Position numbers and translations under genes: made by a program. The notes under the pieces were generated by a model, which worked only from the letters and a program-made list of their open reading frames with translations, ran no database searches and was not told the DNA's origin. Below are positions 1-64,000 of a stretch of DNA of 64,000 nt, one piece after another. Each line of letters opens with the position of its first letter. Position 1 is the first letter of the stretch. Source of the DNA: a candidate division WOR-3 bacterium (GTDB lineage Bacteria; Hydrothermota; Hydrothermia; UBA1063); NCBI GenBank assembly GCA_039803545.1, contig JBDRYS010000002.1, positions 1-64,000 of the forward strand. Reading direction: 5' to 3'.

Positions 1-2543
1 AGGTTGTTGTTATTTATCACCACACGGGTATCCTGACAGGTAATCTTACCCACCACACTCGGGGCATCCTCATGACCCGTGTTCTTTGCGTAGACCCTCA
101 ATATTACTGTTTCACCAGGGTCTATGACACCATTCCCGTTGCCCTGACTGTCATCCACCTGCACCCTCTGATAGGATAAAAGGGGAGCATAGACAGTATA
201 GCTAAAGTTCGCACTCCAGGAACCTTCGTTGGAAGTTATGTTCAAGGTGAAGGGAATTACTTCCTGATCCAAGGCTGAATAGGAGACATTGAATTCAAAG
301 TAATCGCTTCCATAGGTGGAATCACCTGCAGGAATGTTCCCATAGGCAGCGCTGTTATAGGTAATTGTAACATTGGTGTTTGTCGTGCTAAGGGTCGCAT
401 TTACATTTGTTGCACCATCTTGACCATAGTTCTTAAGCATCACATAAAGCCTTATGGTCTCTCCAGGATTGACCCTGCCGTTACCATTGCCAGCGATTTC
501 GTTTATATATGAAGTTTTATAGGTAACATAAGGCCCTGAAGAAGAGGGAATTGCATATACCTTCTGTGGCCAGAGGTTGTAGCCCGTTACAGTGAAGAAA
601 ACTGTATCGGGAGTAGTTGGAGAAATATTTAGGGTTGCAATTCCATCAGAGCCAGTATACTTCGCATCAAACTGAGTTAAAGTACCGTCAGGTGCCTTCT
701 GTACTGCGGAGACAAGGGCCTCAGATACAGGTGTACCTCCCGTTTGATATGTGACGGTAATTTGAACCTGAGAAGGTCCCATAGGAACTACCGCAGGGTA
801 ATTTATGGACAATGGCTTTGGTTCTGCTGTCCAAACGTATATAGACGGATCGCCCATAAGGTTGTACTGCTGGTAATATCTCTTTGTTCTTCCTCCACCG
901 GAATAGTATCTGTAAAGTTCCAACTTACCCTCATTTATTGCGCCCTTTATCCATACATAGCCTGTATCAAACCACTCGTCAAAGATCCTCCTCTCCAAAA
1001 TGTCATCTTCATCCCAGTATGATGTTACAGAAGATGCGAGAGATGCAATTCCGCCCTTCTGGGGTGCCCTGATCCAGGCCTCCGAGAAGCACTCTGCCGT
1101 CAATGCGTAAGAACCAGTTAAACAGGCATAGGTCTGAACAAATACATATTTATCCTGGTTGGTAAGGTTATTGTAAATGTTACTGACGCTATATTGAAGG
1201 TCGCTATAATCACTCCAACCGGTTTCTGCCCCATGTCCTGAGTAAATTACGAGACTTCTACCATCATTTATAGCATTGGTAATTATCGTAGGTGCGCCAG
1301 AAGTGTAATAGGCGTACAAAGTATCAGCAGTCATGCCATAGCTTCTCACCTTCGCTATGCAATAATTGTGAGTCCCCTCCGCAACTTGATGCCAACTGGG
1401 GTCAGCCGATGCAATAAAGAAGGCCTTTTTTGCCCACTGGGTTCCGGAAGACCAGAGAACCTGCTCATAGGTAACTGTCTTTCTCACAATGTATCCGAGT
1501 TGAGTAATATTGGCCACCGAAAGCCTTCCCACATAAACATCAGGCAAATACTCAGACTCGTTGGTGTCAAGGTCTTCATACTTCAAATCATTTGCAGGGT
1601 TATCAAGCTCACTACTTCTAAAATAGCCTATCCTATCCACATCTCCCACAAGGACCACAAAGGTTGGAGGTGTTGACCAGTTGAGATAGGCATTTTGCAG
1701 GTAGTTTCTAACATTTATAGTATCTCCGGCAGGAATGTCACCGGGTATAGTGGCCACTCTTACGTCATACCCCTTATATTTGTTCCATTCAATAAGGGGT
1801 TTCAGGGTATCAACCCATTCGGCAGGCGTAACGATTACGTAGACCACGGGGAGGGCTGGGTTTCTCTTGAAATTGAAGGCGGAATAGTTCAGTATCTTTT
1901 TCGAAAGGGAATAATCAAAATAGGGTGAATAATATCTTTCAAGATTCCTATAGGTTTCAGAGAGATTTCCACCTTTAAAGGTCACTTCCACCGTTATGCT
2001 TGTAACTACTTCCAGTTCGTTCTTTGCTGGACTATACCTTACGGGGTAGATGTTCAAAGTGTAAAGGTTGTGACCCCTTAAAAGCCCTGCGTAGTTGGCA
2101 TCAGCGAATTTTACCGGATAGTAATCAGAAGAGGAATAGGCCTTTTCATCCATAACAATGTGGGGTTTTGCACCGGGAATCTTTGGCACAGGAGGAATGG
2201 TAGGCATCACCTTCAAATCGATTCCCTTTTCCCTTAGAGAGATAGTTTCCGTTTTTAAATCCACCACTCTCACATCAACATCAGCCCCATAAGGAACCTC
2301 TATAAAGTCTCTCCAGGCAGGAAGTTCAGGTTTGCCCAGTTCTTGAAGAACACCCAGATTTTCGGTCTTGAACCTTATGAATTTTTTCTCTTCAATTTCC
2401 ACGACCTCATACCCTAAGTCACCGAAGTTGTATGTCACCGTTAAACCTTGGGTAGTGGCACGGGATAGTACGGTCCCGGGTTTTTCCATAGAATACCCCT
2501 GGGACAGCATCAGAGTGATCAGCAAATTTAACATGACCAACAT
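1..2543 (-). CDS. C25 (gingipain-like) secreted cysteine peptidase, 3' end outside window
   Basis: The reading frame is open from the ATG at 2543 to the left window edge (about 847 codons), so the C-terminus is missing. The N-terminus (MLVMLNLLITLMLSQGYS) is a signal peptide. A propeptide-like region covers roughly residues 25-230 and is followed by a C25 catalytic domain. The presumed catalytic dyad is His437 (in SGHGAETGW) and Cys474 (in TYACLTGSY), and the domain ends near the NLMGDPS motif. Downstream are at least two CARDB-like beta-sandwich repeats, each opening with a GNGNG..NPGE or GNGNG..DPGE signature. Known C25 members are secreted and often carry a Por-type sorting tail; that tail would lie outside the window. 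A strong Shine-Dalgarno (AGGAGGTG) and a consensus promoter support the start. Family assignment is firm; the substrate is unknown. Confidence 0.93.
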   Translation of the reverse strand, partial: MLVMLNLLITLMLSQGYSMEKPGTVLSRATTQGLTVTYNFGDLGYEVVEIEEKKFIRFKTENLGVLQELGKPELPAWRDFIEVPYGADVDVRVVDLKTETISLREKGIDLKVMPTIPPVPKIPGAKPHIVMDEKAYSSSDYYPVKFADANYAGLLRGHNLYTLNIYPVRYSPAKNELEVVTSITVEVTFKGGNLSETYRNLERYYSPYFDYSLSKKILNYSAFNFKRNPALPVVYVIVTPAEWVDTLKPLIEWNKYKGYDVRVATIPGDIPAGDTINVRNYLQNAYLNWSTPPTFVVLVGDVDRIGYFRSSELDNPANDLKYEDLDTNESEYLPDVYVGRLSVANITQLGYIVRKTVTYEQVLWSSGTQWAKKAFFIASADPSWHQVAEGTHNYCIAKVRSYGMTADTLYAYYTSGAPTIITNAINDGRSLVIYSGHGAETGWSDYSDLQYSVSNIYNNLTNQDKYVFVQTYACLTGSYALTAECFSEAWIRAPQKGGIASLASSVTSYWDEDDILERRIFDEWFDTGYVWIKGAINEGKLELYRYYSGGGRTKRYYQQYNLMGDPSIYVWTAEPKPLSINYPAVVPMGPSQVQITVTYQTGGTPVSEALVSAVQKAPDGTLTQFDAKYTGSDGIATLNISPTTPDTVFFTVTGYNLWPQKVYAIPSSSGPYVTYKTSYINEIAGNGNGRVNPGETIRLYVMLKNYGQDGATNVNATLSTTNTNVTITYNSAAYGNIPAGDSTYGSDYFEFNVSYSALDQEVIPFTLNITSNEGSWSANFSYTVYAPLLSYQRVQVDDSQGNGNGVIDPGETVILRVYAKNTGHEDAPSVVGKITCQDTRVVINNNN

Positions 2544-2563
2544 TTACACCTCCTGATAGCAAA

Positions 2564-2592
2564 ATTATAATCCGAGTTTTATAAAATGTCAA
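2564..2592 (-). promoter_or_regulatory. Promoter of the C25 protease gene
   Basis: On the minus strand a perfect TTGACA (2587-2592) is followed by a 17-base spacer and a perfect TATAAT (2564-2569). The start codon lies 20 bases downstream, after AGGAGGTG. The -35 box overlaps an ATG at 2586 that opens the macro-domain reading frame, which argues against that upstream start. Confidence 0.85.
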
Positions 2593-2631
2593 ATACTTTC
2601 TCTATAGCAAGTAAAATTGTCTCCAAAAACC

Positions 2632-2660
2632 TGCAAAATCCACCCCAAAAACTTTATAAT
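2632..2660 (+). promoter_or_regulatory. Promoter of the macro-domain gene, leaderless type
   Basis: A perfect TATAAT (2655-2660) ends 9 bases before the ATG at 2670. The -35 position (TGCAAA, 2632-2637) is weak. There is no Shine-Dalgarno sequence, so the transcript should begin at or just before the start codon. Confidence 0.55.
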
Positions 2661-2669
2661 GATAAAACT

Positions 2670-3218
2670 ATGGAACTGGCTAAAAAAAATATAAACAACA
2701 AAACTTTGACCGTTGTCCTCGGTGACATTACCGAGGAGGAAGTTGATGCCATTGTTAATGCCGCTAATTCTTACTTAAAGCACGGAGGCGGGGTAGCTGG
2801 TGCCATTGTAAGAAAAGGCGGGAAAGTGATCCAGGAAGAGAGTGACAAAATTGGATACTGTCCCGTGGGGAGTGCTGTCTACACTTCAGCAGGCAATTTG
2901 AAAGCAAAGTACGTAATACACGCCGTTGGGCCTCAATGGGGAGAAGGGAATGAAGATGAAAAGTTGAAAAGTGCAGTTCTCAGCGCCCTAAAACTGGCGG
3001 AAGAATTAAAATGTGAAAAAGTCGCCCTTCCCGCTATAAGTACGGGAATTTTTGGATTTCCAAAAGATAGGGGTACAAAAATCATCTTTGACACTTGCAT
3101 CGATTTCCTCAAAAATCAGGCAAGAAGTGTGAAAGAAATAAGGCTTTGCAACATAGATAAGGAAACCTGTGATTATTTTTTAAAATACGTAAACGAACTT
3201 CAAGAAGAGCTAAGGTAG
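2670..3218 (+). CDS. Macro-domain protein (putative ADP-ribosyl hydrolase)
   Basis: This is a 182-residue stand-alone macro domain. Visible ADP-ribose-binding signatures are GDIT near the N-terminus, VDAIVNAAN, the GGGVAGAI glycine loop and ISTGIFGFP. Such proteins bind ADP-ribose and often remove it from proteins or from O-acetyl-ADP-ribose; the exact activity cannot be told from sequence. The frame is open back to an ATG at 2586, but that codon lies in the -35 box of the divergent C25 gene. The ATG at 2670 sits at leaderless distance from a TATAAT and directly precedes the domain, so I chose it. The gene stands alone between the C25 gene and tRNA-Val. Confidence 0.88.
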
Positions 3219-3229
3219 GAAAAGGCTTT

Positions 3230-3258
3230 TTGATTTTTTACGGTACTTGTCTTATAAT
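3230..3258 (+). promoter_or_regulatory. Promoter of tRNA-Val and possibly of rpmH
   Basis: TTGATT (3230-3235), a 17-base spacer and a perfect TATAAT (3253-3258) end 11 bases before the mature tRNA 5' end. No separate strong promoter is visible between the tRNA and rpmH, so co-transcription is likely. Confidence 0.75.
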
Positions 3259-3269
3259 AAACTTCTGAC

Positions 3270-3345
3270 GGGCGATTAGCTCAGCGTTGGTTAGAGCGTC
3301 GCGTTGACATCGCGAAGGTCGGAGGTTCGAATCCTCCATCGCCCA
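3270..3345 (+). tRNA. tRNA-Val (anticodon GAC)
   Basis: The 76-base sequence folds as a full cloverleaf. Acceptor GGGCGAT pairs with ATCGCCC, the D stem is GCTC/GAGC, the anticodon stem is TCGCG/CGCGA, and the T stem is GGAGG/CCTCC with a TTCGAAT loop. The anticodon loop TTGACAT gives GAC (Val). The discriminator base is A, and CCA is not encoded. The stems are about 76% GC, well above the surrounding DNA, which fits a thermophile. Confidence 0.96.
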
Positions 3346-3383
3346 TTTTTTGTATTTATTTAACTCAAAAAGGAGGACCTTGA

Positions 3384-3518
3384 ATGAAAAGGACTTTTCA
3401 ACCATCCATTATTCATAGAAAAAGAACCCACGGTTTCAGAAAACGCATGAGTACCCCTGGTGGAAGAAGAGTTCTTGCAAGGCGCAGAGCAAAGGGCAGA
3501 AAGAGACTCACCGTTTGA
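3384..3518 (+). CDS. rpmH: Ribosomal protein L34
   Basis: This 44-residue, highly basic protein starts MKRTFQPS and contains the L34 core [11 protein letters not shown] followed by an Arg/Lys-rich tail ending in RLTV. The length matches the family. A strong Shine-Dalgarno (AGGAGG) precedes the ATG. The last four bases overlap the rnpA start, as in the conserved rpmH-rnpA pair. dnaA, which is often upstream of rpmH, is not here. Confidence 0.97.
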
Positions 3519-3841
3519 AAATTAGTACTTTAAAGGCAGCAGAAGTCAAGAAACTTGTAAAAGAGGGAAAATGGAAAAAGCTGGGTTTTTATACTATATG
3601 TTACGCCCCTTCTCAGGACTTAAAATTCGCCTTTTCTGCAACGAAGGAAGTAAGGACAAAAGTCTTGCGGAACCGAATAAAGCGATTATTAAAAGAGGCA
3701 ATACGTACTTCCAACCTTTCTATCAAAGCAGGACATTTTTTAATTATAGGGAATCCTCAGCTTCTCAATATGAAATTTCAGGATTTAAAAACTCAATTAA
3801 AAATGGACTTAGAGGCCTTAATACAATCTCCGTCACAATAA
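3515..3841 (+). CDS. rnpA: Ribonuclease P protein component
   Basis: This 108-residue basic protein is the RNase P subunit that helps the catalytic RNA mature tRNA 5' ends. The RNR signature is clear in [13 protein letters not shown], and the N-terminal part (ATKEVRTKV) fits the conserved beta-sheet. It starts with TTG at 3515, sharing GTTTGA with the rpmH stop, which suggests translational coupling. The 3' end overlaps the open yidD frame. The family and gene order are unambiguous. Confidence 0.93.
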
Positions 3842-4038
3842 TCGTTAGAATAATAAGGTTTTACCAGAAGTTTATTTCTCCTTTTTTACCACGGTCTTGC
3901 AGGTTTTACCCAACCTGCAGCCATTACGCCATTGAAGCGTTAGAAAAAAAGGGATTACTTAAAGGGCTTTTGTTATCAACCTGGAGGATATTAAGGTGTA
4001 ATCCCCTGTCAAAGGGCGGTTATGACCCGGTGAGGTAA
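3826..4038 (+). CDS. yidD: Membrane protein insertion efficiency factor YidD, unusual start
   Basis: The YidD core is intact: [13 protein letters not shown], then [11 protein letters not shown], then the [11 protein letters not shown] end. YidD is a small amphipathic membrane-associated protein that assists YidC insertion. The normal family length (about 70-85 residues) places the start near 3820-3850, but no ATG, GTG or TTG exists in frame there; the nearest upstream in-frame ATG is 3598, deep inside rnpA. Candidates are AUC at 3826 (10 bases after AGAGG), AUA at 3838 (overlapping the rnpA stop) or AUC at 3841. I give 3826 as a working start. The end is certain, the start is not. Confidence 0.8.
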
Positions 4039-4041
4039 AAT

Positions 4042-5529
4042 ATGGACGACGGAACAAGACCACAAAACTTTATCATTGCCACTCTTCTTCTATTTCTCAT
4101 TCTCATCCTTTGGCAATATCTATTCTTTAAAAATGCTCCCCAAAAAACCCAGCAGACACAACAAAGTGCAGTGGTAAAAACGCAAGATTCTTTAAAGTCT
4201 CAATCCGAATTAGCATCTCAGATGGGAGTAGAAGCTCCATCTATCGATACCCTCTTTAAAGTAGAAACCCCACTCTACTCAGCCACCTTCTCCACCGATG
4301 GCGGCCTTATATCTTACAAAATAAAAAGGGTAGGAACTCTCAGCGATATAGAACTCCTCGAGAGTGGAACCATTGCATGGGGAGAACAGAACATAAGATA
4401 CAAAACCACAACCTCAACTTACAATTTGGAGGTCAAAAGTTCACTTGTTACAGTAACACTCCTTTCAGAAGATGGCACCGTTTCGAAAACCTTAACTTTT
4501 TACCCGGATAAATACCTTTACGATGTTAAACTTTCCGGCAGTACAGAACCTATTACCTATTTCAAGGGTAAACTGAAATTTACTCAGAAAAATTTAAAGC
4601 AGGAAACTCCCTTCTATTCATACCTCCTGAGACTCAAAAACACAGTGAAAATTCCCGTAGCGAAGCTCAAAGAAAAAAAAGAATATGAACTCTCGGAAGT
4701 AACCTGGTTTGGCGTAAGAACCAAGTACTTTTTTACAGGTGTATTAAATCTTAAAAATCCTGGAAAACTTGCAATTTCAAAGGATGAAATACTTTTTGCC
4801 ACAAACTCCAAAAGCTTTATTGTCTATTTTGGCCCCTTAGACTACAACATTCTCAAAAAGAACCACCCTTCACTCGCCTCCGCCTTCGACTTCGGTTCCA
4901 CTATAATTAAACCTTTCTCATTCCTCATTTACATTCTGATGCAATTACTCCACAAATTCATTCCGAACTATGGACTTGTGATAATAGTTTTCGCGCTACT
5001 TATAAAAATAGCTTTCTTCCCTCTTACAAGAAAGCAGATAATTGCAGCTAAACGCATGCAAGAGTTAAAACCAAAGCTGGAAACCCTTCAGAAGGTTTAT
5101 AAAGACAATCCTCAGAAATTACAACAGGAAATGATGGAACTTTACAAAAAATATAATGTGAATCCCTTTTCCGGGTGCCTTACTCTCATTATTCAAATGC
5201 CGATTTTCTTTGCTCTTTACCAAATTCTTACCAACTCTATAAGCCTCAAGGGTGCACCCTTTATTTTATGGATCAAAGACTTATCAGAGAAAGACCCTTA
5301 CTATATACTTCCCATATTGATGGGTGTAACTTCCATTATACTTTCAAGCATTCAACAGGCCGCCACCGATCCACAATCAAAGATGCTAACGTATATGATG
5401 CCCGTCCTATTTGTAATAATTTTTATATCGTTGCCATCGGGTATTGTTTTATATTGGCTTACCTTTAATATTTTGGGGATTTTAGAGGCTTTGCTTATAA
5501 AGAGACTGGAGGGTCGTCATGGCACATGA
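4042..5529 (+). CDS. yidC: Membrane protein insertase YidC
   Basis: This 495-residue protein has the didermic YidC layout: an N-terminal membrane anchor (about residues 10-30), a large periplasmic P1 beta-sandwich domain (about 60-270) and a C-terminal five-helix insertase core. Core signatures include FFPLTRKQ, VNPFSGCLTLIIQMPIFFALY, DPYYILPILMG and LPSGIVLYW. The hydrophilic-groove basic residue of the first core helix appears as Lys (LLIKIAFFPLT) where E. coli has Arg. It inserts proteins with or without SecYEG. It begins 3 bases after yidD and its last 11 bases overlap khpB. Confidence 0.97.
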   Translation: MDDGTRPQNFIIATLLLFLILILWQYLFFKNAPQKTQQTQQSAVVKTQDSLKSQSELASQMGVEAPSIDTLFKVETPLYSATFSTDGGLISYKIKRVGTLSDIELLESGTIAWGEQNIRYKTTTSTYNLEVKSSLVTVTLLSEDGTVSKTLTFYPDKYLYDVKLSGSTEPITYFKGKLKFTQKNLKQETPFYSYLLRLKNTVKIPVAKLKEKKEYELSEVTWFGVRTKYFFTGVLNLKNPGKLAISKDEILFATNSKSFIVYFGPLDYNILKKNHPSLASAFDFGSTIIKPFSFLIYILMQLLHKFIPNYGLVIIVFALLIKIAFFPLTRKQIIAAKRMQELKPKLETLQKVYKDNPQKLQQEMMELYKKYNVNPFSGCLTLIIQMPIFFALYQILTNSISLKGAPFILWIKDLSEKDPYYILPILMGVTSIILSSIQQAATDPQSKMLTYMMPVLFVIIFISLPSGIVLYWLTFNILGILEALLIKRLEGRHGT

Positions 5530-6130
5530 ACGTTTCGCTGACATCGTTGGAAACACCGTTGAAGAATGTATTGAAAAGGCAATAAAGGAACTAAATTTAG
5601 AGAAAAATGCCATTAGATTTGTTGTTTTAAATGATGGCATTCAGACAAAACCTGCAAGAATCAGGGTTTGTCTGAAGCCAGAAGAAGTTGATTTAATTCA
5701 GAACATTTTAAGAAAATTTTTCAACCTCCTGGGTGTAAAAGCAGAAATCGAAATTATACCCAGGGATAAAAGGTATTCCGTCAACGTAAATACAAAGAAT
5801 CCTTACTGGCTTATTGGCAAGGATGGACAAATTCTTGAACAATTAGAATACCTTCTAAACCTTATTTTGCGTAAAAAAGCTCCCAATCTCACCATCAGGC
5901 TCGATATTGCAAACTTCAGAAAGCAAAAGGAAGAAACTTTAAAGAATAAAGCCTTAGCCATCGTAGCAAGGGTAAGGGAACTTCAAAAGGAAATGAGGTT
6001 CGACCCTGTAACGGAAGAGGAATACAGAATTTTAAGGGACTTCCTCAAGGACATCAGGGACATTAAATTTTATCCCGTCAAAGAGGAAGATAAAACCATC
6101 CTTGTTATAGCACCAAGAAAGCAAAATTGA
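5519..6130 (+). CDS. khpB: KhpB/Jag (EloR) RNA-binding protein with degenerate R3H domain
   Basis: This 203-residue protein begins with a Jag-N domain (about residues 5-50). A KH domain with a G-K-D-G loop (100-103) follows, then a C-terminal R3H-like region. KhpB proteins bind RNA and affect cell elongation and small-RNA function. The R3H signature Arg-x3-His is not intact: the aligned segment EYRILRDFL keeps Arg170 but has Asp where His is expected. Position between yidC and mnmE is typical. It overlaps yidC by 11 bases and mnmE by 4. Confidence 0.9.
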   Translation: MAHERFADIVGNTVEECIEKAIKELNLEKNAIRFVVLNDGIQTKPARIRVCLKPEEVDLIQNILRKFFNLLGVKAEIEIIPRDKRYSVNVNTKNPYWLIGKDGQILEQLEYLLNLILRKKAPNLTIRLDIANFRKQKEETLKNKALAIVARVRELQKEMRFDPVTEEEYRILRDFLKDIRDIKFYPVKEEDKTILVIAPRKQN

Positions 6131-7482
6131 ATGACACTATCTGCGCCATCTCAACCCCACCCGGAATGGGAGGGGTTGCGGTAATAAGGGTCTCTGGACC
6201 TGAGGCGAAGGAGATAGTTTCTAAGATTTTACCTAAAGGGAAAGACAAAAAATTTGTACCCGGTAATTTTTTTCACTCTTACATAATAAATCCCAACACT
6301 GGTGAGACCATAGAAGAGGCAATAATCCTTTACTTTAAATCCCCAAAGTCCTTTACTGGTGAAGATGTCGTTGAAATTACAGTACATGGTGGGCTTTATT
6401 CCCCCCAAATGGTGCTCGACCTCTTAATCAGAGCTGGTGCGAGACTCGCCGAACCAGGTGAGTTTACAAAGAGGGCCTTTCTCAATGGAAAGATGGATCT
6501 TCTTCAGGTACAGGCACTCCTTGACCTTGTAAGGTCACGTTCAGCCCTGCAGGTGAAATACGCAATATCGAAACTTCAGGGAGAGCTTTCAAAGAAATTG
6601 AAAAACGTTGCCGATGCGCTTTTTAATGCCATTAAAGAAGTAGAAGCCAGAGTTGAATTTGAAGAGGACGTTCCGCCTCTTGATGAAACAAAGTTCCTAA
6701 GTGAGCTCGCAAGGTTAAGTGAAGAGCTTGATAAACTTTTGAGGGAAGGGGAAAGAAATTCTTTAATTTTTGAGGGCGTCAAGGTTGCCATAGCAGGTAA
6801 ACCCAACGTTGGAAAATCAAGCCTATTCAACGCGATTTTAAAAAGGGAGAGGGCTATTGTTACCGAAATTCCTGGAACCACAAGGGATTTCATACATGAA
6901 GAAATTTTTCTCAGTGGTATCCCTGTAAGGATTTACGACACCGCAGGTCTAAGAGTGTCGCCTGAACCCATTGAATCTATAGGTGTAGAGAGAGCCAGAG
7001 AAGTCATAGAAGATGCCCACTTAGTGCTTTTTGTAGTCGATGGCTCAAGAGAAATTGAAGAAGGTGAAATCAAAGAATGGAACGCCATAGCAAAGGAAAA
7101 GATTTTGGTAGTTAACAAAGTAGACCTCGGACTTACGATAACTCCCCAGGAGCTCAAAAATCTTAACCCTTCAAACATTGTCGAAACCTCCTGTTTAACT
7201 GGGAAAGGGATCGATGAACTGGAAAGGATTCTCGAAGAAATGGTTAAAAATTTTATCGTTCCTTCCTCCGAATTTTCCCTTTCAAAGAGGGAAAGTCACT
7301 TACTTTCTCAGGCCAAGTCAGAGATCGACGAAGTTCTAAGTAACTTTAATAAAATGCCCCTTGATATCGTTTCCTTTCATCTTCAGAACGCCTTTAATTC
7401 CCTTAACCAGATCTTTGGGTGGGGGGATATCCCTGAAAGGATACTAAATTCAATTTTCAGTGAATTTTGCATCGGCAAATAG
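6127..7482 (+). CDS. mnmE: tRNA modification GTPase MnmE
   Basis: MnmE, with MnmG, modifies the wobble uridine (cmnm5U pathway). The order of parts is right: an N-terminal folate-binding domain (TICAISTPPGMGGVAVIRVSG), a helical region, an inserted G domain with Walker A GKPNVGKSS (about residues 223-231), a switch DTAGL and an NKVD motif, and the C-terminal catalytic Cys in the terminal CIGK. Length (451) is normal. The start is TTG at 6127, overlapping the khpB stop; the nearby ATG at 6131 is out of frame. MnmG is not in the window. Confidence 0.96.
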   Translation: MNDTICAISTPPGMGGVAVIRVSGPEAKEIVSKILPKGKDKKFVPGNFFHSYIINPNTGETIEEAIILYFKSPKSFTGEDVVEITVHGGLYSPQMVLDLLIRAGARLAEPGEFTKRAFLNGKMDLLQVQALLDLVRSRSALQVKYAISKLQGELSKKLKNVADALFNAIKEVEARVEFEEDVPPLDETKFLSELARLSEELDKLLREGERNSLIFEGVKVAIAGKPNVGKSSLFNAILKRERAIVTEIPGTTRDFIHEEIFLSGIPVRIYDTAGLRVSPEPIESIGVERAREVIEDAHLVLFVVDGSREIEEGEIKEWNAIAKEKILVVNKVDLGLTITPQELKNLNPSNIVETSCLTGKGIDELERILEEMVKNFIVPSSEFSLSKRESHLLSQAKSEIDEVLSNFNKMPLDIVSFHLQNAFNSLNQIFGWGDIPERILNSIFSEFCIGK

Positions 7483-7491
7483 GAGGGGAAT

Positions 7492-8016
7492 ATGAAAGAA
7501 ATAAAAAAGTACCCATACAGGGTCATACATCCTGCAATGGTTGTACTCGTTACAACCATTGACCAAAAGGGTGTACCAAATATCTGCACCGTTGCATGGT
7601 CTATGCCCGTTAGTGTAAACCCTCCCCTTGTTGCCATTGCTCTACAAAAAAGGCACAAGACCACAAAAAACATTGAAGAAACAGGAGAGTTTGTTCTAAA
7701 TATACCCGGCAAAAACCTCCTTGAAGTTGCAGAACAATGTGGAAGTGAAAGCGGTTGGCAAGTAAACAAATTTGAGAAGTACAAAATAGAACATTTCCCT
7801 TCTAAACTTACAAAAGCTCCCAGAATTGCAAATGCCCTTGGATATTTGGAATGTAAACTCTACGCCAAATATGAAGGGGGAGATCATTACATCTTCGTAG
7901 GAGAAATCCTTCTCGCGGAAGCCGACGAGAAATTTTTCACCGACATGTGGTCAGAGGAAGCAGAGTTGTTATTCCATTATGGTGGTGATGTTTACGGGAA
8001 AACGGTAAGGTATTAA
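7492..8016 (+). CDS. Flavin reductase-like (flavoredoxin family) protein
   Basis: This 174-residue protein matches the FMN-binding split-barrel flavin reductase-like family. It has an N-terminal HPAMVVLVTT strand, VNPPLVAIALQ and ETGEFVLNIPG motifs, and a C-terminal acidic, aromatic tail. Members bind FMN and either reduce flavins or carry electrons (flavoredoxin); the electron donor cannot be predicted. It has a Shine-Dalgarno (AGGAGGGG) and lies 9 bases after mnmE and 12 bases before the metallo-hydrolase, so co-transcription is likely. Confidence 0.88.
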   Translation: MKEIKKYPYRVIHPAMVVLVTTIDQKGVPNICTVAWSMPVSVNPPLVAIALQKRHKTTKNIEETGEFVLNIPGKNLLEVAEQCGSESGWQVNKFEKYKIEHFPSKLTKAPRIANALGYLECKLYAKYEGGDHYIFVGEILLAEADEKFFTDMWSEEAELLFHYGGDVYGKTVRY

Positions 8017-8028
8017 AAAGGGGGTACT

Positions 8029-8739
8029 ATGCTTCTAAAAGGCCACAAAATAGTTTACTTTGGACACTCAGCCTTTCTCGTTATAAGTCAGAAAGGCAAA
8101 ACTATCCTTATAGATCCCTGGCTCTCAAATCCAGTAAATAAAAGAACCATCGATAGTGTAGTTAACAAAGTGGACTTTATCCTCATAACTCATGGCCACG
8201 GAGACCACATTGGAGACGCAGTAGACATAGGCAAGAAGTACAACAGTGAAATTATTTCCACCTTTGAGATCACAAATTACCTGGGTTCTAAAGGCTTGAG
8301 CAGACTCTCTGGAATGAACATCGGCGGAACATTAAGGAGAGAAGAAATTTCCTTTACCATGGTAGAGGCTTCCCACTCCTCAACAATTTATGACGGCGAA
8401 AGGGCAATTCCCGGTGGCAATCCCTGTGGTTTTATCATAACCCTCGAAGACGGACTTAAAATATACCATATGGGTGATACAGGACTCTTTGGAGGACTTA
8501 ACTACATTGCAGAACTTTACAAGCCTGAAATAGTTATGATCCCCATCGGTGGACATTATACGATGGGCGTTGTAGAGGCATCTTACGCACTTAGGATCTT
8601 AAACCCCTCTATCATCATCCCCATGCATTATAAAACTTTTCCCGTTATTGATGCTGATCCAGAAAAACTTAAGGAACTTTTGCCATCAGAACTAAAAGAG
8701 AGGGTGAGGGTTCTAAAGCCAGGGGACTTCTTAGAGTGA
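8029..8739 (+). CDS. UPF0173-family metallo-beta-lactamase-fold hydrolase
   Basis: This is a 236-residue zinc hydrolase of the MBL fold, family UPF0173. The first metal-binding motif is HGHGDH (residues 55-60). Later ligands are visible in EASHSS, MGDTG and GGHYTMG, and the final PMHY supplies the last His. The substrates of this family are not well established. A good Shine-Dalgarno (GGGGG) lies upstream. Its stop overlaps the GTG start of the next gene by four bases, so the two are translationally coupled. Confidence 0.9.
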   Translation: MLLKGHKIVYFGHSAFLVISQKGKTILIDPWLSNPVNKRTIDSVVNKVDFILITHGHGDHIGDAVDIGKKYNSEIISTFEITNYLGSKGLSRLSGMNIGGTLRREEISFTMVEASHSSTIYDGERAIPGGNPCGFIITLEDGLKIYHMGDTGLFGGLNYIAELYKPEIVMIPIGGHYTMGVVEASYALRILNPSIIIPMHYKTFPVIDADPEKLKELLPSELKERVRVLKPGDFLE

Positions 8740-9692
8740 AAAAAGGAATTTCCTATTTTGGAGTTAGAAATCCCGAATGGGTTGAGAAAGACCTTGCCGT
8801 TATCAAAGAGAGCGGAATTGACTACATAGTTCATACCTATTCCGAAAACGATATGGAATACTACGAAGGAACAATGCGAGAAATCGTTAAGCTTTCTAAG
8901 GATTATGGCCTCGAGATCTATTTGGATCCATGGGGAGTAGCAAGAATTTTTGGTGGTGAAGCCTTTTCCAAGTTCCTTCTTTTAAACGACGATGCAAGGC
9001 TCGTTACTCGAAATGGCAAAAAGGGATATGGAGCCTGTATGAACAATCCTTCTACCATCGAATTTATAAAAAAATGGATCGATTCAGCAAGCTCCTTAGG
9101 AACCGATTTCATCTTCTGGGACGAACCCCATTTTTCTCCTCTGACTAACAAAGAAGGATGTTTTTGCCCTATTTGTAAAGCAAAATTCAAAGAGAAATTT
9201 GGATATAGCATAGAGGAAGCCACAGAAGAGGACCTTAGGGCCTTCAAGGGCTTCACAAAACTTGAGTTCTTAAAAATCGTTACCTCCTATGCCCGAGAAA
9301 GAGGTCTTAAGAATGTACTATGCCTGTTACCTCATGATGAAGATATAGACTGGGACTATTATGCATCTATTCCAACCCTTGATGTCTTCGGAACCGATCC
9401 ATACTGGGTATTGCATCCTGAAGATTTTGAAACATGGATGGAGGAGAAGGTGAGAAAGGTAAGCCAGTTAAGCAAAAAATATTCCAAGGAGAGTGAAATC
9501 TGGATTCAAAACTTCCGAGTTCGAGAGGGTGAAGAGTACTTAATAGAGAAGGTGGCTCTAAAGGCAAAAGAATACGGCATAGACAGAATTTCCGCCTGGA
9601 GTTACAAAGGGACTGCTTACATGTCCTATATAAGGTCAGATAATCCCGAAAAAGTTTGGAGAACTCTTTTAAAGGTTTACTCCAACCTGTGA
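8736..9692 (+). CDS. Putative TIM-barrel glycoside hydrolase-like protein
   Basis: I do not recognise a named family. The 318-residue protein has no signal peptide, so it should be cytosolic. It reads as a TIM barrel of the glycoside hydrolase type: GISYFG on strand 1, YLDPWG, then FIFWDEPHFS (Asp129/Glu130), where a catalytic acid sits in many clan A enzymes. A Cys cluster (Cys142, 144, 147, in CFCPIC) follows directly and resembles the metal or cysteine cluster near the active site of some bacterial beta-galactosidase relatives. The start is GTG at 8736. Its 3' end overlaps the convergent VanZ-PgpA gene by 24 bases. Confidence 0.75.
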   Translation: MKKGISYFGVRNPEWVEKDLAVIKESGIDYIVHTYSENDMEYYEGTMREIVKLSKDYGLEIYLDPWGVARIFGGEAFSKFLLLNDDARLVTRNGKKGYGACMNNPSTIEFIKKWIDSASSLGTDFIFWDEPHFSPLTNKEGCFCPICKAKFKEKFGYSIEEATEEDLRAFKGFTKLEFLKIVTSYARERGLKNVLCLLPHDEDIDWDYYASIPTLDVFGTDPYWVLHPEDFETWMEEKVRKVSQLSKKYSKESEIWIQNFRVREGEEYLIEKVALKAKEYGIDRISAWSYKGTAYMSYIRSDNPEKVWRTLLKVYSNL

Positions 9693-10448
9693 AAGTATTA
9701 TAACAACTAACTTTACTGCAAGAAGCGAAAAACCGCCCGATACTAAGTCGTCAAGCACAATCCCAAGCCCTCCTCTAATCTTTTCAAGTTTCTTTATGCC
9801 GAAAGGTTTAAGAATATCAAAGAATCTGAAGAAAAGGAAAGCCAAAGCGTAAAGCTTTATATTAAATTTCAAAAATATAAGGGGCAAAGCTACGCCCACA
9901 ACTTCATCTATCACACATAAAGAAGGGTCTTCACCCATCAAATCCTCAGCCTTTTGAGAGGCAACAATTGCCATAGGTAAAAGTATCACAAAAATTTGCC
10001 AGACATAAATGGCCCTTATACTCTTCGAAAAATAAATGAAAACCGTAAAAACTAAGCTCGCCAGCGTACCCGGCCCAACAGGGATGTAGCCAATTCCGAG
10101 AAATGAATAAACTAACTTAAAAACAACATCCTTTCCTTTAAAACCAACCATTAATGCGGTAACGATTCCCGCGAGGTCATAAATAAAATCAGAAAGAGAA
10201 GGAAAACGGGAAGGTACAAACCTTTGAAGGAGTTCAATAACCCCTGCAATAGAGAAAGCAATGAGAAAACTCAGCAACTTCTTTTTTAGCCTGTCAAACA
10301 AAAATATATAAAGCAGAAAAAATGCAATGAAATGGAAAAGTAAACTGGCATCAAAGGAAATCGGCAAAATCCTCACCTTAGGATAAAGCCCCAAAAGGAA
10401 AAGGGCAAGGACATAAGAAACAAGGCCAAAGCCATAAGAAAAATTCAT
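9669..10448 (-). CDS. VanZ-like domain fused to phosphatidylglycerophosphatase A
   Basis: The 259-residue membrane protein has two parts. Residues about 1-105 are a VanZ-like four-helix domain, including the segment FSIAGVIELLQRFVPSR and a following acidic SLSDFIYDLAG. Residues about 112-253 are a complete PgpA domain: GIGYIPVGPGTLASL, VIDEVVG, RFFDILKPFGI and GGLGIVLDDLVSGG. PgpA dephosphorylates phosphatidylglycerol phosphate, making phosphatidylglycerol in the inner membrane. VanZ-like domains have unclear roles. The start overlaps the comM stop (ATGA). A stand-alone PgpA is the usual form, so the fusion is notable. Confidence 0.88.
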   Translation of the reverse strand: MNFSYGFGLVSYVLALFLLGLYPKVRILPISFDASLLFHFIAFFLLYIFLFDRLKKKLLSFLIAFSIAGVIELLQRFVPSRFPSLSDFIYDLAGIVTALMVGFKGKDVVFKLVYSFLGIGYIPVGPGTLASLVFTVFIYFSKSIRAIYVWQIFVILLPMAIVASQKAEDLMGEDPSLCVIDEVVGVALPLIFLKFNIKLYALAFLFFRFFDILKPFGIKKLEKIRGGLGIVLDDLVSGGFSLLAVKLVVIILSQVGVNL

Positions 10449-11980
10449 TGTAAAAGCACCCTTTTATCAAAAATTCTATAGTGGATCGCTTCTTGAACGC
10501 ACTTTGGAGTGATTTCTGCGCTTCCTTCCAAATCAGCTATTGTTCTTGCCACCTTCAAAATCCTGAAATAGGTTCTTGCTGAAAATCCAAATTTTTCTAT
10601 GGCTATCTTTAGAATTTCTTCAGACTTATCATCAAGTTTGCACACTTCTTTTATAGTCCTGGAGTCCATATGGGCATTGCAATACATCCTCTTTTTCCCT
10701 TTAAACCTCCAGAGCTGGATCTCCCTCGCTTTTATGACCCTTTCCCTTATATTTTTCGAGTCCTCACCGTCCTCAAGTCCACGCAAGTGTTCAAACCTTA
10801 AAGCAGGTACTTCAATCTGAATATCAATTCTGTCAAGGAGGGGACCGGAAATCCTCGACCGGTATTTTAAAATACTGGAAGGAGTGCAAGTACACTGGTG
10901 AAAATGGTCCCCGTAGTATCCGCAGGGGCAGGGGTTCATGGCCGCAACCAGCATAAATCGCGAAGGGTAAGAAACACTATTCTTTGCCCTTGTAATGACA
11001 ACATGGCCATCTTCTAAAGGCTGTCTCAGTACCTCAAGAGCCGATCTATTAAACTCAGGAAGCTCATCTAAAAACAGAACCCCATTATGGGCAAGGGATA
11101 CCTCACCGGGCCTTGGGTTGGCACCACCACCCACTAAGCCTATATCCGATATGGTATGGTGAGGAGAGCGGAAAGGTCTACGGGATACCAGCGGACTATC
11201 CTTGGGCAAAAGACCCGCGACCGAGTAGATCTTCGTAGTCTCCAAGGCCTCCTCTAAGGTCATTGGAGGGAGAATAGAAGGAATCCGCCTTGCCAGCATC
11301 GTCTTACCTGATCCAGGAGGGCCTATCATCAAAACGTTGTGGCCACCTGCAGCCGCAACCTCCAGCGCCCTTTTTGCATGTTCTTGCCCCTTAACATCTT
11401 TAAAGTCGACATCTTCAATACTTTCAAGCTGAAAAACCGACTCTATATCAAAAACATTCGGCTCTATGTGAACTTCTCCATTGAGAAACTGCACAGCTTC
11501 AACAAGAGTTTTAACAGGATATACCTTAGAGGTTTTGCAAAGGGAGGCTTCATCCTTGTTCTCGTAAGGAACGATTATTCCACCAAGGTGAGAGTAATTT
11601 TTCAAACTTAACGAAAGGGGTAGAACTCCTTTAACCTGGCGAACCTTCCCATCAAGGGAAAGCTCACCTACGACCATATGATTCACTTCGCTTTTCACGA
11701 AGCCGTAGGCCTTTAAAACTGCAATGGCTATAGGCAGATCAAAGGCAGTACCCTCTTTTCTAATATCTGCCGGTGCCAGGTTTACCGTAACCTTGCGTGG
11801 TGGGACCTGATAACCTGAATTTCTAATGGCCGCAACCACCCTTTCCTTTGCCTCTTTTACAGCACTCTCCGGAAGCCCAACGATATTAAACCCTGGCATT
11901 CCCGTTGAGATATCAACCTCAACGGAAATCAGAACGCCATCTATCCCTATTACTGTCCCTGAAAAAACCCTGGAAACCAA
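10445..11980 (-). CDS. comM: YifB/ComM family Mg-chelatase-like AAA ATPase
   Basis: This 511-residue protein has an N-terminal Lon-protease-like fold (SVEVDISTGMPGFNIVGLP) and an AAA+ Mg-chelatase domain with Walker A GPPGSGKTM, LFLDELPEF and the cysteine signature NPCPCGYYGD. A C-terminal Mg-chelatase domain follows. ComM acts as a branch-migration helicase for integrating DNA during natural transformation. The start is TTG at 11980, giving MVSRVFSGTVIGIDG, which matches the conserved N-terminus; a G-rich ribosome-binding site lies just upstream. It sits between a slipin and PgpA in a minus-strand operon that starts at pyk or further upstream. Confidence 0.93.
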   Translation of the reverse strand: MVSRVFSGTVIGIDGVLISVEVDISTGMPGFNIVGLPESAVKEAKERVVAAIRNSGYQVPPRKVTVNLAPADIRKEGTAFDLPIAIAVLKAYGFVKSEVNHMVVGELSLDGKVRQVKGVLPLSLSLKNYSHLGGIIVPYENKDEASLCKTSKVYPVKTLVEAVQFLNGEVHIEPNVFDIESVFQLESIEDVDFKDVKGQEHAKRALEVAAAGGHNVLMIGPPGSGKTMLARRIPSILPPMTLEEALETTKIYSVAGLLPKDSPLVSRRPFRSPHHTISDIGLVGGGANPRPGEVSLAHNGVLFLDELPEFNRSALEVLRQPLEDGHVVITRAKNSVSYPSRFMLVAAMNPCPCGYYGDHFHQCTCTPSSILKYRSRISGPLLDRIDIQIEVPALRFEHLRGLEDGEDSKNIRERVIKAREIQLWRFKGKKRMYCNAHMDSRTIKEVCKLDDKSEEILKIAIEKFGFSARTYFRILKVARTIADLEGSAEITPKCVQEAIHYRIFDKRVLLQ

Positions 11981-12006
11981 CCCTAAACCCCTAAATAAAT
12001 TCTACT

Positions 12007-12756
12007 TTACTTTTCTTTCTTCTCCGGCGTGAATAACTTAAAAAATTCTATCGGTACGGGAAAGACTATGGTGGATGCATTCTCAGTGGAAATCTCCGAC
12101 AATGTCTGCAGATACCTGAGCTGGATCGTAATGGGATTCTGTGCGAGAACCTGGGCTGCCTCTTTTAGTTTCTCTGCTGCTTGATACTCGCCTTCCGCAC
12201 TTATAATCTTTGCCCTCCTCTCCCTCTCTGCTTCAGCCTGCTTCGCCATTGCCCTCTGCATTTCCTGGGGCAGATCCACATGTTTTATTTCCACTGCCGA
12301 AACCTTCACACCCCATGGATCGGTTTGCGTGTCAATAATTCTCTGAAGACGATGGTTCAACTCTTCCCTCTGGGCAAGGAGTTCATCAAGTTCAACTTCA
12401 CCAAGGACACTCCTTAGAGTGGTCTGTGCAATCTGCGAGGTTGCATAGGCATAGTTTTCCACTTCCACAACCGCTTTTGCAGCATCCATTACCCTGAAAT
12501 AGACCACAGCGTTTACTTTGACAGATACATTATCCTTTGTTATGACATCCTGAGGAGGCACATCAAGTACAACCGTTCTGAGCGAGACCTTCACCATCTT
12601 ATCTATAAAAGGAATAAGGATTATGAGGCCTGGACCCTTTACACCAATTAGTCTTCCAAGCCTGAAGACAACGGCCCTTTCATACTCCCTTAAAATCCTG
12701 ATCATTGAAAACAAAATGACCAGAACTAAAATAACTAAATACAGCCACATAAACAC
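12007..12756 (-). CDS. Slipin (stomatin-like SPFH protein)
   Basis: This is a 249-residue membrane-anchored SPFH protein with an N-terminal hydrophobic segment (about residues 3-20). The SPFH core reads [41 protein letters not shown] and a long [24 protein letters not shown] coiled region. Slipins oligomerise into membrane microdomain scaffolds. Many are encoded beside an NfeD membrane protein, but none is visible here. It lies 3 bases after pyk, with an AGGAGGTG ribosome-binding site. Confidence 0.93.
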
Positions 12757-12759
12757 CTC

Positions 12760-14169
12760 CTACAACCTTTCCACCTTTACCATGTTTGTTGAACCCGGTT
12801 TTCCGAAGGGATAACCCGCAGTAATCACTGCCAGGTCTCCCTCCTTAGCAAGTTTACGTTTAAAAATTTCCAACTTGACCTTTCCTATTATCTCATCAAG
12901 ATTTCTCATAAAATCCACTTTCAAAGGATAAATCCCATAAGATAAATTTAAAAACTCCCATACTGCAGGATCAGGTGTAGGTGCGATAATGGGAGCCAGG
13001 GGTCTCAAGGAAGAAAGTCTCAAGGCAGTTGCACCACTGGCAGTAGGTGTTATGATAATCCTCGCTTTTAGGGAATTGCAAAGTTCGAAGCTGCTACGAG
13101 CAATTTGCCACTCAACATCCTCTTTGTCCTTAAGATCCACTGGTAAACCTTCCCCCTTCCTTTTCCTGAATTTCTCTGCCTCCAATATTATTTCCTTCAT
13201 CACCTTAACAGAATTCAATGGCCTTTTTGCTACTGCGGTTTCTTCCGATAGCATAAGGGCATCACTTCCATCAAGGACCGCATTGGCTATATCAGAAATT
13301 TCCGCCCTCGATGGTAGAGGACTAAAGAGTAAAGACCTTAGCATTTGGGTAGCAGTAATTACGGGTTTACCCTTTGCTCTTGTCTTTAATATAAGTTCTT
13401 TCTGAAGGATAGGAACTTTAGCGTAAGGGGTTTCGACCGCTAAGTCACCCCTTGCAATCATAATGCCATCGGCAGAATCCAGTATTTCATCAAAATTCAC
13501 AACAGCTTCATAGCGTTCGATTTTTGCAATTATGTATCCATTAACACCTTCTTGTCTTAGAATATCCCTCGCCTTTTCAATATCTTCTCTTCCTCCCACG
13601 AAAGAGAGGGCAAAAATTCTTATCCCTGCGGAAACTGCAAACTTCATATCCTGAATATCTTTCTCAGTTATGGCAGATACCCCTTGCATTCTGTTTGGTA
13701 TATTAGTCCCCTTATGAGACGAGATTTCTCCCCCCATTCTCACCTTTGTAATAATAGAATTTTTCGTAACCTTCTTAACCTCAAGTTCAACAGTGCCATC
13801 GGACAACAAGATGGTATCCCCTTTTCTAAGATGTGGTATTACGTCTTCAAGAGGTGCATAAACTATTCGATTATTACCAACGATCTTTTCCGTTGTCAGG
13901 ATAAACTCGTCTCCCCTCTTCAATACGATCCTATCTCCTTCTATTTCACCGATGCGAAATTTGGGGCCACTAAGGTCAGCAAATATCGCTATATTATGTC
14001 CTTTGTTCTGCAAATCTTTAGCCCAATTGATCTTTTTCAAATGCTCCTCGTAGGTTCCATGGGAAAAATTAAAACGGAAAGCATTGACACCATTTATGAC
14101 CAGTCGCTCCATCAAACTTTCGTTTGAAATCGACGGTCCCACCGTGGCCACAATTTTAGTCAACTTCAT
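12760..14169 (-). CDS. pyk: Pyruvate kinase
   Basis: This 469-residue enzyme converts phosphoenolpyruvate and ADP to pyruvate and ATP. Recognisable parts are TKIVATVGPS at the N-terminus, NAFRFNFSHG, the active-site region IIAKIERYEAV, IMIARGDLAVETP, the KPVITATQML segment and DGSDALMLSEETA. The C-terminal allosteric domain is complete, and there is no extra PEP-utiliser domain. A GAGGGT ribosome-binding site precedes the ATG. The gap after the OmpA-family gene is 63 bases, so it may be read from that promoter. Confidence 0.96.
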   Translation of the reverse strand: MKLTKIVATVGPSISNESLMERLVINGVNAFRFNFSHGTYEEHLKKINWAKDLQNKGHNIAIFADLSGPKFRIGEIEGDRIVLKRGDEFILTTEKIVGNNRIVYAPLEDVIPHLRKGDTILLSDGTVELEVKKVTKNSIITKVRMGGEISSHKGTNIPNRMQGVSAITEKDIQDMKFAVSAGIRIFALSFVGGREDIEKARDILRQEGVNGYIIAKIERYEAVVNFDEILDSADGIMIARGDLAVETPYAKVPILQKELILKTRAKGKPVITATQMLRSLLFSPLPSRAEISDIANAVLDGSDALMLSEETAVAKRPLNSVKVMKEIILEAEKFRKRKGEGLPVDLKDKEDVEWQIARSSFELCNSLKARIIITPTASGATALRLSSLRPLAPIIAPTPDPAVWEFLNLSYGIYPLKVDFMRNLDEIIGKVKLEIFKRKLAKEGDLAVITAGYPFGKPGSTNMVKVERL

Positions 14170-14232
14170 AATCTACCCTCTAATCCTAAAGGAAAATCTC
14201 TGAATGAACCCTTTAAAAGATACATGTGAAAA

Positions 14233-16002
14233 TTATTTCTCAGGGGGTATCAGTCTGAACTCCGCCCTCCTGTTGATACTCCTTTGATATTCAGTCGTGT
14301 TAGGAACTGCAGGGACATCTTTTCCAAAACCCTTTACAAGAATTCTACCAGGTTCTATTTTGTAACGCATCACGAGGTGCTTCTTGCAGGCCTCAGCCCT
14401 TCTCAAGCTCAAAACTTGATTGAACCTCTCAGGCCCTTCTGCCGACGCATGTCCTATTATTTCAAGCTTGTAATCGGGATGGTTCACTAAATACCTACCC
14501 ACAATATCTAAGAAGGGGAAGAATTCCTTTTTAATTCTGTAACTTCCAACATCAAAGTAAATAATCGGCAAAACGGCTACTTCGTCTTTTTCTTCCTTAA
14601 GAACTACATCAATTACGACAGAATCCCTCTCCAGGGAGGGGTCTATGTAAAAGTTCTCTCCTAAGTAGCCAGGGGCAGAGACATAGATGCTCAATGGTTT
14701 GCTTCTATCCATAACGTATCGAATTGCACCGTTAGAATCAGCCATCACTGTGTTTACCCCTTCCTCGACCGAAATTAAAGCTACTGCGGATTTCAGAATC
14801 TCCATTTTGCTATTTTTAACCCTTAAAACCACGGGAATGGATTTTTTAACCAGCAATACTTCAATCTTTGTGTTAGTGTTCCCCTCGATTTCAATAAACT
14901 TATCCACATCCACGTATCCATCTGCAAAAACCTTTAAATTCTGAACTCCTGATTTCACCGAGGGAATATACAATACCCCTGACGGTGAGAAGTAATCCCT
15001 CGTGCCTACTTTGATCCGGCAGTTTTCAACAAACTCCTGCGTAGAACGATCCTTCACTATCACTGTTAACTTCGCAGTAGAGCGCTTGTTGTAAACGATA
15101 TTCTTAACCCCTACCCCAAAAGACAATACAACCCCCTCTCTATAATTGGGAAAACTCGATATTAAACCCGGGTAACTTGAATCGTCGGGTGTCACAGGGC
15201 TAATGGGTTCTCTTTTGACAAGGGGGAAACCAAGGGAGAATTTTGCGTCAAGGAAAGGATTGATATCAAACTTTGTACCAAGACTTAAATAAGAAGGGGC
15301 CTTACCAAAGTTCCCCTTGCTGTAAAATCCAAGCAGAAGCTCTGCAAAAGGTGTGAAATTAGCAAAGTTGTAGGTCACTGAAGCACCTAAGAGATGAAAT
15401 TCTGGTGGATTTTTGGTTAAAAGATGCCTGTAGGAGGAATAATAACCATAGTTTAGATTAAAGGAGAAGTCCCTAACCTTTGCACCTCCTATGAATTTAA
15501 CTCCATAATCGTAGGAGGTTGTCGTAAAATCGCGTAAGATCCCACCCTGAAACATGGTATCTGGCCTTGCAGAATCAATCTCGACCGTTCTTGTACGGCC
15601 AAAGGGTATCGAAAGGTAGGAAGATATGGCAAAGGCGAAATTCTCACTAACAGGATAGTTATACTTTATGTTGACCAAAATATCGCCCCGTCCCCTGGAA
15701 AAGTAGACCTGGGAACCTTTTGCCATTCTGTCTATTAAAAATGGTATCGACACTCCGAGCTCTATATAATCAAGGACATTAAATCTTAACGTGTTATATA
15801 GACTGTAGGTCGTATAAGAGGCAGTGTCGCTGTTCCCATAGGAAAAAACAGTCTTAAGGGGTTCGACGGATAACGTTCCAAAGGGTATTAAGTTAGGATC
15901 CTCGGTGAAAAACAGGTTATTGTTGACCGTAAAGCCATACTGGGCGTATCCGCCCTGAACTACCAAAATTGTCAACAATATATAAACAATGGATTTTTTC
16001 AT
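14233..16002 (-). CDS. OmpA-family outer-membrane protein with beta-barrel and carboxypeptidase-regulatory-like domains
   Basis: This 589-residue protein starts with a signal peptide (MKKSIVYILLTILVVQGGYAQ). Residues about 22-320 have alternating aromatic strands typical of an outer-membrane barrel. Two short PEGA or carboxypeptidase-regulatory-like beta domains follow (about 325-465). The C-terminal OmpA domain (about 475-589) includes IIGHASAEGPERFN, LSLRRAEACKKHL and INRRAEFRL, which bind peptidoglycan in known members. It should tether outer membrane to cell wall. A leaderless-type promoter lies 7 bases upstream of the ATG. The larger barrel plus linker domains distinguish it from classic OmpA. 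Confidence 0.9.
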   Translation of the reverse strand: MKKSIVYILLTILVVQGGYAQYGFTVNNNLFFTEDPNLIPFGTLSVEPLKTVFSYGNSDTASYTTYSLYNTLRFNVLDYIELGVSIPFLIDRMAKGSQVYFSRGRGDILVNIKYNYPVSENFAFAISSYLSIPFGRTRTVEIDSARPDTMFQGGILRDFTTTSYDYGVKFIGGAKVRDFSFNLNYGYYSSYRHLLTKNPPEFHLLGASVTYNFANFTPFAELLLGFYSKGNFGKAPSYLSLGTKFDINPFLDAKFSLGFPLVKREPISPVTPDDSSYPGLISSFPNYREGVVLSFGVGVKNIVYNKRSTAKLTVIVKDRSTQEFVENCRIKVGTRDYFSPSGVLYIPSVKSGVQNLKVFADGYVDVDKFIEIEGNTNTKIEVLLVKKSIPVVLRVKNSKMEILKSAVALISVEEGVNTVMADSNGAIRYVMDRSKPLSIYVSAPGYLGENFYIDPSLERDSVVIDVVLKEEKDEVAVLPIIYFDVGSYRIKKEFFPFLDIVGRYLVNHPDYKLEIIGHASAEGPERFNQVLSLRRAEACKKHLVMRYKIEPGRILVKGFGKDVPAVPNTTEYQRSINRRAEFRLIPPEK

Positions 16003-16009
16003 GTTTAAG

Positions 16010-16038
16010 AATTTAAGGCATCATTAACAAATAGTCAA
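16010..16038 (-). promoter_or_regulatory. Promoter of the OmpA-family gene, leaderless type
   Basis: TTGACT (16033-16038, minus strand), a 17-base spacer and TAAATT (16010-16015) end 7 bases before the ATG at 16002. That places the expected transcription start on or next to the start codon, and no Shine-Dalgarno is present. Confidence 0.7.
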
Positions 16039-16065
16039 CCTCAAAAGGAAGGCAAACTTGCCTAA

Positions 16066-16094
16066 TTGCGGAAACAGAAGCAAAACTTTAAAAT
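16066..16094 (+). promoter_or_regulatory. Promoter of the NUDIX gene, leaderless type
   Basis: TTGCGG (16066-16071), a 17-base spacer and TAAAAT (16089-16094) end 7 bases before the ATG at 16102. The TTG that could serve as an upstream start codon is the first triplet of the -35 box. Confidence 0.65.
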
Positions 16095-16101
16095 TTACAC
16101 G

Positions 16102-16608
16102 ATGATAAGCTTTGAAAGGGAAGTTAAATTTTGCCCTTACTGTGGACACCCTATAGAGAAAAAGGAAGAAAACGGACGGTTACGATACTACTGCAGTAAC
16201 TGTAATCTCTTTCTTTACAAAAATCCCGTGCCCGTTGTGGTAATTGTCGTTTCTAATGACGTCGGCGAAGTGCTCCTAATCAAACGGAAAGAGGAACCCC
16301 AAAAGGGGAAATGGGCACTACCATCGGGATTTATTGAAATCGGCGAAGAACCTGAGGAGGCGGCATTAAGGGAACTTTATGAAGAAACGGGATTGAAAGT
16401 AGAAAAACTCACGCTTATAAACGTTTATGAACAGAAAAGCAAAAGGTACGAAAGCGTCCTTGTAATTGCTTACCTTGGTTTTTCCTCTGAGGAACCAAAA
16501 CCTGGAGACGATGCAGAAGAGGCTAAATTTTTCCCCATTGGAGAATTACCCGAGATACCTTTTGAATCACACTTAAAAGCTTTAAAGGATTCACTAAACT
16601 TTATCTAA
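16102..16608 (+). CDS. NUDIX hydrolase with N-terminal zinc ribbon
   Basis: The protein of about 168 residues begins with a four-cysteine zinc ribbon (CPYCGHP ... YYCSNCN). A NUDIX fold follows, with the complete Nudix box GFIEIGEEPEEAALRELYEETGLKVE. The layout resembles NudC-type NADH pyrophosphatases and ribbon-bearing NUDIX proteins that cleave nucleoside diphosphate compounds; the exact substrate is not clear. An upstream TTG at 16066 is in frame but overlaps the -35 box, so I chose the ATG at 16102. The gene ends 2 bases from the convergent pgeF stop. Confidence 0.9.
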   Translation: MISFEREVKFCPYCGHPIEKKEENGRLRYYCSNCNLFLYKNPVPVVVIVVSNDVGEVLLIKRKEEPQKGKWALPSGFIEIGEEPEEAALRELYEETGLKVEKLTLINVYEQKSKRYESVLVIAYLGFSSEEPKPGDDAEEAKFFPIGELPEIPFESHLKALKDSLNFI

Positions 16609-16610
16609 AG

Positions 16611-17330
16611 CTACAAATTGTAGGCACTATCTTCAATAAGAGTCTGTAAGCTCAAATCCTTTTCAATACCAATGATGGCCCTATTTAATCCTTTTAATTC
16701 TACGTCCCTTCTCTTTGAGTGGAAGAGATCAGGATTGGAGAAGGTATCTGCAGGAGGGCCGTAAATCTCCTTAACCCCCTGCCTTTTAAGCTTATTAGCG
16801 GCAACTTGAAAAATGTCAAAGTAATATTTGGAGTTTTTCTCGATAACAGAGCCTGGAAAATAACCTTTGAACTCTTCGCCTACCTCATAGTTTTCAGCCT
16901 TTATGCCTGGCCCAAACACCGCAATAAGATTCTCTGGCTGACTGTGAAAATACTCGGTAAATTTACTTACAGCCTCCTCTACGATTCCCTCCTTTAACCC
17001 ACGCCATCCCACGTGAAACACACCACAGGCTATATTCAGTGGATCAATAATAAAAAGAGGATAACAATCTGCCACTTTAATGACGAGATAAAGCCCGGGT
17101 TTTGAAGTTATAAGTCCGTCGCCGGAGAGCTCTTTGGGAGGTACAGGAGAGTCTACCTTCCATATGTTTTTTGAATGAATCTGCTCCAATTCTACGTAAG
17201 GGACAAGGTTCAAAGTGCGATGAATATCTGCTATTCTTTTAGTGGAAAAGTAGATTGCAAAAGGCTTCTCTATGAGGAATTGTAAGTATAGCTCTTTGGA
17301 TAAATTTTTTAGCTGCCAGATCCTCGTCAT
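16611..17330 (-). CDS. pgeF: PgeF/YfiH family (laccase-domain) protein
   Basis: This 239-residue protein has the YfiH signature residues: QIHS, the DGLIT segment, VADCYPLFI with the metal-ligand Cys, FHVGWRGL, GPGIKAENYEVG and a final FHSKRRD. Known members include a peptidoglycan-editing factor and purine nucleoside phosphorylase-like enzymes. It is the last gene of the tpiA-to-pgeF string and starts directly after the TPR gene stop. Confidence 0.9.
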   Translation of the reverse strand: MTRIWQLKNLSKELYLQFLIEKPFAIYFSTKRIADIHRTLNLVPYVELEQIHSKNIWKVDSPVPPKELSGDGLITSKPGLYLVIKVADCYPLFIIDPLNIACGVFHVGWRGLKEGIVEEAVSKFTEYFHSQPENLIAVFGPGIKAENYEVGEEFKGYFPGSVIEKNSKYYFDIFQVAANKLKRQGVKEIYGPPADTFSNPDLFHSKRRDVELKGLNRAIIGIEKDLSLQTLIEDSAYNL

Positions 17331-18194
17331 TTAATAAACCCCCGCTTCTAAAATCTTCTTTAAAATCCTATCCACTTGCTTCTCCTTAACATTATATTTT
17401 TCACAAATTTCTCTTACATTGACCTTGCCATCACCTAATATCAAGCGTCCTGCAATTTCAAGGGCAGCAGCCCAGGGGTGAGGCTTCACTATCCTTTTAA
17501 AAGCGCCGTCTTTCAATGTGAGAAAGAGGATGGTCAAACCATCCAAAACTTCAGATTCAAGACCCGATTTTAGCTGGAGGAGTAGTAGCACTTTTTCCTC
17601 ATTTTCAGAGAGGAACGTACTTTCATAGGAATGAAAATCTTTTATAGCACCAAGTAAATCCTGTAACTCTTCATCCTGATACTTTCTTAATGCAATTTCT
17701 GAAAGCCACTTTGCCTGGTTTACTTTATTAAATTTCAAAAGTGCAAAAATGTACTTCACAAGCAAATCTACATCTTCAGAATTTTTGTCGTAAAGTTTCT
17801 TGAGAATCGATAAGCCTTTCTTTTTACCCAGCATAACCATCGACCACCCGTAATTCTTTAAATACTCAAAGCTTTCGGGAGATATGGAGAGAGCGCGAGA
17901 AAAGTTTTCTAAGCTTTCCTTGTAGTCTACGAGCTCCATATTGGAAAGTCCAAGGAAAAAGTGATATATAGACTTATTAGGGGCGTTTTTTAAAAGCCGA
18001 GAGAAAATCTTTCTCGCCTCTTCTGGCTTTCCAGTCTTTAAACTCAGATACCCTTTAAGAAAAAGAATTCGCTCTTTGTCTTTACCTCTAAAGGCCCTCC
18101 AATAAGTTTTAATATCTTTCAAAGCATCATCATATTGAAAGTCTTTAATGTGAGAGGCAATACGTTGTATTAACTTTGACTTAATATCTTCCAT
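17331..18194 (-). CDS. TPR-repeat protein with C-terminal helix-turn-helix-like segment
   Basis: I do not recognise a named family. The 287-residue protein has no signal peptide. Residues about 15-190 are helical TPR-type repeats, most clearly at KGYLSLKTGKPEEARKIF and the NFSRALSISPESFEYLKN segment. The last 60 residues read like a winged or simple helix-turn-helix (VREICEKYNVKEKQVDRILKK), suggesting a nucleic-acid or partner-binding end. It starts one base after the prmC stop and ends at the pgeF start, so it is co-translated with translation-termination genes. Confidence 0.8.
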   Translation of the reverse strand: MEDIKSKLIQRIASHIKDFQYDDALKDIKTYWRAFRGKDKERILFLKGYLSLKTGKPEEARKIFSRLLKNAPNKSIYHFFLGLSNMELVDYKESLENFSRALSISPESFEYLKNYGWSMVMLGKKKGLSILKKLYDKNSEDVDLLVKYIFALLKFNKVNQAKWLSEIALRKYQDEELQDLLGAIKDFHSYESTFLSENEEKVLLLLQLKSGLESEVLDGLTILFLTLKDGAFKRIVKPHPWAAALEIAGRLILGDGKVNVREICEKYNVKEKQVDRILKKILEAGVY

Positions 18195-18195
18195 T

Positions 18196-19023
18196 TCAGG
18201 ATTTTCTAACGAGATGAATACCCCTCAATTCACCGGACAGGTCGTATATTTCCTTTGTTAAAATAAAAAAATTCCACTCTTCACTTCTCTGCAAAGCTTC
18301 AAAGCACATTGGTGATGTTTCAATTATAATGCTACCACCAGGAACCAAAACTCGAAGGGATTCAGATAGGATTCTCTCCGTGAGTTCATGACCAAACTCG
18401 CCTCCAAAGAGAGCAGATGGGGGTTCGGAAAGAACCTCCGGAGAAAGATTCGAACGTTCTTTGTAGGGAATATAAGGAGGATTTGTCACTATTAGATCAA
18501 AACATGACTCTTTAAAAGCAGAAAGAACATCCGCCCTCAATAAAGGAACTTTTACACCATATTTAGTCAGGTTCCTCCTTGCTACCCTTAAAGCGTCCAG
18601 GGAAAGGTCCGACGCCACACCAAAGCCGTTTAAATGTTTTTCCAGCACAAGGGCTATCGCTCCACTTCCCGTACCCAAGTCAAGCCAACGGACTACTTTA
18701 CCATTAAAGGTATTAAGCACATACTCTACAACCACCTCGGTGTCGTATCTTGGAATCAAAACCCTTTCATCCACATAAAGTTCGAATCCGAAGAAGAAGG
18801 CCTTTTTGAATATGTACTGGAGGGGGATACGATCTTTCACTCTTCTTTCTACAATGGTGTGAATTCTGCTAAGTTCCTTGCTAACTTCGGGATTTTCCAA
18901 AATCAAAAAATCAAATTTATTTTCGAAAACTTCTTCAATAATCCATTTTGCTTCAGCCTTTGCCTCCCGTGAGACCTGAGAGATAACTCCGATAAGATAA
19001 CTATAAAGTTCCCTGAGCCTCAA
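18196..19023 (-). CDS. prmC: Release factor glutamine methyltransferase PrmC
   Basis: PrmC methylates the Gln of the GGQ motif in release factors. The SAM-binding motif [11 protein letters not shown] and the catalytic NPPY motif (VTNPPYIPY) are present, and the N-terminal helical domain precedes them. The frame is open to an ATG at 19062, which would overlap prfA by 62 bases. A TTG at 19023 overlaps it by 23 and gives [12 protein letters not shown], close to the usual N-terminus, so I prefer it. The prfA-prmC order is the conserved one and supports the function. Confidence 0.93.
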
Positions 19024-20065
19024 GTTTCGCTTTTTCCTCAGCTTCAAGAAGCTTCTCAACAATGAGGTCGAGATCTCCGTTCAAAATGTCGTCTAACCTG
19101 TAAACGGTGAGGTCTATCCTGTGGTCAGTAACCCTATTTTGCGGAAAATTGTAAGTTCTTATCTTTTCGCTTCTGTCACCTGTACCTATGTAAGTTTTTC
19201 TCTTTATTCGCAATTCCTCTTCCATCTTTTTCTGTTCGAGGTCCTTTAATTTAGCCCTAAGGAGCCTTAATGCCTTTGCCTTATTTTTGTGCTGAGACCG
19301 TTCATCCTGGCATACAACCACAATGCCCGTAGGGATATGGGTAATTCGAACCGCAGAATCGGTCATATTTACATACTGACCACCAGGGCCTCCAGCACGA
19401 AAGGTATCAATTCGCAAATCCTCAGTGTTAATTTCTATCTCTGCCTCTTCTACCTCGGGCAAAACCACAACACTGGCAGTTGATGTATGAATCCTTCCAC
19501 CAGTCTCGGTAATGGGGATTCTTTGCACCCTGTGAACCCCTGATTCGTATTTTAATAGTCTGTAAGCATAGGGCCCCTCAACAATAAAGGAAATCTCCTT
19601 ATAGCCACCAAGGGGTGTGGGATGGGAGTCAATGATTGTAACTTTAAAACGCTTCTTCTCCGCGTACTTCAAATACATCTTAAAGAGGTCGGCTGCAAAG
19701 AGTGCTGCCTCATCTCCCCCTGTTCCAGCCCTAATTTCAACTATAGCAGTTTTAGGGTCATCGGGGTCCTCTGGTAAAAGAAGCCTTTTGATTTCTGTCT
19801 CCAATTCCTTTAGCCTCGCTGTAAGCTTCTCCTTTTCAGCCTCAAGATATTCCCTTAGGTTCTCATCCTTTTCTTCTCCCAGAATTTCCTCAATATCGGA
19901 AAGTTCTTTTTCTAACTTGTCCTTCTCTTCCAGCTTTTCAACAATGGGTTGAATCTTCTTGTACTCCTGCAATAAGGTCCTCCTCTCCTCATCAGAAAGG
20001 GAGGTAGCCAGTTTAAGCTCAATTTCTGCCATCCTGTTCTTTAATTCTTCAAGATTAACACTCAT
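19001..20065 (-). CDS. prfA: Peptide chain release factor 1
   Basis: RF1 terminates translation at UAA and UAG. This 354-residue protein has an N-terminal coiled coil, and the catalytic GGQ lies in [11 protein letters not shown]. The downstream [11 protein letters not shown] segment and the codon-recognition region are in place, and length is normal. Its ATG shares four bases (ATGA) with the stop of a 1229-residue secreted protease gene upstream. prmC, which methylates the GGQ glutamine, follows directly. Confidence 0.96.
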
Positions 20066-23000
20066 CTTATCACGACCCTTTTAATTAAATGTTTTGAGTT
20101 TTCAATTTTAACAAAATAAACTCCCATTCTAAGTTGTCCACTTTTCATCCGCTGTTCAAAATTAGCTTTACTTCCTTTGAAAATAAGCCTTCCTGTTACA
20201 TCGTAAACCCAATAATTTCCCCTTTTTGACTCAAAACCCACCTTTTGGTCCTCCTCCAGCTTTGACTCAATCACTGAAGGATTAAAGAAATCTGCGTTAC
20301 CAGTCCTATATCTGTCATGTTTATACATTGGCCAGTAGAGATTGTTGCTAATCCAGCTTGTTGAGAAAACGAACAGATTATTTCCCCAAGAGGAAGTTAC
20401 AAGTTCTTTAGTGCCATCGCCATTGATGTCCCAAATTTGAGGCGTAATGTAGGCATAAGAGAAAAGGTCCACGGGGAATCCCTGAATAACCTGCCCCGTT
20501 CGATTGTAAACATAGAGATATCCATCCACACTCCCTTTAAAAACCTCTCCACACCCGTCATTATCCACATCGTAAATTGTACAGGAAGAAAAACCACTGC
20601 CACAATAGGCACCGTAAATAAGAGATAAAGAATTACCGTTCACCTTGAAAACCTTGAAGCCACTACTACTTGGTATCGCTATATCTTTAATACTATCACC
20701 ATCTACGTCACCGAGGGCGGGAGAAATTGCATAGGGCCAGTAATTGGTAGATCCCACATACCCCTTCGCCAAAGTTACCCCAGTTGAACTTATAATATAA
20801 AGGGTGTCTCCAGCATAAACTACAATTTCCAAACCAGGAAAATCAGGTAAAATATCGCCGATGGAAGGGCTTGAAATGTTATCTTTGTTTACAGAGACTG
20901 GAAAGCCGGGCTTCATACGGAGAGCCGGATCCAAAACCCCTATGTATCCCGATGAACCTGTTGAATAGGAAACTATCACCTCCAGGGCACCATCGTTATC
21001 AATATCTCCACAGGCTGGAGAGGTACCTGAACCGCCTAAGTAAAGGCTATCACAAACCATTCCTCCGTTTTTAAAAATTTTTATGTTGTTACCATCTTTT
21101 ATAATTACTTCAGAAAGCCCGTCACCGTCAATATCACATACGCAAGGGGTTGAAGAGCCGGCACCGGGAGTTGAGACTGGAAATCCCGGTTTCTCAAGAC
21201 CATACTTATTTAGCACGTGGAGTGACCTCGTGCCATCCCTTGTGACAACTATGGCCTCCTCCTCCCCGTCACCATCAATATCCCCTGCCGCTATCGCCGC
21301 CAGAACGGTGCCATGCACGTTAACAGGCCAGCCGGGAAGCAGGTGCCCCATACAGTCAAAGGCATAAACCAAACTATCAAAGAATGTGGCAATGACAATT
21401 TCCAGTCCGGGCACATCCCTGTTAAGTTCGCAGATCACTGGAGTAGAGTATCCTGTTCCCAAGACCGGCTGGGGCCAGCCATCAAGATAGGGCGGGTTAG
21501 GAGAGGCAGAAATTACCGTTGAGGGGCTACTTTCTGCCTTCACCACTGTGTCAACCGATGTCACGTAATAATAAGCAAGACCTTCCGCTTCGTAATCCAC
21601 GAAGTTAGCCCCATTTATTAGGGTTTGGTTGATCCTTCGGTAAGTATTGCCATCAACACTTTTATAAACATTGAAAAGTAATCCATTTCCAGGTGATTTC
21701 CACTTCAGACCAACGCTCCCAATCCCCGGTGCACCGGTCAGATTAGTAGGAGGAGGTAATAAAGCAACACCCCCAGGGATCGAGATTGGAAGAGAATCTT
21801 TCATATAATACAAGAACAATCCTTCCGGGGCATCTTCTAAGAGCACTGAAACGCTAACCAAAGTATCATCATATGGACCCAGGGAGTCAATCCATGCAAG
21901 AAGATCTGAGTTGCTTTTCTGCGTAGCCAGTTTTAAATCCCTAATGGTGTAAAAATTCTGGTTAAAAATTTTGAGTAGTAGGCAATAATCCTCCACCCTC
22001 CTTAAAACTCTCAAATCCGTTATGCGAATTTCAGGAACGTAGTAATCAATTAAGATTGACTCCTCACTCTCAAATAAACCAAAACTTGTTCGTATTTTAA
22101 TCTTAGCCGCTCCCCCCTTCCCTACTTTCGCCACCATCCCACTCACAATAATCCTTTTCTCCTCAAAGGGCTTCAAGGTAATGGTAATAAGACTATCCTT
22201 AAAAGAAATAGGAAAATTACCTTTTAAAACAACTTGTAAGCTGTCAAAGTACTTTGATGAAGCGTTTTTAACACGAATTATCATATCAAAATTAGCATTG
22301 GATAATAAGATTGTATCCCCGTATTCATTTCTCACCGATTCAACAGCAAGCTGGATTGGCAAGGTGTAGGGTGTGACATACACTGAATCAAATACATCTT
22401 TAATTTCAGGAGCTGTAACTGAAATATAGAGAAAGCCAGGGGTCCTTGGATTTATTCTAAAATACGCCGAATCTTCAGTAGTTTCTCGGGTTTCAAAGAT
22501 TTCATTCTCTTTATAAATCACAAATTTTTTATCGACCACCCTTGACAAAGGCTCCAAAGGCGCAACCCTAACAACTATTGCAGTATCCTCGGAAGTAGTG
22601 ACCTTTGAAATCCGATAGTCTATGTATTTTCCCTTGATTGGAACTAAGGTGGGATCTCCCAGTAGATTGTAAGTTAATACGGAGTAATAGGTTATTAAAC
22701 TTGTACGGGCTTCACTGGAAAAGGCTTGTCGCATCGTGCTATCTGCTTCACCTATGGAGACACTGGCATCTGAAAAAAGCTTTTCATAAAATTTCCCGTA
22801 AAAAGAGATCGTATTGGAAATACCATCCCTTGTCTGGGACAGAATTCCAATACACGACGGGGCAAAAATGAGATGCTCTCCGAGTGCGTCTTTATCAAAT
22901 CCCCCAATGTCGCAGGACAAAATACCCCAGAAGGAAGGTACAGAGCTTCGTACCAATGAAATATCGGTGATACCAAAGGAAATAGTGGGACTCTGATTTA

Positions 23001-23751
23001 TATACAAATTACCGAAATCTCCATGGGCACAGGAAAATATGTAACCTACCCCAGCACTTACGCTGTCAATGAACTGGTTTTTATTAACGTCAATATTGGA
23101 TCCGATTTCATAAAGCTTACTAAGATTAAAAACCGAAGGAACCACACGTGAAAGGCTGTCCGTTAATTTGTAGGAGTTTCCATTTTCCAATATGTCTGAA
23201 CCATGTAACAAAAACTTGGTCGCATCGCCTTTAAGTGTTTTATAATTCATCAATTTACTGAAATAGCCCCTCAGTTCATCGAGGTTATGATAAGGAATTC
23301 TCCCCACGATTACGTTAGGCACTAAGTTTATAGAGTCAGCTTGCTCTCCAAAAAGCCCATTCCTATTCTTATCCCAATCAGAATAAAGCTCAGCGTAGTA
23401 AAAATCGGTAGGTACATTGTTAGAAGTCTCGCTGGTGCCTATTCTCACGTAGGCAATCCTGGCTGGTACTTTGTAGTAATCTCCGAGAAGCAAAAGATAC
23501 CTGACACCATAGTTTTCCTTGTAATACCTAACTCCATTTCTGATTTTTTCAGTCAAATCTAATCCAGGAAATCTTTGTTCAATTTCCTCCACAGAAACAA
23601 AAGCACTTGGGATACCTAATTTGTATTTGTAATCGGTAAAAGCGGAGACTACTTGCCGTACCTCTTCTCTACCGACAACGAGGAGCTCTATATTCCTGCT
23701 ATAACTTAAATTAGGAGTTCCAATAAATAAAATCGCGAATATTATATGCAC
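20062..23751 (-). CDS. C25 (gingipain-like) protease with FN3, FG-GAP/VCBS repeats and Por-type sorting tail
   Basis: This 1229-residue secreted protein starts with a short signal peptide. The C25 catalytic domain (about residues 20-372) has His243 (SCAHGDFG) and Cys280 (ILSCDIGG) as the predicted dyad. Beta-sandwich regions follow, then a fibronectin III-like domain near 665-745. At least six Asp-rich FG-GAP/VCBS calcium repeats (DIDGDG, DIDNDG, DVDGDS, DVDNDG, DINGDG) come after that. The last about 60 residues ([12 protein letters not shown] ... KRVVIR) match a Por-type sorting tail. The start is GTG at 23751 with no clear ribosome-binding site, 15 bases after rplU. The end overlaps prfA by four bases. 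Confidence 0.92.
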
Positions 23752-23766
23752 TTTATAAACTGGGGG

Positions 23767-24084
23767 CTAATCTACTACGATTTTTTCTATTTTTAATTCA
23801 GAAAGTTCCTGGCGATGTCCCCTCTTCTTCCGGACATTCTCTTTGTTTACAAACCTGAAAGCCATCACTTTGTCATGCTTATAATGTTTTACAACCTTGG
23901 CAATGACCTTAGCCTTTGAAACATAGGGGGTGCCCACCAAAACTTTGTCGCCATCTTGAACAAGCAGCACATTTGAAATCTCGACGGTATCCCCCACTTC
24001 CTTTTCGACTTTCTGTGTGGTAATCAAACCATTTTCCCTAACTTTATATTGAAATCCTTTGAATTCAACGACTGCCTCTCTCAT
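23767..24084 (-). CDS. rplU: Ribosomal protein L21
   Basis: This 105-residue L21 has a clear N-terminal strand VVEFKGFQYKVRE, a central VGDTVEISNVLLV segment and a basic C-terminal KKRGHRQELSELKIEKI. A strong GGGGAGGT ribosome-binding site precedes the ATG. In many bacteria rpmA (L27) follows rplU; here it is replaced by the large C25 protease. secG lies upstream with a 2-base gap. Confidence 0.96.
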   Translation of the reverse strand: MREAVVEFKGFQYKVRENGLITTQKVEKEVGDTVEISNVLLVQDGDKVLVGTPYVSKAKVIAKVVKHYKHDKVMAFRFVNKENVRKKRGHRQELSELKIEKIVVD

Positions 24085-24086
24085 TT

Positions 24087-24419
24087 TTACCTCCCCTGCT
24101 GTGGTATTTGTGGCACTTCTTGATTTTGTGATTCCTGCGTTTTTTGTTCAATGGGTGCGGTTTCGCTGGCCTTTGGAGTTTTAATTACTCTACGGGCAGG
24201 ATTGTTAAGGGTTGCGAGAACAAGGGAAAAAATCATGAAAACCGCACCAAGTGCCCAGGTAAGCCTGGTGAAAAATGTTGGAATTCCCCTAACACCAAGG
24301 ATTTGCTGCATTCCACCAAAGGCCGGTGAAAGTCCCGACTCCCTTGGCTCTTGCATAAGAATCACAATAATCATTATTATGACAAGAAATAGGTAAAGAA
24401 CACTTAAGAATGTATACAT
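24087..24419 (-). CDS. secG: Protein translocase subunit SecG
   Basis: This 110-residue protein has the two-helix SecG topology: a first membrane helix (about residues 3-22), the loop MQEPRESGLSPAFGG and a second helix (about 50-70). A polar Gln/Pro-rich tail follows. SecG assists the SecYE channel. The tpiA-secG order with a 1-base gap is common in bacteria. Its ribosome-binding site (GGGGG) lies inside the end of tpiA. Confidence 0.94.
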   Translation of the reverse strand: MYTFLSVLYLFLVIIMIIVILMQEPRESGLSPAFGGMQQILGVRGIPTFFTRLTWALGAVFMIFSLVLATLNNPARRVIKTPKASETAPIEQKTQESQNQEVPQIPQQGR

Positions 24420-24420
24420 T

Positions 24421-25182
24421 TTAATTCCCCCCTTGGTAAGCGTTTAAAATTATCCCAACAAAAGATTCAACCTTTATGGATGCTCCACCTACCAGTGCCC
24501 CGTCCACATCCTTCATCGCGGAAATATCCCTTATATTCTCAGGCTTAACGCTGCCTCCATAAAGGATGGGAACATCCGAGGCCCCAAATTTCTCTCCTAA
24601 AATGCTCCTTACAAATTCGTGCATCTCCTGCGCTTGTTCAGGGGTCGCATTGTGACCTGTCCCTATGGCCCAAACAGGTTCATAGGCAATAACAATTCTT
24701 TTTATCTCATCAACACTCAAATAAGCAAGATCAGAAACCAATTGACTCTCGACAACTTCTTTGTGCCTGCCCTTTTCCCTCTGTTCGAGAGTCTCACCTA
24801 CACAAAGGATGGGCCTCATACCTTCAACTAAAACCGCTTTAAGCTTCCTGGCAATCATCTCATCACTCTCGGCAAAATACTTCCTTCTTTCAGAATGACC
24901 AACTATCACATAATCACAGCCAAGGGCTTTCAACATTACCGGTGAAATTTCTCCAGTGTAAGCTCCTTCCTTTTCATAAAAAACATTCTGCGCTCCAAGC
25001 TTAAGAATCCCTTTATCTATTACGGTAGAAACGGGAAACAGTGATGTAAAAGGTGGAATTACAACGACTTCATAAGAGGTATTTATCTTAGCAAGCTCTT
25101 CTTGAAGACGCTTTATAAAGGACACTGCGTCAGTGTGAGTCATATGCATCTTCCAATTTCCTGCAATTATTTTCCTTCTCAT
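24421..25182 (-). CDS. tpiA: Triose-phosphate isomerase
   Basis: This 253-residue enzyme interconverts glyceraldehyde-3-phosphate and dihydroxyacetone phosphate. Visible active-site parts are GNWKMHMT (Asn/Lys), VIVGHSERR (His), the catalytic Glu in IAYEPVWAIGTG and the phosphate loop ILYGGSVKPEN. It is the first gene of the tpiA-secG-rplU-C25-prfA-prmC-TPR-pgeF string. A consensus promoter sits 11 bases upstream of the ATG, and no Shine-Dalgarno is visible. Confidence 0.97.
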   Translation of the reverse strand: MRRKIIAGNWKMHMTHTDAVSFIKRLQEELAKINTSYEVVVIPPFTSLFPVSTVIDKGILKLGAQNVFYEKEGAYTGEISPVMLKALGCDYVIVGHSERRKYFAESDEMIARKLKAVLVEGMRPILCVGETLEQREKGRHKEVVESQLVSDLAYLSVDEIKRIVIAYEPVWAIGTGHNATPEQAQEMHEFVRSILGEKFGASDVPILYGGSVKPENIRDISAMKDVDGALVGGASIKVESFVGIILNAYQGGN

Positions 25183-25193
25183 TGTAGTTGGTA

Positions 25194-25222
25194 ATTATAA
25201 ATTTTTATGAGCGTATAGTCAA
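25194..25222 (-). promoter_or_regulatory. Promoter of the tpiA operon
   Basis: TTGACT (25217-25222, minus strand), a 17-base spacer and a perfect TATAAT (25194-25199) end 11 bases before the tpiA ATG. The expected leader is only about 3-5 bases. Confidence 0.78.
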
Positions 25223-25261
25223 AGAAACGGCAAGACCTTTTACTTAACTAATTAAAACACC

Positions 25262-26140
25262 TTACCCACCCAAAGAAAGCTTATTCATGATAATTTCTTT
25301 AAATTCCTGAGCTTTGTTATAACCGGCGTTTATGGCGACTTCAGCTCTATTGAACTCATGAGAATCTATTCCTGAATCTACCTCAATGTATACATCACAG
25401 GGATAGTCTTCGAGCCTGTTTAAGTTTATTTCGCTAATCATAAGATGTGAAACTTTAATGATGTACGAGATAAAGCCCATCGCCTCTTCTCGAAATGCAG
25501 CTTCTTTGTTTCTTTTCGCTATTCTTTCAATCAAGTTAACTTTCTCCTTCAACTTTATTTCGTCGGCATCCGCGAATCTAACAGTATGCCTGACAGCAGG
25601 AATCACATTCACAGCTATTGAAAAATAATCTTCGTCCAAAAGGCTGAGAACCCGCACAGGCACGTTATCCAGCACCCCACCATCAACTATAATGCTGTCA
25701 GAGGTAATTGGGACAAAAATAAAGGGAATGCTTATACTCATCAATATCGCTTTCACAAGGTCTCCCCTGTCAAAATATAGAGCTTCGTTGTTAGTAACAT
25801 CTACAGCAGTAGCTATAAACTTTCTCCTCAAAGCCTGGATTTTAACATAGCCAAGGTAGCTTCTGAGAAACTCCTCAACCCCAGAAAGGCCTATAAACCC
25901 TTGGGTAGATAGAGATATGTTGAAAATTTTAGCCATTTTCTTAAGGTCGACCCCTTTGGCAATTTTCTCCATTTCCTCAGGTGTAAAACCGGCACAATAG
26001 AATCCGCCTACCAGCGCCCCCATACTGGTACCAATTACAAGATCCGGAGAAACTCCCCATTCCTCTAAGGCTTTTATAACACCAATATGGGCATACCCCT
26101 TAGCCGCTCCTCCACCAAGTATTAGAGCAACTTTTCTCAT
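25262..26140 (-). CDS. Patatin-like phospholipase (RssA type)
   Basis: This 292-residue protein carries the patatin catalytic dyad: Ser39 in GTSMG and Asp153 in VDGG, with the oxyanion loop GGGAAKG near residue 9. Such enzymes hydrolyse acyl chains of lipids. No signal peptide is seen, so it should be cytosolic. The start overlaps the stop of the upstream outer-membrane barrel gene by four bases. Physical coupling with a barrel recalls PlpD-type patatin exporters, but here the two are separate genes and no POTRA domain is seen. Confidence 0.9.
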   Translation of the reverse strand: MRKVALILGGGAAKGYAHIGVIKALEEWGVSPDLVIGTSMGALVGGFYCAGFTPEEMEKIAKGVDLKKMAKIFNISLSTQGFIGLSGVEEFLRSYLGYVKIQALRRKFIATAVDVTNNEALYFDRGDLVKAILMSISIPFIFVPITSDSIIVDGGVLDNVPVRVLSLLDEDYFSIAVNVIPAVRHTVRFADADEIKLKEKVNLIERIAKRNKEAAFREEAMGFISYIIKVSHLMISEINLNRLEDYPCDVYIEVDSGIDSHEFNRAEVAINAGYNKAQEFKEIIMNKLSLGG

Positions 26141-27003
26141 TCGAACATAAACCTCCAGGTTAAAAAGACCGCCTTCTTTCTGTAAGAAATTACAAAATCA
26201 CTACTTCTATAATTTAATTCTACGCCACCGCCGTATGACTTATCGTTGAAAGTATACCCCCCGAAAATTCCTACGCACTTTAAAAGCCTTGCATTAAAGC
26301 CAGTGAAATAAAACGGTTTCCCATTTTTCTCAATGAAACCATCCATTGAGAGGGAAAGGATTTTCAAAGGCACGAGGTTTACCCCCAAACTAAGTGAAGG
26401 TCTTAAAACGTCTTTCTCAAATTTACTGTAATAGATGCCAGAAACCACATTTTTCGAAGAAAATCCAGCACTAATCCATCGGTATTTGAAAATCAGTCCA
26501 AGGTCTATGGAAAAACCGTTTCCTGTATCTAAGTTAACCTCGGGAGATCCATTTACTATTGCAGCCTCACCAAATCTCACGTAATAGTAATTTAGAGACA
26601 AACCTCCGTACAAGTTGTAATAGAGCATATCTGAGACCGCAAGGCTAAATTCGTCAATAGAGTATTCTATTTCTTTATCTGGCAACTTTATCTCTCTGCG
26701 GCTTATCAGCCTGTAAAAGAAACCTGCCCCTTTGGAATAAAAACCCGCTGCAGTCAAATTCTTAAACTTTACATGAGATCCATAATTCAAAACATCGGTA
26801 ATACTTTCAGGAACATACGCAAAGGAAAGAACAACGCCTCCCTGTGTTAAAAGGCTAAAGGATGATACGTTATCCAGATTTGGAAAACCATATCTTGCAG
26901 TAACGGAATATGCAAGCCCCGGTATCGAGGCATCAACTGGAAGGCCTCCAAAGTCCGAGGGATTAATCAATGAAAGGATAAAAGACAATATCGAAATCAC
27001 CAT
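26137..27003 (-). CDS. PorV/PorQ-like outer-membrane beta-barrel protein
   Basis: This 288-residue protein starts with a hydrophobic signal segment. It then shows an early Asn-rich loop (YGFPNLDNVSSFS) and repeated amphipathic strands rich in Tyr and Gly, ending in an aromatic strand (FLTWRFMFE). This is the usual look of PorV/PorQ/FadL-like outer-membrane proteins of FCB bacteria. PorV in known type 9 secretion systems is a shuttle protein, but similarity here is only at the level of architecture. A TATAAT ends 8 bases before the ATG. The 3' end overlaps the patatin gene. Confidence 0.75.
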   Translation of the reverse strand: MVISILSFILSLINPSDFGGLPVDASIPGLAYSVTARYGFPNLDNVSSFSLLTQGGVVLSFAYVPESITDVLNYGSHVKFKNLTAAGFYSKGAGFFYRLISRREIKLPDKEIEYSIDEFSLAVSDMLYYNLYGGLSLNYYYVRFGEAAIVNGSPEVNLDTGNGFSIDLGLIFKYRWISAGFSSKNVVSGIYYSKFEKDVLRPSLSLGVNLVPLKILSLSMDGFIEKNGKPFYFTGFNARLLKCVGIFGGYTFNDKSYGGGVELNYRSSDFVISYRKKAVFLTWRFMFE

Positions 27004-27011
27004 GTAATTTT

Positions 27012-27017
27012 ATTATA
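27012..27017 (-). promoter_or_regulatory. -10 box of the outer-membrane barrel/patatin operon
   Basis: A perfect TATAAT on the minus strand ends 8 bases before the ATG at 27003. The -35 position 17 bases further (TCGTGT) is poor, so this is the least certain member of the leaderless set. Confidence 0.45.
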
Positions 27018-27078
27018 AAGTATTCCGTGCAATTACACGAAAGAAGCATTTAATATTGACCAAAAAGAGAGGTTCTAC

Positions 27079-27107
27079 TTGAATTTTGTAGCACATGGTT
27101 TTATTAT
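27079..27107 (+). promoter_or_regulatory. Promoter of the 27115 gene, leaderless type
   Basis: TTGAAT (27079-27084), a 17-base spacer and TATTAT (27102-27107) end 7 bases before the ATG at 27115. No Shine-Dalgarno lies in between. Confidence 0.7.
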
Positions 27108-27114
27108 CTAACTG

Positions 27115-27768
27115 ATGAAGGCTATGCAACGTTTTATAGCCTATTTGATCGTCGTCATTACTCTTTATGCCGGAACAGTTTATCTCAGTAAGATTAAGTT
27201 TTACAAAACACAAAAGGAACTCCAACAGACGAAAACGACCGTCAATGGGGTTTATAATCATCTGACAGAATTAATGAATTCCTCAATTTCTCAAATTCTA
27301 AAATTGCCTCAAGAAGACACAATTAAAACTATTTTGAAATCCCGCGCAAGTCTCTTTATCTCACAAAGCGACCCATTCGATAATTTAGTAGAAAACGACC
27401 AATTCGAGAATGCGTTGTACGCCATGAATCAAAAATCCGCACTTTTCTTCGAAATAGTAAACTTTGCCTGGGAATTTGTTCCCAGTTTAAAAAACACTTC
27501 GTCACTCAATAAAATCCTCGAAGAAATTGGGGATCTTGAACTTACAATAGATTCACTTCTCACAAAGGCAGAAAAATTACACAAAAACGAAGAACTTTAC
27601 AGAAAAATCTACCATTTCTTGTGGCCTTTTACCAGTTTGAATAGAGCAAAGATGAATAAACCTGCCACTGCAAGCCAAAAAATCAGCGCAAGAAAAGCTC
27701 CGGCAAACTCAAATAGCCTTTTGTTTCTAACCTTAAATTTATCTGCCTTTGCAACTGCTTCGTTGTAA
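27115..27768 (+). CDS. Membrane-anchored helical protein, LemA-like at best
   Basis: I do not firmly recognise this 217-residue protein. It has an N-terminal membrane anchor (about residues 6-25) followed by long helices. The segment FYKTQKELQQTKTTVNGVYN and later helices with EEIGDLELTIDSLLTKAEKL vaguely recall LemA-family coiled-coil bundles. The last 50 residues, which overlap the opposite-strand DUF1232 gene by 160 bases, look like low-complexity shadow sequence. Either the true protein is longer than needed or a stop was lost. The well-spaced promoter just before the ATG is the best evidence that it is expressed. Confidence 0.55.
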   Translation: MKAMQRFIAYLIVVITLYAGTVYLSKIKFYKTQKELQQTKTTVNGVYNHLTELMNSSISQILKLPQEDTIKTILKSRASLFISQSDPFDNLVENDQFENALYAMNQKSALFFEIVNFAWEFVPSLKNTSSLNKILEEIGDLELTIDSLLTKAEKLHKNEELYRKIYHFLWPFTSLNRAKMNKPATASQKISARKAPANSNSLLFLTLNLSAFATASL

Positions 27769-28028
27769 ATCTCATGAGGTGTAAGCTTCTTAGCAAGGAG
27801 AAACATGGCAGGAATTATTAAAAAATCATCTAAATAACCAGCAAAGGGAATGAAATCTGGTATCAGGTCTATCGGAGAAAAGGCATAGCTCAATGACAAA
27901 AAAGACAACACTTTCACATACCAAGGAGTCCGTTTATCAACAAGGATATAGTAAAAAGTATTAACAGCAGAGGCAAGCTCGGCGCCAGCCCAAGAGAACT
28001 TGTCCTTAAACTTCGAAAAAACTTTCAA
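27609..28028 (-). CDS. DUF1232 (YkvA) membrane protein
   Basis: This 139-residue protein contains the DUF1232 signature YAFSPIDLIPDFIPFAGYLDD and a C-terminal hydrophobic helix (about residues 105-130). The biological role of the family is not known. The start is TTG at 28028, inside the end of yraN (23-base overlap), with GGGAGA upstream as a ribosome-binding site. It is the last gene in the overlapping ileS chain. Its 3' end is antisense to the LemA-like gene. Confidence 0.85.
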   Translation of the reverse strand: MKVFSKFKDKFSWAGAELASAVNTFYYILVDKRTPWYVKVLSFLSLSYAFSPIDLIPDFIPFAGYLDDFLIIPAMFLLAKKLTPHEIYNEAVAKADKFKVRNKRLFEFAGAFLALIFWLAVAGLFIFALFKLVKGHKKW

Positions 28029-28377
28029 TGTGCTCTATCTCCCTATTTCGTCCCTTTATCCCTATGAAGTCAAACCTGACCGCACCATACCAGCCCTTTT
28101 CCATCAAATAAACCGAAGCAACCTTCAAAAGATTCTCCCGCTTGTGGAAAGTAATTGTTTCCGAAGGCTCCATAAAATTACCACTGAGACTTCGCACCTC
28201 TACAAAAACAAGCGTACCCTCTTTAAGGGCAATGATATCGATCTCACCGAATTTTTTCCTATAATTCCTCTCAACTACCTTGTAACCTTTTGATATAAGA
28301 TACTTAACAGCAAGGTCTTCGAACTCCCTACCCTTTGATTTAGAAGCTTTGCCTTTGAAGATCCGAGGGAGAAACAT
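28006..28377 (-). CDS. yraN: UPF0102 (YraN) family endonuclease-like protein
   Basis: This 123-residue protein has the YraN nuclease-fold signature: KGREFEDLAVKYL, the GEIDIIA motif and FVEVRSLSG, which together supply the Asp and Glu-x-Lys-type positions of the restriction-like fold. Here the last position reads EVR instead of EVK. The cellular role is not established. It overlaps the upstream GWxTD gene by 38 bases and the downstream DUF1232 gene by 23. Confidence 0.9.
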   Translation of the reverse strand: MFLPRIFKGKASKSKGREFEDLAVKYLISKGYKVVERNYRKKFGEIDIIALKEGTLVFVEVRSLSGNFMEPSETITFHKRENLLKVASVYLMEKGWYGAVRFDFIGIKGRNREIEHIESFFEV

Positions 28378-29656
28378 ACTTCATCCAGTCTGGCTTTGAA
28401 GGTTCACTGGGGTCTGAAGAGTAAACAAGCTCGTAATCGCCGGTATTTTTTATATCCACAAAGACAAACTCCTTAAATCCTCCAGAGTAATAGAGCCAGT
28501 GTTCACGATTTCTCGAGGTCAAACCAAAGGTTACCCTATTTACTTCATCAGGAGGACCAAATTTTATATAAATTCTGCCCCTATCGGTAAGCCTTCCGGG
28601 TTTTTCAGGAAGGGAAAAGTTTTCATCGGCATATTTACATCTTTTTACAAACTCTACAAAAAATTCGTTGTATTCGGTATTTGGTGTAGGGTCAAATTTT
28701 TTCCAGAATTTTTTGAGAAATAACAGCTTACCCTCTTCTGGCAATTCCCTAAACTCTCTTAACTCTTCTGGCGTTGCAAAATAGTCAATGAAATAAAAGT
28801 AGGTTAAATTTTCTGCTTCTCCCTGTGCAGTTAATTCAGAGGAATAGTAAATAAACTCCCTATCCCTTATCACAGAATTTCCCGTCGATGGGTCTACTGC
28901 CTGAACCTTTAGGGTATATCTGCCTGATTTCAATCCCTCCAGTAGGATTCCATCCCTTATAACAGGTAGTTCATCCCTGCCTCTCTTAATAGGTGATGAA
29001 GCCCTAACCAAGCTGCCCTTTTCGTCTAAGATAAAATACCTCACAAAATAGGGTATCGTATCCTTTCCTAAATGGTAAAGTTCCAAATAAAAGTACAAGG
29101 TATCTTTGCCTGAGTAATATATTCCTGAAGGGTTTGGTATTTGAACGTACCCAAACTTACCAAACACAGTGTCCTCACCCGGATAAGATGTAAGGAGAAG
29201 TTGAAGATCAGAGGCACTTAATGAGGTATCCACTTCCAATGTATTCACGCTAAACTTCACCGAACCTTTGCTCTTTGAATTTAAATCTGAAACTGTAAAA
29301 GTTATCTCATAATTTCCCGGAACAAGGGAAGCCCAGAACTTGTCTATAGAAAAATTCAAGGGCTTCGTTGTCCTTTGAGTCCACTGAGAAATTATGGGAT
29401 TTTTTAAATTTGAGCCTCTAATCTCGACCTTTGCCATAAAACCCATAAGATTGTCCTTCTTTTTGAGGGAATTTAAATTAATCATGTAACTAAATTCACA
29501 CACTGTGATTGAATCGGATCTTAAAAACCTTGAACAATCGACCACAAAATCCACTTTGCCCTCGCTCTTGTAAACCTGCGAGGGGACCTGGATAAAGACC
29601 CCCTCACTTTTTGAGGAGCTCGTAAAAAATATAGCGAGGAGGATCAACAATTTCAT
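28340..29656 (-). CDS. GWxTD-domain secreted protein, copy 1
   Basis: This 438-residue protein has a short signal peptide (MKLLILLAIFFTSSSKS) and an N-terminal beta-sandwich region. A C-terminal GWxTD domain of about 120 residues follows, containing FWKKFDPTPNTEYNEFF, YADENFS and RLTDRGRIYIKFGPPDE. GWxTD domains are known mainly from uncultivated FCB-type lineages and have no established function. The upstream neighbour is a paralogue with the same domain order. It overlaps that gene by 53 bases and yraN by 38. Confidence 0.85.
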   Translation of the reverse strand: MKLLILLAIFFTSSSKSEGVFIQVPSQVYKSEGKVDFVVDCSRFLRSDSITVCEFSYMINLNSLKKKDNLMGFMAKVEIRGSNLKNPIISQWTQRTTKPLNFSIDKFWASLVPGNYEITFTVSDLNSKSKGSVKFSVNTLEVDTSLSASDLQLLLTSYPGEDTVFGKFGYVQIPNPSGIYYSGKDTLYFYLELYHLGKDTIPYFVRYFILDEKGSLVRASSPIKRGRDELPVIRDGILLEGLKSGRYTLKVQAVDPSTGNSVIRDREFIYYSSELTAQGEAENLTYFYFIDYFATPEELREFRELPEEGKLLFLKKFWKKFDPTPNTEYNEFFVEFVKRCKYADENFSLPEKPGRLTDRGRIYIKFGPPDEVNRVTFGLTSRNREHWLYYSGGFKEFVFVDIKNTGDYELVYSSDPSEPSKPDWMKYVSPSDLQRQSF

Positions 29657-30758
29657 AATCTCCTACCCCCTTTAAGTCCATAAATACAAACCGATAATTT
29701 TTGTAATAATAGTACCACACTTCGTAAGAAGGGGCTTCCAATTCGAAGGGATGTCTTTCAATCTCATCAGGAGGCCCAAGTACAATGTAGCAAATCCCCC
29801 TGTCGGAAAGTGCACCCCGCTTAAGATGGGATGAAAAATTTTCATCGGCGTACTCCACCCGATTCCAGAACTCCTCTTCGAACTCGTTGAGGTCCGTTTC
29901 AGGTGTTGGATCACGCCTCTTCCAAAACCTTTCCCAATAGCTCTTAAGAGAATCAGGGTCCTTTTTATAATAATTGAAGGAATCCAGTTCAGGCTGTGGC
30001 ACTAAAAAGGATAGAATCGTAATGATTTGATTTAATTCCGTAGGCGTAAAGTCAATAGGAAGGGTAAACAGAGTCAATGGAGCTTCTCTTTCCTCCTTCC
30101 CTGCAAGGAGAACAACCTTGTAGCTACCTGACTTCAAATCTTTGAAGCTTACTTCAATAAAATTGTCCCCCCTGTTTAAAACCCCCTTTACTTCGTAAAC
30201 AGGTTTTAGGGCAACAATCTGCAATTTGAAGGGGAGAGAATCAACAAGACACTTTACATAAAAAACCCCCTTTTTGCCTCGTATATAGGACGAAGACGGT
30301 CTTTTTGAATTTTCCATAAGGGCCATTGAATCAAGTAGGATTGGATCAGAAATTAAATCCGGAGCCTTTAAGGCCTGAACGAATTCTGCAATGACATTCC
30401 CTTCCGAATCCCTTAACCGAAAACGGACTCTGTATTCTGAATGCCTCTGGAGCTTAAAGGTGAACATCCTCTGGTACCATATAGGCTGCTTGGTTTCTTT
30501 AAATGTCGATGTGACAACCTCCATTGGCCAGCTGTTACCGAAAAGAAGATTTTTCCTTTCATCAAAGACTTCGGCCTGGAGCTCTGCATAGCTTTTATAG
30601 TGATCAGCCTCTTTGTAAAAAATCAAATTTTGCCTATTAAAACTAACAAAGGTGATAAACTGTACAGAATCTCGAATATCGTCAGGGATCAAATAGACCA
30701 ATACTTCGCTCTTCTTTGAAGTGTAGAGACTGAAGAGGATCGCAAGAAGAAGATTCAT
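29604..30758 (-). CDS. GWxTD-domain secreted protein, copy 2
   Basis: This 384-residue paralogue of the next gene has an N-terminal hydrophobic signal (MNLLLAILFSLYTS) and a beta-rich first half. Its C-terminal GWxTD domain includes FWKRRDPTPETDLNEFEEEF, YADENFSSH and ALSDRGICYIVLGPPDE. The DRG.xYI.xGPPDE core is shared with copy 1 while the N-terminal halves differ, so the pair looks like an old tandem duplication. It overlaps yceD by four bases. Confidence 0.85.
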   Translation of the reverse strand: MNLLLAILFSLYTSKKSEVLVYLIPDDIRDSVQFITFVSFNRQNLIFYKEADHYKSYAELQAEVFDERKNLLFGNSWPMEVVTSTFKETKQPIWYQRMFTFKLQRHSEYRVRFRLRDSEGNVIAEFVQALKAPDLISDPILLDSMALMENSKRPSSSYIRGKKGVFYVKCLVDSLPFKLQIVALKPVYEVKGVLNRGDNFIEVSFKDLKSGSYKVVLLAGKEEREAPLTLFTLPIDFTPTELNQIITILSFLVPQPELDSFNYYKKDPDSLKSYWERFWKRRDPTPETDLNEFEEEFWNRVEYADENFSSHLKRGALSDRGICYIVLGPPDEIERHPFELEAPSYEVWYYYYKNYRFVFMDLKGVGDYEIVDPPRYIFYELLKK

Positions 30759-31288
30759 TTCTTTTCCAACTTTTTCTTGATTTCTTCAAGCTTCCTTCGC
30801 CAATCATCTTTTTCTTTATCTAATCCCACATGTTCGCAAATTGAGTTGTTAAGATTGACTCCGCAAACGGGGCAGAGTCCTTTACAATCCTCTTTGCATA
30901 AAGGTTTCATAGGTACAGAAAGAATAATACTATCCCTCACTAAGGGAGTTGTATCGATTTCCTGTGCAGGGGCAAATATTGAAAATATGTCTTCATCACT
31001 TAAGTACTTTTCAGGTTCCAGCTCTTCCTGCCCAGGCTTAACGAAATACTCATCAACGGTGTTAAAATCCTGTTCAAACTCTTCGAGGCACCGTGAACAT
31101 GTTAAAATAAGAGTGAATTTAGCATCAATGGTTATCTTAACTTTATTACCCCTCTTTTCGACGGTGGTGTGAACGAAAGCCTTATCCTTCAATCTAAAAT
31201 CCAGGTTTAACAAATCGAGTTCTGAGGGCCCCAAGGATTCAAAGTACTCAGTGACACCCTCTTTTAAATTTAGTATGTCAATTTTCAC
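30755..31288 (-). CDS. yceD: DUF177 (YceD) rRNA accumulation protein
   Basis: This 177-residue protein has the DUF177 cysteine pattern: CSRCLEEFE, then CKEDCKGLCPVCGVNLN, likely zinc ligands. An acidic and basic helical C-terminus extends it. YceD is linked to 23S rRNA accumulation in E. coli. In many bacteria it precedes rpmF (L32), which is not found here; two GWxTD genes follow instead. It overlaps ileS by 11 bases. Confidence 0.88.
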   Translation of the reverse strand: MKIDILNLKEGVTEYFESLGPSELDLLNLDFRLKDKAFVHTTVEKRGNKVKITIDAKFTLILTCSRCLEEFEQDFNTVDEYFVKPGQEELEPEKYLSDEDIFSIFAPAQEIDTTPLVRDSIILSVPMKPLCKEDCKGLCPVCGVNLNNSICEHVGLDKEKDDWRRKLEEIKKKLEKK

Positions 31289-34070
31289 TCTTAAATCCCC
31301 TTACGACTTGAAGGCACTTGGGACACAACCCTGGATGTTCAGGGTCTTCTCCCACTTTTTCATGCCAGATCCAGCATCTCTCACATTTTTTACCCTTAGC
31401 ATGTTCAACGGAAATCTTCATTCCCTCAAATTCTTGAGAGACCGCGTTTCCGGTCGTATCACCACTTAAATAGACCTGAGACACAATGAAAAGTTCACCG
31501 AGGTGTTGCTCATATTTCTTCAGTACGTCTAATACCTGCTCGTTATCACTATTTATGATAACTTTGGCCTCTAAACGATCACTTAGAATTTTTTCATCCT
31601 TTCTCGCCCTCTCGATGAGTAGTAAAACTTTATCTCTCACATCCAGAAGCACTTGAAAATCCCTCAATATCTCCTCGTTATTGAAAGAAGGGTTAATTGA
31701 AGGCCAATCCGCTAAGAAAACGCTTTCCTCTCTCTTACCAGGAAGGTACTCCCATGCCTCTTCTGCCGTGAAAGACAGAATTGGAGAGATAACTACAAGC
31801 ATCTCTCTCAAAATATCGTAAATGACAGTTTGGGCAGAGCGCCTTCCAAGCGAATCGGGAGCCCACGTATAGAGCCTGTCCTTAAGCACATCAAGGTAGA
31901 AGGCGGAAAGGTCAACTACTATGAAATTGTAAAGGGTGTGATAACTCTTATAAAAGTAAAAATTCTCGTAGGCCTCCTCCACCACTCTTTTAACCTGATT
32001 CCACTTAGCCAGCATATACTTCTCGAGGGGCAATAGGTCCTCATATTCAACCCTCTTGCTCTCCTCCCAGTCGTAAAGGTTACCCAACATAAATCTGAAG
32101 GTATTTCTTATTTTCCTGTAAGAATCCACAAGCCTTGTTAGAATCTCTTCTCCAAGCCTTACATCTTCTGTATAATCACTGGAAGCCACCCAGAGTCTCA
32201 AAATATCTGCCCCGTATTTACTGATCACCTCCTCGGGCAATATGACATTACCAAGGCTTTTGTGCATCGCTTTGCCTTCTTCGTCAACTACCCATCCATG
32301 GGTAATCACATTTTTATACGGTGCACTCCCACGATAGGCAGTACTCAGCATCAGGGATGCGTTAAACCATCCACGATGCTGGTCGGAGCCTTCAAGGTAC
32401 ACATCTGAAGGCCAGGGGAAACCATATTTCTCAGAAACTACAATGTAAGAGATTCCAGAATCAAACCACACATCGAGAATATCATGTTCCTTATCCAGCT
32501 GATCACTATCACATTTTGGACAACGGACTTTGCCTTCAGTAAACTCATTGACATCCCTACTGAGCCAGGCATCGACTTCTCCCTGTTCCACATACTTGGC
32601 AAGATTGTTAATAACCGCACGATCTAAGAATGTCTCACCACAATTTTTACACTTTAAAGCGGGTATGAATACCCCCCAGCTTCTCTGCCGTGAGATAACC
32701 CAATCGGGTCTTTCTTTGACTGAAGTGTGTATTCTAACTTGCCCTTCCTCAGGATGCCATTTTACTTTTAAAATCTCACTAAGGGCTTTATCCCTTAACC
32801 CAGCGTGGTCAACGCTTAAAAACCACTGGTGAGTTGCTCTAAAAATCAAGGGGCCCTTACAACGCCAACAGTGAGGATAACTGTGAGTTATCTTCGAAAG
32901 TTTTACAAACTTACCCTTCTCCTTTAACACCTCAACTACTTTGCTCGACGCCTCGTTCGTATCAAGGCCTTCAAAATCGGGCGCTTCTTTTGTAAACTTC
33001 CCATCTTCATCGACGGGAGAAATAACAGGGAGATTGTATTCTTTCCCCACCTCGAAATCCTCTTTTCCATGACCAGGTGCTATATGAACGATACCCGTTC
33101 CATCTTCCGTGGTAACAAAAGTACCGAGAATCACAGACGAAACTCTATCAAGGAATGGATGCTTGAATTTTAAGCCTTCAAGTTCTCTACCTTTGAACCT
33201 CTTTATAATTTCGAAGTCTTCACCGAGGATATCCCTGTTACTTTCAATAAGCTCCTCAGCTAACAAATACGACCTTTCTTTAGTCTTAACCACTACATAT
33301 ACCAAATCCGGGTGAACGGCAAGGGCAACATTTGAAATAATAGTCCAGGGCGTGGTCGTCCAAACAAGCGGATAAAAATCGGTTTCAACGGGCTCGAAGG
33401 TAAACCAAAGGGAGGGAGATTCCTTATCCTTATACTCAATTTCTGCCATCGCAAGGGTGGTCTTACACCTCGGGCACCAGTGCACGGGTAAATAACTTCT
33501 GTAAATATAACCTTTCTCAACAAGTTCAGAAAAAATCCTTAGTTCCTTAGCTTCATAATAGGGATCCATCGTCAAATAGGGGTTCTCCCAATCCCCTAAA
33601 ACTCCAAGCCTTTTGAACTCCTCCCGCTGGATATCAACCCATTTCTTAGCAAAATTTCTGCAATCCTTTCTCAAGTTCTGTTTTAAAAGAGGATCCTTAG
33701 TCTTTGAAGCATCGGAAAGAAGTTCTTTGTATTCAGGGTGAGTCTTTATCACCTCGAGTTCAATAGGCATACCGTGATTATCCCATCCAGGCACATAGGG
33801 GGCATAGAATCCTTTCAACGACTTATACTTAACCAGAATATCCTTGAGAATTTTATTAAGGGCAGTCCCGAGGTGAATGTGTCCATTAGAATAGGGCGGG
33901 CCATCGTGGAGAACAAAAATCTTTCCCGTGTTCTTTCTCTTCTCAAGATTCTTCTGATAAATTTTCCTCTCCTCCCACCAATTCAGTCGTAACGGCTCCT
34001 TCTTCGTAAGCTCTGCTTTCATTGAAAAATCGGTTTTCGGCAAATTAACAGTATCCCTATAATCTCGCAT
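31278..34070 (-). CDS. ileS: Isoleucyl-tRNA synthetase
   Basis: This 930-residue class I synthetase charges tRNA-Ile. The HIGH motif is PYSNGHIHLG, the KMSKS-equivalent reads KAMHKSLGN, and an editing CP1 domain lies between them (TTPWTIISN). The C-terminal zinc site is CERCWIW ... CPKCLQ. Length and order are normal for the bacterial form. A promoter (TTGAAT, 17 bases, TATATT) and a GGAGG ribosome-binding site precede the ATG. It leads the overlapping chain down to DUF1232. Confidence 0.97.
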   Translation of the reverse strand: MRDYRDTVNLPKTDFSMKAELTKKEPLRLNWWEERKIYQKNLEKRKNTGKIFVLHDGPPYSNGHIHLGTALNKILKDILVKYKSLKGFYAPYVPGWDNHGMPIELEVIKTHPEYKELLSDASKTKDPLLKQNLRKDCRNFAKKWVDIQREEFKRLGVLGDWENPYLTMDPYYEAKELRIFSELVEKGYIYRSYLPVHWCPRCKTTLAMAEIEYKDKESPSLWFTFEPVETDFYPLVWTTTPWTIISNVALAVHPDLVYVVVKTKERSYLLAEELIESNRDILGEDFEIIKRFKGRELEGLKFKHPFLDRVSSVILGTFVTTEDGTGIVHIAPGHGKEDFEVGKEYNLPVISPVDEDGKFTKEAPDFEGLDTNEASSKVVEVLKEKGKFVKLSKITHSYPHCWRCKGPLIFRATHQWFLSVDHAGLRDKALSEILKVKWHPEEGQVRIHTSVKERPDWVISRQRSWGVFIPALKCKNCGETFLDRAVINNLAKYVEQGEVDAWLSRDVNEFTEGKVRCPKCDSDQLDKEHDILDVWFDSGISYIVVSEKYGFPWPSDVYLEGSDQHRGWFNASLMLSTAYRGSAPYKNVITHGWVVDEEGKAMHKSLGNVILPEEVISKYGADILRLWVASSDYTEDVRLGEEILTRLVDSYRKIRNTFRFMLGNLYDWEESKRVEYEDLLPLEKYMLAKWNQVKRVVEEAYENFYFYKSYHTLYNFIVVDLSAFYLDVLKDRLYTWAPDSLGRRSAQTVIYDILREMLVVISPILSFTAEEAWEYLPGKREESVFLADWPSINPSFNNEEILRDFQVLLDVRDKVLLLIERARKDEKILSDRLEAKVIINSDNEQVLDVLKKYEQHLGELFIVSQVYLSGDTTGNAVSQEFEGMKISVEHAKGKKCERCWIWHEKVGEDPEHPGLCPKCLQVVRGFKSEN

Positions 34071-34097
34071 AAGTTCCTCCGTTTTGAACAGTACTTA

Positions 34098-34126
34098 AAT
34101 ATAATTCAGAACCTGGACAGATTCAA
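34098..34126 (-). promoter_or_regulatory. Promoter of the ileS operon
   Basis: TTGAAT (34121-34126, minus strand), a 17-base spacer and TATATT (34098-34103) precede ileS. Unlike the leaderless set, a normal leader of about 20 bases with GGAGG follows. No T-box is recognisable in this short leader. Confidence 0.65.
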
Positions 34127-34140
34127 AAAAGGCGGTTAAC

Positions 34141-36711
34141 TTACTTTATTAAAACCCCCTTATAGGACCCGATCACCTTTCCATCCATCTCTACTTCAGC
34201 AAAGTAGACACCAGAAGCCAGATTCCTCAAATCTATTTTTTCGCTTTCGGAATCAGAAACCTTAACTAACCTTTGAACAACTTTCCTACCGGAGGCATCG
34301 TAGAGGGAAACTTTCAAGCTTTTACCCTTAAGGCCAGCTCCTCTCAGAACTATATAAGGTCCCTTCCAATCCACTTTCACTTCATAACGGAGAGGCCTTT
34401 CGATCACGCTTACAGGCGTTGAAGTCAGGGTTGCAAAATAGCTAATATCTCTGACCGTAGAAGCATAAGGCGTATTTTGAGGCCACCATCCAACGATCTT
34501 GGAACCATCGGTCACTTTAACAAAGACCTTCGGCATGAAGGAAGAATAGTCTCCCGATAAATTCAGATAATAAGCGGGACCCGAACCAGAAAGCCCTATA
34601 GGAATTGCAACCTCAGCATACTTTACATTGTTCTGTACAGTGTAAGCCTGCGGTAAAGTTAAAGTCTGTATTGTTCCAGTTCCCGAAGAAGTATATGGTT
34701 TGAAGTAACTCAATCTCGTAGTACCGTCTCTAAAGGTGATTTCACCCTCGTTGCTATTACTCGCCGGGAAAGAACCATCCCCATTATCGTCAATCACAAA
34801 GGTTATGTAATCGTTATTACCCAAGGTACTGTCGCCGATTACTTTAAAGGCTACAAAAAGGGTATCATGGAATATATGGGATTTCATGTAGGTCTCTCTT
34901 ATGGTTCTGTGTGTTTCTCCATTAGCTGCGAGAAAATTACTAATATCAAGCCAGGGGGAGCCGTAATATTCGAGGTCATCAACGACTCCATCAACTATGT
35001 GAGGCATCCAGTAATTGTCACCTTCAGAACGAGCTACATCATAACCCCTGACTATACTTTTGGCATAGTAAAGGCCAATTAAAGAATCATCCCTTGGTAC
35101 GTCATCAGTCGCAGTTAGGCCAATGTGGTAACTATATTCACAATCATCAATGGATGGAGTGAAGTAAACGCTCACAGTGTCAGCCATTCCAGTATCAACA
35201 GAAATCCCGGTTACAGTCGTATCGTAAACCAGATCACCAGATTCGTTGTATACCTTAAAGTTCAAGTCTCTATTGAGCAAGGTGAATCCATTATTGAATA
35301 CCCTGAGTTTGAACTCTGAAGAAGCATTGAGGGTGTCAGCCCTTGGAACAGAAATTGATGTCACTTTAATATTGTTATAACTGGAGACCATAAGGTCTGC
35401 ATACATCGTGTCACCAGGGTTTGAAATGTTTAGCACGCCAACATAGGTTGTAATCATTGGATTTCCATAATCCTTTGAATCAGGAATTGAATAATTATGG
35501 AAATCCCTATTGTTGCTTGTACCTGGCCATGGATCTCCCGCATCACCCCGGTTTATATTGTGTTCTAAGTCCCATCGACCATCAGCCTGCTCCAGTGCAA
35601 CCTTGTAATGGTAAAGATAATTCTGCCCTGGGTACCACTCGTTGTTGTTATTAGCCCTTGCATCGTCAATATGATAAATCAGAAGTCCCTCACCTGGTAA
35701 AGCTCTGTCAAATTTCTTTAACCTTCTATTTTCTACAAGGAAATATCTGTTGTCCGTCGCACCATTTGTCCAGAGTCTAAAAATTATTCCTGTATCCTCA
35801 ACGGCCGGAATACTCTGGTAAATTCTATTGCTACTGACAGTATCGACCCTCACAAATCCGAGCCTGTATTTACACCATGCGTCTAAATGGGAAGGAATAG
35901 CGCCACCTCCATTCCAGGAACCACCGGCCATTAGCGACCAGTTGCCAAGCCCTTCTGAAGAATAATCTGTGTCATAAAGATCTGGAAGTCCCAGGGGTCT
36001 GTGACCCATTTCATGAGCAATAACACCGCAACCCGCATTTTCTGGAACTGTCGTATACCAATAGGCCTGTTTTCCATCCACTATCAAAGTAGTAGGAATA
36101 ACCCACGCGTGAGACCAAATGTCATTTGGATCCCCTGTAGATTCAGCTCCTGGACCTGCATGTACAATAACGAGGGCATCAACATATCCATCGTTATCCA
36201 TATCACACTGGGAGAAATCTATATAAGGATCAGCGGCAACGACGGCGTCATAAGCCATTTTCTGAGCATTCTGAGGCCAATCACCCATTCCATAATTGTT
36301 ATTAGTATAATAAGTATAAGGGTTGGGTAACCTCACCCAAACGGGCGTTACCAAGAATTGAAACTCCAGATTTCCATACGAATTCTCTAAATAAAATTCT
36401 TTAACACTCCCCGTGGTAAAAGGCCCATTTGTCAAGGAATCGTAATGTGCCGCGGGTGTGGTCCCTACATTATCGGAGAAATCGCACATTATAACTACTG
36501 CCCTTTTAATAACCTTCGTTTTCGTTTCCCGAGCGACTTGCATCTCTTTATTCATTTTATCCATCAGCTCTTCCGAAGGAGCATCCATTCCTCTCTTTCT
36601 GGCATCCTCCATTATGGAAACCCAGCTTTGCAGGTTTCCACTCTTTCTCATTTGCTCTAATACCTCCGGGCTTGGAGGCATAAGTAATATCAGTGAAAGC
36701 AATAAATTCAT
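34141..36711 (-). CDS. M6-family secreted metalloprotease with Por-type sorting tail
   Basis: This 856-residue protein has an N-terminal signal segment and an M6 (immune inhibitor A-like) catalytic domain at about residues 65-350. The zinc motif is HEMGHRPLGLPDLYD (His233, Glu234, His237). It has one residue more between the second His and the Gly than the usual HExxHxxGxxD. Beta-sandwich domains follow, and the last about 80 residues carry a sorting tail (SLYDASGRKVVQRL ... GVYFAEV). The substrate is unknown. A G-rich ribosome-binding site (AGGGGG) precedes the ATG. Confidence 0.92.
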   Translation of the reverse strand: MNLLLSLILLMPPSPEVLEQMRKSGNLQSWVSIMEDARKRGMDAPSEELMDKMNKEMQVARETKTKVIKRAVVIMCDFSDNVGTTPAAHYDSLTNGPFTTGSVKEFYLENSYGNLEFQFLVTPVWVRLPNPYTYYTNNNYGMGDWPQNAQKMAYDAVVAADPYIDFSQCDMDNDGYVDALVIVHAGPGAESTGDPNDIWSHAWVIPTTLIVDGKQAYWYTTVPENAGCGVIAHEMGHRPLGLPDLYDTDYSSEGLGNWSLMAGGSWNGGGAIPSHLDAWCKYRLGFVRVDTVSSNRIYQSIPAVEDTGIIFRLWTNGATDNRYFLVENRRLKKFDRALPGEGLLIYHIDDARANNNNEWYPGQNYLYHYKVALEQADGRWDLEHNINRGDAGDPWPGTSNNRDFHNYSIPDSKDYGNPMITTYVGVLNISNPGDTMYADLMVSSYNNIKVTSISVPRADTLNASSEFKLRVFNNGFTLLNRDLNFKVYNESGDLVYDTTVTGISVDTGMADTVSVYFTPSIDDCEYSYHIGLTATDDVPRDDSLIGLYYAKSIVRGYDVARSEGDNYWMPHIVDGVVDDLEYYGSPWLDISNFLAANGETHRTIRETYMKSHIFHDTLFVAFKVIGDSTLGNNDYITFVIDDNGDGSFPASNSNEGEITFRDGTTRLSYFKPYTSSGTGTIQTLTLPQAYTVQNNVKYAEVAIPIGLSGSGPAYYLNLSGDYSSFMPKVFVKVTDGSKIVGWWPQNTPYASTVRDISYFATLTSTPVSVIERPLRYEVKVDWKGPYIVLRGAGLKGKSLKVSLYDASGRKVVQRLVKVSDSESEKIDLRNLASGVYFAEVEMDGKVIGSYKGVLIK

Positions 36712-36830
36712 TTTAACCCCCTATTTTTCATTTATTTTATACCTTGAGTTCGGAAATACAAACTTTATTATCAATACTTGAACCCAAAGCCAAATTGAAG
36801 GCCTCAATACAGATATCTACGACGTCAGGA

Positions 36831-37830
36831 TCAAACAATCAAATAATTTAATGTCTCGTCAAGCCTATAAACATCCCTCCAGGCTCTAAAATGAGTCGTT
36901 GACTCTACCACTCCTGCAACTGAAAGAATCTTGCCTCTGAAAGAATTTTTCCACCCCTGAAACCCCTTGGATAATAACTACCATTCCATCTTCCGTGGTA
37001 CCGGCAAATAATCTCTGATATTGAGTAGGGGAAAGACGGATCCTTTAACAATCATACCTAATTTCAGGATGAAACCTTATAGCGAAAATTCTACGTCTGA
37101 TAAAAGACCCAGTTTGTGAACAATCTCATCAGGCAGTGAAATTTATCCAACACCATATATCACAGCAGCATAAGTTAGATATTCGATCCTCTCCTCCTCT
37201 AATCCCATCCTCTTTGCAATCTCAAAAGTGATTTCCTCAACGTTGTCACCGTGAACTTTCCCAGAAGGATCTTTTAGTTCTATGATTTTCTCAATTAGGG
37301 CAATGAAACTTCTAAAACTGTCTTTAAGTTTTTTTGTTGGCTTCCAATTTAGTAAATAGCACCCTTTGCCTTAATGCTACTGTAAAGTTTTTGCTGATTT
37401 CCTTAAGGTACTCAGCATCATCTTTACCATTTCCGTCCTTAAGTAAAACCCCAATAATCCCTTTAAACTCCTCTTCAACCTTTATGGAAACCGCAACGAG
37501 GGCAATAAATTCAAAATCACGATTTATTGCCATCCTCACCCATCTTTTTCAAAAGACTCTTCCTCTGATAAAAGGATTACAGGAACCTTCTTTCCTTACT
37601 TTCAGAATTGAAGAACGAAACGAAAGTCTAATCAAAGTCTTTTAGAAAGCAAGATTACAAAGTATTGAAAAAGTCTAAAGGTTCAGTTAAAAAATAAATG
37701 ATCTCCGAAATTGTCTTAGATGCTGCGAGTTTTGACGCCTGACGTACGAGCAATGACGAAGTCTCTTCATTACGCTTTTTAGCTCATTTAAAGTTTCCCT
37801 AAAATCTTAAGTGATCTCAAACTTTGTTAC
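36831..37830 (-). pseudogene. Decayed GAF and HD-GYP domain gene
   Basis: The minus strand still encodes recognisable pieces. A GAF fragment runs at about 37324-37539 (FKGIIGVLLKDGNGKDD). After a frame change in an A-run near 37325 there is an HD-GYP core (SFIALIEKIIELKDPSGK, VEEITFEIAKRMGLEEERIEY). The metal motif HDxGK has become YGVG-stop: His to Tyr, Asp to Gly, Lys to TAA. A further tail (DEIVHKLGLLSDVEF) and several more stops follow. HD-GYP proteins degrade cyclic di-GMP; this copy cannot. The outer limits, about 36831 and 37830, are approximate. Confidence 0.75.
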
Positions 37831-37885
37831 TACGAAATCAACTTTTGGAAAGTCCATTTTAAATTTTTTAACGCTCGTAGAAAAA

Positions 37886-40705
37886 TTAAAAGGTAGAGTT
37901 TTCCAGTTCTTTCCTTAAATACAAACCCGTATATGATTTGGGATTCTTTGCGATCTCCTCTGGGGGTCCTTCTGCCACAATCCAACCACCCTTTTCACCA
38001 GCCTCAGGTCCGAGATCAATAATCCAGTCAGCAGATTTTATAACATCCAGGTTGTGTTCAATAACAAGAACGGTATTCCCAAGGTCCACCAAACGCTGTA
38101 GGACCGCTATCAGTTTTTTCACATCATCGAAGTGTAGCCCCGTCGTTGGTTCGTCAAGAATATACAGGGTCCGGCCTGTTGCAACTTTTGAAAGTTCCTT
38201 TGCCAGTTTAATCCTCTGCGCCTCGCCTCCCGACAGGGTTGTGGCCGGTTGGCCAAGCTTTATATAGCCTAACCCCACATCTTTCAAAAGTTTCAATTTT
38301 CGCTCGATCGCTGGAATATCCTTAAAAAGTTCATAGGCTTCATCTACCGACATATCAAGAACATCGGCAATACTCTTATCTTTGTACTTTACCTCCAAGG
38401 TTTCCTTATTATAGCGTTTACCTTTACAAACCTCGCAGGGCACATAAACATCAGGTAAAAACTGCATTTCTACCTTTATAAATCCTTCACCAGCGCAAGC
38501 TTCACAACGACCACCTTTAACATTGAAAGAAAATCTCCCCGGGGTATACCCTCTCTTACGCGATTCCTTAAGGGTAGCGAAAAACTCCCTAATCGGCGTG
38601 AAGGCTGAAGTATAGGTTGCAGGATTAGACCTCGGTGTTCTACCTATAGGGCTTTGATCAATGTTTATCACCTTATCTATCTTCTCAAGCCCTTCAATCT
38701 TGTCAAAGGCTCCGGGAGTCTCTCGCGAACCGTGGAAATACCGCATCAAAGCCACATAAAGGGTATCCTGAATTAGAGAAGATTTACCGGATCCCGAAAC
38801 CCCAGTTACGCATACAAAAAGACCAAGAGGTATTTTAAGGTCTATTCCTTTTAAATTGTTATGTCTTGCGCCTCTCAGAATGAGAAAATCGCCTTTAGGC
38901 TTTCTTCTCTTCTTAGGGACGGGTATGGTCTTAATTCCTGCCAAATACTGACCTGTTAGAGACTTTCTTGATTTTAAAATTTCTTCATAGGTCCCACTGA
39001 AAACAACTTTACCACCTTTATCACCCGCGCCTGGCCCCAGATCGATAATCCAGTCTGCTTCCTGGATTGTTTCCTTATCGTGTTCTACAACAATAACGGT
39101 ATTTCCAAGGTCCCTCAGCTTCTTGATCGTGCCAATGAGCCTGTCGATATCCCTTGGATGAAGCCCTATGGAAGGCTCATCAAGCACATAAAGCACCCCT
39201 GTTAGTCCTGAACCGATTTGGGTGGCCAATCTCACCCTCTGCTCTTCTCCTGAAGAAAGGGTATCGGTGGATCTTTCAAGAGTCAGATAATCGAGACCTA
39301 CATCCACTAAGAAAGATAATCTTGAAATGATCTCTTTCACTATCTGCTTTCCAATTAACTCTTCTTTTCCAGAAAGCTTAAGATTCTTAAACCATTCAAG
39401 GGCCGAAGATATACTCATCCTGGTAATATCCCATATCGATTTATCCCGGATTCTTACGTAAAGCGATTCCTTTTTAAGCCTCGACCCTCCACACATGGGA
39501 CAGGTCTTTTTTACCATATACCTCTCTATTTCTTCTTTGACCCAGTCAGACTCGGTCTCATGGTATCTCCGCCACAAGTAGGGAATAACACCTTCAAAAT
39601 AGTAGTAGTCCTGTTCCATTTTATCCTGTCTATAATAGTCCTTTGAAGGGTCTTCAGTTCCGTACAATATCAAATTCTTAAAACTCTGGGGCAAATCAGA
39701 CCATGGGGTATCGAGGTCCACCTTTTTTTCTTTAGCAAGTCTCAAAAGTTTTTCTTCGAGAAATGGATTGGGTTCCCCCCATGGTTTTATGGCGCCTTCA
39801 AGAATTGAAAGATCCTCAGAGTTTATAAGTTTATACGGATCAATTTCCAACTTAACACCCAAACCCGAGCATTCGGGGCAGGCACCATAGGGAGAGTTAA
39901 AAGAAAAGATCCTTGGCTCGAGATCCTCCATGGAAAAATCACAAATTGGACACATCAATTTTTCCGAATATACTACCTCTTTTCCCGTATCCTCAAATTT
40001 AAGCTTAACAAGGCCATCGGCTTCTTTAAGAGCCGTCTCCACAGACTCAGAAATCCGACTGCGATTTTCTTTGTCCACACTTACCCTATCAACCAGGATA
40101 TCAATAACATGGGTCTTATATTTCTCAAGAGTTGGTGGGTCTTCGAGTTCTACAAGCTCTCCATCCACATAGGCCCTTAGAAATCCCTTTTTAAGATACC
40201 TTTCAAAAAGATCCTTATATTCTCCTTTTCTACCCCTCACCACCGGGGCGAGAATTTGAACATACTGCCCCTGAGGAAGATTCAAAATCTCATCTACAAT
40301 CTCATCGAGGGTCTTCTTTACTAAGGGCACATTATGATAGATACAATGGGGTACGCCTATCCGAGCAAAGAGCAATCTTAAGTAGTCATAGATTTCCGTA
40401 ACTGTTCCCACCGTGGACCTCGGATTCCAACCACCTTTTCTCTGTTCGATGGAGATGGCTGGAGAAAGCCCCTCAATAAAATCTACATCTGGCTTCTCCA
40501 TTAAACCGAGAAATTGCCTCGCGTAAGATGATAGAGATTCTACATACCTTCTCTGACCTTCAGCATATATGGTGTCGAAGGCAAGGGATGATTTTCCTGA
40601 ACCTGAAACGCCAGTAATAACTACAAATTTATATTTGGGAATTTCAACATCAATATTTTTGAGGTTATGTACCCTCGCACCTTTTACGATTATCTTGTCA
40701 TTCAT
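37886..40705 (-). CDS. uvrA: UvrABC excinuclease subunit A
   Basis: This 939-residue DNA-damage recognition ATPase has two ABC modules, each with a Walker A (GVSGSGKSS) and an ABC signature (LSSGEEQR in the first, LSGGEAQR in the second). Zinc-binding Cys clusters are seen (CPICDF ... CPECSG, CPMCGG, and CEACAGEG ... CEVCKGKR). Length is normal. It has its own promoter ending 10 bases before the ATG. uvrB and uvrC are not in the window. Confidence 0.97.
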
Positions 40706-40715
40706 TCTAATTCCT

Positions 40716-40744
40716 ATTTTAATGCTTATTTATCGAAATTTCAA
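40716..40744 (-). promoter_or_regulatory. Promoter of uvrA
   Basis: TTGAAA (40739-40744, minus strand), a 17-base spacer and TAAAAT (40716-40721) end 10 bases before the ATG at 40705. No LexA-like operator was recognised. Confidence 0.7.
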
Positions 40745-40794
40745 TTCACAATGACAGTGAATAAACTAAAACTTGTAAATTTTTCCCTATTCTC

Positions 40795-40823
40795 TTGACA
40801 TTTCAAGCAAATTGTACAATAAT
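40795..40823 (+). promoter_or_regulatory. Promoter of the small membrane protein
   Basis: A perfect TTGACA (40795-40800) is followed at 17 bases by AATAAT (40818-40823); an overlapping TACAAT at 40815 is the alternative. A strong Shine-Dalgarno (AAAGGAGG) and the ATG at 40849 follow. Confidence 0.65.
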
Positions 40824-40848
40824 TAAAGTGTTAGCAAAAGGAGGCAAG

Positions 40849-41019
40849 ATGGAAGAGGTCAGGGAGAAAAAATCAAAATCAACAGCATGGTATATCTTAG
40901 TACCTATCCTTATAGTTATTGTAGCCTTCATAATTTACACCCTTATTCAGTACTTTCAGTGGACAGCTGAATCACCAAAAGATATAGAATGGTCTGAAAA
41001 GGACATCAATATAGGTTAA
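40849..41019 (+). CDS. Small single-pass membrane protein, 56 residues
   Basis: I do not recognise a family. The protein (MEEVREKKSKSTAWYILVPI...) has a charged N-terminus, one membrane helix at about residues 13-34 and a short acidic tail (ESPKDIEWSEKDINIG), probably with the N-terminus inside. The frame is open further upstream, but the ATG at 40849 directly follows AAAGGAGG at ideal spacing. A perfect -35 box suggests strong expression. It is a single-gene unit between uvrA and tRNA-Phe. Confidence 0.75.
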   Translation: MEEVREKKSKSTAWYILVPILIVIVAFIIYTLIQYFQWTAESPKDIEWSEKDINIG

Positions 41020-41034
41020 AAGCACAGGCTTTTT
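41018..41034 (+). terminator. Possible weak terminator after the small membrane protein
   Basis: A short hairpin, AAAAGC / ACAG loop / GCTTTT, ends in a T-run directly after the stop codon. The stem is only six pairs and mostly A-T, so the call is tentative. Confidence 0.35.
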
Positions 41035-41111
41035 CGAACTTCAGCTAATTCGAATCTTTTGAGGTTTGAGTTATTTATTTTTTAGAAATATTAAAATCCC
41101 CAATTAAAAAA

Positions 41112-41184
41112 TGCCGGGGCCCAGAATCGAACTGGGGACACCAGGATTTTCAGTCCTGTGCTCTACCTACTGAGCTACCCCGGC
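41112..41184 (-). tRNA. tRNA-Phe (anticodon GAA)
   Basis: The 73-base minus-strand sequence folds as a cloverleaf. Acceptor GCCGGGG pairs with CCCCGGC, the D stem is GCTC/GAGC, the anticodon stem is CAGGA/TCCTG, and the T stem is CCCAG/CTGGG with a TTCGATT loop. The loop CTGAAAA gives anticodon GAA (Phe). The discriminator base is A and CCA is not encoded. About 17 of 21 stem pairs are G-C. Confidence 0.97.
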
Positions 41185-41203
41185 TTTTAAAGGAAGTGAT
41201 TTT

Positions 41204-41232
41204 ATTTTACTATAAGACCCCTGTATAGTCAA
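41204..41232 (-). promoter_or_regulatory. Promoter of tRNA-Phe
   Basis: TTGACT (41227-41232, minus strand), a 17-base spacer and TAAAAT (41204-41209) lie 19 bases before the tRNA 5' end. Confidence 0.75.
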
Positions 41233-41291
41233 AAAATTCAAAAATGGAAGAAAAAACCTATACCCATCGATATATAGGCATTGTGATACTC

Positions 41292-41819
41292 TTAAAAATG
41301 TTCACCGATTTTTGACCTTTCTCCTCGAATTTTTCTATAGTAAGTATTGATCAATTTGAGCCTTAAAGAAAAGTCTTTTTCGATTTTCCCCATCTCTTCT
41401 TTTACCCTCGCCTCTTCAAAAAGACTTTTCAACAAAGTGAAAGGATAAATATCAAGGCCAATTGCACCGATTCCTCCCAGAGCAGAATAGCTATAAGATT
41501 TCCCCAAGTGAGAACTATCATCAAAGACCCATAACTTCTCGGCATTGCCACCAACCCCAAGAGCAAGATAAGGCTTTATCCCCCTTTTATATCCAAGTTC
41601 ATACTCGAGCCTCAACTCCCTCTTTGCCCAATAAAAATCACCGATGGCATCGTGAATTGCGTAATCTGTATCTTTAACAGCAATCCATTTTGAATAGGTC
41701 CTCTCTCTTTGCCGCCCAGAAAGTACGGATGAGATACTAAATTTACCTCTCAAATCAAACTTCACAGAAACACCCTGTGCTAAAGGGTAGCAAATACCCA
41801 ATAGAATAATGCGAAACAA
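41292..41819 (-). CDS. Secreted or outer-membrane hypothetical protein
   Basis: I do not recognise a family. The 175-residue frame starts with a TTG that overlaps a perfect TATAAT, so the true start may be a few codons later (for example TTG at codon 7). The first 20 residues look like a weak signal peptide (ILLGICYPLAQG). The rest has amphipathic strands (VSVKFDLRGKFSISS, LRLEYELGYKRG) and a Gly-rich segment (YSALGGIGAIGLDIY) of the small outer-membrane barrel type, with a basic helical tail. It is a single gene between tRNA-Phe and the divergent TtcA-like gene. Confidence 0.6.
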   Translation of the reverse strand: MFRIILLGICYPLAQGVSVKFDLRGKFSISSVLSGRQRERTYSKWIAVKDTDYAIHDAIGDFYWAKRELRLEYELGYKRGIKPYLALGVGGNAEKLWVFDDSSHLGKSYSYSALGGIGAIGLDIYPFTLLKSLFEEARVKEEMGKIEKDFSLRLKLINTYYRKIRGERSKIGEHF

Positions 41820-41963
41820 TTATAAAACATTTAAGAGTGCCATTTTTACTTATCGAAAGATAGGACAATGCAAAAAACGAAAAACATAAAACATCAGTAC
41901 AGAAAATTACAACTTCCATAACTGTTTACACATGTACCCTTCTTCTGGCACATAATAATAAAC

Positions 41964-42737
41964 ATGAAATCAGAACTTCACAGCCTTCGGGGCAAACTTT
42001 TAAAATACATCAGAGTCCTGGATGAAAATTTAAAGCTTTTTCAGCAACACGATGTTATAGTACTTGGAATTTCAGGAGGATATGACAGTATCACGCTAAC
42101 GGATATCATTACACAATACAACACCCAAAGAAGGTTGAGTCTGAAGATATACCCCGTATTTGTTAACAATCATTTCAAACCTCTACTAAATGAGGATAAA
42201 CTTAGAAAACTCCTCCAAGAAAGAGGGCTCGAACTAACCATTCTCGAAGATGCTGAAACAGAAAAAAACATTAAATTCAACCTCAAACCTTTCAACCCCT
42301 GTTTTATTTGCAGTAGAGAAAGAAAAAAGAAATTGCTTGAATTCGCCTATACATTAAAATCAAACAAAGTACTCCTTGCCCATACCTTAGATGACGCCAT
42401 TGAGACTTTATTCTTGAATATTCTTTATTCCAGAGGAATTAGCACTATAATGCCTGTTCAGCCCTTATTCCAGGGTAAGTTTTTTATAGTAAGACCTTTC
42501 ATATTTGTAGAAAAGTCTCTGGTGAAAAAATACGCCACTCTCCTTGGCATTGATCAAAAACTTGAAGGGGAATGCCCTTACGATAGGTCATCAAAAAGAA
42601 GTTTTGTAAGAGAATTTCTTCACGAACTATATGCAAAGGATCCGATAGTAAAAAACAATATCAAACATGCACTTTTTCACTGTAATGAAAAGTTCCTTTG
42701 GCACCAATATATCGATTTAAAAGAGCTTTTGCCTTAG
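41964..42737 (+). CDS. TtcA-like tRNA thiolation enzyme (PP-loop ATPase)
   Basis: This 257-residue protein has a PP-loop SGGYDS motif that activates tRNA bases with ATP. It has the TtcA-type cysteines: CFICSRERK supplies a CxxC, and GECPYDRSSKRSFVREFL a third Cys, together the likely ligands of a 4Fe-4S cluster. The motif AHTLDDAIETLFLN is characteristic of this group. TtcA makes 2-thiocytidine at tRNA position 32; related TtuA-type enzymes act at position 54, so the exact site is open. No clear Shine-Dalgarno is present. Confidence 0.88.
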   Translation: MKSELHSLRGKLLKYIRVLDENLKLFQQHDVIVLGISGGYDSITLTDIITQYNTQRRLSLKIYPVFVNNHFKPLLNEDKLRKLLQERGLELTILEDAETEKNIKFNLKPFNPCFICSRERKKKLLEFAYTLKSNKVLLAHTLDDAIETLFLNILYSRGISTIMPVQPLFQGKFFIVRPFIFVEKSLVKKYATLLGIDQKLEGECPYDRSSKRSFVREFLHELYAKDPIVKNNIKHALFHCNEKFLWHQYIDLKELLP

Positions 42738-42743
42738 TTATCT

Positions 42744-42772
42744 TTGAATAGCCGAACATTCTGAATTAAAAT
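42744..42772 (+). promoter_or_regulatory. Promoter of the M23 peptidase operon, leaderless type
   Basis: TTGAAT (42744-42749), a 17-base spacer and TAAAAT (42767-42772) end 6 bases before the ATG at 42779, so transcription should start at the A of the start codon. The -35 lies just after the TtcA-like stop codon. Confidence 0.75.
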
Positions 42773-42778
42773 AAAGAG

Positions 42779-43588
42779 ATGAAGAGGATTTACAATGTAA
42801 TTATAACTTCGAACACCGGGGATTTTTACAAATCCTTTTCTATAACTCATAGAAGGTGGAAAGTAATCAGGTTTTTGCTCATATTATTCGCAACCCTTAT
42901 CCTCTTTTCTGCAATCTTTTATGGAAGGCTTTACATGCTCGCGCTCAAGGCAAGAGCCCTCGAAGTGGAAAACCAGAAACTACGCGAGGAGAATCAGAAA
43001 GTAAAAGAGCTGGAAAAACAACTTTACGCCCTCGAGGAACTGAGGGTTAAAATTTACAAAATGCTTGGTGTTGACAAAAGTCCAACTATGGAGAGCCTCT
43101 ACAGTGTAAATTCTTCACCAAAAGAAGCAACCATTAAGGATACTACTCCAAAAGAAAACAAAGCTAATGAACTAACTGCAATCTCTCAGGAATTCCAAGG
43201 ATACGCAAAGATTTTATACGATGAGGAAAGATTCATTCCACGGGGCGCCCCCACAGATGGATTTATTACACAGAAATTTAGTTCCAATCACCAAGGAATA
43301 GATTTTGCTACCCCTATAGGTACACCTGTAAAATCCCCGGCTGACGGTTTAGTAAAGGACATTTATGAAGACAGATACTTAGGGCTTGTCCTTGTTCTGA
43401 GCCACGGTTCAAAATATGAAACCCTATACGGCCACTTAAAGGAGATACTGGTTAAAAAGGGACAAATAGTTAAGAAGGGCGATGTTGTAGCTTTAACTGG
43501 AAATAGCGGAATAAGCAGTGGACCCCATTTACACTATGAGATTAAATATCTTGGAATTAACATGAACCCAGAAAACTACTTATATTAA
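42779..43588 (+). CDS. M23 (LytM) family peptidoglycan peptidase or regulator
   Basis: This 269-residue protein has a cytosolic N-terminus, a single membrane helix (about residues 28-50) and a periplasmic coiled coil (about 55-95). A C-terminal LytM domain (about 165-265) follows. Zinc-ligand positions are visible in NHQGIDFA, LYGHL and PHLHYEI, so the domain appears active. Such proteins cut peptide cross-bridges or act in division and envelope assembly. A leaderless-type promoter precedes it, and the amidohydrolase gene follows after 4 bases. Confidence 0.92.
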   Translation: MKRIYNVIITSNTGDFYKSFSITHRRWKVIRFLLILFATLILFSAIFYGRLYMLALKARALEVENQKLREENQKVKELEKQLYALEELRVKIYKMLGVDKSPTMESLYSVNSSPKEATIKDTTPKENKANELTAISQEFQGYAKILYDEERFIPRGAPTDGFITQKFSSNHQGIDFATPIGTPVKSPADGLVKDIYEDRYLGLVLVLSHGSKYETLYGHLKEILVKKGQIVKKGDVVALTGNSGISSGPHLHYEIKYLGINMNPENYLY

Positions 43589-43592
43589 GGCC

Positions 43593-45050
43593 ATGAAACT
43601 ACTAAAATCATCACAAATATTTGATGGAGAAAAATTTGTGGAAGGGTATTCTATTCTAATAAACAACGGAGTTGTCGAGTCTTTGGTCTCTAAAGATGAA
43701 GAACCATTCGTAACTAAGATTGCAGAAATAACTGATTTCGGAGAAGTTATAATTATCCCAGGCTTTATTGACACCCATACCCATATGTTAAACTACGGAA
43801 TAAACCAAGAAACCAGCTTAGAAAAATTTGAGACTCTCGAAGAGACGCTGGAATTTATTGAAAAATTTGTTTCGCAAAATGACCTTCCTTTTTATATTTT
43901 TACCGACTTTGATGAATCGAAGTGGAAAGTTGCCACCCCTCCTACAAAGGCTGAACTCGACAAAATATCTGAAAAGCCCATATTCTTGCGGAGAATCTGT
44001 GGACATATGGGCGTTGCTAACACCCCCTTTATAAAACTTCTAAGCCAGAGAATCGACTTAAAACAAACTCAATACGACCCCGAAACAGGGATTTTCCTGG
44101 AAGAGGTCCCCTTAAAAATTCACTCACTTTTCCAATACAGCGAGGATTTTCAGGAGAAAGCGTTGCTTAAGGCACAGGATATTTTCATAAAAAATGGAAT
44201 TACCATGATCCATGAAATAGGCTCCTATAGAGAACTCCGGTTGCTACAGAAACTGCACAGGGAAAATAAGTTGAAAATAAGAGTTAGATTCTACATATCC
44301 GACTCCTCTCCCTATAACTTTGAATTCACCGGAATAGAAAGGGGATTTGGTGATCCATTCATCAAGTTTCAGGGCCTTAAATACTTTGCCGATGGATCAG
44401 TGGGTGGTGAGTCAGCTTTGTTTACGTTCCCCTACGGCAGAAAGAACTCTCAAGGAATCTGGCTCCTTAGAGAAGGCGTAGAAGAAGAATTTCGTAAGGC
44501 AATGGAGTTAGGGCTGCAGGTTGCAATCCATGCCATAGGTAATTTAGCAATAAAAAGAGTCCTGGATATCATCAAAGAAGTGGGAAGCGGTGAAAACTTC
44601 AGGATAGAACATTTTGAATTCCCTGACGATGAGGACATTGAAAGGGCAACGAATCTAAGGATAAAGATCTCTATTCAACCCAATTTTGTCTATAACTGGG
44701 GGCAAGAAAAGGGAATGTACGAATCGAAACTTGGCCCATTCTATCTAAAAAACAATCCCTTCCGAAAGCTTATCCAAACCGGTCTTGAATTTGCCTTTGG
44801 TTCCGATGCAATGCCTCCATCGCCAATCATAGGCATTAAAGGTGCAACTCTCCATCCTAAAGAGGAAGAACGTCTTAGTAAGGAGGATGCTTTAATTTAC
44901 TATACAAAAAAGGGTGCCCTTTTGACCCAAGAAGCGGGGTTATTCGGAGAAATTAAAGCAGGTGCTGCTGCTGATTTTACTGTTGTTGATCCCAATTTAG
45001 AAGAAGTTAAAGCAACGATAATAAATGGAGAGATCCTTTGCTGTGGATGA
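43593..45050 (+). CDS. Amidohydrolase-3 family (YtcJ-like) metal-dependent hydrolase
   Basis: This 485-residue cytosolic enzyme has the amidohydrolase layout. An N-terminal beta domain leads to PGFIDTHTHM (His-x-His metal pair), followed by a YFADGSVGGESAL segment, HAIGNLAI, RIEHFEFPDDED and the final FGSDAMPPSP with the catalytic Asp. Members hydrolyse amide or imide bonds in varied small molecules; the substrate is not predictable. It lies 4 bases after the M23 gene and overlaps the site-2 protease gene by up to 26 bases. Confidence 0.9.
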   Translation: MKLLKSSQIFDGEKFVEGYSILINNGVVESLVSKDEEPFVTKIAEITDFGEVIIIPGFIDTHTHMLNYGINQETSLEKFETLEETLEFIEKFVSQNDLPFYIFTDFDESKWKVATPPTKAELDKISEKPIFLRRICGHMGVANTPFIKLLSQRIDLKQTQYDPETGIFLEEVPLKIHSLFQYSEDFQEKALLKAQDIFIKNGITMIHEIGSYRELRLLQKLHRENKLKIRVRFYISDSSPYNFEFTGIERGFGDPFIKFQGLKYFADGSVGGESALFTFPYGRKNSQGIWLLREGVEEEFRKAMELGLQVAIHAIGNLAIKRVLDIIKEVGSGENFRIEHFEFPDDEDIERATNLRIKISIQPNFVYNWGQEKGMYESKLGPFYLKNNPFRKLIQTGLEFAFGSDAMPPSPIIGIKGATLHPKEEERLSKEDALIYYTKKGALLTQEAGLFGEIKAGAAADFTVVDPNLEEVKATIINGEILCCG

Positions 45051-46074
45051 GGTAATCAGAGAAGTAGAAAAATTCGGAAGTATAGTAGAAGTTTTCGAGA
45101 ATAAAATCAGAGTAATTTTTTATGAAAACCCAGACAAGGCCATACAAGAATTGAGACAAAAACTCTCCCCCCGTGGAATCATTTTTAAAGTAACTAAAGA
45201 AAACGATTATTTTGTACTCACCTTTGCAGAAACCGGTGACGAGAAAAACAATATTTTCATTCCAATTGTACTCTTAATTTTAACAATCTTCACGACCCTA
45301 ATTGCTGGGGCTCTACAGCAAGGCTATGTGCCATGGCAAAATTGGTCTTACCTCTGGAAAGGTGCCCCCTTTTCCTTTGCTGTCATCTTGATTCTTGGGG
45401 GTCATGAACTATCCCATTTTATAGCCGCCAAAAAAAATGGGGTTAAAACAACCTTCCCGTACTTTATACCATTCCCAAACCCCCTCATCGGCACAATGGG
45501 GGCTTTTATAAGGGTTAAGTCACCGATCACTGACAGAAAAGCTCTTATTGAAATGGGGGCCTCGGGTCCAATAGCGAGCTTTCTAATCGCAATTCCTTTT
45601 TCAATATACGGACTCATGAATAGTAAAATCGTAGAGCTACGCGAAGGGAGTATATCCTTAGGAACTCCAATCATCTTTCAGATTCTTTCAAAATTAACCC
45701 TCGGGAATGTGCCAAAGGATTCTATGGTTCTTTTGCATCCTGTTGCCTTTGCTGGGTGGCTCGGGTTTTTTGTAACCGCATTGAATCTAATTCCCGTGGG
45801 TCAATTGGATGGGGGGCACATCCTATTTGGAATATTCGGTAAAAAGGCCCACTACTTAATCTCTCGAATACTTATACTCATCCTTCTGCCCCTTGGTTTT
45901 TTATGGAATGGCTGGTGGACATGGGCTATTTTACTACTTATCCTCGGGTCAAGACATCCGGCCCCCCTTTATTGGGAAGAAAAACTTCCCTTATCCGCAA
46001 AATACCTCGCAATAGCATCATTTTTAATATTCATCTTGTGCTTCGTTCCAGTACCTATTAAGGTAGTGCCATGA
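45025..46074 (+). CDS. Site-2 protease family (M50) membrane protein
   Basis: This protein of up to 349 residues has an N-terminal soluble region (about 1-75), then multiple membrane helices with the zinc motif GGHELSHF and the second site NLIPVGQLDGGHI typical of M50 proteases. The layout resembles the EGY1/YwhC-type site-2 proteases without PDZ domains. They cut substrates inside the membrane. The ATG at 45025 gives a 26-base overlap; a GTG at 45043, ten bases after GGAGAG, is an equally plausible start. It overlaps the flavoprotein gene by four bases. Confidence 0.92.
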   Translation: MERSFAVDEVIREVEKFGSIVEVFENKIRVIFYENPDKAIQELRQKLSPRGIIFKVTKENDYFVLTFAETGDEKNNIFIPIVLLILTIFTTLIAGALQQGYVPWQNWSYLWKGAPFSFAVILILGGHELSHFIAAKKNGVKTTFPYFIPFPNPLIGTMGAFIRVKSPITDRKALIEMGASGPIASFLIAIPFSIYGLMNSKIVELREGSISLGTPIIFQILSKLTLGNVPKDSMVLLHPVAFAGWLGFFVTALNLIPVGQLDGGHILFGIFGKKAHYLISRILILILLPLGFLWNGWWTWAILLLILGSRHPAPLYWEEKLPLSAKYLAIASFLIFILCFVPVPIKVVP

Positions 46075-46589
46075 AAATAGCCTGGTGTATAACAGGAGCA
46101 GAGATGTTTTTAAATGAGGTCATAGAGTTGATTCGCAAAATCGATAAAGAAAAGGTAGAAATTTTCCTTTCAAAGTCAGCAATGGAAATTTTAGCACGTT
46201 ATAAAATTCTTGAAAAACTCGAAGGTTATAAGATAAATGATGAAGGAAATACCTCAATTTTTGTAATTACAAAACTCTTCTCGGGCAGATTCGATAAAAT
46301 CGTAATCGCCCCATGCTCCACAAATACAATTGCAAAAATGGTTCATGGAATTAGTGACACACTGGTGACAAACATCTTCAGTCAGGGTGGAAAATTAAGG
46401 ATTCCCATCTATGTTTTACCAAGCGACAATCAGGAATTTATTGAATTTTCAACAATAAGTGGAAAAAAACACCTACTTTTTATGAGAGAAATAGACAAGG
46501 AAAACTTGAAAAAATTGGCAAAATTTGAAGGTGTTAAGATTTTCAACAACGTCAGGGAACTTGAAGCAGCCCTATTTGACCAAGGGTGA
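46071..46589 (+). CDS. Flavoprotein of the UbiX/Dfp fold, archaeoflavoprotein-like
   Basis: This 172-residue protein has the flavoprotein fold with N-terminal IAWCITGAE. The central KIVIAPCSTNTIAKMVHGISDTLVTN matches the FMN site of the Dfp/UbiX family. The pattern resembles the archaeoflavoprotein AfpA and dihydromethanopterin reductase group more than PPC decarboxylase or UbiX, an impression without alignment. Those proteins accept electrons from ferredoxin, or reduce a pterin. It overlaps the protease by four bases and precedes der by 3. Confidence 0.8.
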   Translation: MKIAWCITGAEMFLNEVIELIRKIDKEKVEIFLSKSAMEILARYKILEKLEGYKINDEGNTSIFVITKLFSGRFDKIVIAPCSTNTIAKMVHGISDTLVTNIFSQGGKLRIPIYVLPSDNQEFIEFSTISGKKHLLFMREIDKENLKKLAKFEGVKIFNNVRELEAALFDQG

Positions 46590-46592
46590 AAT

Positions 46593-47876
46593 ATGAAAAA
46601 ATATGCACAAGTTTCCATTGTAGGTAGAGTAAATACTGGAAAATCAACACTTTTTAACCGCATTATAAAAAAACCTCTTGCAATTACAGACTCAAAACCT
46701 GGATTAACAAGAGACAGGATAAAAAAATTAGTTTCTTATACAGAAATTCCTTTCTATTTAACTGACACCGGTGGACTTTACCCACCGGAAGAGGATCTAA
46801 TCTGGGAAAAAGTTAAAGAAAAGATAGAAAAAACAGTGGATGAATCTGACCTCATACTTTTTGTAGTTGATGCTTCTACCGGACTTTTACCCCACGATGT
46901 AGAAATAGCAGAATGGTTGAGAAAAAAGGATAAAGATGTAATTCTTGTAGCTAACAAAATTGACATAAAGAAAAAAGACCTTTATTCCTTCTTTAGTCTT
47001 GGATTTGGAGAGCCCGTTGGCATATCCGCTGCCCACGGAACCGGACTGCAAGAACTAATTGAAATAATCGAGGCGAAACTAAAAGAAAAAGGATTTCTTG
47101 AAGAAGTAGAAGAAGAAAAACCAGAAAAAACCAGAATAGCAATTCTTGGTAAACCTAACGTAGGAAAATCTTCTCTCTTCAATGCCCTTTGCGGTGACGA
47201 AATAAACATAGTTTCTGAAATTCCTGGTACTACAAGGGATGCAGTGGATATAGAAACCGAAGAATTTATTATTATAGACACAGCTGGAATCAGGAGAAAA
47301 TACAAAGATCCTATAGAACTTTTCGGGGCTGTTAGAAGTGAAAGGTCACTCAGATACGCAGAAGTTGCGATACTCGTTATTGATGCCTCGGCAGAAATCA
47401 CGGCCATCGACAAAAAAATCGCAAACCTCATCATTGAAGAGAAAAAAGGGATAGTCGTGGCGTTAAACAAGTGCGACCTTATTCCGAGAGAAAAAAGATC
47501 CGCAGTGCTCGACTACTTTAAGAAAGAATTAGATTTTATAAACTTCGCCCCGATGCTCTTCACCTCTGCTTTAACAGGTGAAGGAATAAGTTTGCTTAAG
47601 GAGGTTATAAAGCAAGCTAAAAAGTCATGGGAAAGGAAATTGAGTAAAAGAGAGGTTCAGCAATTTCAATATTCCCTCTCAAAGAACTTTCCCTTTTCAA
47701 AAACCATAATCAAATTCACTCAGGAAGACGTAAGACCTCCGAAATTTAAGATATTAACCGATACAAAGCTTAAAAACAACGAGTTGAAATACATTGAAAA
47801 TAAGCTTCGAGAAACCTTCGGATTCTACGGCACACCCTTGATTTTAGAAAACGATTTTCCAAAGCAAAACAGTTAA
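46593..47876 (+). CDS. der: Ribosome biogenesis GTPase Der
   Basis: This 427-residue GTPase has the two tandem G domains that define Der (EngA): the first with GRVNTGKSTLFN and DTGGLYPP, the second with GKPNVGKSSLFN, DTAGIRRK and NKCD. A C-terminal KH-like domain follows. Der helps 50S subunit assembly. Length is slightly below the usual about 440-490. An AAGG-type ribosome-binding site is weak and coupling to the previous gene is likely. Confidence 0.96.
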   Translation: MKKYAQVSIVGRVNTGKSTLFNRIIKKPLAITDSKPGLTRDRIKKLVSYTEIPFYLTDTGGLYPPEEDLIWEKVKEKIEKTVDESDLILFVVDASTGLLPHDVEIAEWLRKKDKDVILVANKIDIKKKDLYSFFSLGFGEPVGISAAHGTGLQELIEIIEAKLKEKGFLEEVEEEKPEKTRIAILGKPNVGKSSLFNALCGDEINIVSEIPGTTRDAVDIETEEFIIIDTAGIRRKYKDPIELFGAVRSERSLRYAEVAILVIDASAEITAIDKKIANLIIEEKKGIVVALNKCDLIPREKRSAVLDYFKKELDFINFAPMLFTSALTGEGISLLKEVIKQAKKSWERKLSKREVQQFQYSLSKNFPFSKTIIKFTQEDVRPPKFKILTDTKLKNNELKYIENKLRETFGFYGTPLILENDFPKQNS

Positions 47877-47933
47877 AATTGGTTAGGCACTATGTACATT
47901 AAGACCAATTTTACAATAGAAAGCGGCATTCAA

Positions 47934-47962
47934 TTGACTCTAAACGAGAAAAAAATTAAAAT
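47934..47962 (+). promoter_or_regulatory. Promoter of pilT, leaderless type
   Basis: TTGACT (47934-47939), a 17-base spacer and TAAAAT (47957-47962) end 9 bases before the pilT ATG. No Shine-Dalgarno is present. Confidence 0.75.
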
Positions 47963-47971
47963 TTTAAAACT

Positions 47972-49126
47972 ATGGGAATTGATTTAGAGAAACTTTTATT
48001 AGATGCAAAAGACAAAGAAGCGTCGGATGTCCACATAAAAGTGGGACATCCGCCAATTTTCAGAATTTACGGAAAGCTATACTTCAGAGATAATTACCCT
48101 GTTGTTACGAGAGAAGATACTGAAGAACTTATAAGAAATTACCTAACTCCTGCCAAGCAAAAGGAGCTGAGGGAAAGGTACAGCGTTGACGTCGCCTTTA
48201 GCTTTCCAAATATCGGTAGATTCAGGGTTAACATATTCAGCCAGAGAGGCACATGGTCCTTTGCCATAAGAGCAATACCACCTCTTATTAAAACCATCAA
48301 AGATTTAAACCTACCTCCCGTCCTGGAAAAGATAGCCATGGAGGATAGGGGACTGATTCTTGTAACAGGTGTTGCAGGCTCTGGAAAATCTACAACCCTC
48401 GCAGCTATTTTAAACCATATCAATGTAAACAAAGCAGTGCACATTATAACAATTGAGGACCCTATTGAATACCTTTTAAGAGATATCAAGAGCATTATAA
48501 GCCAGAGAGAGGTCGGACTTGACGTGCTCAGCTTTGCAGATGGACTCAGGGAAGCTCTTAGACAGGACCCCAATGTAATAATGGTTGGAGAAATTAGGGA
48601 TGAAGAAACCGCTTCCATTGCTTTGCTTGCAGCTGAAACAGGACACTTAGTTTTGTCAACCTTACACACTCTCGATGCCAGAGAAACAATAAATAGAATT
48701 GTAAGTATTTTCCCTGCACATCAGCAAGAGCAGATAAGACACCAACTTGCCTCCGTACTAAAGGCAATTGTCTCCCAAAGGCTCATACCAAGGGATGATA
48801 TGCCTGGAAGAATCCCCGCCTGCGAAGTTATGGTGAACACAGCGCGTATTCGAGAAATGATCCTTGATCCTAAGAGAACCCACGAGATTTTTGATGCTAT
48901 TGCTGACGGTTATATACCTTATGGAATGCAAACCTTTGACCAATCTTTATATTACTGGTACAAATTGGGTTATATTTCAGAAGAAACCGCCCTGGCATAC
49001 GCAACAAAGAGAGAAATACTTGAGTTAAGAATGAAGGGTATTGCCTCGGGCGGTGAGGGTGGAAGAAATTGGGAAATCTTTGAAAGAATGGCTTTGAGAA
49101 AAGTTCAAGAAAAAGGAGGAATTTAA
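47972..49126 (+). CDS. pilT: Type IV pilus retraction ATPase PilT
   Basis: This 384-residue hexameric motor ATPase pulls type IV pili back. An N-terminal PAS-like domain contains ASDVHIKVG. The core has Walker A GVAGSGKST (about residues 133-141), the Asp box ITIEDPIEYL, Walker B EALRQDPNVIMVGEIRD and the His box TGHLVLSTLHT. The C-terminal sequence includes the retraction-type RMKGIA segment. No pilin or pilB gene is in the window. The next gene, a roadblock protein, begins 3 bases later with its own ribosome-binding site (AAGGAGG). Confidence 0.95.
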   Translation: MGIDLEKLLLDAKDKEASDVHIKVGHPPIFRIYGKLYFRDNYPVVTREDTEELIRNYLTPAKQKELRERYSVDVAFSFPNIGRFRVNIFSQRGTWSFAIRAIPPLIKTIKDLNLPPVLEKIAMEDRGLILVTGVAGSGKSTTLAAILNHINVNKAVHIITIEDPIEYLLRDIKSIISQREVGLDVLSFADGLREALRQDPNVIMVGEIRDEETASIALLAAETGHLVLSTLHTLDARETINRIVSIFPAHQQEQIRHQLASVLKAIVSQRLIPRDDMPGRIPACEVMVNTARIREMILDPKRTHEIFDAIADGYIPYGMQTFDQSLYYWYKLGYISEETALAYATKREILELRMKGIASGGEGGRNWEIFERMALRKVQEKGGI

Positions 49127-49129
49127 GAA

Positions 49130-49498
49130 ATGGCCAAGATTGATGATGTAATGCAAGAATTTCTCAACAATGTAGACGAAGTGCTCATGTCGATGATAGT
49201 AAATCTGGACGATGCGATTCCTATCACGGGGCACACAACGGACGAATCAATTGATGTCACTGTTCCTCTTGCTTTTCTTACAGAAGTAGCAAGAAAGGCA
49301 ATGTCCGCAACTGAAAACGCAGGTCTGGGCGCCTGTGAAGACGTGCTTCTCACCACAAGCGACTATTTCATTATTGTAAGAATCATACCAAATTCCAACT
49401 ACGTACATATTGTCGTTCTGACAAGAAAAGGGAATTGGGGAGTCACCAAAATTCTAATGGGGAAATTTGCACCTAAGTTCAGAGAGGCTTTACCGTAA
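49130..49498 (+). CDS. Roadblock/LC7-fold protein, MglB-like candidate
   Basis: This 122-residue protein has the alternating helix-strand order of a roadblock/LC7 domain: helix VMQEFLNNVDEVLM, strands around DDAIPITGHT, helix FLTEVARKAMSATENA, strands EDVLLTTSDYFIIVRII and a final helix. Small roadblock proteins such as MglB act as GTPase-activating partners of MglA. Placement next to pilT and opposite an MglA-type GTPase supports such a role, but sequence similarity is modest. It ends 95 bases from the convergent MglA gene. Confidence 0.7.
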   Translation: MAKIDDVMQEFLNNVDEVLMSMIVNLDDAIPITGHTTDESIDVTVPLAFLTEVARKAMSATENAGLGACEDVLLTTSDYFIIVRIIPNSNYVHIVVLTRKGNWGVTKILMGKFAPKFREALP

Positions 49499-49593
49499 AG
49501 TGTTTCAAAATTCCCAAGCAGGCATGGTTTTAATAATAAACTTAAAATAAAAGAATCAATTGTAATTTCAAAAAACTTTTAGATGCTGATTAG

Positions 49594-50211
49594 CTATTTC
49601 TTTTGTTGAAGTAAAAAACTTAGTTGTTGTTGACGCAATGAGTTCTTCACTACTTCATTAATCATCATTTGTAAGGTTTGAAAAACACCCTTGCCTTCTG
49701 TTGCTATTGCTAAAACATAAGGATATTTGTAAATGTTAACCTTCTCTTCAAGCACCGACACAGGCAATGCATCGGGGTGATCCCGCTTATTGTATTGGAC
49801 AATAATGGGAACTCTTCTGGTTGCGCTCCACATCCCATATTCTTGAAGGGTATCATGCATTTCCTTGTATATAGCAATATTTTCTTCAAGCCTCTCTTTA
49901 TCTGAATCAGCAACGAAAATAACACCGTCTGCACCCTTTAAAACCAGCTTCCTCGCCTGTTTATAGAACACCTGACCAGGGACAGTGTAAAGACTGAATA
50001 TGGTTTTATATCCTTTCAATATAGGAAGTTCAAGGGGAAGTAGATCGAAGAACAGGGTTCTTTCACCTTTAGTATCGACAGACAAGAGTTGACCTTTTTT
50101 ACCCATAAATCTTTCGTAAATTTTCTTAATATTTGTGGTCTTTCCACTTAAACCAGGGCCGTAATAGACAATTTTAAACTTTATCTCATGCTTCTTGAAA
50201 TCTATTAACAC
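49594..50211 (-). CDS. mglA: MglA-type small Ras-like GTPase
   Basis: This 205-residue GTPase has Walker A GPGLSGKT (residues 18-25), the switch region TVPGQ (76-80; Asp of the usual DxxG is absent, as in MglA) and the specificity motif NKRD (141-144). MglA sets front-rear polarity and pilus placement. No membrane anchor is visible. It follows the response-regulator gene by 40 bases in the same direction. The MglA subfamily assignment rests on the P-loop and TVPGQ features. Confidence 0.9.
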   Translation of the reverse strand: MLIDFKKHEIKFKIVYYGPGLSGKTTNIKKIYERFMGKKGQLLSVDTKGERTLFFDLLPLELPILKGYKTIFSLYTVPGQVFYKQARKLVLKGADGVIFVADSDKERLEENIAIYKEMHDTLQEYGMWSATRRVPIIVQYNKRDHPDALPVSVLEEKVNIYKYPYVLAIATEGKGVFQTLQMMINEVVKNSLRQQQLSFLLQQKK

Positions 50212-50251
50212 CGCTGTCTCCCGGCTTTATTATAAGGCTAATTAAGCGTTT

Positions 50252-51673
50252 TTATATTGCCTTTGCTATCTCTGCTATAAGCTCTTTAACCTTAATCTTC
50301 ACGAGGGCGATCTTCATACTTTTTACTGGAATCACGGCGATCACAATCAGATTCCCATTCTTTGCCTCGGTAATTAAGAGGTGATATTTGTCTGACGAAA
50401 GTGTAATATCCCTTATTGCACCAACTGGAGTTTTCGAAGCTATCTGAATTATGTTTCTGAATGCAGGCGCCCAGGTCTTTAATACTTGAGAGACTCCTGT
50501 AGTCACCCTTTCTGATATATTAAGAATATTACCTTCACCATCAACCGCAACAAGAGCAAGGATATCCGAAATTTCCTTAACCACACTGGAAAATTTATCT
50601 TTGAGCTCCTGACTTAACTTTGACGAAACCGCACTCACCTCTGGAGTTGGTGCTGGAGTCTCAACCTTCTTCTCTACAACTTTTTCTTCAACGATTGGAA
50701 TTTCTACAGCTTCTTCTTCTCTTGCCTCTTCCTTCTTGGGAGCCTCTTCTGCACTTAAACCTTCGAGTATGCTCTCTACTTCCTCGAGAGTTACAGTGCC
50801 TTCTTCCTTCTCCTCAACTTGTGCTTCTTCAGTTACCTTTTTCTCAATCTCTTCAGGGATTTCTTCCAATTTAACTTCAAAACTCTCCTCTACTTCAGGA
50901 ATTTCTTCTTTCTCAACGGGTTCCCCTTCCGAAACACCTTCATCCTTAAACAACTCCGATAATGCCTGGAGATCGAGTCCTGAGATCTCCTCGCGTGCTA
51001 CAACCTCTTCGTCTTTCTGAACCGCTGCAGAAAGGAGAAGTGCGTGGAATGGTTTTTCTATTTCTCTCTTTACTTTAGGGCTTCCCCATTTAACTTTAAA
51101 GGAACTTTCGGGCTCCTTCATTATTCTCGTAAAGGCTTCTTCGCCTCTCAAATTTCCCAAGGAAGCGTTAATTACCTCTCCATCCTCGAAGAAAATCTTG
51201 CCTTCACCCTCGGAAGTGTTGACGATCACCTCGCAGGACTTACCTTCCATAGCAACGAGTTGCAGGAACTGCTGGAGGGTAAGATTTTTTAAAGTTTCCT
51301 CTTCCCCACCCTTCTCCTTCTCCAGTATAACATTGAGAATCTGGTCAAAATCAAAGGGTTTCTCCAGGTAACTAATGGCACCTTTTGTCATCACATCTTG
51401 CCTTATTTCATCAGAGCCGTATGCAGTCATTACAATTACCTTTATATCGGGCTGAATCTTTCTGGTCTCCATGAGAAGTTCTACACCACTAAGACCTGGC
51501 ATGCGAATGTCAGTAACAAGAAAATCAAAGGACTTTTTCTTTATTTTCTCTAAAGCCTCCAAACCATTGGAAGCAGTCTCCACCTCGATTTTATGTCTTG
51601 TTAACTCTTCAGAAAGCCCCCAAAGAATGTCTTCCTCGTCATCCACCAGCAGAACTTTGATAGGCATAATCAC
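50252..51673 (-). CDS. Response regulator with PATAN/DUF4388 and C-terminal roadblock domain
   Basis: This 473-residue protein has four parts. The N-terminal receiver has acidic pair Asp11/Asp12, phospho-acceptor Asp55 (LVTDIRMPG) and Lys105 (LEKPFDF). A PATAN/DUF4388-type domain (about 118-215) follows, with the GKIFFEDGEVINAS signature. A long, highly acidic Glu-rich linker covers about 215-350. The C-terminus (about 355-473) is a roadblock/LC7-like domain (ISDILALVAVDGEGNIL). No DNA-binding domain is present, so output should act through protein contact. The start shares four bases with the kinase stop. Confidence 0.85.
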   Translation of the reverse strand: MIMPIKVLLVDDEEDILWGLSEELTRHKIEVETASNGLEALEKIKKKSFDFLVTDIRMPGLSGVELLMETRKIQPDIKVIVMTAYGSDEIRQDVMTKGAISYLEKPFDFDQILNVILEKEKGGEEETLKNLTLQQFLQLVAMEGKSCEVIVNTSEGEGKIFFEDGEVINASLGNLRGEEAFTRIMKEPESSFKVKWGSPKVKREIEKPFHALLLSAAVQKDEEVVAREEISGLDLQALSELFKDEGVSEGEPVEKEEIPEVEESFEVKLEEIPEEIEKKVTEEAQVEEKEEGTVTLEEVESILEGLSAEEAPKKEEAREEEAVEIPIVEEKVVEKKVETPAPTPEVSAVSSKLSQELKDKFSSVVKEISDILALVAVDGEGNILNISERVTTGVSQVLKTWAPAFRNIIQIASKTPVGAIRDITLSSDKYHLLITEAKNGNLIVIAVIPVKSMKIALVKIKVKELIAEIAKAI

Positions 51674-53064
51674 ACCTCCTTAACTTTTTGCTCCACACAC
51701 CCAATAGCCTCGGGTGTGGCAGGATGAAAGTATAGCACAAAAGTTGTGCCTTTTCCAACCTCTGAATAAACCCTTATAATTCCTCTGTTTTCTTTAACCA
51801 TTTTATCCACCACGTAAAGGCCAAGGCCCCAACCCTCGGCCTTGGTAGAAAAGCCGAGATTAAAAATTCGATCAAGGTCTTCCTTTTTTATTCCAGGTCC
51901 TGTATCTGAAACTTCAATTTGAACGAAATTAGAACCACAGTATGGGCAGCGATTTTCACTCCGTTTGACATTAACGGCTATTTTCCTTATCCCCTTCTGG
52001 TTTTTCAAAGCATCTATGGCATTTTGAATTAAATCAGACAAGATTTGCTGGAGGTGAATTTCATCTGCATAGACAAGTTCATTACCGTTTTGGTTAAATT
52101 CGAATATAATTCCATTGTTTATAAGCTCATTGTTAAGTAAAGATTTGACGCGCTCCACAACTTTCTTTACATTGACTTTTTTAAATTCTATGGGCTTTGT
52201 TTTAACCCTACTGTAGAAGGCTCTGACGTGCTGATTTATCTTTTCTATGTGTGTAACCATTCTATCAATTTTCTCGAGGAGTTTAGGATCAGTGAGTTCC
52301 CTCCTCAGACTCAAGGCAGTAAATTTTAAGGGGGTAAGAAGATTTTTAATGTGATGGGTGTAAATCGAAACGAGGTCCACATAAGAAAAGTAACTACCTG
52401 ACCCACTGGCTGTTCTCTCAAAATTTTTCTCAGCGGTAATATCTTTTATTTTCAACAAAAAGCCTTTTAGATCGGGCAAATTCAGAGGATAAACACTTAT
52501 ACCCAAAATGCTACCCGAGGCATACTCAATCTCCATATTTTTTTGTCCAATTTTAACCCTCTCTATTATCTTTGCTCCTATCCCGTAAGGGAGCTGATCT
52601 AAATGGGTAAAAAGGTGCCTCTGGAAATACGTAGAAACAAAACTATTATGATATATGACGCGAAATTCCGAATCGACGACCACAATGCCAAAATCGAGAT
52701 AATCAAGGATTAACTTTTCTGGAAGAACCTGTTCCTCATTTTTGAGATAAAGAAAGATCCTGTCTTGCGCAACATAAAAGTTGGCGTAAAAGGGCAGATA
52801 GACGTTCTCTTTACTTTTTATGATGAGCCTCTGACCAAAAACTGTCTTATTTGTAACCTCCGAAAACTTTTTCTCTAAAATTGGTCTTATATGGCCAGCT
52901 ACAAGATGCAAGAAATTTGTCCCTATAATTTCTTCCTCAGAAAATCCGAGACTCTTAACGCTGTCACTCGCATAGATGACATTTTTTTTACCGTCCAAAA
53001 TGAGAAAAATTTCTGGACTTAAAGAAAGCAGCTTCTCAATATCTGCAGTATTCACTAACTTCAT
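51670..53064 (-). CDS. PAS-domain sensor histidine kinase with CxxC insert
   Basis: This 464-residue kinase has no membrane helix. Two PAS-type regions (about residues 5-110 and 117-210) precede the dimerisation domain, where His237 or His238 (THHIKNLLTPL) should be phosphorylated. The ATPase domain follows: N box DLIQNAIDAL, G1 SDTGPGI and G2 GWGLGL. A CPYCG knuckle (Cys373, Cys376) sits between the first strand and G1, an uncommon place. It is flanked by a FIST-domain gene upstream and a response regulator downstream, so it probably receives its signal from a FIST ligand sensor. Confidence 0.9.
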   Translation of the reverse strand: MKLVNTADIEKLLSLSPEIFLILDGKKNVIYASDSVKSLGFSEEEIIGTNFLHLVAGHIRPILEKKFSEVTNKTVFGQRLIIKSKENVYLPFYANFYVAQDRIFLYLKNEEQVLPEKLILDYLDFGIVVVDSEFRVIYHNSFVSTYFQRHLFTHLDQLPYGIGAKIIERVKIGQKNMEIEYASGSILGISVYPLNLPDLKGFLLKIKDITAEKNFERTASGSGSYFSYVDLVSIYTHHIKNLLTPLKFTALSLRRELTDPKLLEKIDRMVTHIEKINQHVRAFYSRVKTKPIEFKKVNVKKVVERVKSLLNNELINNGIIFEFNQNGNELVYADEIHLQQILSDLIQNAIDALKNQKGIRKIAVNVKRSENRCPYCGSNFVQIEVSDTGPGIKKEDLDRIFNLGFSTKAEGWGLGLYVVDKMVKENRGIIRVYSEVGKGTTFVLYFHPATPEAIGCVEQKVKEV

Positions 53065-53073
53065 CTTTTCTCG

Positions 53074-54351
53074 CTACTCCGAAAGAATCTGCAAGGCGAA
53101 AGAGGAATTATGGAACCACTTAAATTCCGGACTGGGTCTAAGAAATTCACCAAAGGTTGTAAAGCCTACTAAAGGCATCGCAAGCTTCCTCTGGAAGAGA
53201 TTTACTTCCTCGAAAAAGTCATTTCCAAGGGAAAAGTACCTATGGATACTTTCAATCACAAGACTTCCAATGGGCTTACGCTGATCTATAGCAACAAACG
53301 CCTGATCAATACTCTGTGTTACCGCTTCTTCCATTCTATCCTTCCTCGCTTCCATAAACCAAACAGTGGAATTTTCAGGAATATCACCTGCAAGCCTTAT
53401 CCCACCTTCACTTGTAATTCCAACAGCAATCCTTACTTTAGGATATTTAGGATAAGCCGGGTCAGGCACACCAAATTGATACTTACCTAAGAATTTTGTG
53501 GGATCTTTGTTGATTTCAGCTTCTGGTATCCCCTTCTTCACTAAGAATTCCTTCCAAACCTCAAAGGCTGGGCGTTCATCGAAGTGGTATATCACATTAC
53601 CACCAACCTTAGTAGCCCTCTTAGGTACTAAAGGATGCAAACCATGTCCGTGGGATATAGCGGGCGGCGTTTTTGAGTAAATACCTATACAGGCAACACC
53701 TCCATTTATAAGCTGATTTGCCAAATGAAGTTGGCAATCCTTAGAGAGCTTCGCGTAATCAAGGATCCCACCGTAGAAGGTAATATTCGGATCATACCTA
53801 TCCACTATCCTGGAAAGTTCCGTCACGAGGATATCTCCATTTACATAGGAGTCCAATACAAGAAACATGTTTAGGTGTTCAAACCCTTCTACCTTTCTCG
53901 CCTTGATCTGATCGAGAACCGGTAAGCATGCTTTTTCCAGTGCGGAATGGAGCCCTTGATGGATATTTGTACCAACCGAATAGGTGAACTTATAAGAATC
54001 GCTCTTAACTATCGCAACAATCACACCTGAGTTCAAAACAGTATTTTCTGTAAATACGATGCCGAGCGTTTTTAAAGCGACATAGGGGACATCCTTACCA
54101 ATAGATTGCAAAACACCCTTTACAACAGGGTCCAAGTCATAGTTCGAAGTTGCAAAAATGAATGCAAAATCTGGCTTGGTTTTGGAGAGTTTTTCAAAGG
54201 CAGCCCTGCCGGCCTGAACCCCCGCCTTCCATGGAGAAGGATCCTGCGAGAAACCCGTAGTCATTCCCGAAACCAAAATAGGACCACGCTGAACTTCCTC
54301 TTCAGCCCCTTTACCTACCCCAATTCTCGGGGCAGTTGGTTCTCTTTGCAT
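53074..54351 (-). CDS. FIST-domain sensory protein
   Basis: This 425-residue protein matches the FIST_N (about residues 27-235) and FIST_C (about 260-415) pair, seen in SGMTTGFS, FIFATSNYDLD, LVLDSYVNGD and ITFYGGILDYA. FIST domains are predicted to bind small ligands such as amino acids, and often lie near two-component genes. No membrane segment is present. It precedes the histidine kinase with a 9-base gap. The ATG at 54351 has GGTGG upstream; a stronger AAGGAGG site about 45 bases upstream sits before an in-frame ATT, so the N-terminus could be longer. Confidence 0.88.
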   Translation of the reverse strand: MQREPTAPRIGVGKGAEEEVQRGPILVSGMTTGFSQDPSPWKAGVQAGRAAFEKLSKTKPDFAFIFATSNYDLDPVVKGVLQSIGKDVPYVALKTLGIVFTENTVLNSGVIVAIVKSDSYKFTYSVGTNIHQGLHSALEKACLPVLDQIKARKVEGFEHLNMFLVLDSYVNGDILVTELSRIVDRYDPNITFYGGILDYAKLSKDCQLHLANQLINGGVACIGIYSKTPPAISHGHGLHPLVPKRATKVGGNVIYHFDERPAFEVWKEFLVKKGIPEAEINKDPTKFLGKYQFGVPDPAYPKYPKVRIAVGITSEGGIRLAGDIPENSTVWFMEARKDRMEEAVTQSIDQAFVAIDQRKPIGSLVIESIHRYFSLGNDFFEEVNLFQRKLAMPLVGFTTFGEFLRPSPEFKWFHNSSFALQILSE

Positions 54352-54403
54352 CTTTTTCCACCAATCATCATTCAGGAAAATTTTCTAATCCTCCTTTTGC
54401 AAC

Positions 54404-54431
54404 ATTATATTAATAAAGCAACTCAAATCAA
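54404..54431 (-). promoter_or_regulatory. Promoter of the FIST-kinase-regulator operon
   Basis: TTGATT (54426-54431, minus strand), a 16-base spacer and a perfect TATAAT (54404-54409) precede an AAGGAGG element about 5-10 bases downstream. The leader is about 45 bases, longer than in the leaderless set. Confidence 0.6.
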
Positions 54432-54453
54432 AAGTCAAGTTACAGTGTTGTTT

Positions 54454-56949
54454 TCATTTACTTGAAGCCAAAAGCCAGCTTTCACCAACACCTATTTCAA
54501 CCTTAAGAGGGACTCTTAACTTGCAAACGCCTTCCATCTTTTCTTTAACTATTTGGGTTACGGCATTAATTTCTTCTTCCTTGACTTCCAGAAGCAACTC
54601 ATCGTGGATTTGCAAAATTATTTTCGATTTAAACCCGTTCCTCTTTAATTCGTTGTATATCTCCACCATGCTAAGCTTGATGATATCAGCGGCAGTTCCC
54701 TGAATGGGAGTGTTTATGGCAATTCTTTTGCCCTGCTCAACAATATTCGAATTTCCAGAGAAAATTTGAGGCACCTTCCTGATTCTTCCGTATAGCGTTT
54801 TTACGTATCCATTTTTCAGAGCGAATTCAAGATTCTCTTTGATCCACCTCATCACGCCAGGATAGGTGGCAAAAAAATTACTTATGAAAGAATTTGCTTC
54901 TTCAACAGAAATATTCAACTCCTTTGAAAGTCCATAAGGAGACATTCCGTAGATGATGCCAAAATTCACTGTTTTAGCCTTTCTCCTCTCAGCTTCTGTT
55001 ATTTCATCTGGCCTTTTTCCAAAAATGTAAGAAGCGGTAATAGTATGAACATCCAAATCTTTCTCAAAAATATCTATCAATCTCTCATCACCCGAAAAGT
55101 GTGCGAGTATCCTCAATTCTACCTGGGAATAATCGGCAGTAAGGATCTTATAACCGGGCTCAGCAATTATCATATCCCTGATATTTTTTCCAAGGGGAGA
55201 TTTTATGGGTATAGTTTGGAAATTGGGATTATAGCAAGAAATTCTACCGGTCGCTGCACCCACCTGGTTATAACTGGGATATATTCTATCAGTCTTCTCA
55301 TCCATTAATTCTCTAAAAACATCCACATAGGTACTTTTCAGCTTGAAGACTTCCCGATACTCAAGTATTGCAGAAGGAAGTGGATGAACTTCGGCCAGCT
55401 TTCTAAGAGTCTCTTCATCGGTAGAATAACCCGTCTTTGTCTTTTTAATGGGCTTCAATTTGTGTTTTACAAATAGAACCTCGGCTAACTGTTTGGGAGA
55501 ATTCACGTTAAACCGCACACCTGCTAATTCATAAACCTTGCTTTCCAACTCCTTGATCCTTTGCTCCATTTGTAAGCTTAATTTTTCCAGCTTCTGTCGG
55601 TCAATTTTTATCCCAACTTTCTCCATTTCTGCCAAAACTCTTTGAAGCGGAAGTTCAATTCTCTCGAAAACCTCCCTTAGCTCAAGTTTTTCTATCTGAC
55701 TTTTCAAAAATTTATAAGCTCTTGCAGAACAATCACATATCTGAGCTTCCCTCAATTCTTTTCTTTCCGAGAGTTTTATCCCAGGCCATTCAAGAAAGAT
55801 CACATCGGGCTCAAACTTTGGCTTATCACTATCCAGAAGAAAAGACGCCATAAGAATATCAAAATCCAAAGTACGTTTCATGTTTTCAATTTCTTTGTAA
55901 ATTTTCTTACTCTCAAAAGTCACCAATTTGCCTTGAAAGTTTTCTAAAAATGAAATGCCTTTCTCCATGGGGACCTTATAAACCACATTTTCACCACCGG
56001 AAAGCAGCAGATAATCTCCGAGTATACCTATCGAAATATATTCTGCGCTCAAAAGGTTCATAGGAATATGCGACGCCATTACAATCTCCGGGGTAATTTC
56101 CTCAGCAATTTCCCTCATCAAAGAGTAGAACTCAAGTTCGCGGAAAACCTGAAGAAGTTTCTCCTTATTCCACGGACGCAATTCCATCTCTTCAAAATTA
56201 ACACTATCCAATACATTAGTTCTCAACTTATTTAATTGGAGAGATTCCATAATAAAATCTCTATGAGCCTTGATCTTTCGAATTACTTCATCGCTACCAT
56301 CCTCTAAACTCAAAATTTTCTCCAAAGATCCATATTTGTTGAGGACTTCCGCCGCAGTCTTTTCTCCGATACCCGGAACCCCTGGAATGTTATCGATTTT
56401 ATCTCCAACGAGAACTAAGAAATCAGGAATTTGAAAAGGTTTAACACCAAACTTATCAAGAATGTCTTTTTCCGTAATTATTTTAATACCGCCTTCTCGA
56501 GTGTCTATTATGTAGACTCTCTCAGAAACAATCTGGTATAAATCTTTGTCAAGGGTAGCTACAAACACTTCAAAACCTTCACTCTCCGCAATCTTGCTTA
56601 ATGTCGCAATTACATCATCGGCTTCAACGCCAGGAATTTCATATCTCTTCAAGTTCATTCCATCCAGTATCTCTTTTATGTAGGAAAGTTGCAGGGCAAA
56701 ATCAGGTGGTGCCTTAGGCCTTTGAGCCTTGTATTCAACAAAAATCTCGTGCCTAAAGGTCTTACCCTTCGCATCAAATACAACAGCAACGTGGGTGGGC
56801 TTAAGCTCCCTAAGCATTTTCATTAAAGAATTAGTAAAGGCATAAGGCCCGCTTGTCACAATACCTTTGCTATTAATCAAAGGCCTGTCCCTGAAAGCAT
56901 AATATGCCCTATAGGCAAGGGAAGCGCCATCAACAATTAAAAGCCTCAT
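54454..56949 (-). CDS. polA: DNA polymerase I without active proofreading domain
   Basis: This 831-residue enzyme has a complete 5' nuclease domain (MRLLIVDGASLAYRAYYAF ... VEADDVIATL ... GVPGIGEKTA). A reduced middle domain follows, then a full polymerase domain with motif A DYSQVELRILAHFSGD, motif B KAKTVNFGIIYGMS and motif C QIHDELLLEV. In the middle domain the expected Asp-x-Glu of exoI and the later Asp residues of exoII and exoIII are not found, as in Taq-type enzymes. It starts inside the previous gene (4-base overlap) and is the last gene of the DOMON-b561-polA operon. Confidence 0.96.
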   Translation of the reverse strand: MRLLIVDGASLAYRAYYAFRDRPLINSKGIVTSGPYAFTNSLMKMLRELKPTHVAVVFDAKGKTFRHEIFVEYKAQRPKAPPDFALQLSYIKEILDGMNLKRYEIPGVEADDVIATLSKIAESEGFEVFVATLDKDLYQIVSERVYIIDTREGGIKIITEKDILDKFGVKPFQIPDFLVLVGDKIDNIPGVPGIGEKTAAEVLNKYGSLEKILSLEDGSDEVIRKIKAHRDFIMESLQLNKLRTNVLDSVNFEEMELRPWNKEKLLQVFRELEFYSLMREIAEEITPEIVMASHIPMNLLSAEYISIGILGDYLLLSGGENVVYKVPMEKGISFLENFQGKLVTFESKKIYKEIENMKRTLDFDILMASFLLDSDKPKFEPDVIFLEWPGIKLSERKELREAQICDCSARAYKFLKSQIEKLELREVFERIELPLQRVLAEMEKVGIKIDRQKLEKLSLQMEQRIKELESKVYELAGVRFNVNSPKQLAEVLFVKHKLKPIKKTKTGYSTDEETLRKLAEVHPLPSAILEYREVFKLKSTYVDVFRELMDEKTDRIYPSYNQVGAATGRISCYNPNFQTIPIKSPLGKNIRDMIIAEPGYKILTADYSQVELRILAHFSGDERLIDIFEKDLDVHTITASYIFGKRPDEITEAERRKAKTVNFGIIYGMSPYGLSKELNISVEEANSFISNFFATYPGVMRWIKENLEFALKNGYVKTLYGRIRKVPQIFSGNSNIVEQGKRIAINTPIQGTAADIIKLSMVEIYNELKRNGFKSKIILQIHDELLLEVKEEEINAVTQIVKEKMEGVCKLRVPLKVEIGVGESWLLASSK

Positions 56950-57296
56950 AGCAAAAGACTCTTTAAAAATCCGTAAAGAATCTGAAATAAAAGTAATAAT
57001 CCCCCTATAATACCAAAAACTTTGTGGGTTCGTCTCTTTAATTTCTTGGAACTAAACAAAAATCCAGACAGGATAACAAAAAGCAAAAGTACAAAAACAA
57101 CAACTCCTGTAATGCAATGGAGGTCCAAAATACCCCCTGCATATATCAACATTAAGATCAATGCGGAAGAAAGCAAAATAAAACTTATAAGCAGGAAGAG
57201 ATGGTGCAACTTCCTTTTGTGCTTCCTTGCAAAAAAGATGGCACCCACCATAAATAGAAATCCTGTAAGATTCAACAAACCGTGAAGAAGTCCCAT
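56946..57296 (-). CDS. Four-helix membrane protein, possible cytochrome b561-like
   Basis: I do not recognise this 116-residue protein firmly. Four membrane helices are visible (about residues 4-22, 34-52, 58-78 and 92-112). His residues sit at helix ends in LLHGLLN, KLHHLF, DLHCITG and RTHKVFG, a pattern that could bind heme as in b561-type proteins. The gene follows a DOMON-domain gene by 2 bases, and DOMON with b561 is a known redox pairing, which is the main support. It overlaps polA by four bases. Confidence 0.6.
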   Translation of the reverse strand: MGLLHGLLNLTGFLFMVGAIFFARKHKRKLHHLFLLISFILLSSALILMLIYAGGILDLHCITGVVVFVLLLFVILSGFLFSSKKLKRRTHKVFGIIGGLLLLFQILYGFLKSLLL

Positions 57297-57298
57297 AT

Positions 57299-57862
57299 TT
57301 AATCCTCAAACTTTAGTTTAATCGTACCCCTTATTAAATCGTGTTTCTTTTTTATATTATGGGATTTCGCCATGGCATAAATCAATGTCATTTCTTTTCC
57401 CCTCACCACAGGCCTATCAAATCTGTCCTTAGTATCTAATAACCTCTTGAACTCAACCACATACCCCGTAGAATTAATCCTACCTTTAACATCGAGAATA
57501 TTGTCTTCGCCACCGAGTTTCGAGTCACTTTTATGAGGTCCATAAATCCCGGTGGAATATGAATCCAAAACTTTAAGAGATCCATTTTCGATGAAAATCA
57601 AGAAAATATCTGCATTCTTCATGCCCTTCTCAGGATCAAGGCCTATGGCAGACCAGCCGGAATTCCTCGCCTCAATCCCAAGGTAGATATAGGTGGAATC
57701 GATCTTGTAGTGGAGAACCAACCTTTCTTTTACAAGATTTAGCGTGTTAGTGTATTCCCCATCTTTAATTGATCCATCTGCTGTCCAGGGTATGGTGCCT
57801 TCAGCAGCCAGGGTGTAAGCAACCATCAAAATTAAAAAAGCAATTTTTTTAAAAACTCTCAT
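57299..57862 (-). CDS. DOMON-like periplasmic domain protein
   Basis: This 187-residue protein has a signal peptide (about residues 1-20) and one DOMON domain of the DOH type: WTADGSIKDGEY, the WSAIGLDPEKGMKNADIFLIF block, IYGPHKSD and a C-terminal AKSHNIKKKHD. In characterised DOMON domains a Met of the GM..AD block and a late His bind heme; both are present. It should therefore be a heme or sugar binding periplasmic protein. A promoter with a 16-base spacer lies upstream. Confidence 0.78.
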   Translation of the reverse strand: MRVFKKIAFLILMVAYTLAAEGTIPWTADGSIKDGEYTNTLNLVKERLVLHYKIDSTYIYLGIEARNSGWSAIGLDPEKGMKNADIFLIFIENGSLKVLDSYSTGIYGPHKSDSKLGGEDNILDVKGRINSTGYVVEFKRLLDTKDRFDRPVVRGKEMTLIYAMAKSHNIKKKHDLIRGTIKLKFED

Positions 57863-57880
57863 ATTCCAATTCCCTTTTAA

Positions 57881-57908
57881 ATTATAAAAGCTCCCACTAA
57901 AAATTCAA
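57881..57908 (-). promoter_or_regulatory. Promoter of the DOMON-polA operon
   Basis: TTGAAT (57903-57908, minus strand), a 16-base spacer and a perfect TATAAT (57881-57886) precede an AGGGAATTGG leader and the ATG at 57862. Confidence 0.6.
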
Positions 57909-57993
57909 AAATCGGGCAACCTGTGAAGAGGGCTACCATATGCTCTAATTCCAACAAAGGCCACAAAAATTTTTTAATCATCAGGGATTGGTT

Positions 57994-57999
57994 TATAAT
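57994..57999 (+). promoter_or_regulatory. -10 box of the small barrel gene, leaderless type
   Basis: A perfect TATAAT ends 6 bases before the ATG at 58006. The -35 region (TTTTTA) is poor. It supports 58006 as the start over an in-frame ATG-less upstream GTG or TTG. Confidence 0.5.
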
Positions 58000-58005
58000 T
58001 TTAGC

Positions 58006-58485
58006 ATGAAAAAAATAACGATAATATTGCTCCTTTTAGTTTCAAGCCTTTACGCACGGAGCGGTTCTGTATTCAAGCTCGGTGCGAATTCTTCTATGAT
58101 CATAGAAAACGGTAACGCATACCCCGTAATCGGCATAACTGCAGGTTTTTATCCCGTTCCTTTTTTCTTCATCGAAGGCTCTGGTGAATACATCATAAAG
58201 CAAGATGCACAAGAACTATCTCTCCCTCTTACCATTAACTTTGCTTACCCTTCAAGGTACTTCAGACCTTACGCCGGTATTGGAGCTTCATATCATTTCT
58301 TAAATTACTCGGATCAAAGGAGCCAAACCTTAGGGGGAAGGTTAAAAGCCGGCGTTACCCTTTTTGACACTAAAAATGCCTCTGGCGCTTTCGAAATTAC
58401 CTATGAGGTTCCTGATATCAAAACTTCGAAGGGTAGATGGTATTTCACAGGGCGCATTGACAAAGGATTTAACTTGGCCTTCTAA
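58006..58485 (+). CDS. Small outer-membrane beta-barrel protein
   Basis: I do not recognise a family. The 159-residue protein starts with a signal peptide (MKKITIILLLLVSSLYA). It has eight or so amphipathic strands with Tyr/Phe on alternate positions and a C-terminal Phe (KGFNLAF), which is the classic outer-membrane barrel ending. The frame opens earlier, near 57988, but that start would lie in the -10 box. The NAD synthetase amidase gene starts 2 bases after its stop. Confidence 0.72.
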   Translation: MKKITIILLLLVSSLYARSGSVFKLGANSSMIIENGNAYPVIGITAGFYPVPFFFIEGSGEYIIKQDAQELSLPLTINFAYPSRYFRPYAGIGASYHFLNYSDQRSQTLGGRLKAGVTLFDTKNASGAFEITYEVPDIKTSKGRWYFTGRIDKGFNLAF

Positions 58486-58487
58486 AC

Positions 58488-59330
58488 ATGGATAAAATAC
58501 TTAAAGCTGGCGTCGCGCAAATATCTTCAAGGCTTGGGGACATAGAGTTTAACAAAAGGCAAGTTATCAAAGGTTTACACCTCGGAAAAGAGAAGAAAGC
58601 CGATATCGTTGTCTTTCCCGAACTTTCTTTAATAGGCTTTGGCTCCGGTGATATTTACCTTGACAAGGTGGAAGAAAACCTGGAGGCCCTTAAAGAAATC
58701 ATCGAGGAAACAAAAAAGCTAAATATATGGGCAATCGTAGGATATGTAGATAAAGATGAAAGAGGATTCTTTTATAATACCGCGGCTCTCATAGGAGCAG
58801 GAGAAATAAAGGGTAAATTTGCAAAAACTCAGCTTACAAACTACAGACTCTTTGATGAAAAACGTTATTTTAAACCTGGTTCCACCCTTCCCGTATTTCC
58901 GACTCCCTTTGGGAAAATAGGAATTCTTATATGTGAAGACGTTTGGTTCCCCGAGGCTTCAAGGGCTTTGACTTTTAGAGGCGCAGAAGTAATTTTTGTC
59001 CTTTCTGCATCCCCCTTTGACAGAGGCAAAATTGAAATATGGGATGACTTTCTAAAAGTTAGGGCCTTGGATAATATCATCCCCTTAGTCTTCGTAAACA
59101 TGAGTGGCATTCAAGATGGCGTAACCTACTGGGGAGGTAGTGCTTACTACTCTGCTTCTGGAAAGCTCATAAAAAGGCTTAAGCTCCTTGTTGATGATTT
59201 CGAGGTAATACCTGTTGATCTGGAAGAGCCCAAGAGGCTTCGAAGAAGAGATATAAGAGTTAGGGAGGTAAGGAGAGAAATCCTTGAGGAGATCTTGAGA
59301 GCTTACGAGGAGATGTCTAAATGGATATAA
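58488..59330 (+). CDS. Nitrilase-family amidase, separate glutaminase subunit of NAD synthetase
   Basis: This 280-residue carbon-nitrogen hydrolase has the catalytic triad Glu45 (FPELSL), Lys113 (KTQLTNY) and Cys149 (ILICEDVW). The surrounding residues match the glutaminase domain found at the N-terminus of glutamine-dependent NAD synthetases (for example KTQLTNYRLFDEKRYF). Here that domain ends as a separate protein, directly before nadE with a 10-base overlap. It should supply ammonia from glutamine to NadE. Confidence 0.9.
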   Translation: MDKILKAGVAQISSRLGDIEFNKRQVIKGLHLGKEKKADIVVFPELSLIGFGSGDIYLDKVEENLEALKEIIEETKKLNIWAIVGYVDKDERGFFYNTAALIGAGEIKGKFAKTQLTNYRLFDEKRYFKPGSTLPVFPTPFGKIGILICEDVWFPEASRALTFRGAEVIFVLSASPFDRGKIEIWDDFLKVRALDNIIPLVFVNMSGIQDGVTYWGGSAYYSASGKLIKRLKLLVDDFEVIPVDLEEPKRLRRRDIRVREVRREILEEILRAYEEMSKWI

Positions 59331-60178
59331 ACATTGAGATTTACCTAAAAGAAGAGGAACTCAAACTCTTCAAGGATATTATTGTAAATTCCATAAGGGC
59401 CAGATTTGAAAGTTTGAAAGCATCCATTGGTATAGTTGCCCTTTCAGGCGGCGTTGACTCCTCTCTCGTAGCAGCGTTGAGTAAAGAAGCCCTCGGTGAT
59501 AAACTACTGTGTCTTATAATGCCCGAAGAAAATGTCTCCCCAAAGGAGGACATTGAGCACGCTTTAGAACTTGTTAAAAAGTTCAATATCAACTACAGAA
59601 TTATCGACATCAACGGTGCCGTAGACTGGTTTAAAAAGCGGTTCGAAGAAATTGATTTGGAAAACAAAAACGAGAAACTGGCCGTTGCCAATGTAAAACC
59701 AAGAGTAAGGATGATTTTAAACTACCTTTATGCCAATGCATTAAACGGTATAGTAATAGGTACATCCAATAAGACGGAATTACTCCTGGGTTATGGGACT
59801 AAATACGGTGACATCGCGGTAGATTTCTATCCCATCGGTGACCTTTACAAAACCCAAGTTTGGCAACTGGCAGACTTCGTAGGGATACCAACAGAGATAG
59901 TGAGGAAAAAGCCATCCGCAGGTCTCTGGGTTGGTCAGACAGACGAAGAAGAATTGGGCCATACTTACTACGAAATCGACAGAGTCCTTTATTGTCTTGT
60001 AGAGCTCGAGCTCTCCGTTAGGGAAACCAGCAAAATCTTGAACATTCCCGAAGAAGCAATAAATGACATATATCGCAGGGTCATCGCCTCAGAACATAAG
60101 AGAAAGATACCTATTATTACCAGACTTTCCCGTATGTGCCTCGACAAGGACTGGAAATACCCAGTAGACAGGCACTAA
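59321..60178 (+). CDS. nadE: NAD synthetase, stand-alone synthetase subunit
   Basis: This 285-residue protein adenylates and amidates nicotinic acid adenine dinucleotide. The ATP-pyrophosphatase loop is SGGVDSS (residues 42-48), with NKTELLLGYGTKYGD and the lid-region LYKTQVWQLA and KPSAGLWVGQTDE motifs conserved. It is complete as an ammonia-dependent form. Ammonia should come from the upstream overlapping amidase. Confidence 0.95.
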   Translation: MDINIEIYLKEEELKLFKDIIVNSIRARFESLKASIGIVALSGGVDSSLVAALSKEALGDKLLCLIMPEENVSPKEDIEHALELVKKFNINYRIIDINGAVDWFKKRFEEIDLENKNEKLAVANVKPRVRMILNYLYANALNGIVIGTSNKTELLLGYGTKYGDIAVDFYPIGDLYKTQVWQLADFVGIPTEIVRKKPSAGLWVGQTDEEELGHTYYEIDRVLYCLVELELSVRETSKILNIPEEAINDIYRRVIASEHKRKIPIITRLSRMCLDKDWKYPVDRH

Positions 60179-60207
60179 GGATTAAGCTAAAACAAAAAAC
60201 ATCCATT

Positions 60208-60581
60208 TCATTGCTTCGGGAGTAATTCTGGGTTGACAAAAAGGTCAATGTAAGGTGGATAGTAGGTACACCAAACATAAAAGAACGCTGAAATTAGGTG
60301 AACCTCCCGAAAATTGAAGGTGCTAAATACCACACGAGTACAATAAACCAGGGCAGCTGTACAGTGATGAAAAGTCTCGAAAACCAAAAAGAGTCTCTAT
60401 TTGTTAGTTTCTTTTTCACAAAGAGATACTCTGTAACATTTGCAAGCAGGTATGCCCAGAACACCATTTTAAGATGCTGAAAAACAGACTCACTAATACC
60501 GCAAAAGGGCTTAAGAAAGGCAAGATGAGTAATATCATAACCAAAGTGAAGTATCGAGAAAAGAACAAGAAACAAAAACAC
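60208..60581 (-). pseudogene. Frameshifted membrane protein gene, DUF6512-like
   Basis: The first 95 codons (GTG at 60581 to TAA at 60294) give a multi-helix membrane protein with GISESVFQHLKMVFW, which resembles the DUF6512 family. Just before the stop, the next frame continues with the plausible membrane sequence HLISAFFYVWCTYYPPYID and a normal stop at 60208. A one-base change near 60300 would restore a single gene. It may be a real inactivation or a sequence error. It is convergent with nadE. Confidence 0.6.
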
Positions 60582-60763
60582 CTTTAACTAAACATCCATA
60601 CTTTTTTAAGATCCTAAATGTTAAAGCCAGGAATGGCAAAAGAAAAATAATAATATCAGCTACCTCTAAAATTCCTCAACATTACCGCAACAACCTTCCC
60701 TACATAAACGTCTTTTAACAAAAATCTGCCGGGTAAATCTTATTTAAATTTAAAAAGCTGTAG
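60582..60763. other. Intergenic region without an intact gene
   Basis: No intact gene is visible. The minus strand keeps short open stretches that look coding (for example RFLLKDVYVGKVVAVMLRNF near 60660-60720) but end in stops, so the region may hold decayed coding sequence. No clear terminator for the ClpC-type gene was found. Confidence 0.35.
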
Positions 60764-63190
60764 CTATTTCTTCACAAACTTAACCTCATTATCGTAGTCG
60801 ATTAACACTTTATCCGCAGGTTTGATCTCACCCGCAAGAATCCGATCAGCGAGAGGGTTTTCAACATACATCTGAATTGTTCTCCTTAAAGGCCTTGCAC
60901 CAAGTTCTGGGTTATAACCCGTCTCAGCCAGGAAATCAACGAGATTTTTAGTCCATTCGATTTCGATATTATTCTCTGCCAGGCTCTCCTTAACCTCACT
61001 AAGCTGGAGTTCAACAATCTCCCTAACTTCCTGAGGACCAAGGGGGTTAAAAAATACAAACTCGTCAATCCTGTTCAAAAACTCAATCTTAAAATATTTC
61101 AGAAGTTCAGGCATTATCTTGTTAACCTGGTTCTGGTGATAATGTTTTATTTCGTCATCGCTCTTGATAAACCCGATTTGCGGGGCATCCCTAAATTGAT
61201 ACTGAATATTGGAAGTCATAATTATAAGTGTGTTTTTAAAGTCTACCACGTGGCCCTGGGCATCCGTTAGCCTTCCAGCATCAAAAATCTGGAGCATTAT
61301 ATTAAACACATCAGGGTGTGCCTTTTCAATTTCATCAAACAGGATCACCTGATAGGGACGCCTTCTTACCGCCTCCGTCAATTGTCCACCTTTTTCAAAT
61401 CCAATGTAACCCGGAGGCGCACCGATCAACCTCGAAACAGTGTGCTTTTCCATATATTCAGACATATCTATTCTTAAAAGCGCATCCTCGTCATTAAAGA
61501 GGAGCCAGGCCAGTTGCCTTGCCAGATGGGTTTTACCCACACCCGTGGGTCCTAAGAACATAAAGACCCCTATTGGTCTGTTCCGTGGCCCCAAACCAGC
61601 TCGAGAGCGCCTGATTGCCTGAGCCACGACTTTAATTGCGTAGTCCTGCCCTTTAACTCTTTTCCTGAGTTCATCCTCCAAGTAAAGAAGCCTTTTGGCT
61701 TCGTCCTCCAGTAATCTTAATGCCGGAATGCCCGTCCATTTCGAGACTACTATGGCTATATCATTGTCATCAACAGCATCGTCAATCCCTCGCTCTTCAA
61801 GCCATCTCTTTTTGCGTTCTTCATATTCGCTCTCCAGTTTAGAGAGCTCCTCTTTTATCCGATCTATTTCAGTAACTTTTCCAAACTGGCCAAGCAAATT
61901 TATTTGGTCCCTTAATGACTTAATCTTGCTCTCCAAACTCTTGAGGTCTTCAGGCATTTCGGAAAGTTTTATTCTCAACATGGAACAGGCTTCGTCTAAC
62001 AAATCTATAGCCTTATCAGGCAACTTCCTCCCCTGTATGTATCGATCAGAAAGCTTTGCCGCAGCCACAATCGCAGAATCGAGAATCTTAACTTTGTGGT
62101 GTTCTTCAAATCTCTCCCTTAAACCCTTCAATATTTCAATAGTTTCTTCAACACTCGGCTCTTTAACATATACCTGCTGGAATCTTCTCTCAAGGGCACC
62201 GTCCTTCTCAATCCTTTCCCGATATTCGTCGAGGGTTGTAGCGCCGATTACCCTGAGTTCACCGGAGGCAAGGCCCGGCTTCAAAAGATTTGCCGCATCT
62301 ATAGCACCCTCTGCTGCACCAGCACCAACAATAGTATGCAATTCATCTATAAAAAGTATGTACTTGTCTTTTTGCCTTTTTACTTCATCAATCACTGCCT
62401 TCAATCTTTCCTCAAATTCACCCCTGAACTTCGAACCTGCAAGAAGCGCTCCCATATCCAGCATCAAAATCCTTTTATCCTTGAGAAAGTCGGGAACTTT
62501 TTTCTGTACAATCCTCTGCGCGAGTCCATAAACGATGGCTGTTTTTCCAACACCGGGCTCTCCAATCAAAACCGGGTTGTTCTTAGTTTTCCTTAAAATA
62601 ATTTGAATTACCCTCTCTATTTCTGCTTCCCTTCCAATAACAGGGTCAAGTTTACCCTGCTCGGCAAGTTTAGTAATATCAACAGTGTATTTAGCAAGGG
62701 CGTTATACTTACTTTCCGCTGTAGGTTCAGTAACCCGTTGTCCTCCCCTGATCTCATAAAGGGCCTTATAGATCTTCTCCCTATCAACCCCAAACTCCTT
62801 CAAAATCCTTGCAGAAGGGCCGCCACCAGAATTTTCAATGGCCAATAGCAAATGCTCCTGAGCAACATACTCATCTTTCAGCTTCTCAGCCTCTTCGAAG
62901 GCCTGTTGCAATACCTCCTGAGCCCTTGGTGTAATGTATATCTGAACTGGTCGGGATCCGCTCCACTCTGTTTGTGGTATCTTTAAAAGCGCTTCTTTTA
63001 ACTTCTCTTTCACAAGGAGAGGATGAACATCCAATTTCTCAAAGATCTCCCAGACGACCCCGCCTTCCTCTTCGAGAAGTCCATAAAAAATATGTTCTAC
63101 GTCCAATTGATTGTGTTTAAACTTAACCAACGCTTCCTGAGCCCTCATCAAGGCTTCTTGAGCACCTTCAGTAAACTTATCCATTCTCAT
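60764..63190 (-). CDS. clpC: ClpC-type Hsp100 AAA+ unfoldase
   Basis: This 808-residue protein has an N-terminal Clp-N repeat domain, AAA1 with GEPGVGKT, a short middle domain (about 60 residues, ClpC size rather than ClpB size) and AAA2 with GPTGVGKT. After AAA2's sensor region there is an IGF motif (QIGFIKSDDE), at the place where ClpC has its VGF ClpP-contact loop. This favours a ClpP partner over a pure ClpB disaggregase. A consensus promoter and GAGGTGAGG ribosome-binding site precede it. No CIRCE element is seen. ClpP is not in the window. Confidence 0.88.
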   Translation of the reverse strand: MRMDKFTEGAQEALMRAQEALVKFKHNQLDVEHIFYGLLEEEGGVVWEIFEKLDVHPLLVKEKLKEALLKIPQTEWSGSRPVQIYITPRAQEVLQQAFEEAEKLKDEYVAQEHLLLAIENSGGGPSARILKEFGVDREKIYKALYEIRGGQRVTEPTAESKYNALAKYTVDITKLAEQGKLDPVIGREAEIERVIQIILRKTKNNPVLIGEPGVGKTAIVYGLAQRIVQKKVPDFLKDKRILMLDMGALLAGSKFRGEFEERLKAVIDEVKRQKDKYILFIDELHTIVGAGAAEGAIDAANLLKPGLASGELRVIGATTLDEYRERIEKDGALERRFQQVYVKEPSVEETIEILKGLRERFEEHHKVKILDSAIVAAAKLSDRYIQGRKLPDKAIDLLDEACSMLRIKLSEMPEDLKSLESKIKSLRDQINLLGQFGKVTEIDRIKEELSKLESEYEERKKRWLEERGIDDAVDDNDIAIVVSKWTGIPALRLLEDEAKRLLYLEDELRKRVKGQDYAIKVVAQAIRRSRAGLGPRNRPIGVFMFLGPTGVGKTHLARQLAWLLFNDEDALLRIDMSEYMEKHTVSRLIGAPPGYIGFEKGGQLTEAVRRRPYQVILFDEIEKAHPDVFNIMLQIFDAGRLTDAQGHVVDFKNTLIIMTSNIQYQFRDAPQIGFIKSDDEIKHYHQNQVNKIMPELLKYFKIEFLNRIDEFVFFNPLGPQEVREIVELQLSEVKESLAENNIEIEWTKNLVDFLAETGYNPELGARPLRRTIQMYVENPLADRILAGEIKPADKVLIDYDNEVKFVKK

Positions 63191-63214
63191 TTCCTCACCT
63201 CATTGTTTTTTTTA

Positions 63215-63243
63215 TTTATAGCAAAATCGAGCTGAATTGTAAA
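63215..63243 (-). promoter_or_regulatory. Promoter of the ClpC-type gene
   Basis: TTTACA (63238-63243, minus strand), a 17-base spacer and TATAAA (63215-63220) lie about 25 bases before the ATG. A Shine-Dalgarno follows, so this one is not leaderless. No CIRCE-type inverted repeat is visible. Confidence 0.65.
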
Positions 63244-63269
63244 GCAAAACTTCGTTTGGACAAAAAACT

Positions 63270-63275
63270 TTAAAA
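63270..63275 (+). promoter_or_regulatory. -10 box of the transglycosylase gene
   Basis: TAAAAT ends 10 bases before the ATG at 63286, with no Shine-Dalgarno. No convincing -35 box lies at the right distance, so this is tentative. Confidence 0.4.
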
Positions 63276-63285
63276 TTAAAGCACT

Positions 63286-64000
63286 TATGAAAATCCTTCG
63301 GTTTATTATTTTGATCACCCTTGCAATTTTACTCTTTGTTGTTGTGATATACCCTTTTACCTTCAACGTTTCACAATACCGGACAAAAAACCCGGAAATG
63401 ACTGCAATGATGAAATTCAGAATCAAGCAATGGGAAAAACAGGGCAAAAAAATTACAATAAGATACAGGTTTGTTCCCTTGAGTCAGATTTCTCCCTATC
63501 TGATAAAAGCGGTTCTAATAGCAGAAGATGACAAATTTTATCATCATGAAGGATTTGACCTTGAGGGTCTTAAGAAGGCACTGGAAAAAGACCTGAAAAA
63601 TAAAAAGTTTAAATATGGAGGGAGCACAATTAGCCAGCAGTTGGCGAAAAATCTATTCTTATCACCGAGAAAAAGTTTAATACGGAAACTCCAGGAAGCC
63701 GTGCTCACCATAAGGATAGAAAAACTATTAACTAAGAAAAGAATACTCGAACTCTATCTAAATGTTGCAGAATGGGGGCCAGGAATCTTCGGGGCCGAAG
63801 CAGCTGCAAACTACTATTTTGGAAAATCGGCAAAGGATCTATCGCCCTGGGAATCAGCGCTTCTTGCAGCAGTTTTGCCACGGCCTTTAAAATACAGTCC
63901 ATCAAACCCCTCCCCCTATGTTCAGAGAAGAGCCAGCAAAATCCTATACATAATGAAAAGAAGGGGCATAATTTCCGAAGAATACACAGAAGTAGAGAAG
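63286..64000 (+). CDS. mtgA: Monofunctional peptidoglycan transglycosylase, 3' end outside window
   Basis: The frame is open to the right window edge (238 codons seen). A signal anchor (about residues 4-25) is followed by a GT51 glycosyltransferase domain. Catalytic Glu lies in AEDDKFYHHEGFD, and GGSTISQQLAKNLFLSP, RKLQEAVLTIRIE and ELYLNVAEWGPGIFG follow in family order. The extension after the GT51 core and the start of the ORF suggest MtgA rather than a two-domain PBP1, but the missing C-terminus leaves this open. It polymerises lipid II glycan chains. Confidence 0.88.

Follow-up and report, generated by a model that had tools for sequence, protein, structure and literature searches.

MglA elsewhere sets cell polarity and pilus activity. 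In Myxococcus xanthus it belongs to a polarity module composed of MglA, MglB, RomR/RomX, RomY and MglC, in which RomR recruits MglC and MglC recruits MglB (PMC10329633). The locus described here shares with that module a group 1 MglA, type IV pili, an MglC-like roadblock protein and a receiver protein with an acidic region. It differs in that MglB appears undetectable, the regulator has both a PATAN and a roadblock domain, and the operon also encodes a FIST protein and a kinase. RomR ends in a Glu-rich C-terminal helix, whereas the regulator found here ends in a roadblock domain and also carries PATAN, so the likeness is architectural only.

Three other systems resemble parts of the locus. In the NosP-NosK-NosR operons, which serve nitric oxide/haem sensing, the FIST protein NosP binds the kinase NosK and governs its autophosphorylation, and NosK in turn phosphorylates NosR (PMC12570481). 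There, as here, adjacent genes encode a stand-alone FIST protein, a membrane-free kinase and a response regulator; however, the regulator of that system has a c-di-GMP output domain, while ours has PATAN and roadblock domains and lies beside mglA, and our kinase, unlike NosK, has PAS domains. PATAN response regulators (PatA, PixG and relatives) combine a receiver with PATAN as in our regulator, which has in addition an acidic linker, a C-terminal roadblock, and FIST and kinase partners. A neighbourhood link of PATAN regulators to MglA/MglB was noted in 2006 and 2014, the latter report placing PATAN genes near group 1 and group 5 MglA, without FIST (PMC4316618). Actinobacterial conservons (CvnA-D) also unite a histidine kinase, a roadblock protein and a small MglA-family GTPase in one operon, but their GTPase is of group 2 and they have no response regulator, compared with the group 1 GTPase, response regulator and FIST sensor here. 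In the open-licence literature searched, we found no description of FIST combined with MglA, a roadblock and a histidine kinase in this way. The original prediction that no described system has this exact composition must be qualified, as PATAN near MglA (PMC4316618) and the NosP-NosK-NosR system (PMC12570481) were already known.

Gene layout and domain composition

The window, meaning the whole 64,000-nucleotide stretch that was analysed, covers the beginning of contig 2 in a genome of 1.67 Mb and 99% completeness. The genome belongs to a lineage of the WOR-3/Hydrothermota type, which is heat-loving and mostly uncultured; Hydrothermota is now the phylum Caldifarciminota in NCBI. Families of relatives are referred to by labels, f1 being that of the window. 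Domain searches, a PDB match (MglA), and profiles and folds (roadblocks) agree that the six genes named in the original prediction are present and correctly named. Their coordinates confirm that pilT and a roadblock gene on the plus strand face a FIST-kinase-regulator-mglA run on the minus strand:

47972..49126, plus strand: PilT-type retraction ATPase, the genome's second PilT paralogue (TIGR01420, 439.7 bits)
49130..49498, plus strand: stand-alone MglC-like roadblock protein (MglC 7ct3 profile match, AF2, Foldseek)
49594..50211, minus strand: MglA, group 1 small GTPase (TtMglA match, R51, TVPGQ)
50252..51673, minus strand: response regulator with receiver, PATAN, acidic linker and roadblock (Pfam, profile, AF2, Foldseek)
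51326..51655, minus strand: receiver domain of the regulator, residues 7-116 (PF00072, E 2e-28)
51005..51295, minus strand: PATAN/DUF4388 domain of the regulator (PF14332, E 3.7e-14)
50618..50968, minus strand: variable acidic linker of the regulator, ~120 residues, 33% D+E
50255..50614, minus strand: C-terminal roadblock domain of the regulator (MxMglB profile match, AF2, Foldseek)
51670..53064, minus strand: soluble PAS histidine kinase with phospho-acceptor His237 (HATPase_c, E 1e-22)
53074..54351, minus strand: stand-alone cytoplasmic FIST_N + FIST_C sensor protein (PF08495, E 1.6e-15; PF10442, E 4.5e-20)

On the plus strand the roadblock gene follows pilT after 3 bp. On the minus strand the kinase gene follows the FIST gene after 9 bp and overlaps the regulator gene by 4 bp, mglA follows after a further 40 bp, and the two runs converge.

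Neither roadblock was seen by Pfam Robl_LC7, which gave zero matches in the genome and was rejected as a roadblock test because it is too insensitive, two roadblocks being present. Since these domains are invisible to Pfam, profiles were built from relatives. The profile of the regulator tail, built from relatives' sequences (A1), matches Myxococcus MglB (E 1e-6) and can be aligned to the MglB family with a probability of 97%. The AF2 model of the tail (pLDDT 86) has helices and strands in roadblock order, and its best Foldseek matches are roadblock/MglB structures (TM about 0.8). The roadblock tail that had been predicted is thereby upheld, while the PATAN/DUF4388 domain and the acidic linker had been overlooked. 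Pfam finds only the receiver and DUF4388 in the regulator, with no c-di-GMP output domain, and the phosphorelay residues of the receiver (DD, D, T, K) are intact. Within the genus the receiver, PATAN and tail are 73–99% identical against 50–67% for the linker, indicating that the tail is a constrained domain. The linker reaches 297 residues and 46% D+E in relatives. Between families the tail diverges fast (20–26% identity) and PATAN is better conserved. A second PATAN-bearing response regulator is encoded in the same genome, away from mglA (G000:C1:24936-26060, equivalent to L089:7937-9061).

The phospho-acceptor His237 of the kinase is present in 20 of 20 relatives, and sequence examination revealed no membrane segment in the kinase or the FIST protein. 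Inside the ATP-binding domain of the kinase (51670-53064, minus strand) lies a CPYC motif (C373 and C376), conserved in f1 and f2 and not conserved in other families, which is possibly a metal or redox site. The FIST protein is the only FIST_C protein of the genome. Conservation of its His and Cys residues does not decide haem or nitric oxide binding, and nitric oxide is no more than a possible ligand; a cultured WOR-3 isolate, which has pili, uses neither nitrate nor nitrite as electron acceptor. In f2 a second, diverged FIST gene lies beyond mglA, a few genes away on the opposite strand and among unrelated genes (L036:10238-11485, minus strand; L035:5099-6352; L037:4688-5920), its product being 27–31% identical to that of the window.

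MglA is a single-copy gene whose product matches Thermus MglA in the PDB (E 4e-60). Group 1 MglA is defined by TVPGQ in G3 and by an intrinsic Arg that adjoins the G2 Thr (PMC4316618). The window's MglA has both, with R51-T52 and TVPGQ, and R51 is invariant in 18 relatives. The usual coupling of group 1 MglA to an MglB gene was not found in this genome; orphan group 1 members are known, so the assignment stands.

PilT scores well above the TIGR01420 cut-off of 319. The genome's other PilT, 45% identical, adjoins PilB and a PilC-like protein in a type IV pilus locus. The profile of the stand-alone roadblock protein (alignment A4) matches only MglC (7ct3, E 1.3e-4) and an archaeal roadblock, and does not match MglB at E 1. 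Its AF2 model (pLDDT 91) retrieves roadblock structures by Foldseek (E 1e-8). By sequence it is closest to Myxococcus MglC rather than to MglB. It keeps the GN-aromatic-G motif of MglC. Two further MglC features are, by eye, partly kept: the F25-D26-I28 motif aligns with L, D and I, and the basic patch K104/R106/R110 with V, K and G. MglC, its closest solved relative, does not bind MglA.

Elsewhere in the window (20062-23751, 28340-30758 and 34141-36711, all minus strand) are a peptidase C25 with FG-GAP repeats, two GWxTD-domain proteins and an M6 peptidase carrying a Por-type C-terminal sorting domain. These proteins hint at a type IX-like secretion route.

Conservation of the neighbourhood

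The complete six-gene layout was found within the genus only. FIST, kinase and MglA occur together in five families (f1, f2, f8, f3 and f9), as do kinase, regulator and MglA (f1, f2, f8, f6 and f3). FIST-kinase-regulator-mglA remains the order in f2 and f8, at 31–40% FIST identity. Elsewhere it is shuffled, reading kinase-regulator-mglB-mglA in f6, FIST-mglB-mglA-kinase-regulator-roadblock in f3, and FIST-mglB-mglA-kinase in f9, where no such regulator lies beside the kinase. When 15 window genes flanking the block were searched in the loci of eleven relatives, only two gave one isolated match each. Retention of the block across families with different flanks and a shuffled internal order is more than chance.

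Phylum-wide searches gave a count of 27 class genomes with both FIST and MglA, and in 19 of these the two lie no more than 5 kb apart; chance alone would bring them this close in ~1% of genomes, allowing for up to two FIST genes and a 10 kb span in about 1.9 Mb. In G002 and G008 the two genes are split by contig ends, which is compatible with linkage. FIST is unlinked to mglA in f6 and f5, and also in two FIST-bearing f14 genomes outside the class. The unlinked FIST genes of f6 and f5 and the missing regulator of f9 indicate that not every part is obligatory. One apparent mglA loss (G004) was rejected as natural, because a contig end cuts the regulator there. The search outside the phylum took in the 80 MglA loci from named genomes that are most similar and found no FIST-MglA link there; these loci contained MglB in 63 cases, PATAN in eight and FIST in one, itself a class member. 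The regulator adjoins mglA, not pilB/pilC, in every family where it could be placed.

The pilT-roadblock pair behaves as a separate unit. In f2 it is found elsewhere in the genome with an 8 bp overlap, in f8 a roadblock gene lies beside mglA without pilT, and in f3 a distant roadblock relative (E 4e-9 in L056) follows the regulator, again without pilT. Pairing with pilT in f2 and proximity to mglA or the regulator in f8 and f3 link the roadblock protein indirectly to both PilT and MglA. The original prediction is therefore supported in part: the association of FIST, kinase, regulator and MglA extends well beyond the genus in different surroundings, so that for these four genes the refuting outcome named with the prediction, a neighbourhood not conserved in relatives, did not occur, but the six genes as one conserved unit must be rejected, as the layout is confined to the genus and the pilT-roadblock pair travels separately.

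Two further arrangements were observed. Past the roadblock gene, the f3 operon encodes protein phosphatase-like and protein kinase-like products (L045:12169-14009 and L056:6076-8069; identified by eye from N-terminal sequences), a hint that the polarity module may undergo Ser/Thr phosphorylation. In another phylum member, a stretch of less than 3 kb carries four tandem mglA-like genes, all on the same strand (G069:C2:208597-211535).

Apparent absence of MglB and origin of the roadblock tail

In most class relatives mglB lies immediately upstream of mglA. A profile built from 21 MglB proteins found MglB at this position in f3, f4, f6, f9, f10 and others, but nothing in f1 or f8, and in f2 matched only the regulator tail, in three of four genomes. 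The same profile missed two known f1 roadblocks, so its silence alone is weak evidence. With the better-fitting tail profile, the only roadblocks found in the window's genome were the tail itself and the MglC-like protein. Canonical MglB thus appears undetectable in f1, f2 and f8, where the regulator with its roadblock tail sits at the usual place of mglB.

One residue of MglA varies together with this absence. In Myxococcus MglA, MglB binds to a surface made up of the beta-2 residues F56, F57 and F59 (PMC6785124). The F59 position is Phe in 26 of 26 readable relatives outside f1, f2 and f8, and Leu in all nine relatives from those three families as well as in the window. Among 61 readable loci outside the phylum it is Phe in 59, Tyr in L149 and Leu in L145, neither of the last two loci having an MglB match. 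Because the Phe-to-Leu change represents one or two events on the tree, its coincidence with the absence of detectable MglB is only suggestive. L063 has no mglB next to its mglA and yet keeps Phe, and 17 of the 80 MglA loci outside the phylum have no MglB match in their flanks.

The tail did not arise by recent capture of the neighbouring mglB gene. A tree of 50 roadblocks unites the stand-alone proteins in one clade (96/97) and groups the MglBs with Myxococcus MglB, with the regulator tails outside that cluster; several long branches leave the deeper order unsure. The tail thus has a roadblock fold and an MglB-like profile, yet does not group with MglB in the sequence tree. Recent fusion was rejected on this separation and because f6 and f3 carry both the roadblock-tailed regulator and a separate mglB, and the tail represents a distinct and older lineage. 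The likeliest history is that an old PATAN-roadblock regulator stood beside mglB-mglA and that mglB was then lost once or twice (the MglA tree does not settle f8).

Proposed signal path and alternative explanations

We propose with moderate confidence that FIST, kinase, regulator and MglA constitute one signalling module, the relay output of which affects the MglA switch and, through it, type IV pili. The NosP-NosK-NosR precedent leads us to infer the same front end. The FIST protein would bind a small ligand and set the autophosphorylation or phosphatase state of the kinase, as NosP does for NosK, and the kinase would phosphorylate the receiver domain of the regulator. The PATAN and roadblock outputs may then act on the MglA polarity switch, and so on the pili. 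Phosphorylation would most likely change the interaction of the regulator with MglA and/or the MglC-like roadblock, altering MglA activity and the pili, and the MglC-like protein, encoded 3 bp after the second pilT, could connect the MglA switch to pilus retraction. With canonical MglB undetectable, no candidates for the roadblock partner of MglA are known besides the tail and the MglC-like protein. By analogy, an output on MglA comparable to that of RomR/MglC is the best reading. We infer the direction of the signal, the physical contacts, the effect on the MglA nucleotide state and the PilT link; control of MglA by FIST and a phosphorelay, the mechanism first predicted, is plausible. Several observations count against the proposal: not every part is obligatory, the tail diverges fast between families, its residues at the alpha-2 positions are bulkier than those of MglB, and MglC does not bind MglA.

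A stricter version holds that in f1, f2 and f8 the regulator took over the role of MglB. The tail, alone or with the MglC-like protein, would be the GAP/GEF partner of MglA, and phosphorylation would directly set the nucleotide state of the GTPase. We regard this as possible but rather doubtful. MglB contacts MglA through alpha-2 (PMC6785124). By eye from the alignment, the tail has bulkier residues where those of MglB alpha-2 are small, which counts against a simple MglB-like contact.

The regulator might instead act through PATAN on the pilus motor (PilB/PilC), in the manner of PixG and its relatives in cyanobacteria, MglA being a parallel or upstream localiser and the tail serving only to dimerise or localise the regulator. 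PATAN regulators do bind PilB1 and PilC in Synechocystis (PMC12288463), a PATAN domain is present here and is the better kept of the two between families, and the genome has a type IV pilus locus. The regulator is nevertheless tied to mglA and not to the motor genes in every placed family, and its roadblock tail is retained despite divergence, making this alternative unlikely.

Also improbable, and overlapping with our preferred explanation, is that the regulator does not touch MglA but serves as a RomR-like scaffold, recruiting the MglC-like protein to a pole via its linker or tail, so that MglA and the second PilT are positioned by this complex and not by a GAP reaction. In RomR a receiver is joined to a disordered part and a Glu-rich C-terminus, the latter binding the MglC basic patch (PMC10329633); our regulator has a receiver and an acidic linker, and its candidate partner resembles MglC and keeps the GN-aromatic-G motif. 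That basic patch is only partly kept, however, and in f2 the roadblock gene does not lie near the regulator. Finally, the genes could be neighbours without a common pathway (operon hitch-hiking), as the genus-specific six-gene layout and the displaced pilT-roadblock pair of f2 might suggest, but the selective retention of FIST, kinase, regulator and MglA despite different flanks and order leaves this strongly disfavoured and very improbable.

In Myxococcus the parts are encoded at scattered sites, and the route by which signals reach MglA is still being worked out. In the 1.7 Mb genome of this thermophile lineage, a single short operon encodes sensor, kinase, regulator and GTPase, and MglB is apparently missing. 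Should the roadblock of the regulator act on MglA, the operon would provide a minimal and directly testable circuit from a phosphorelay to a small GTPase, and would show that MglB can be replaced.
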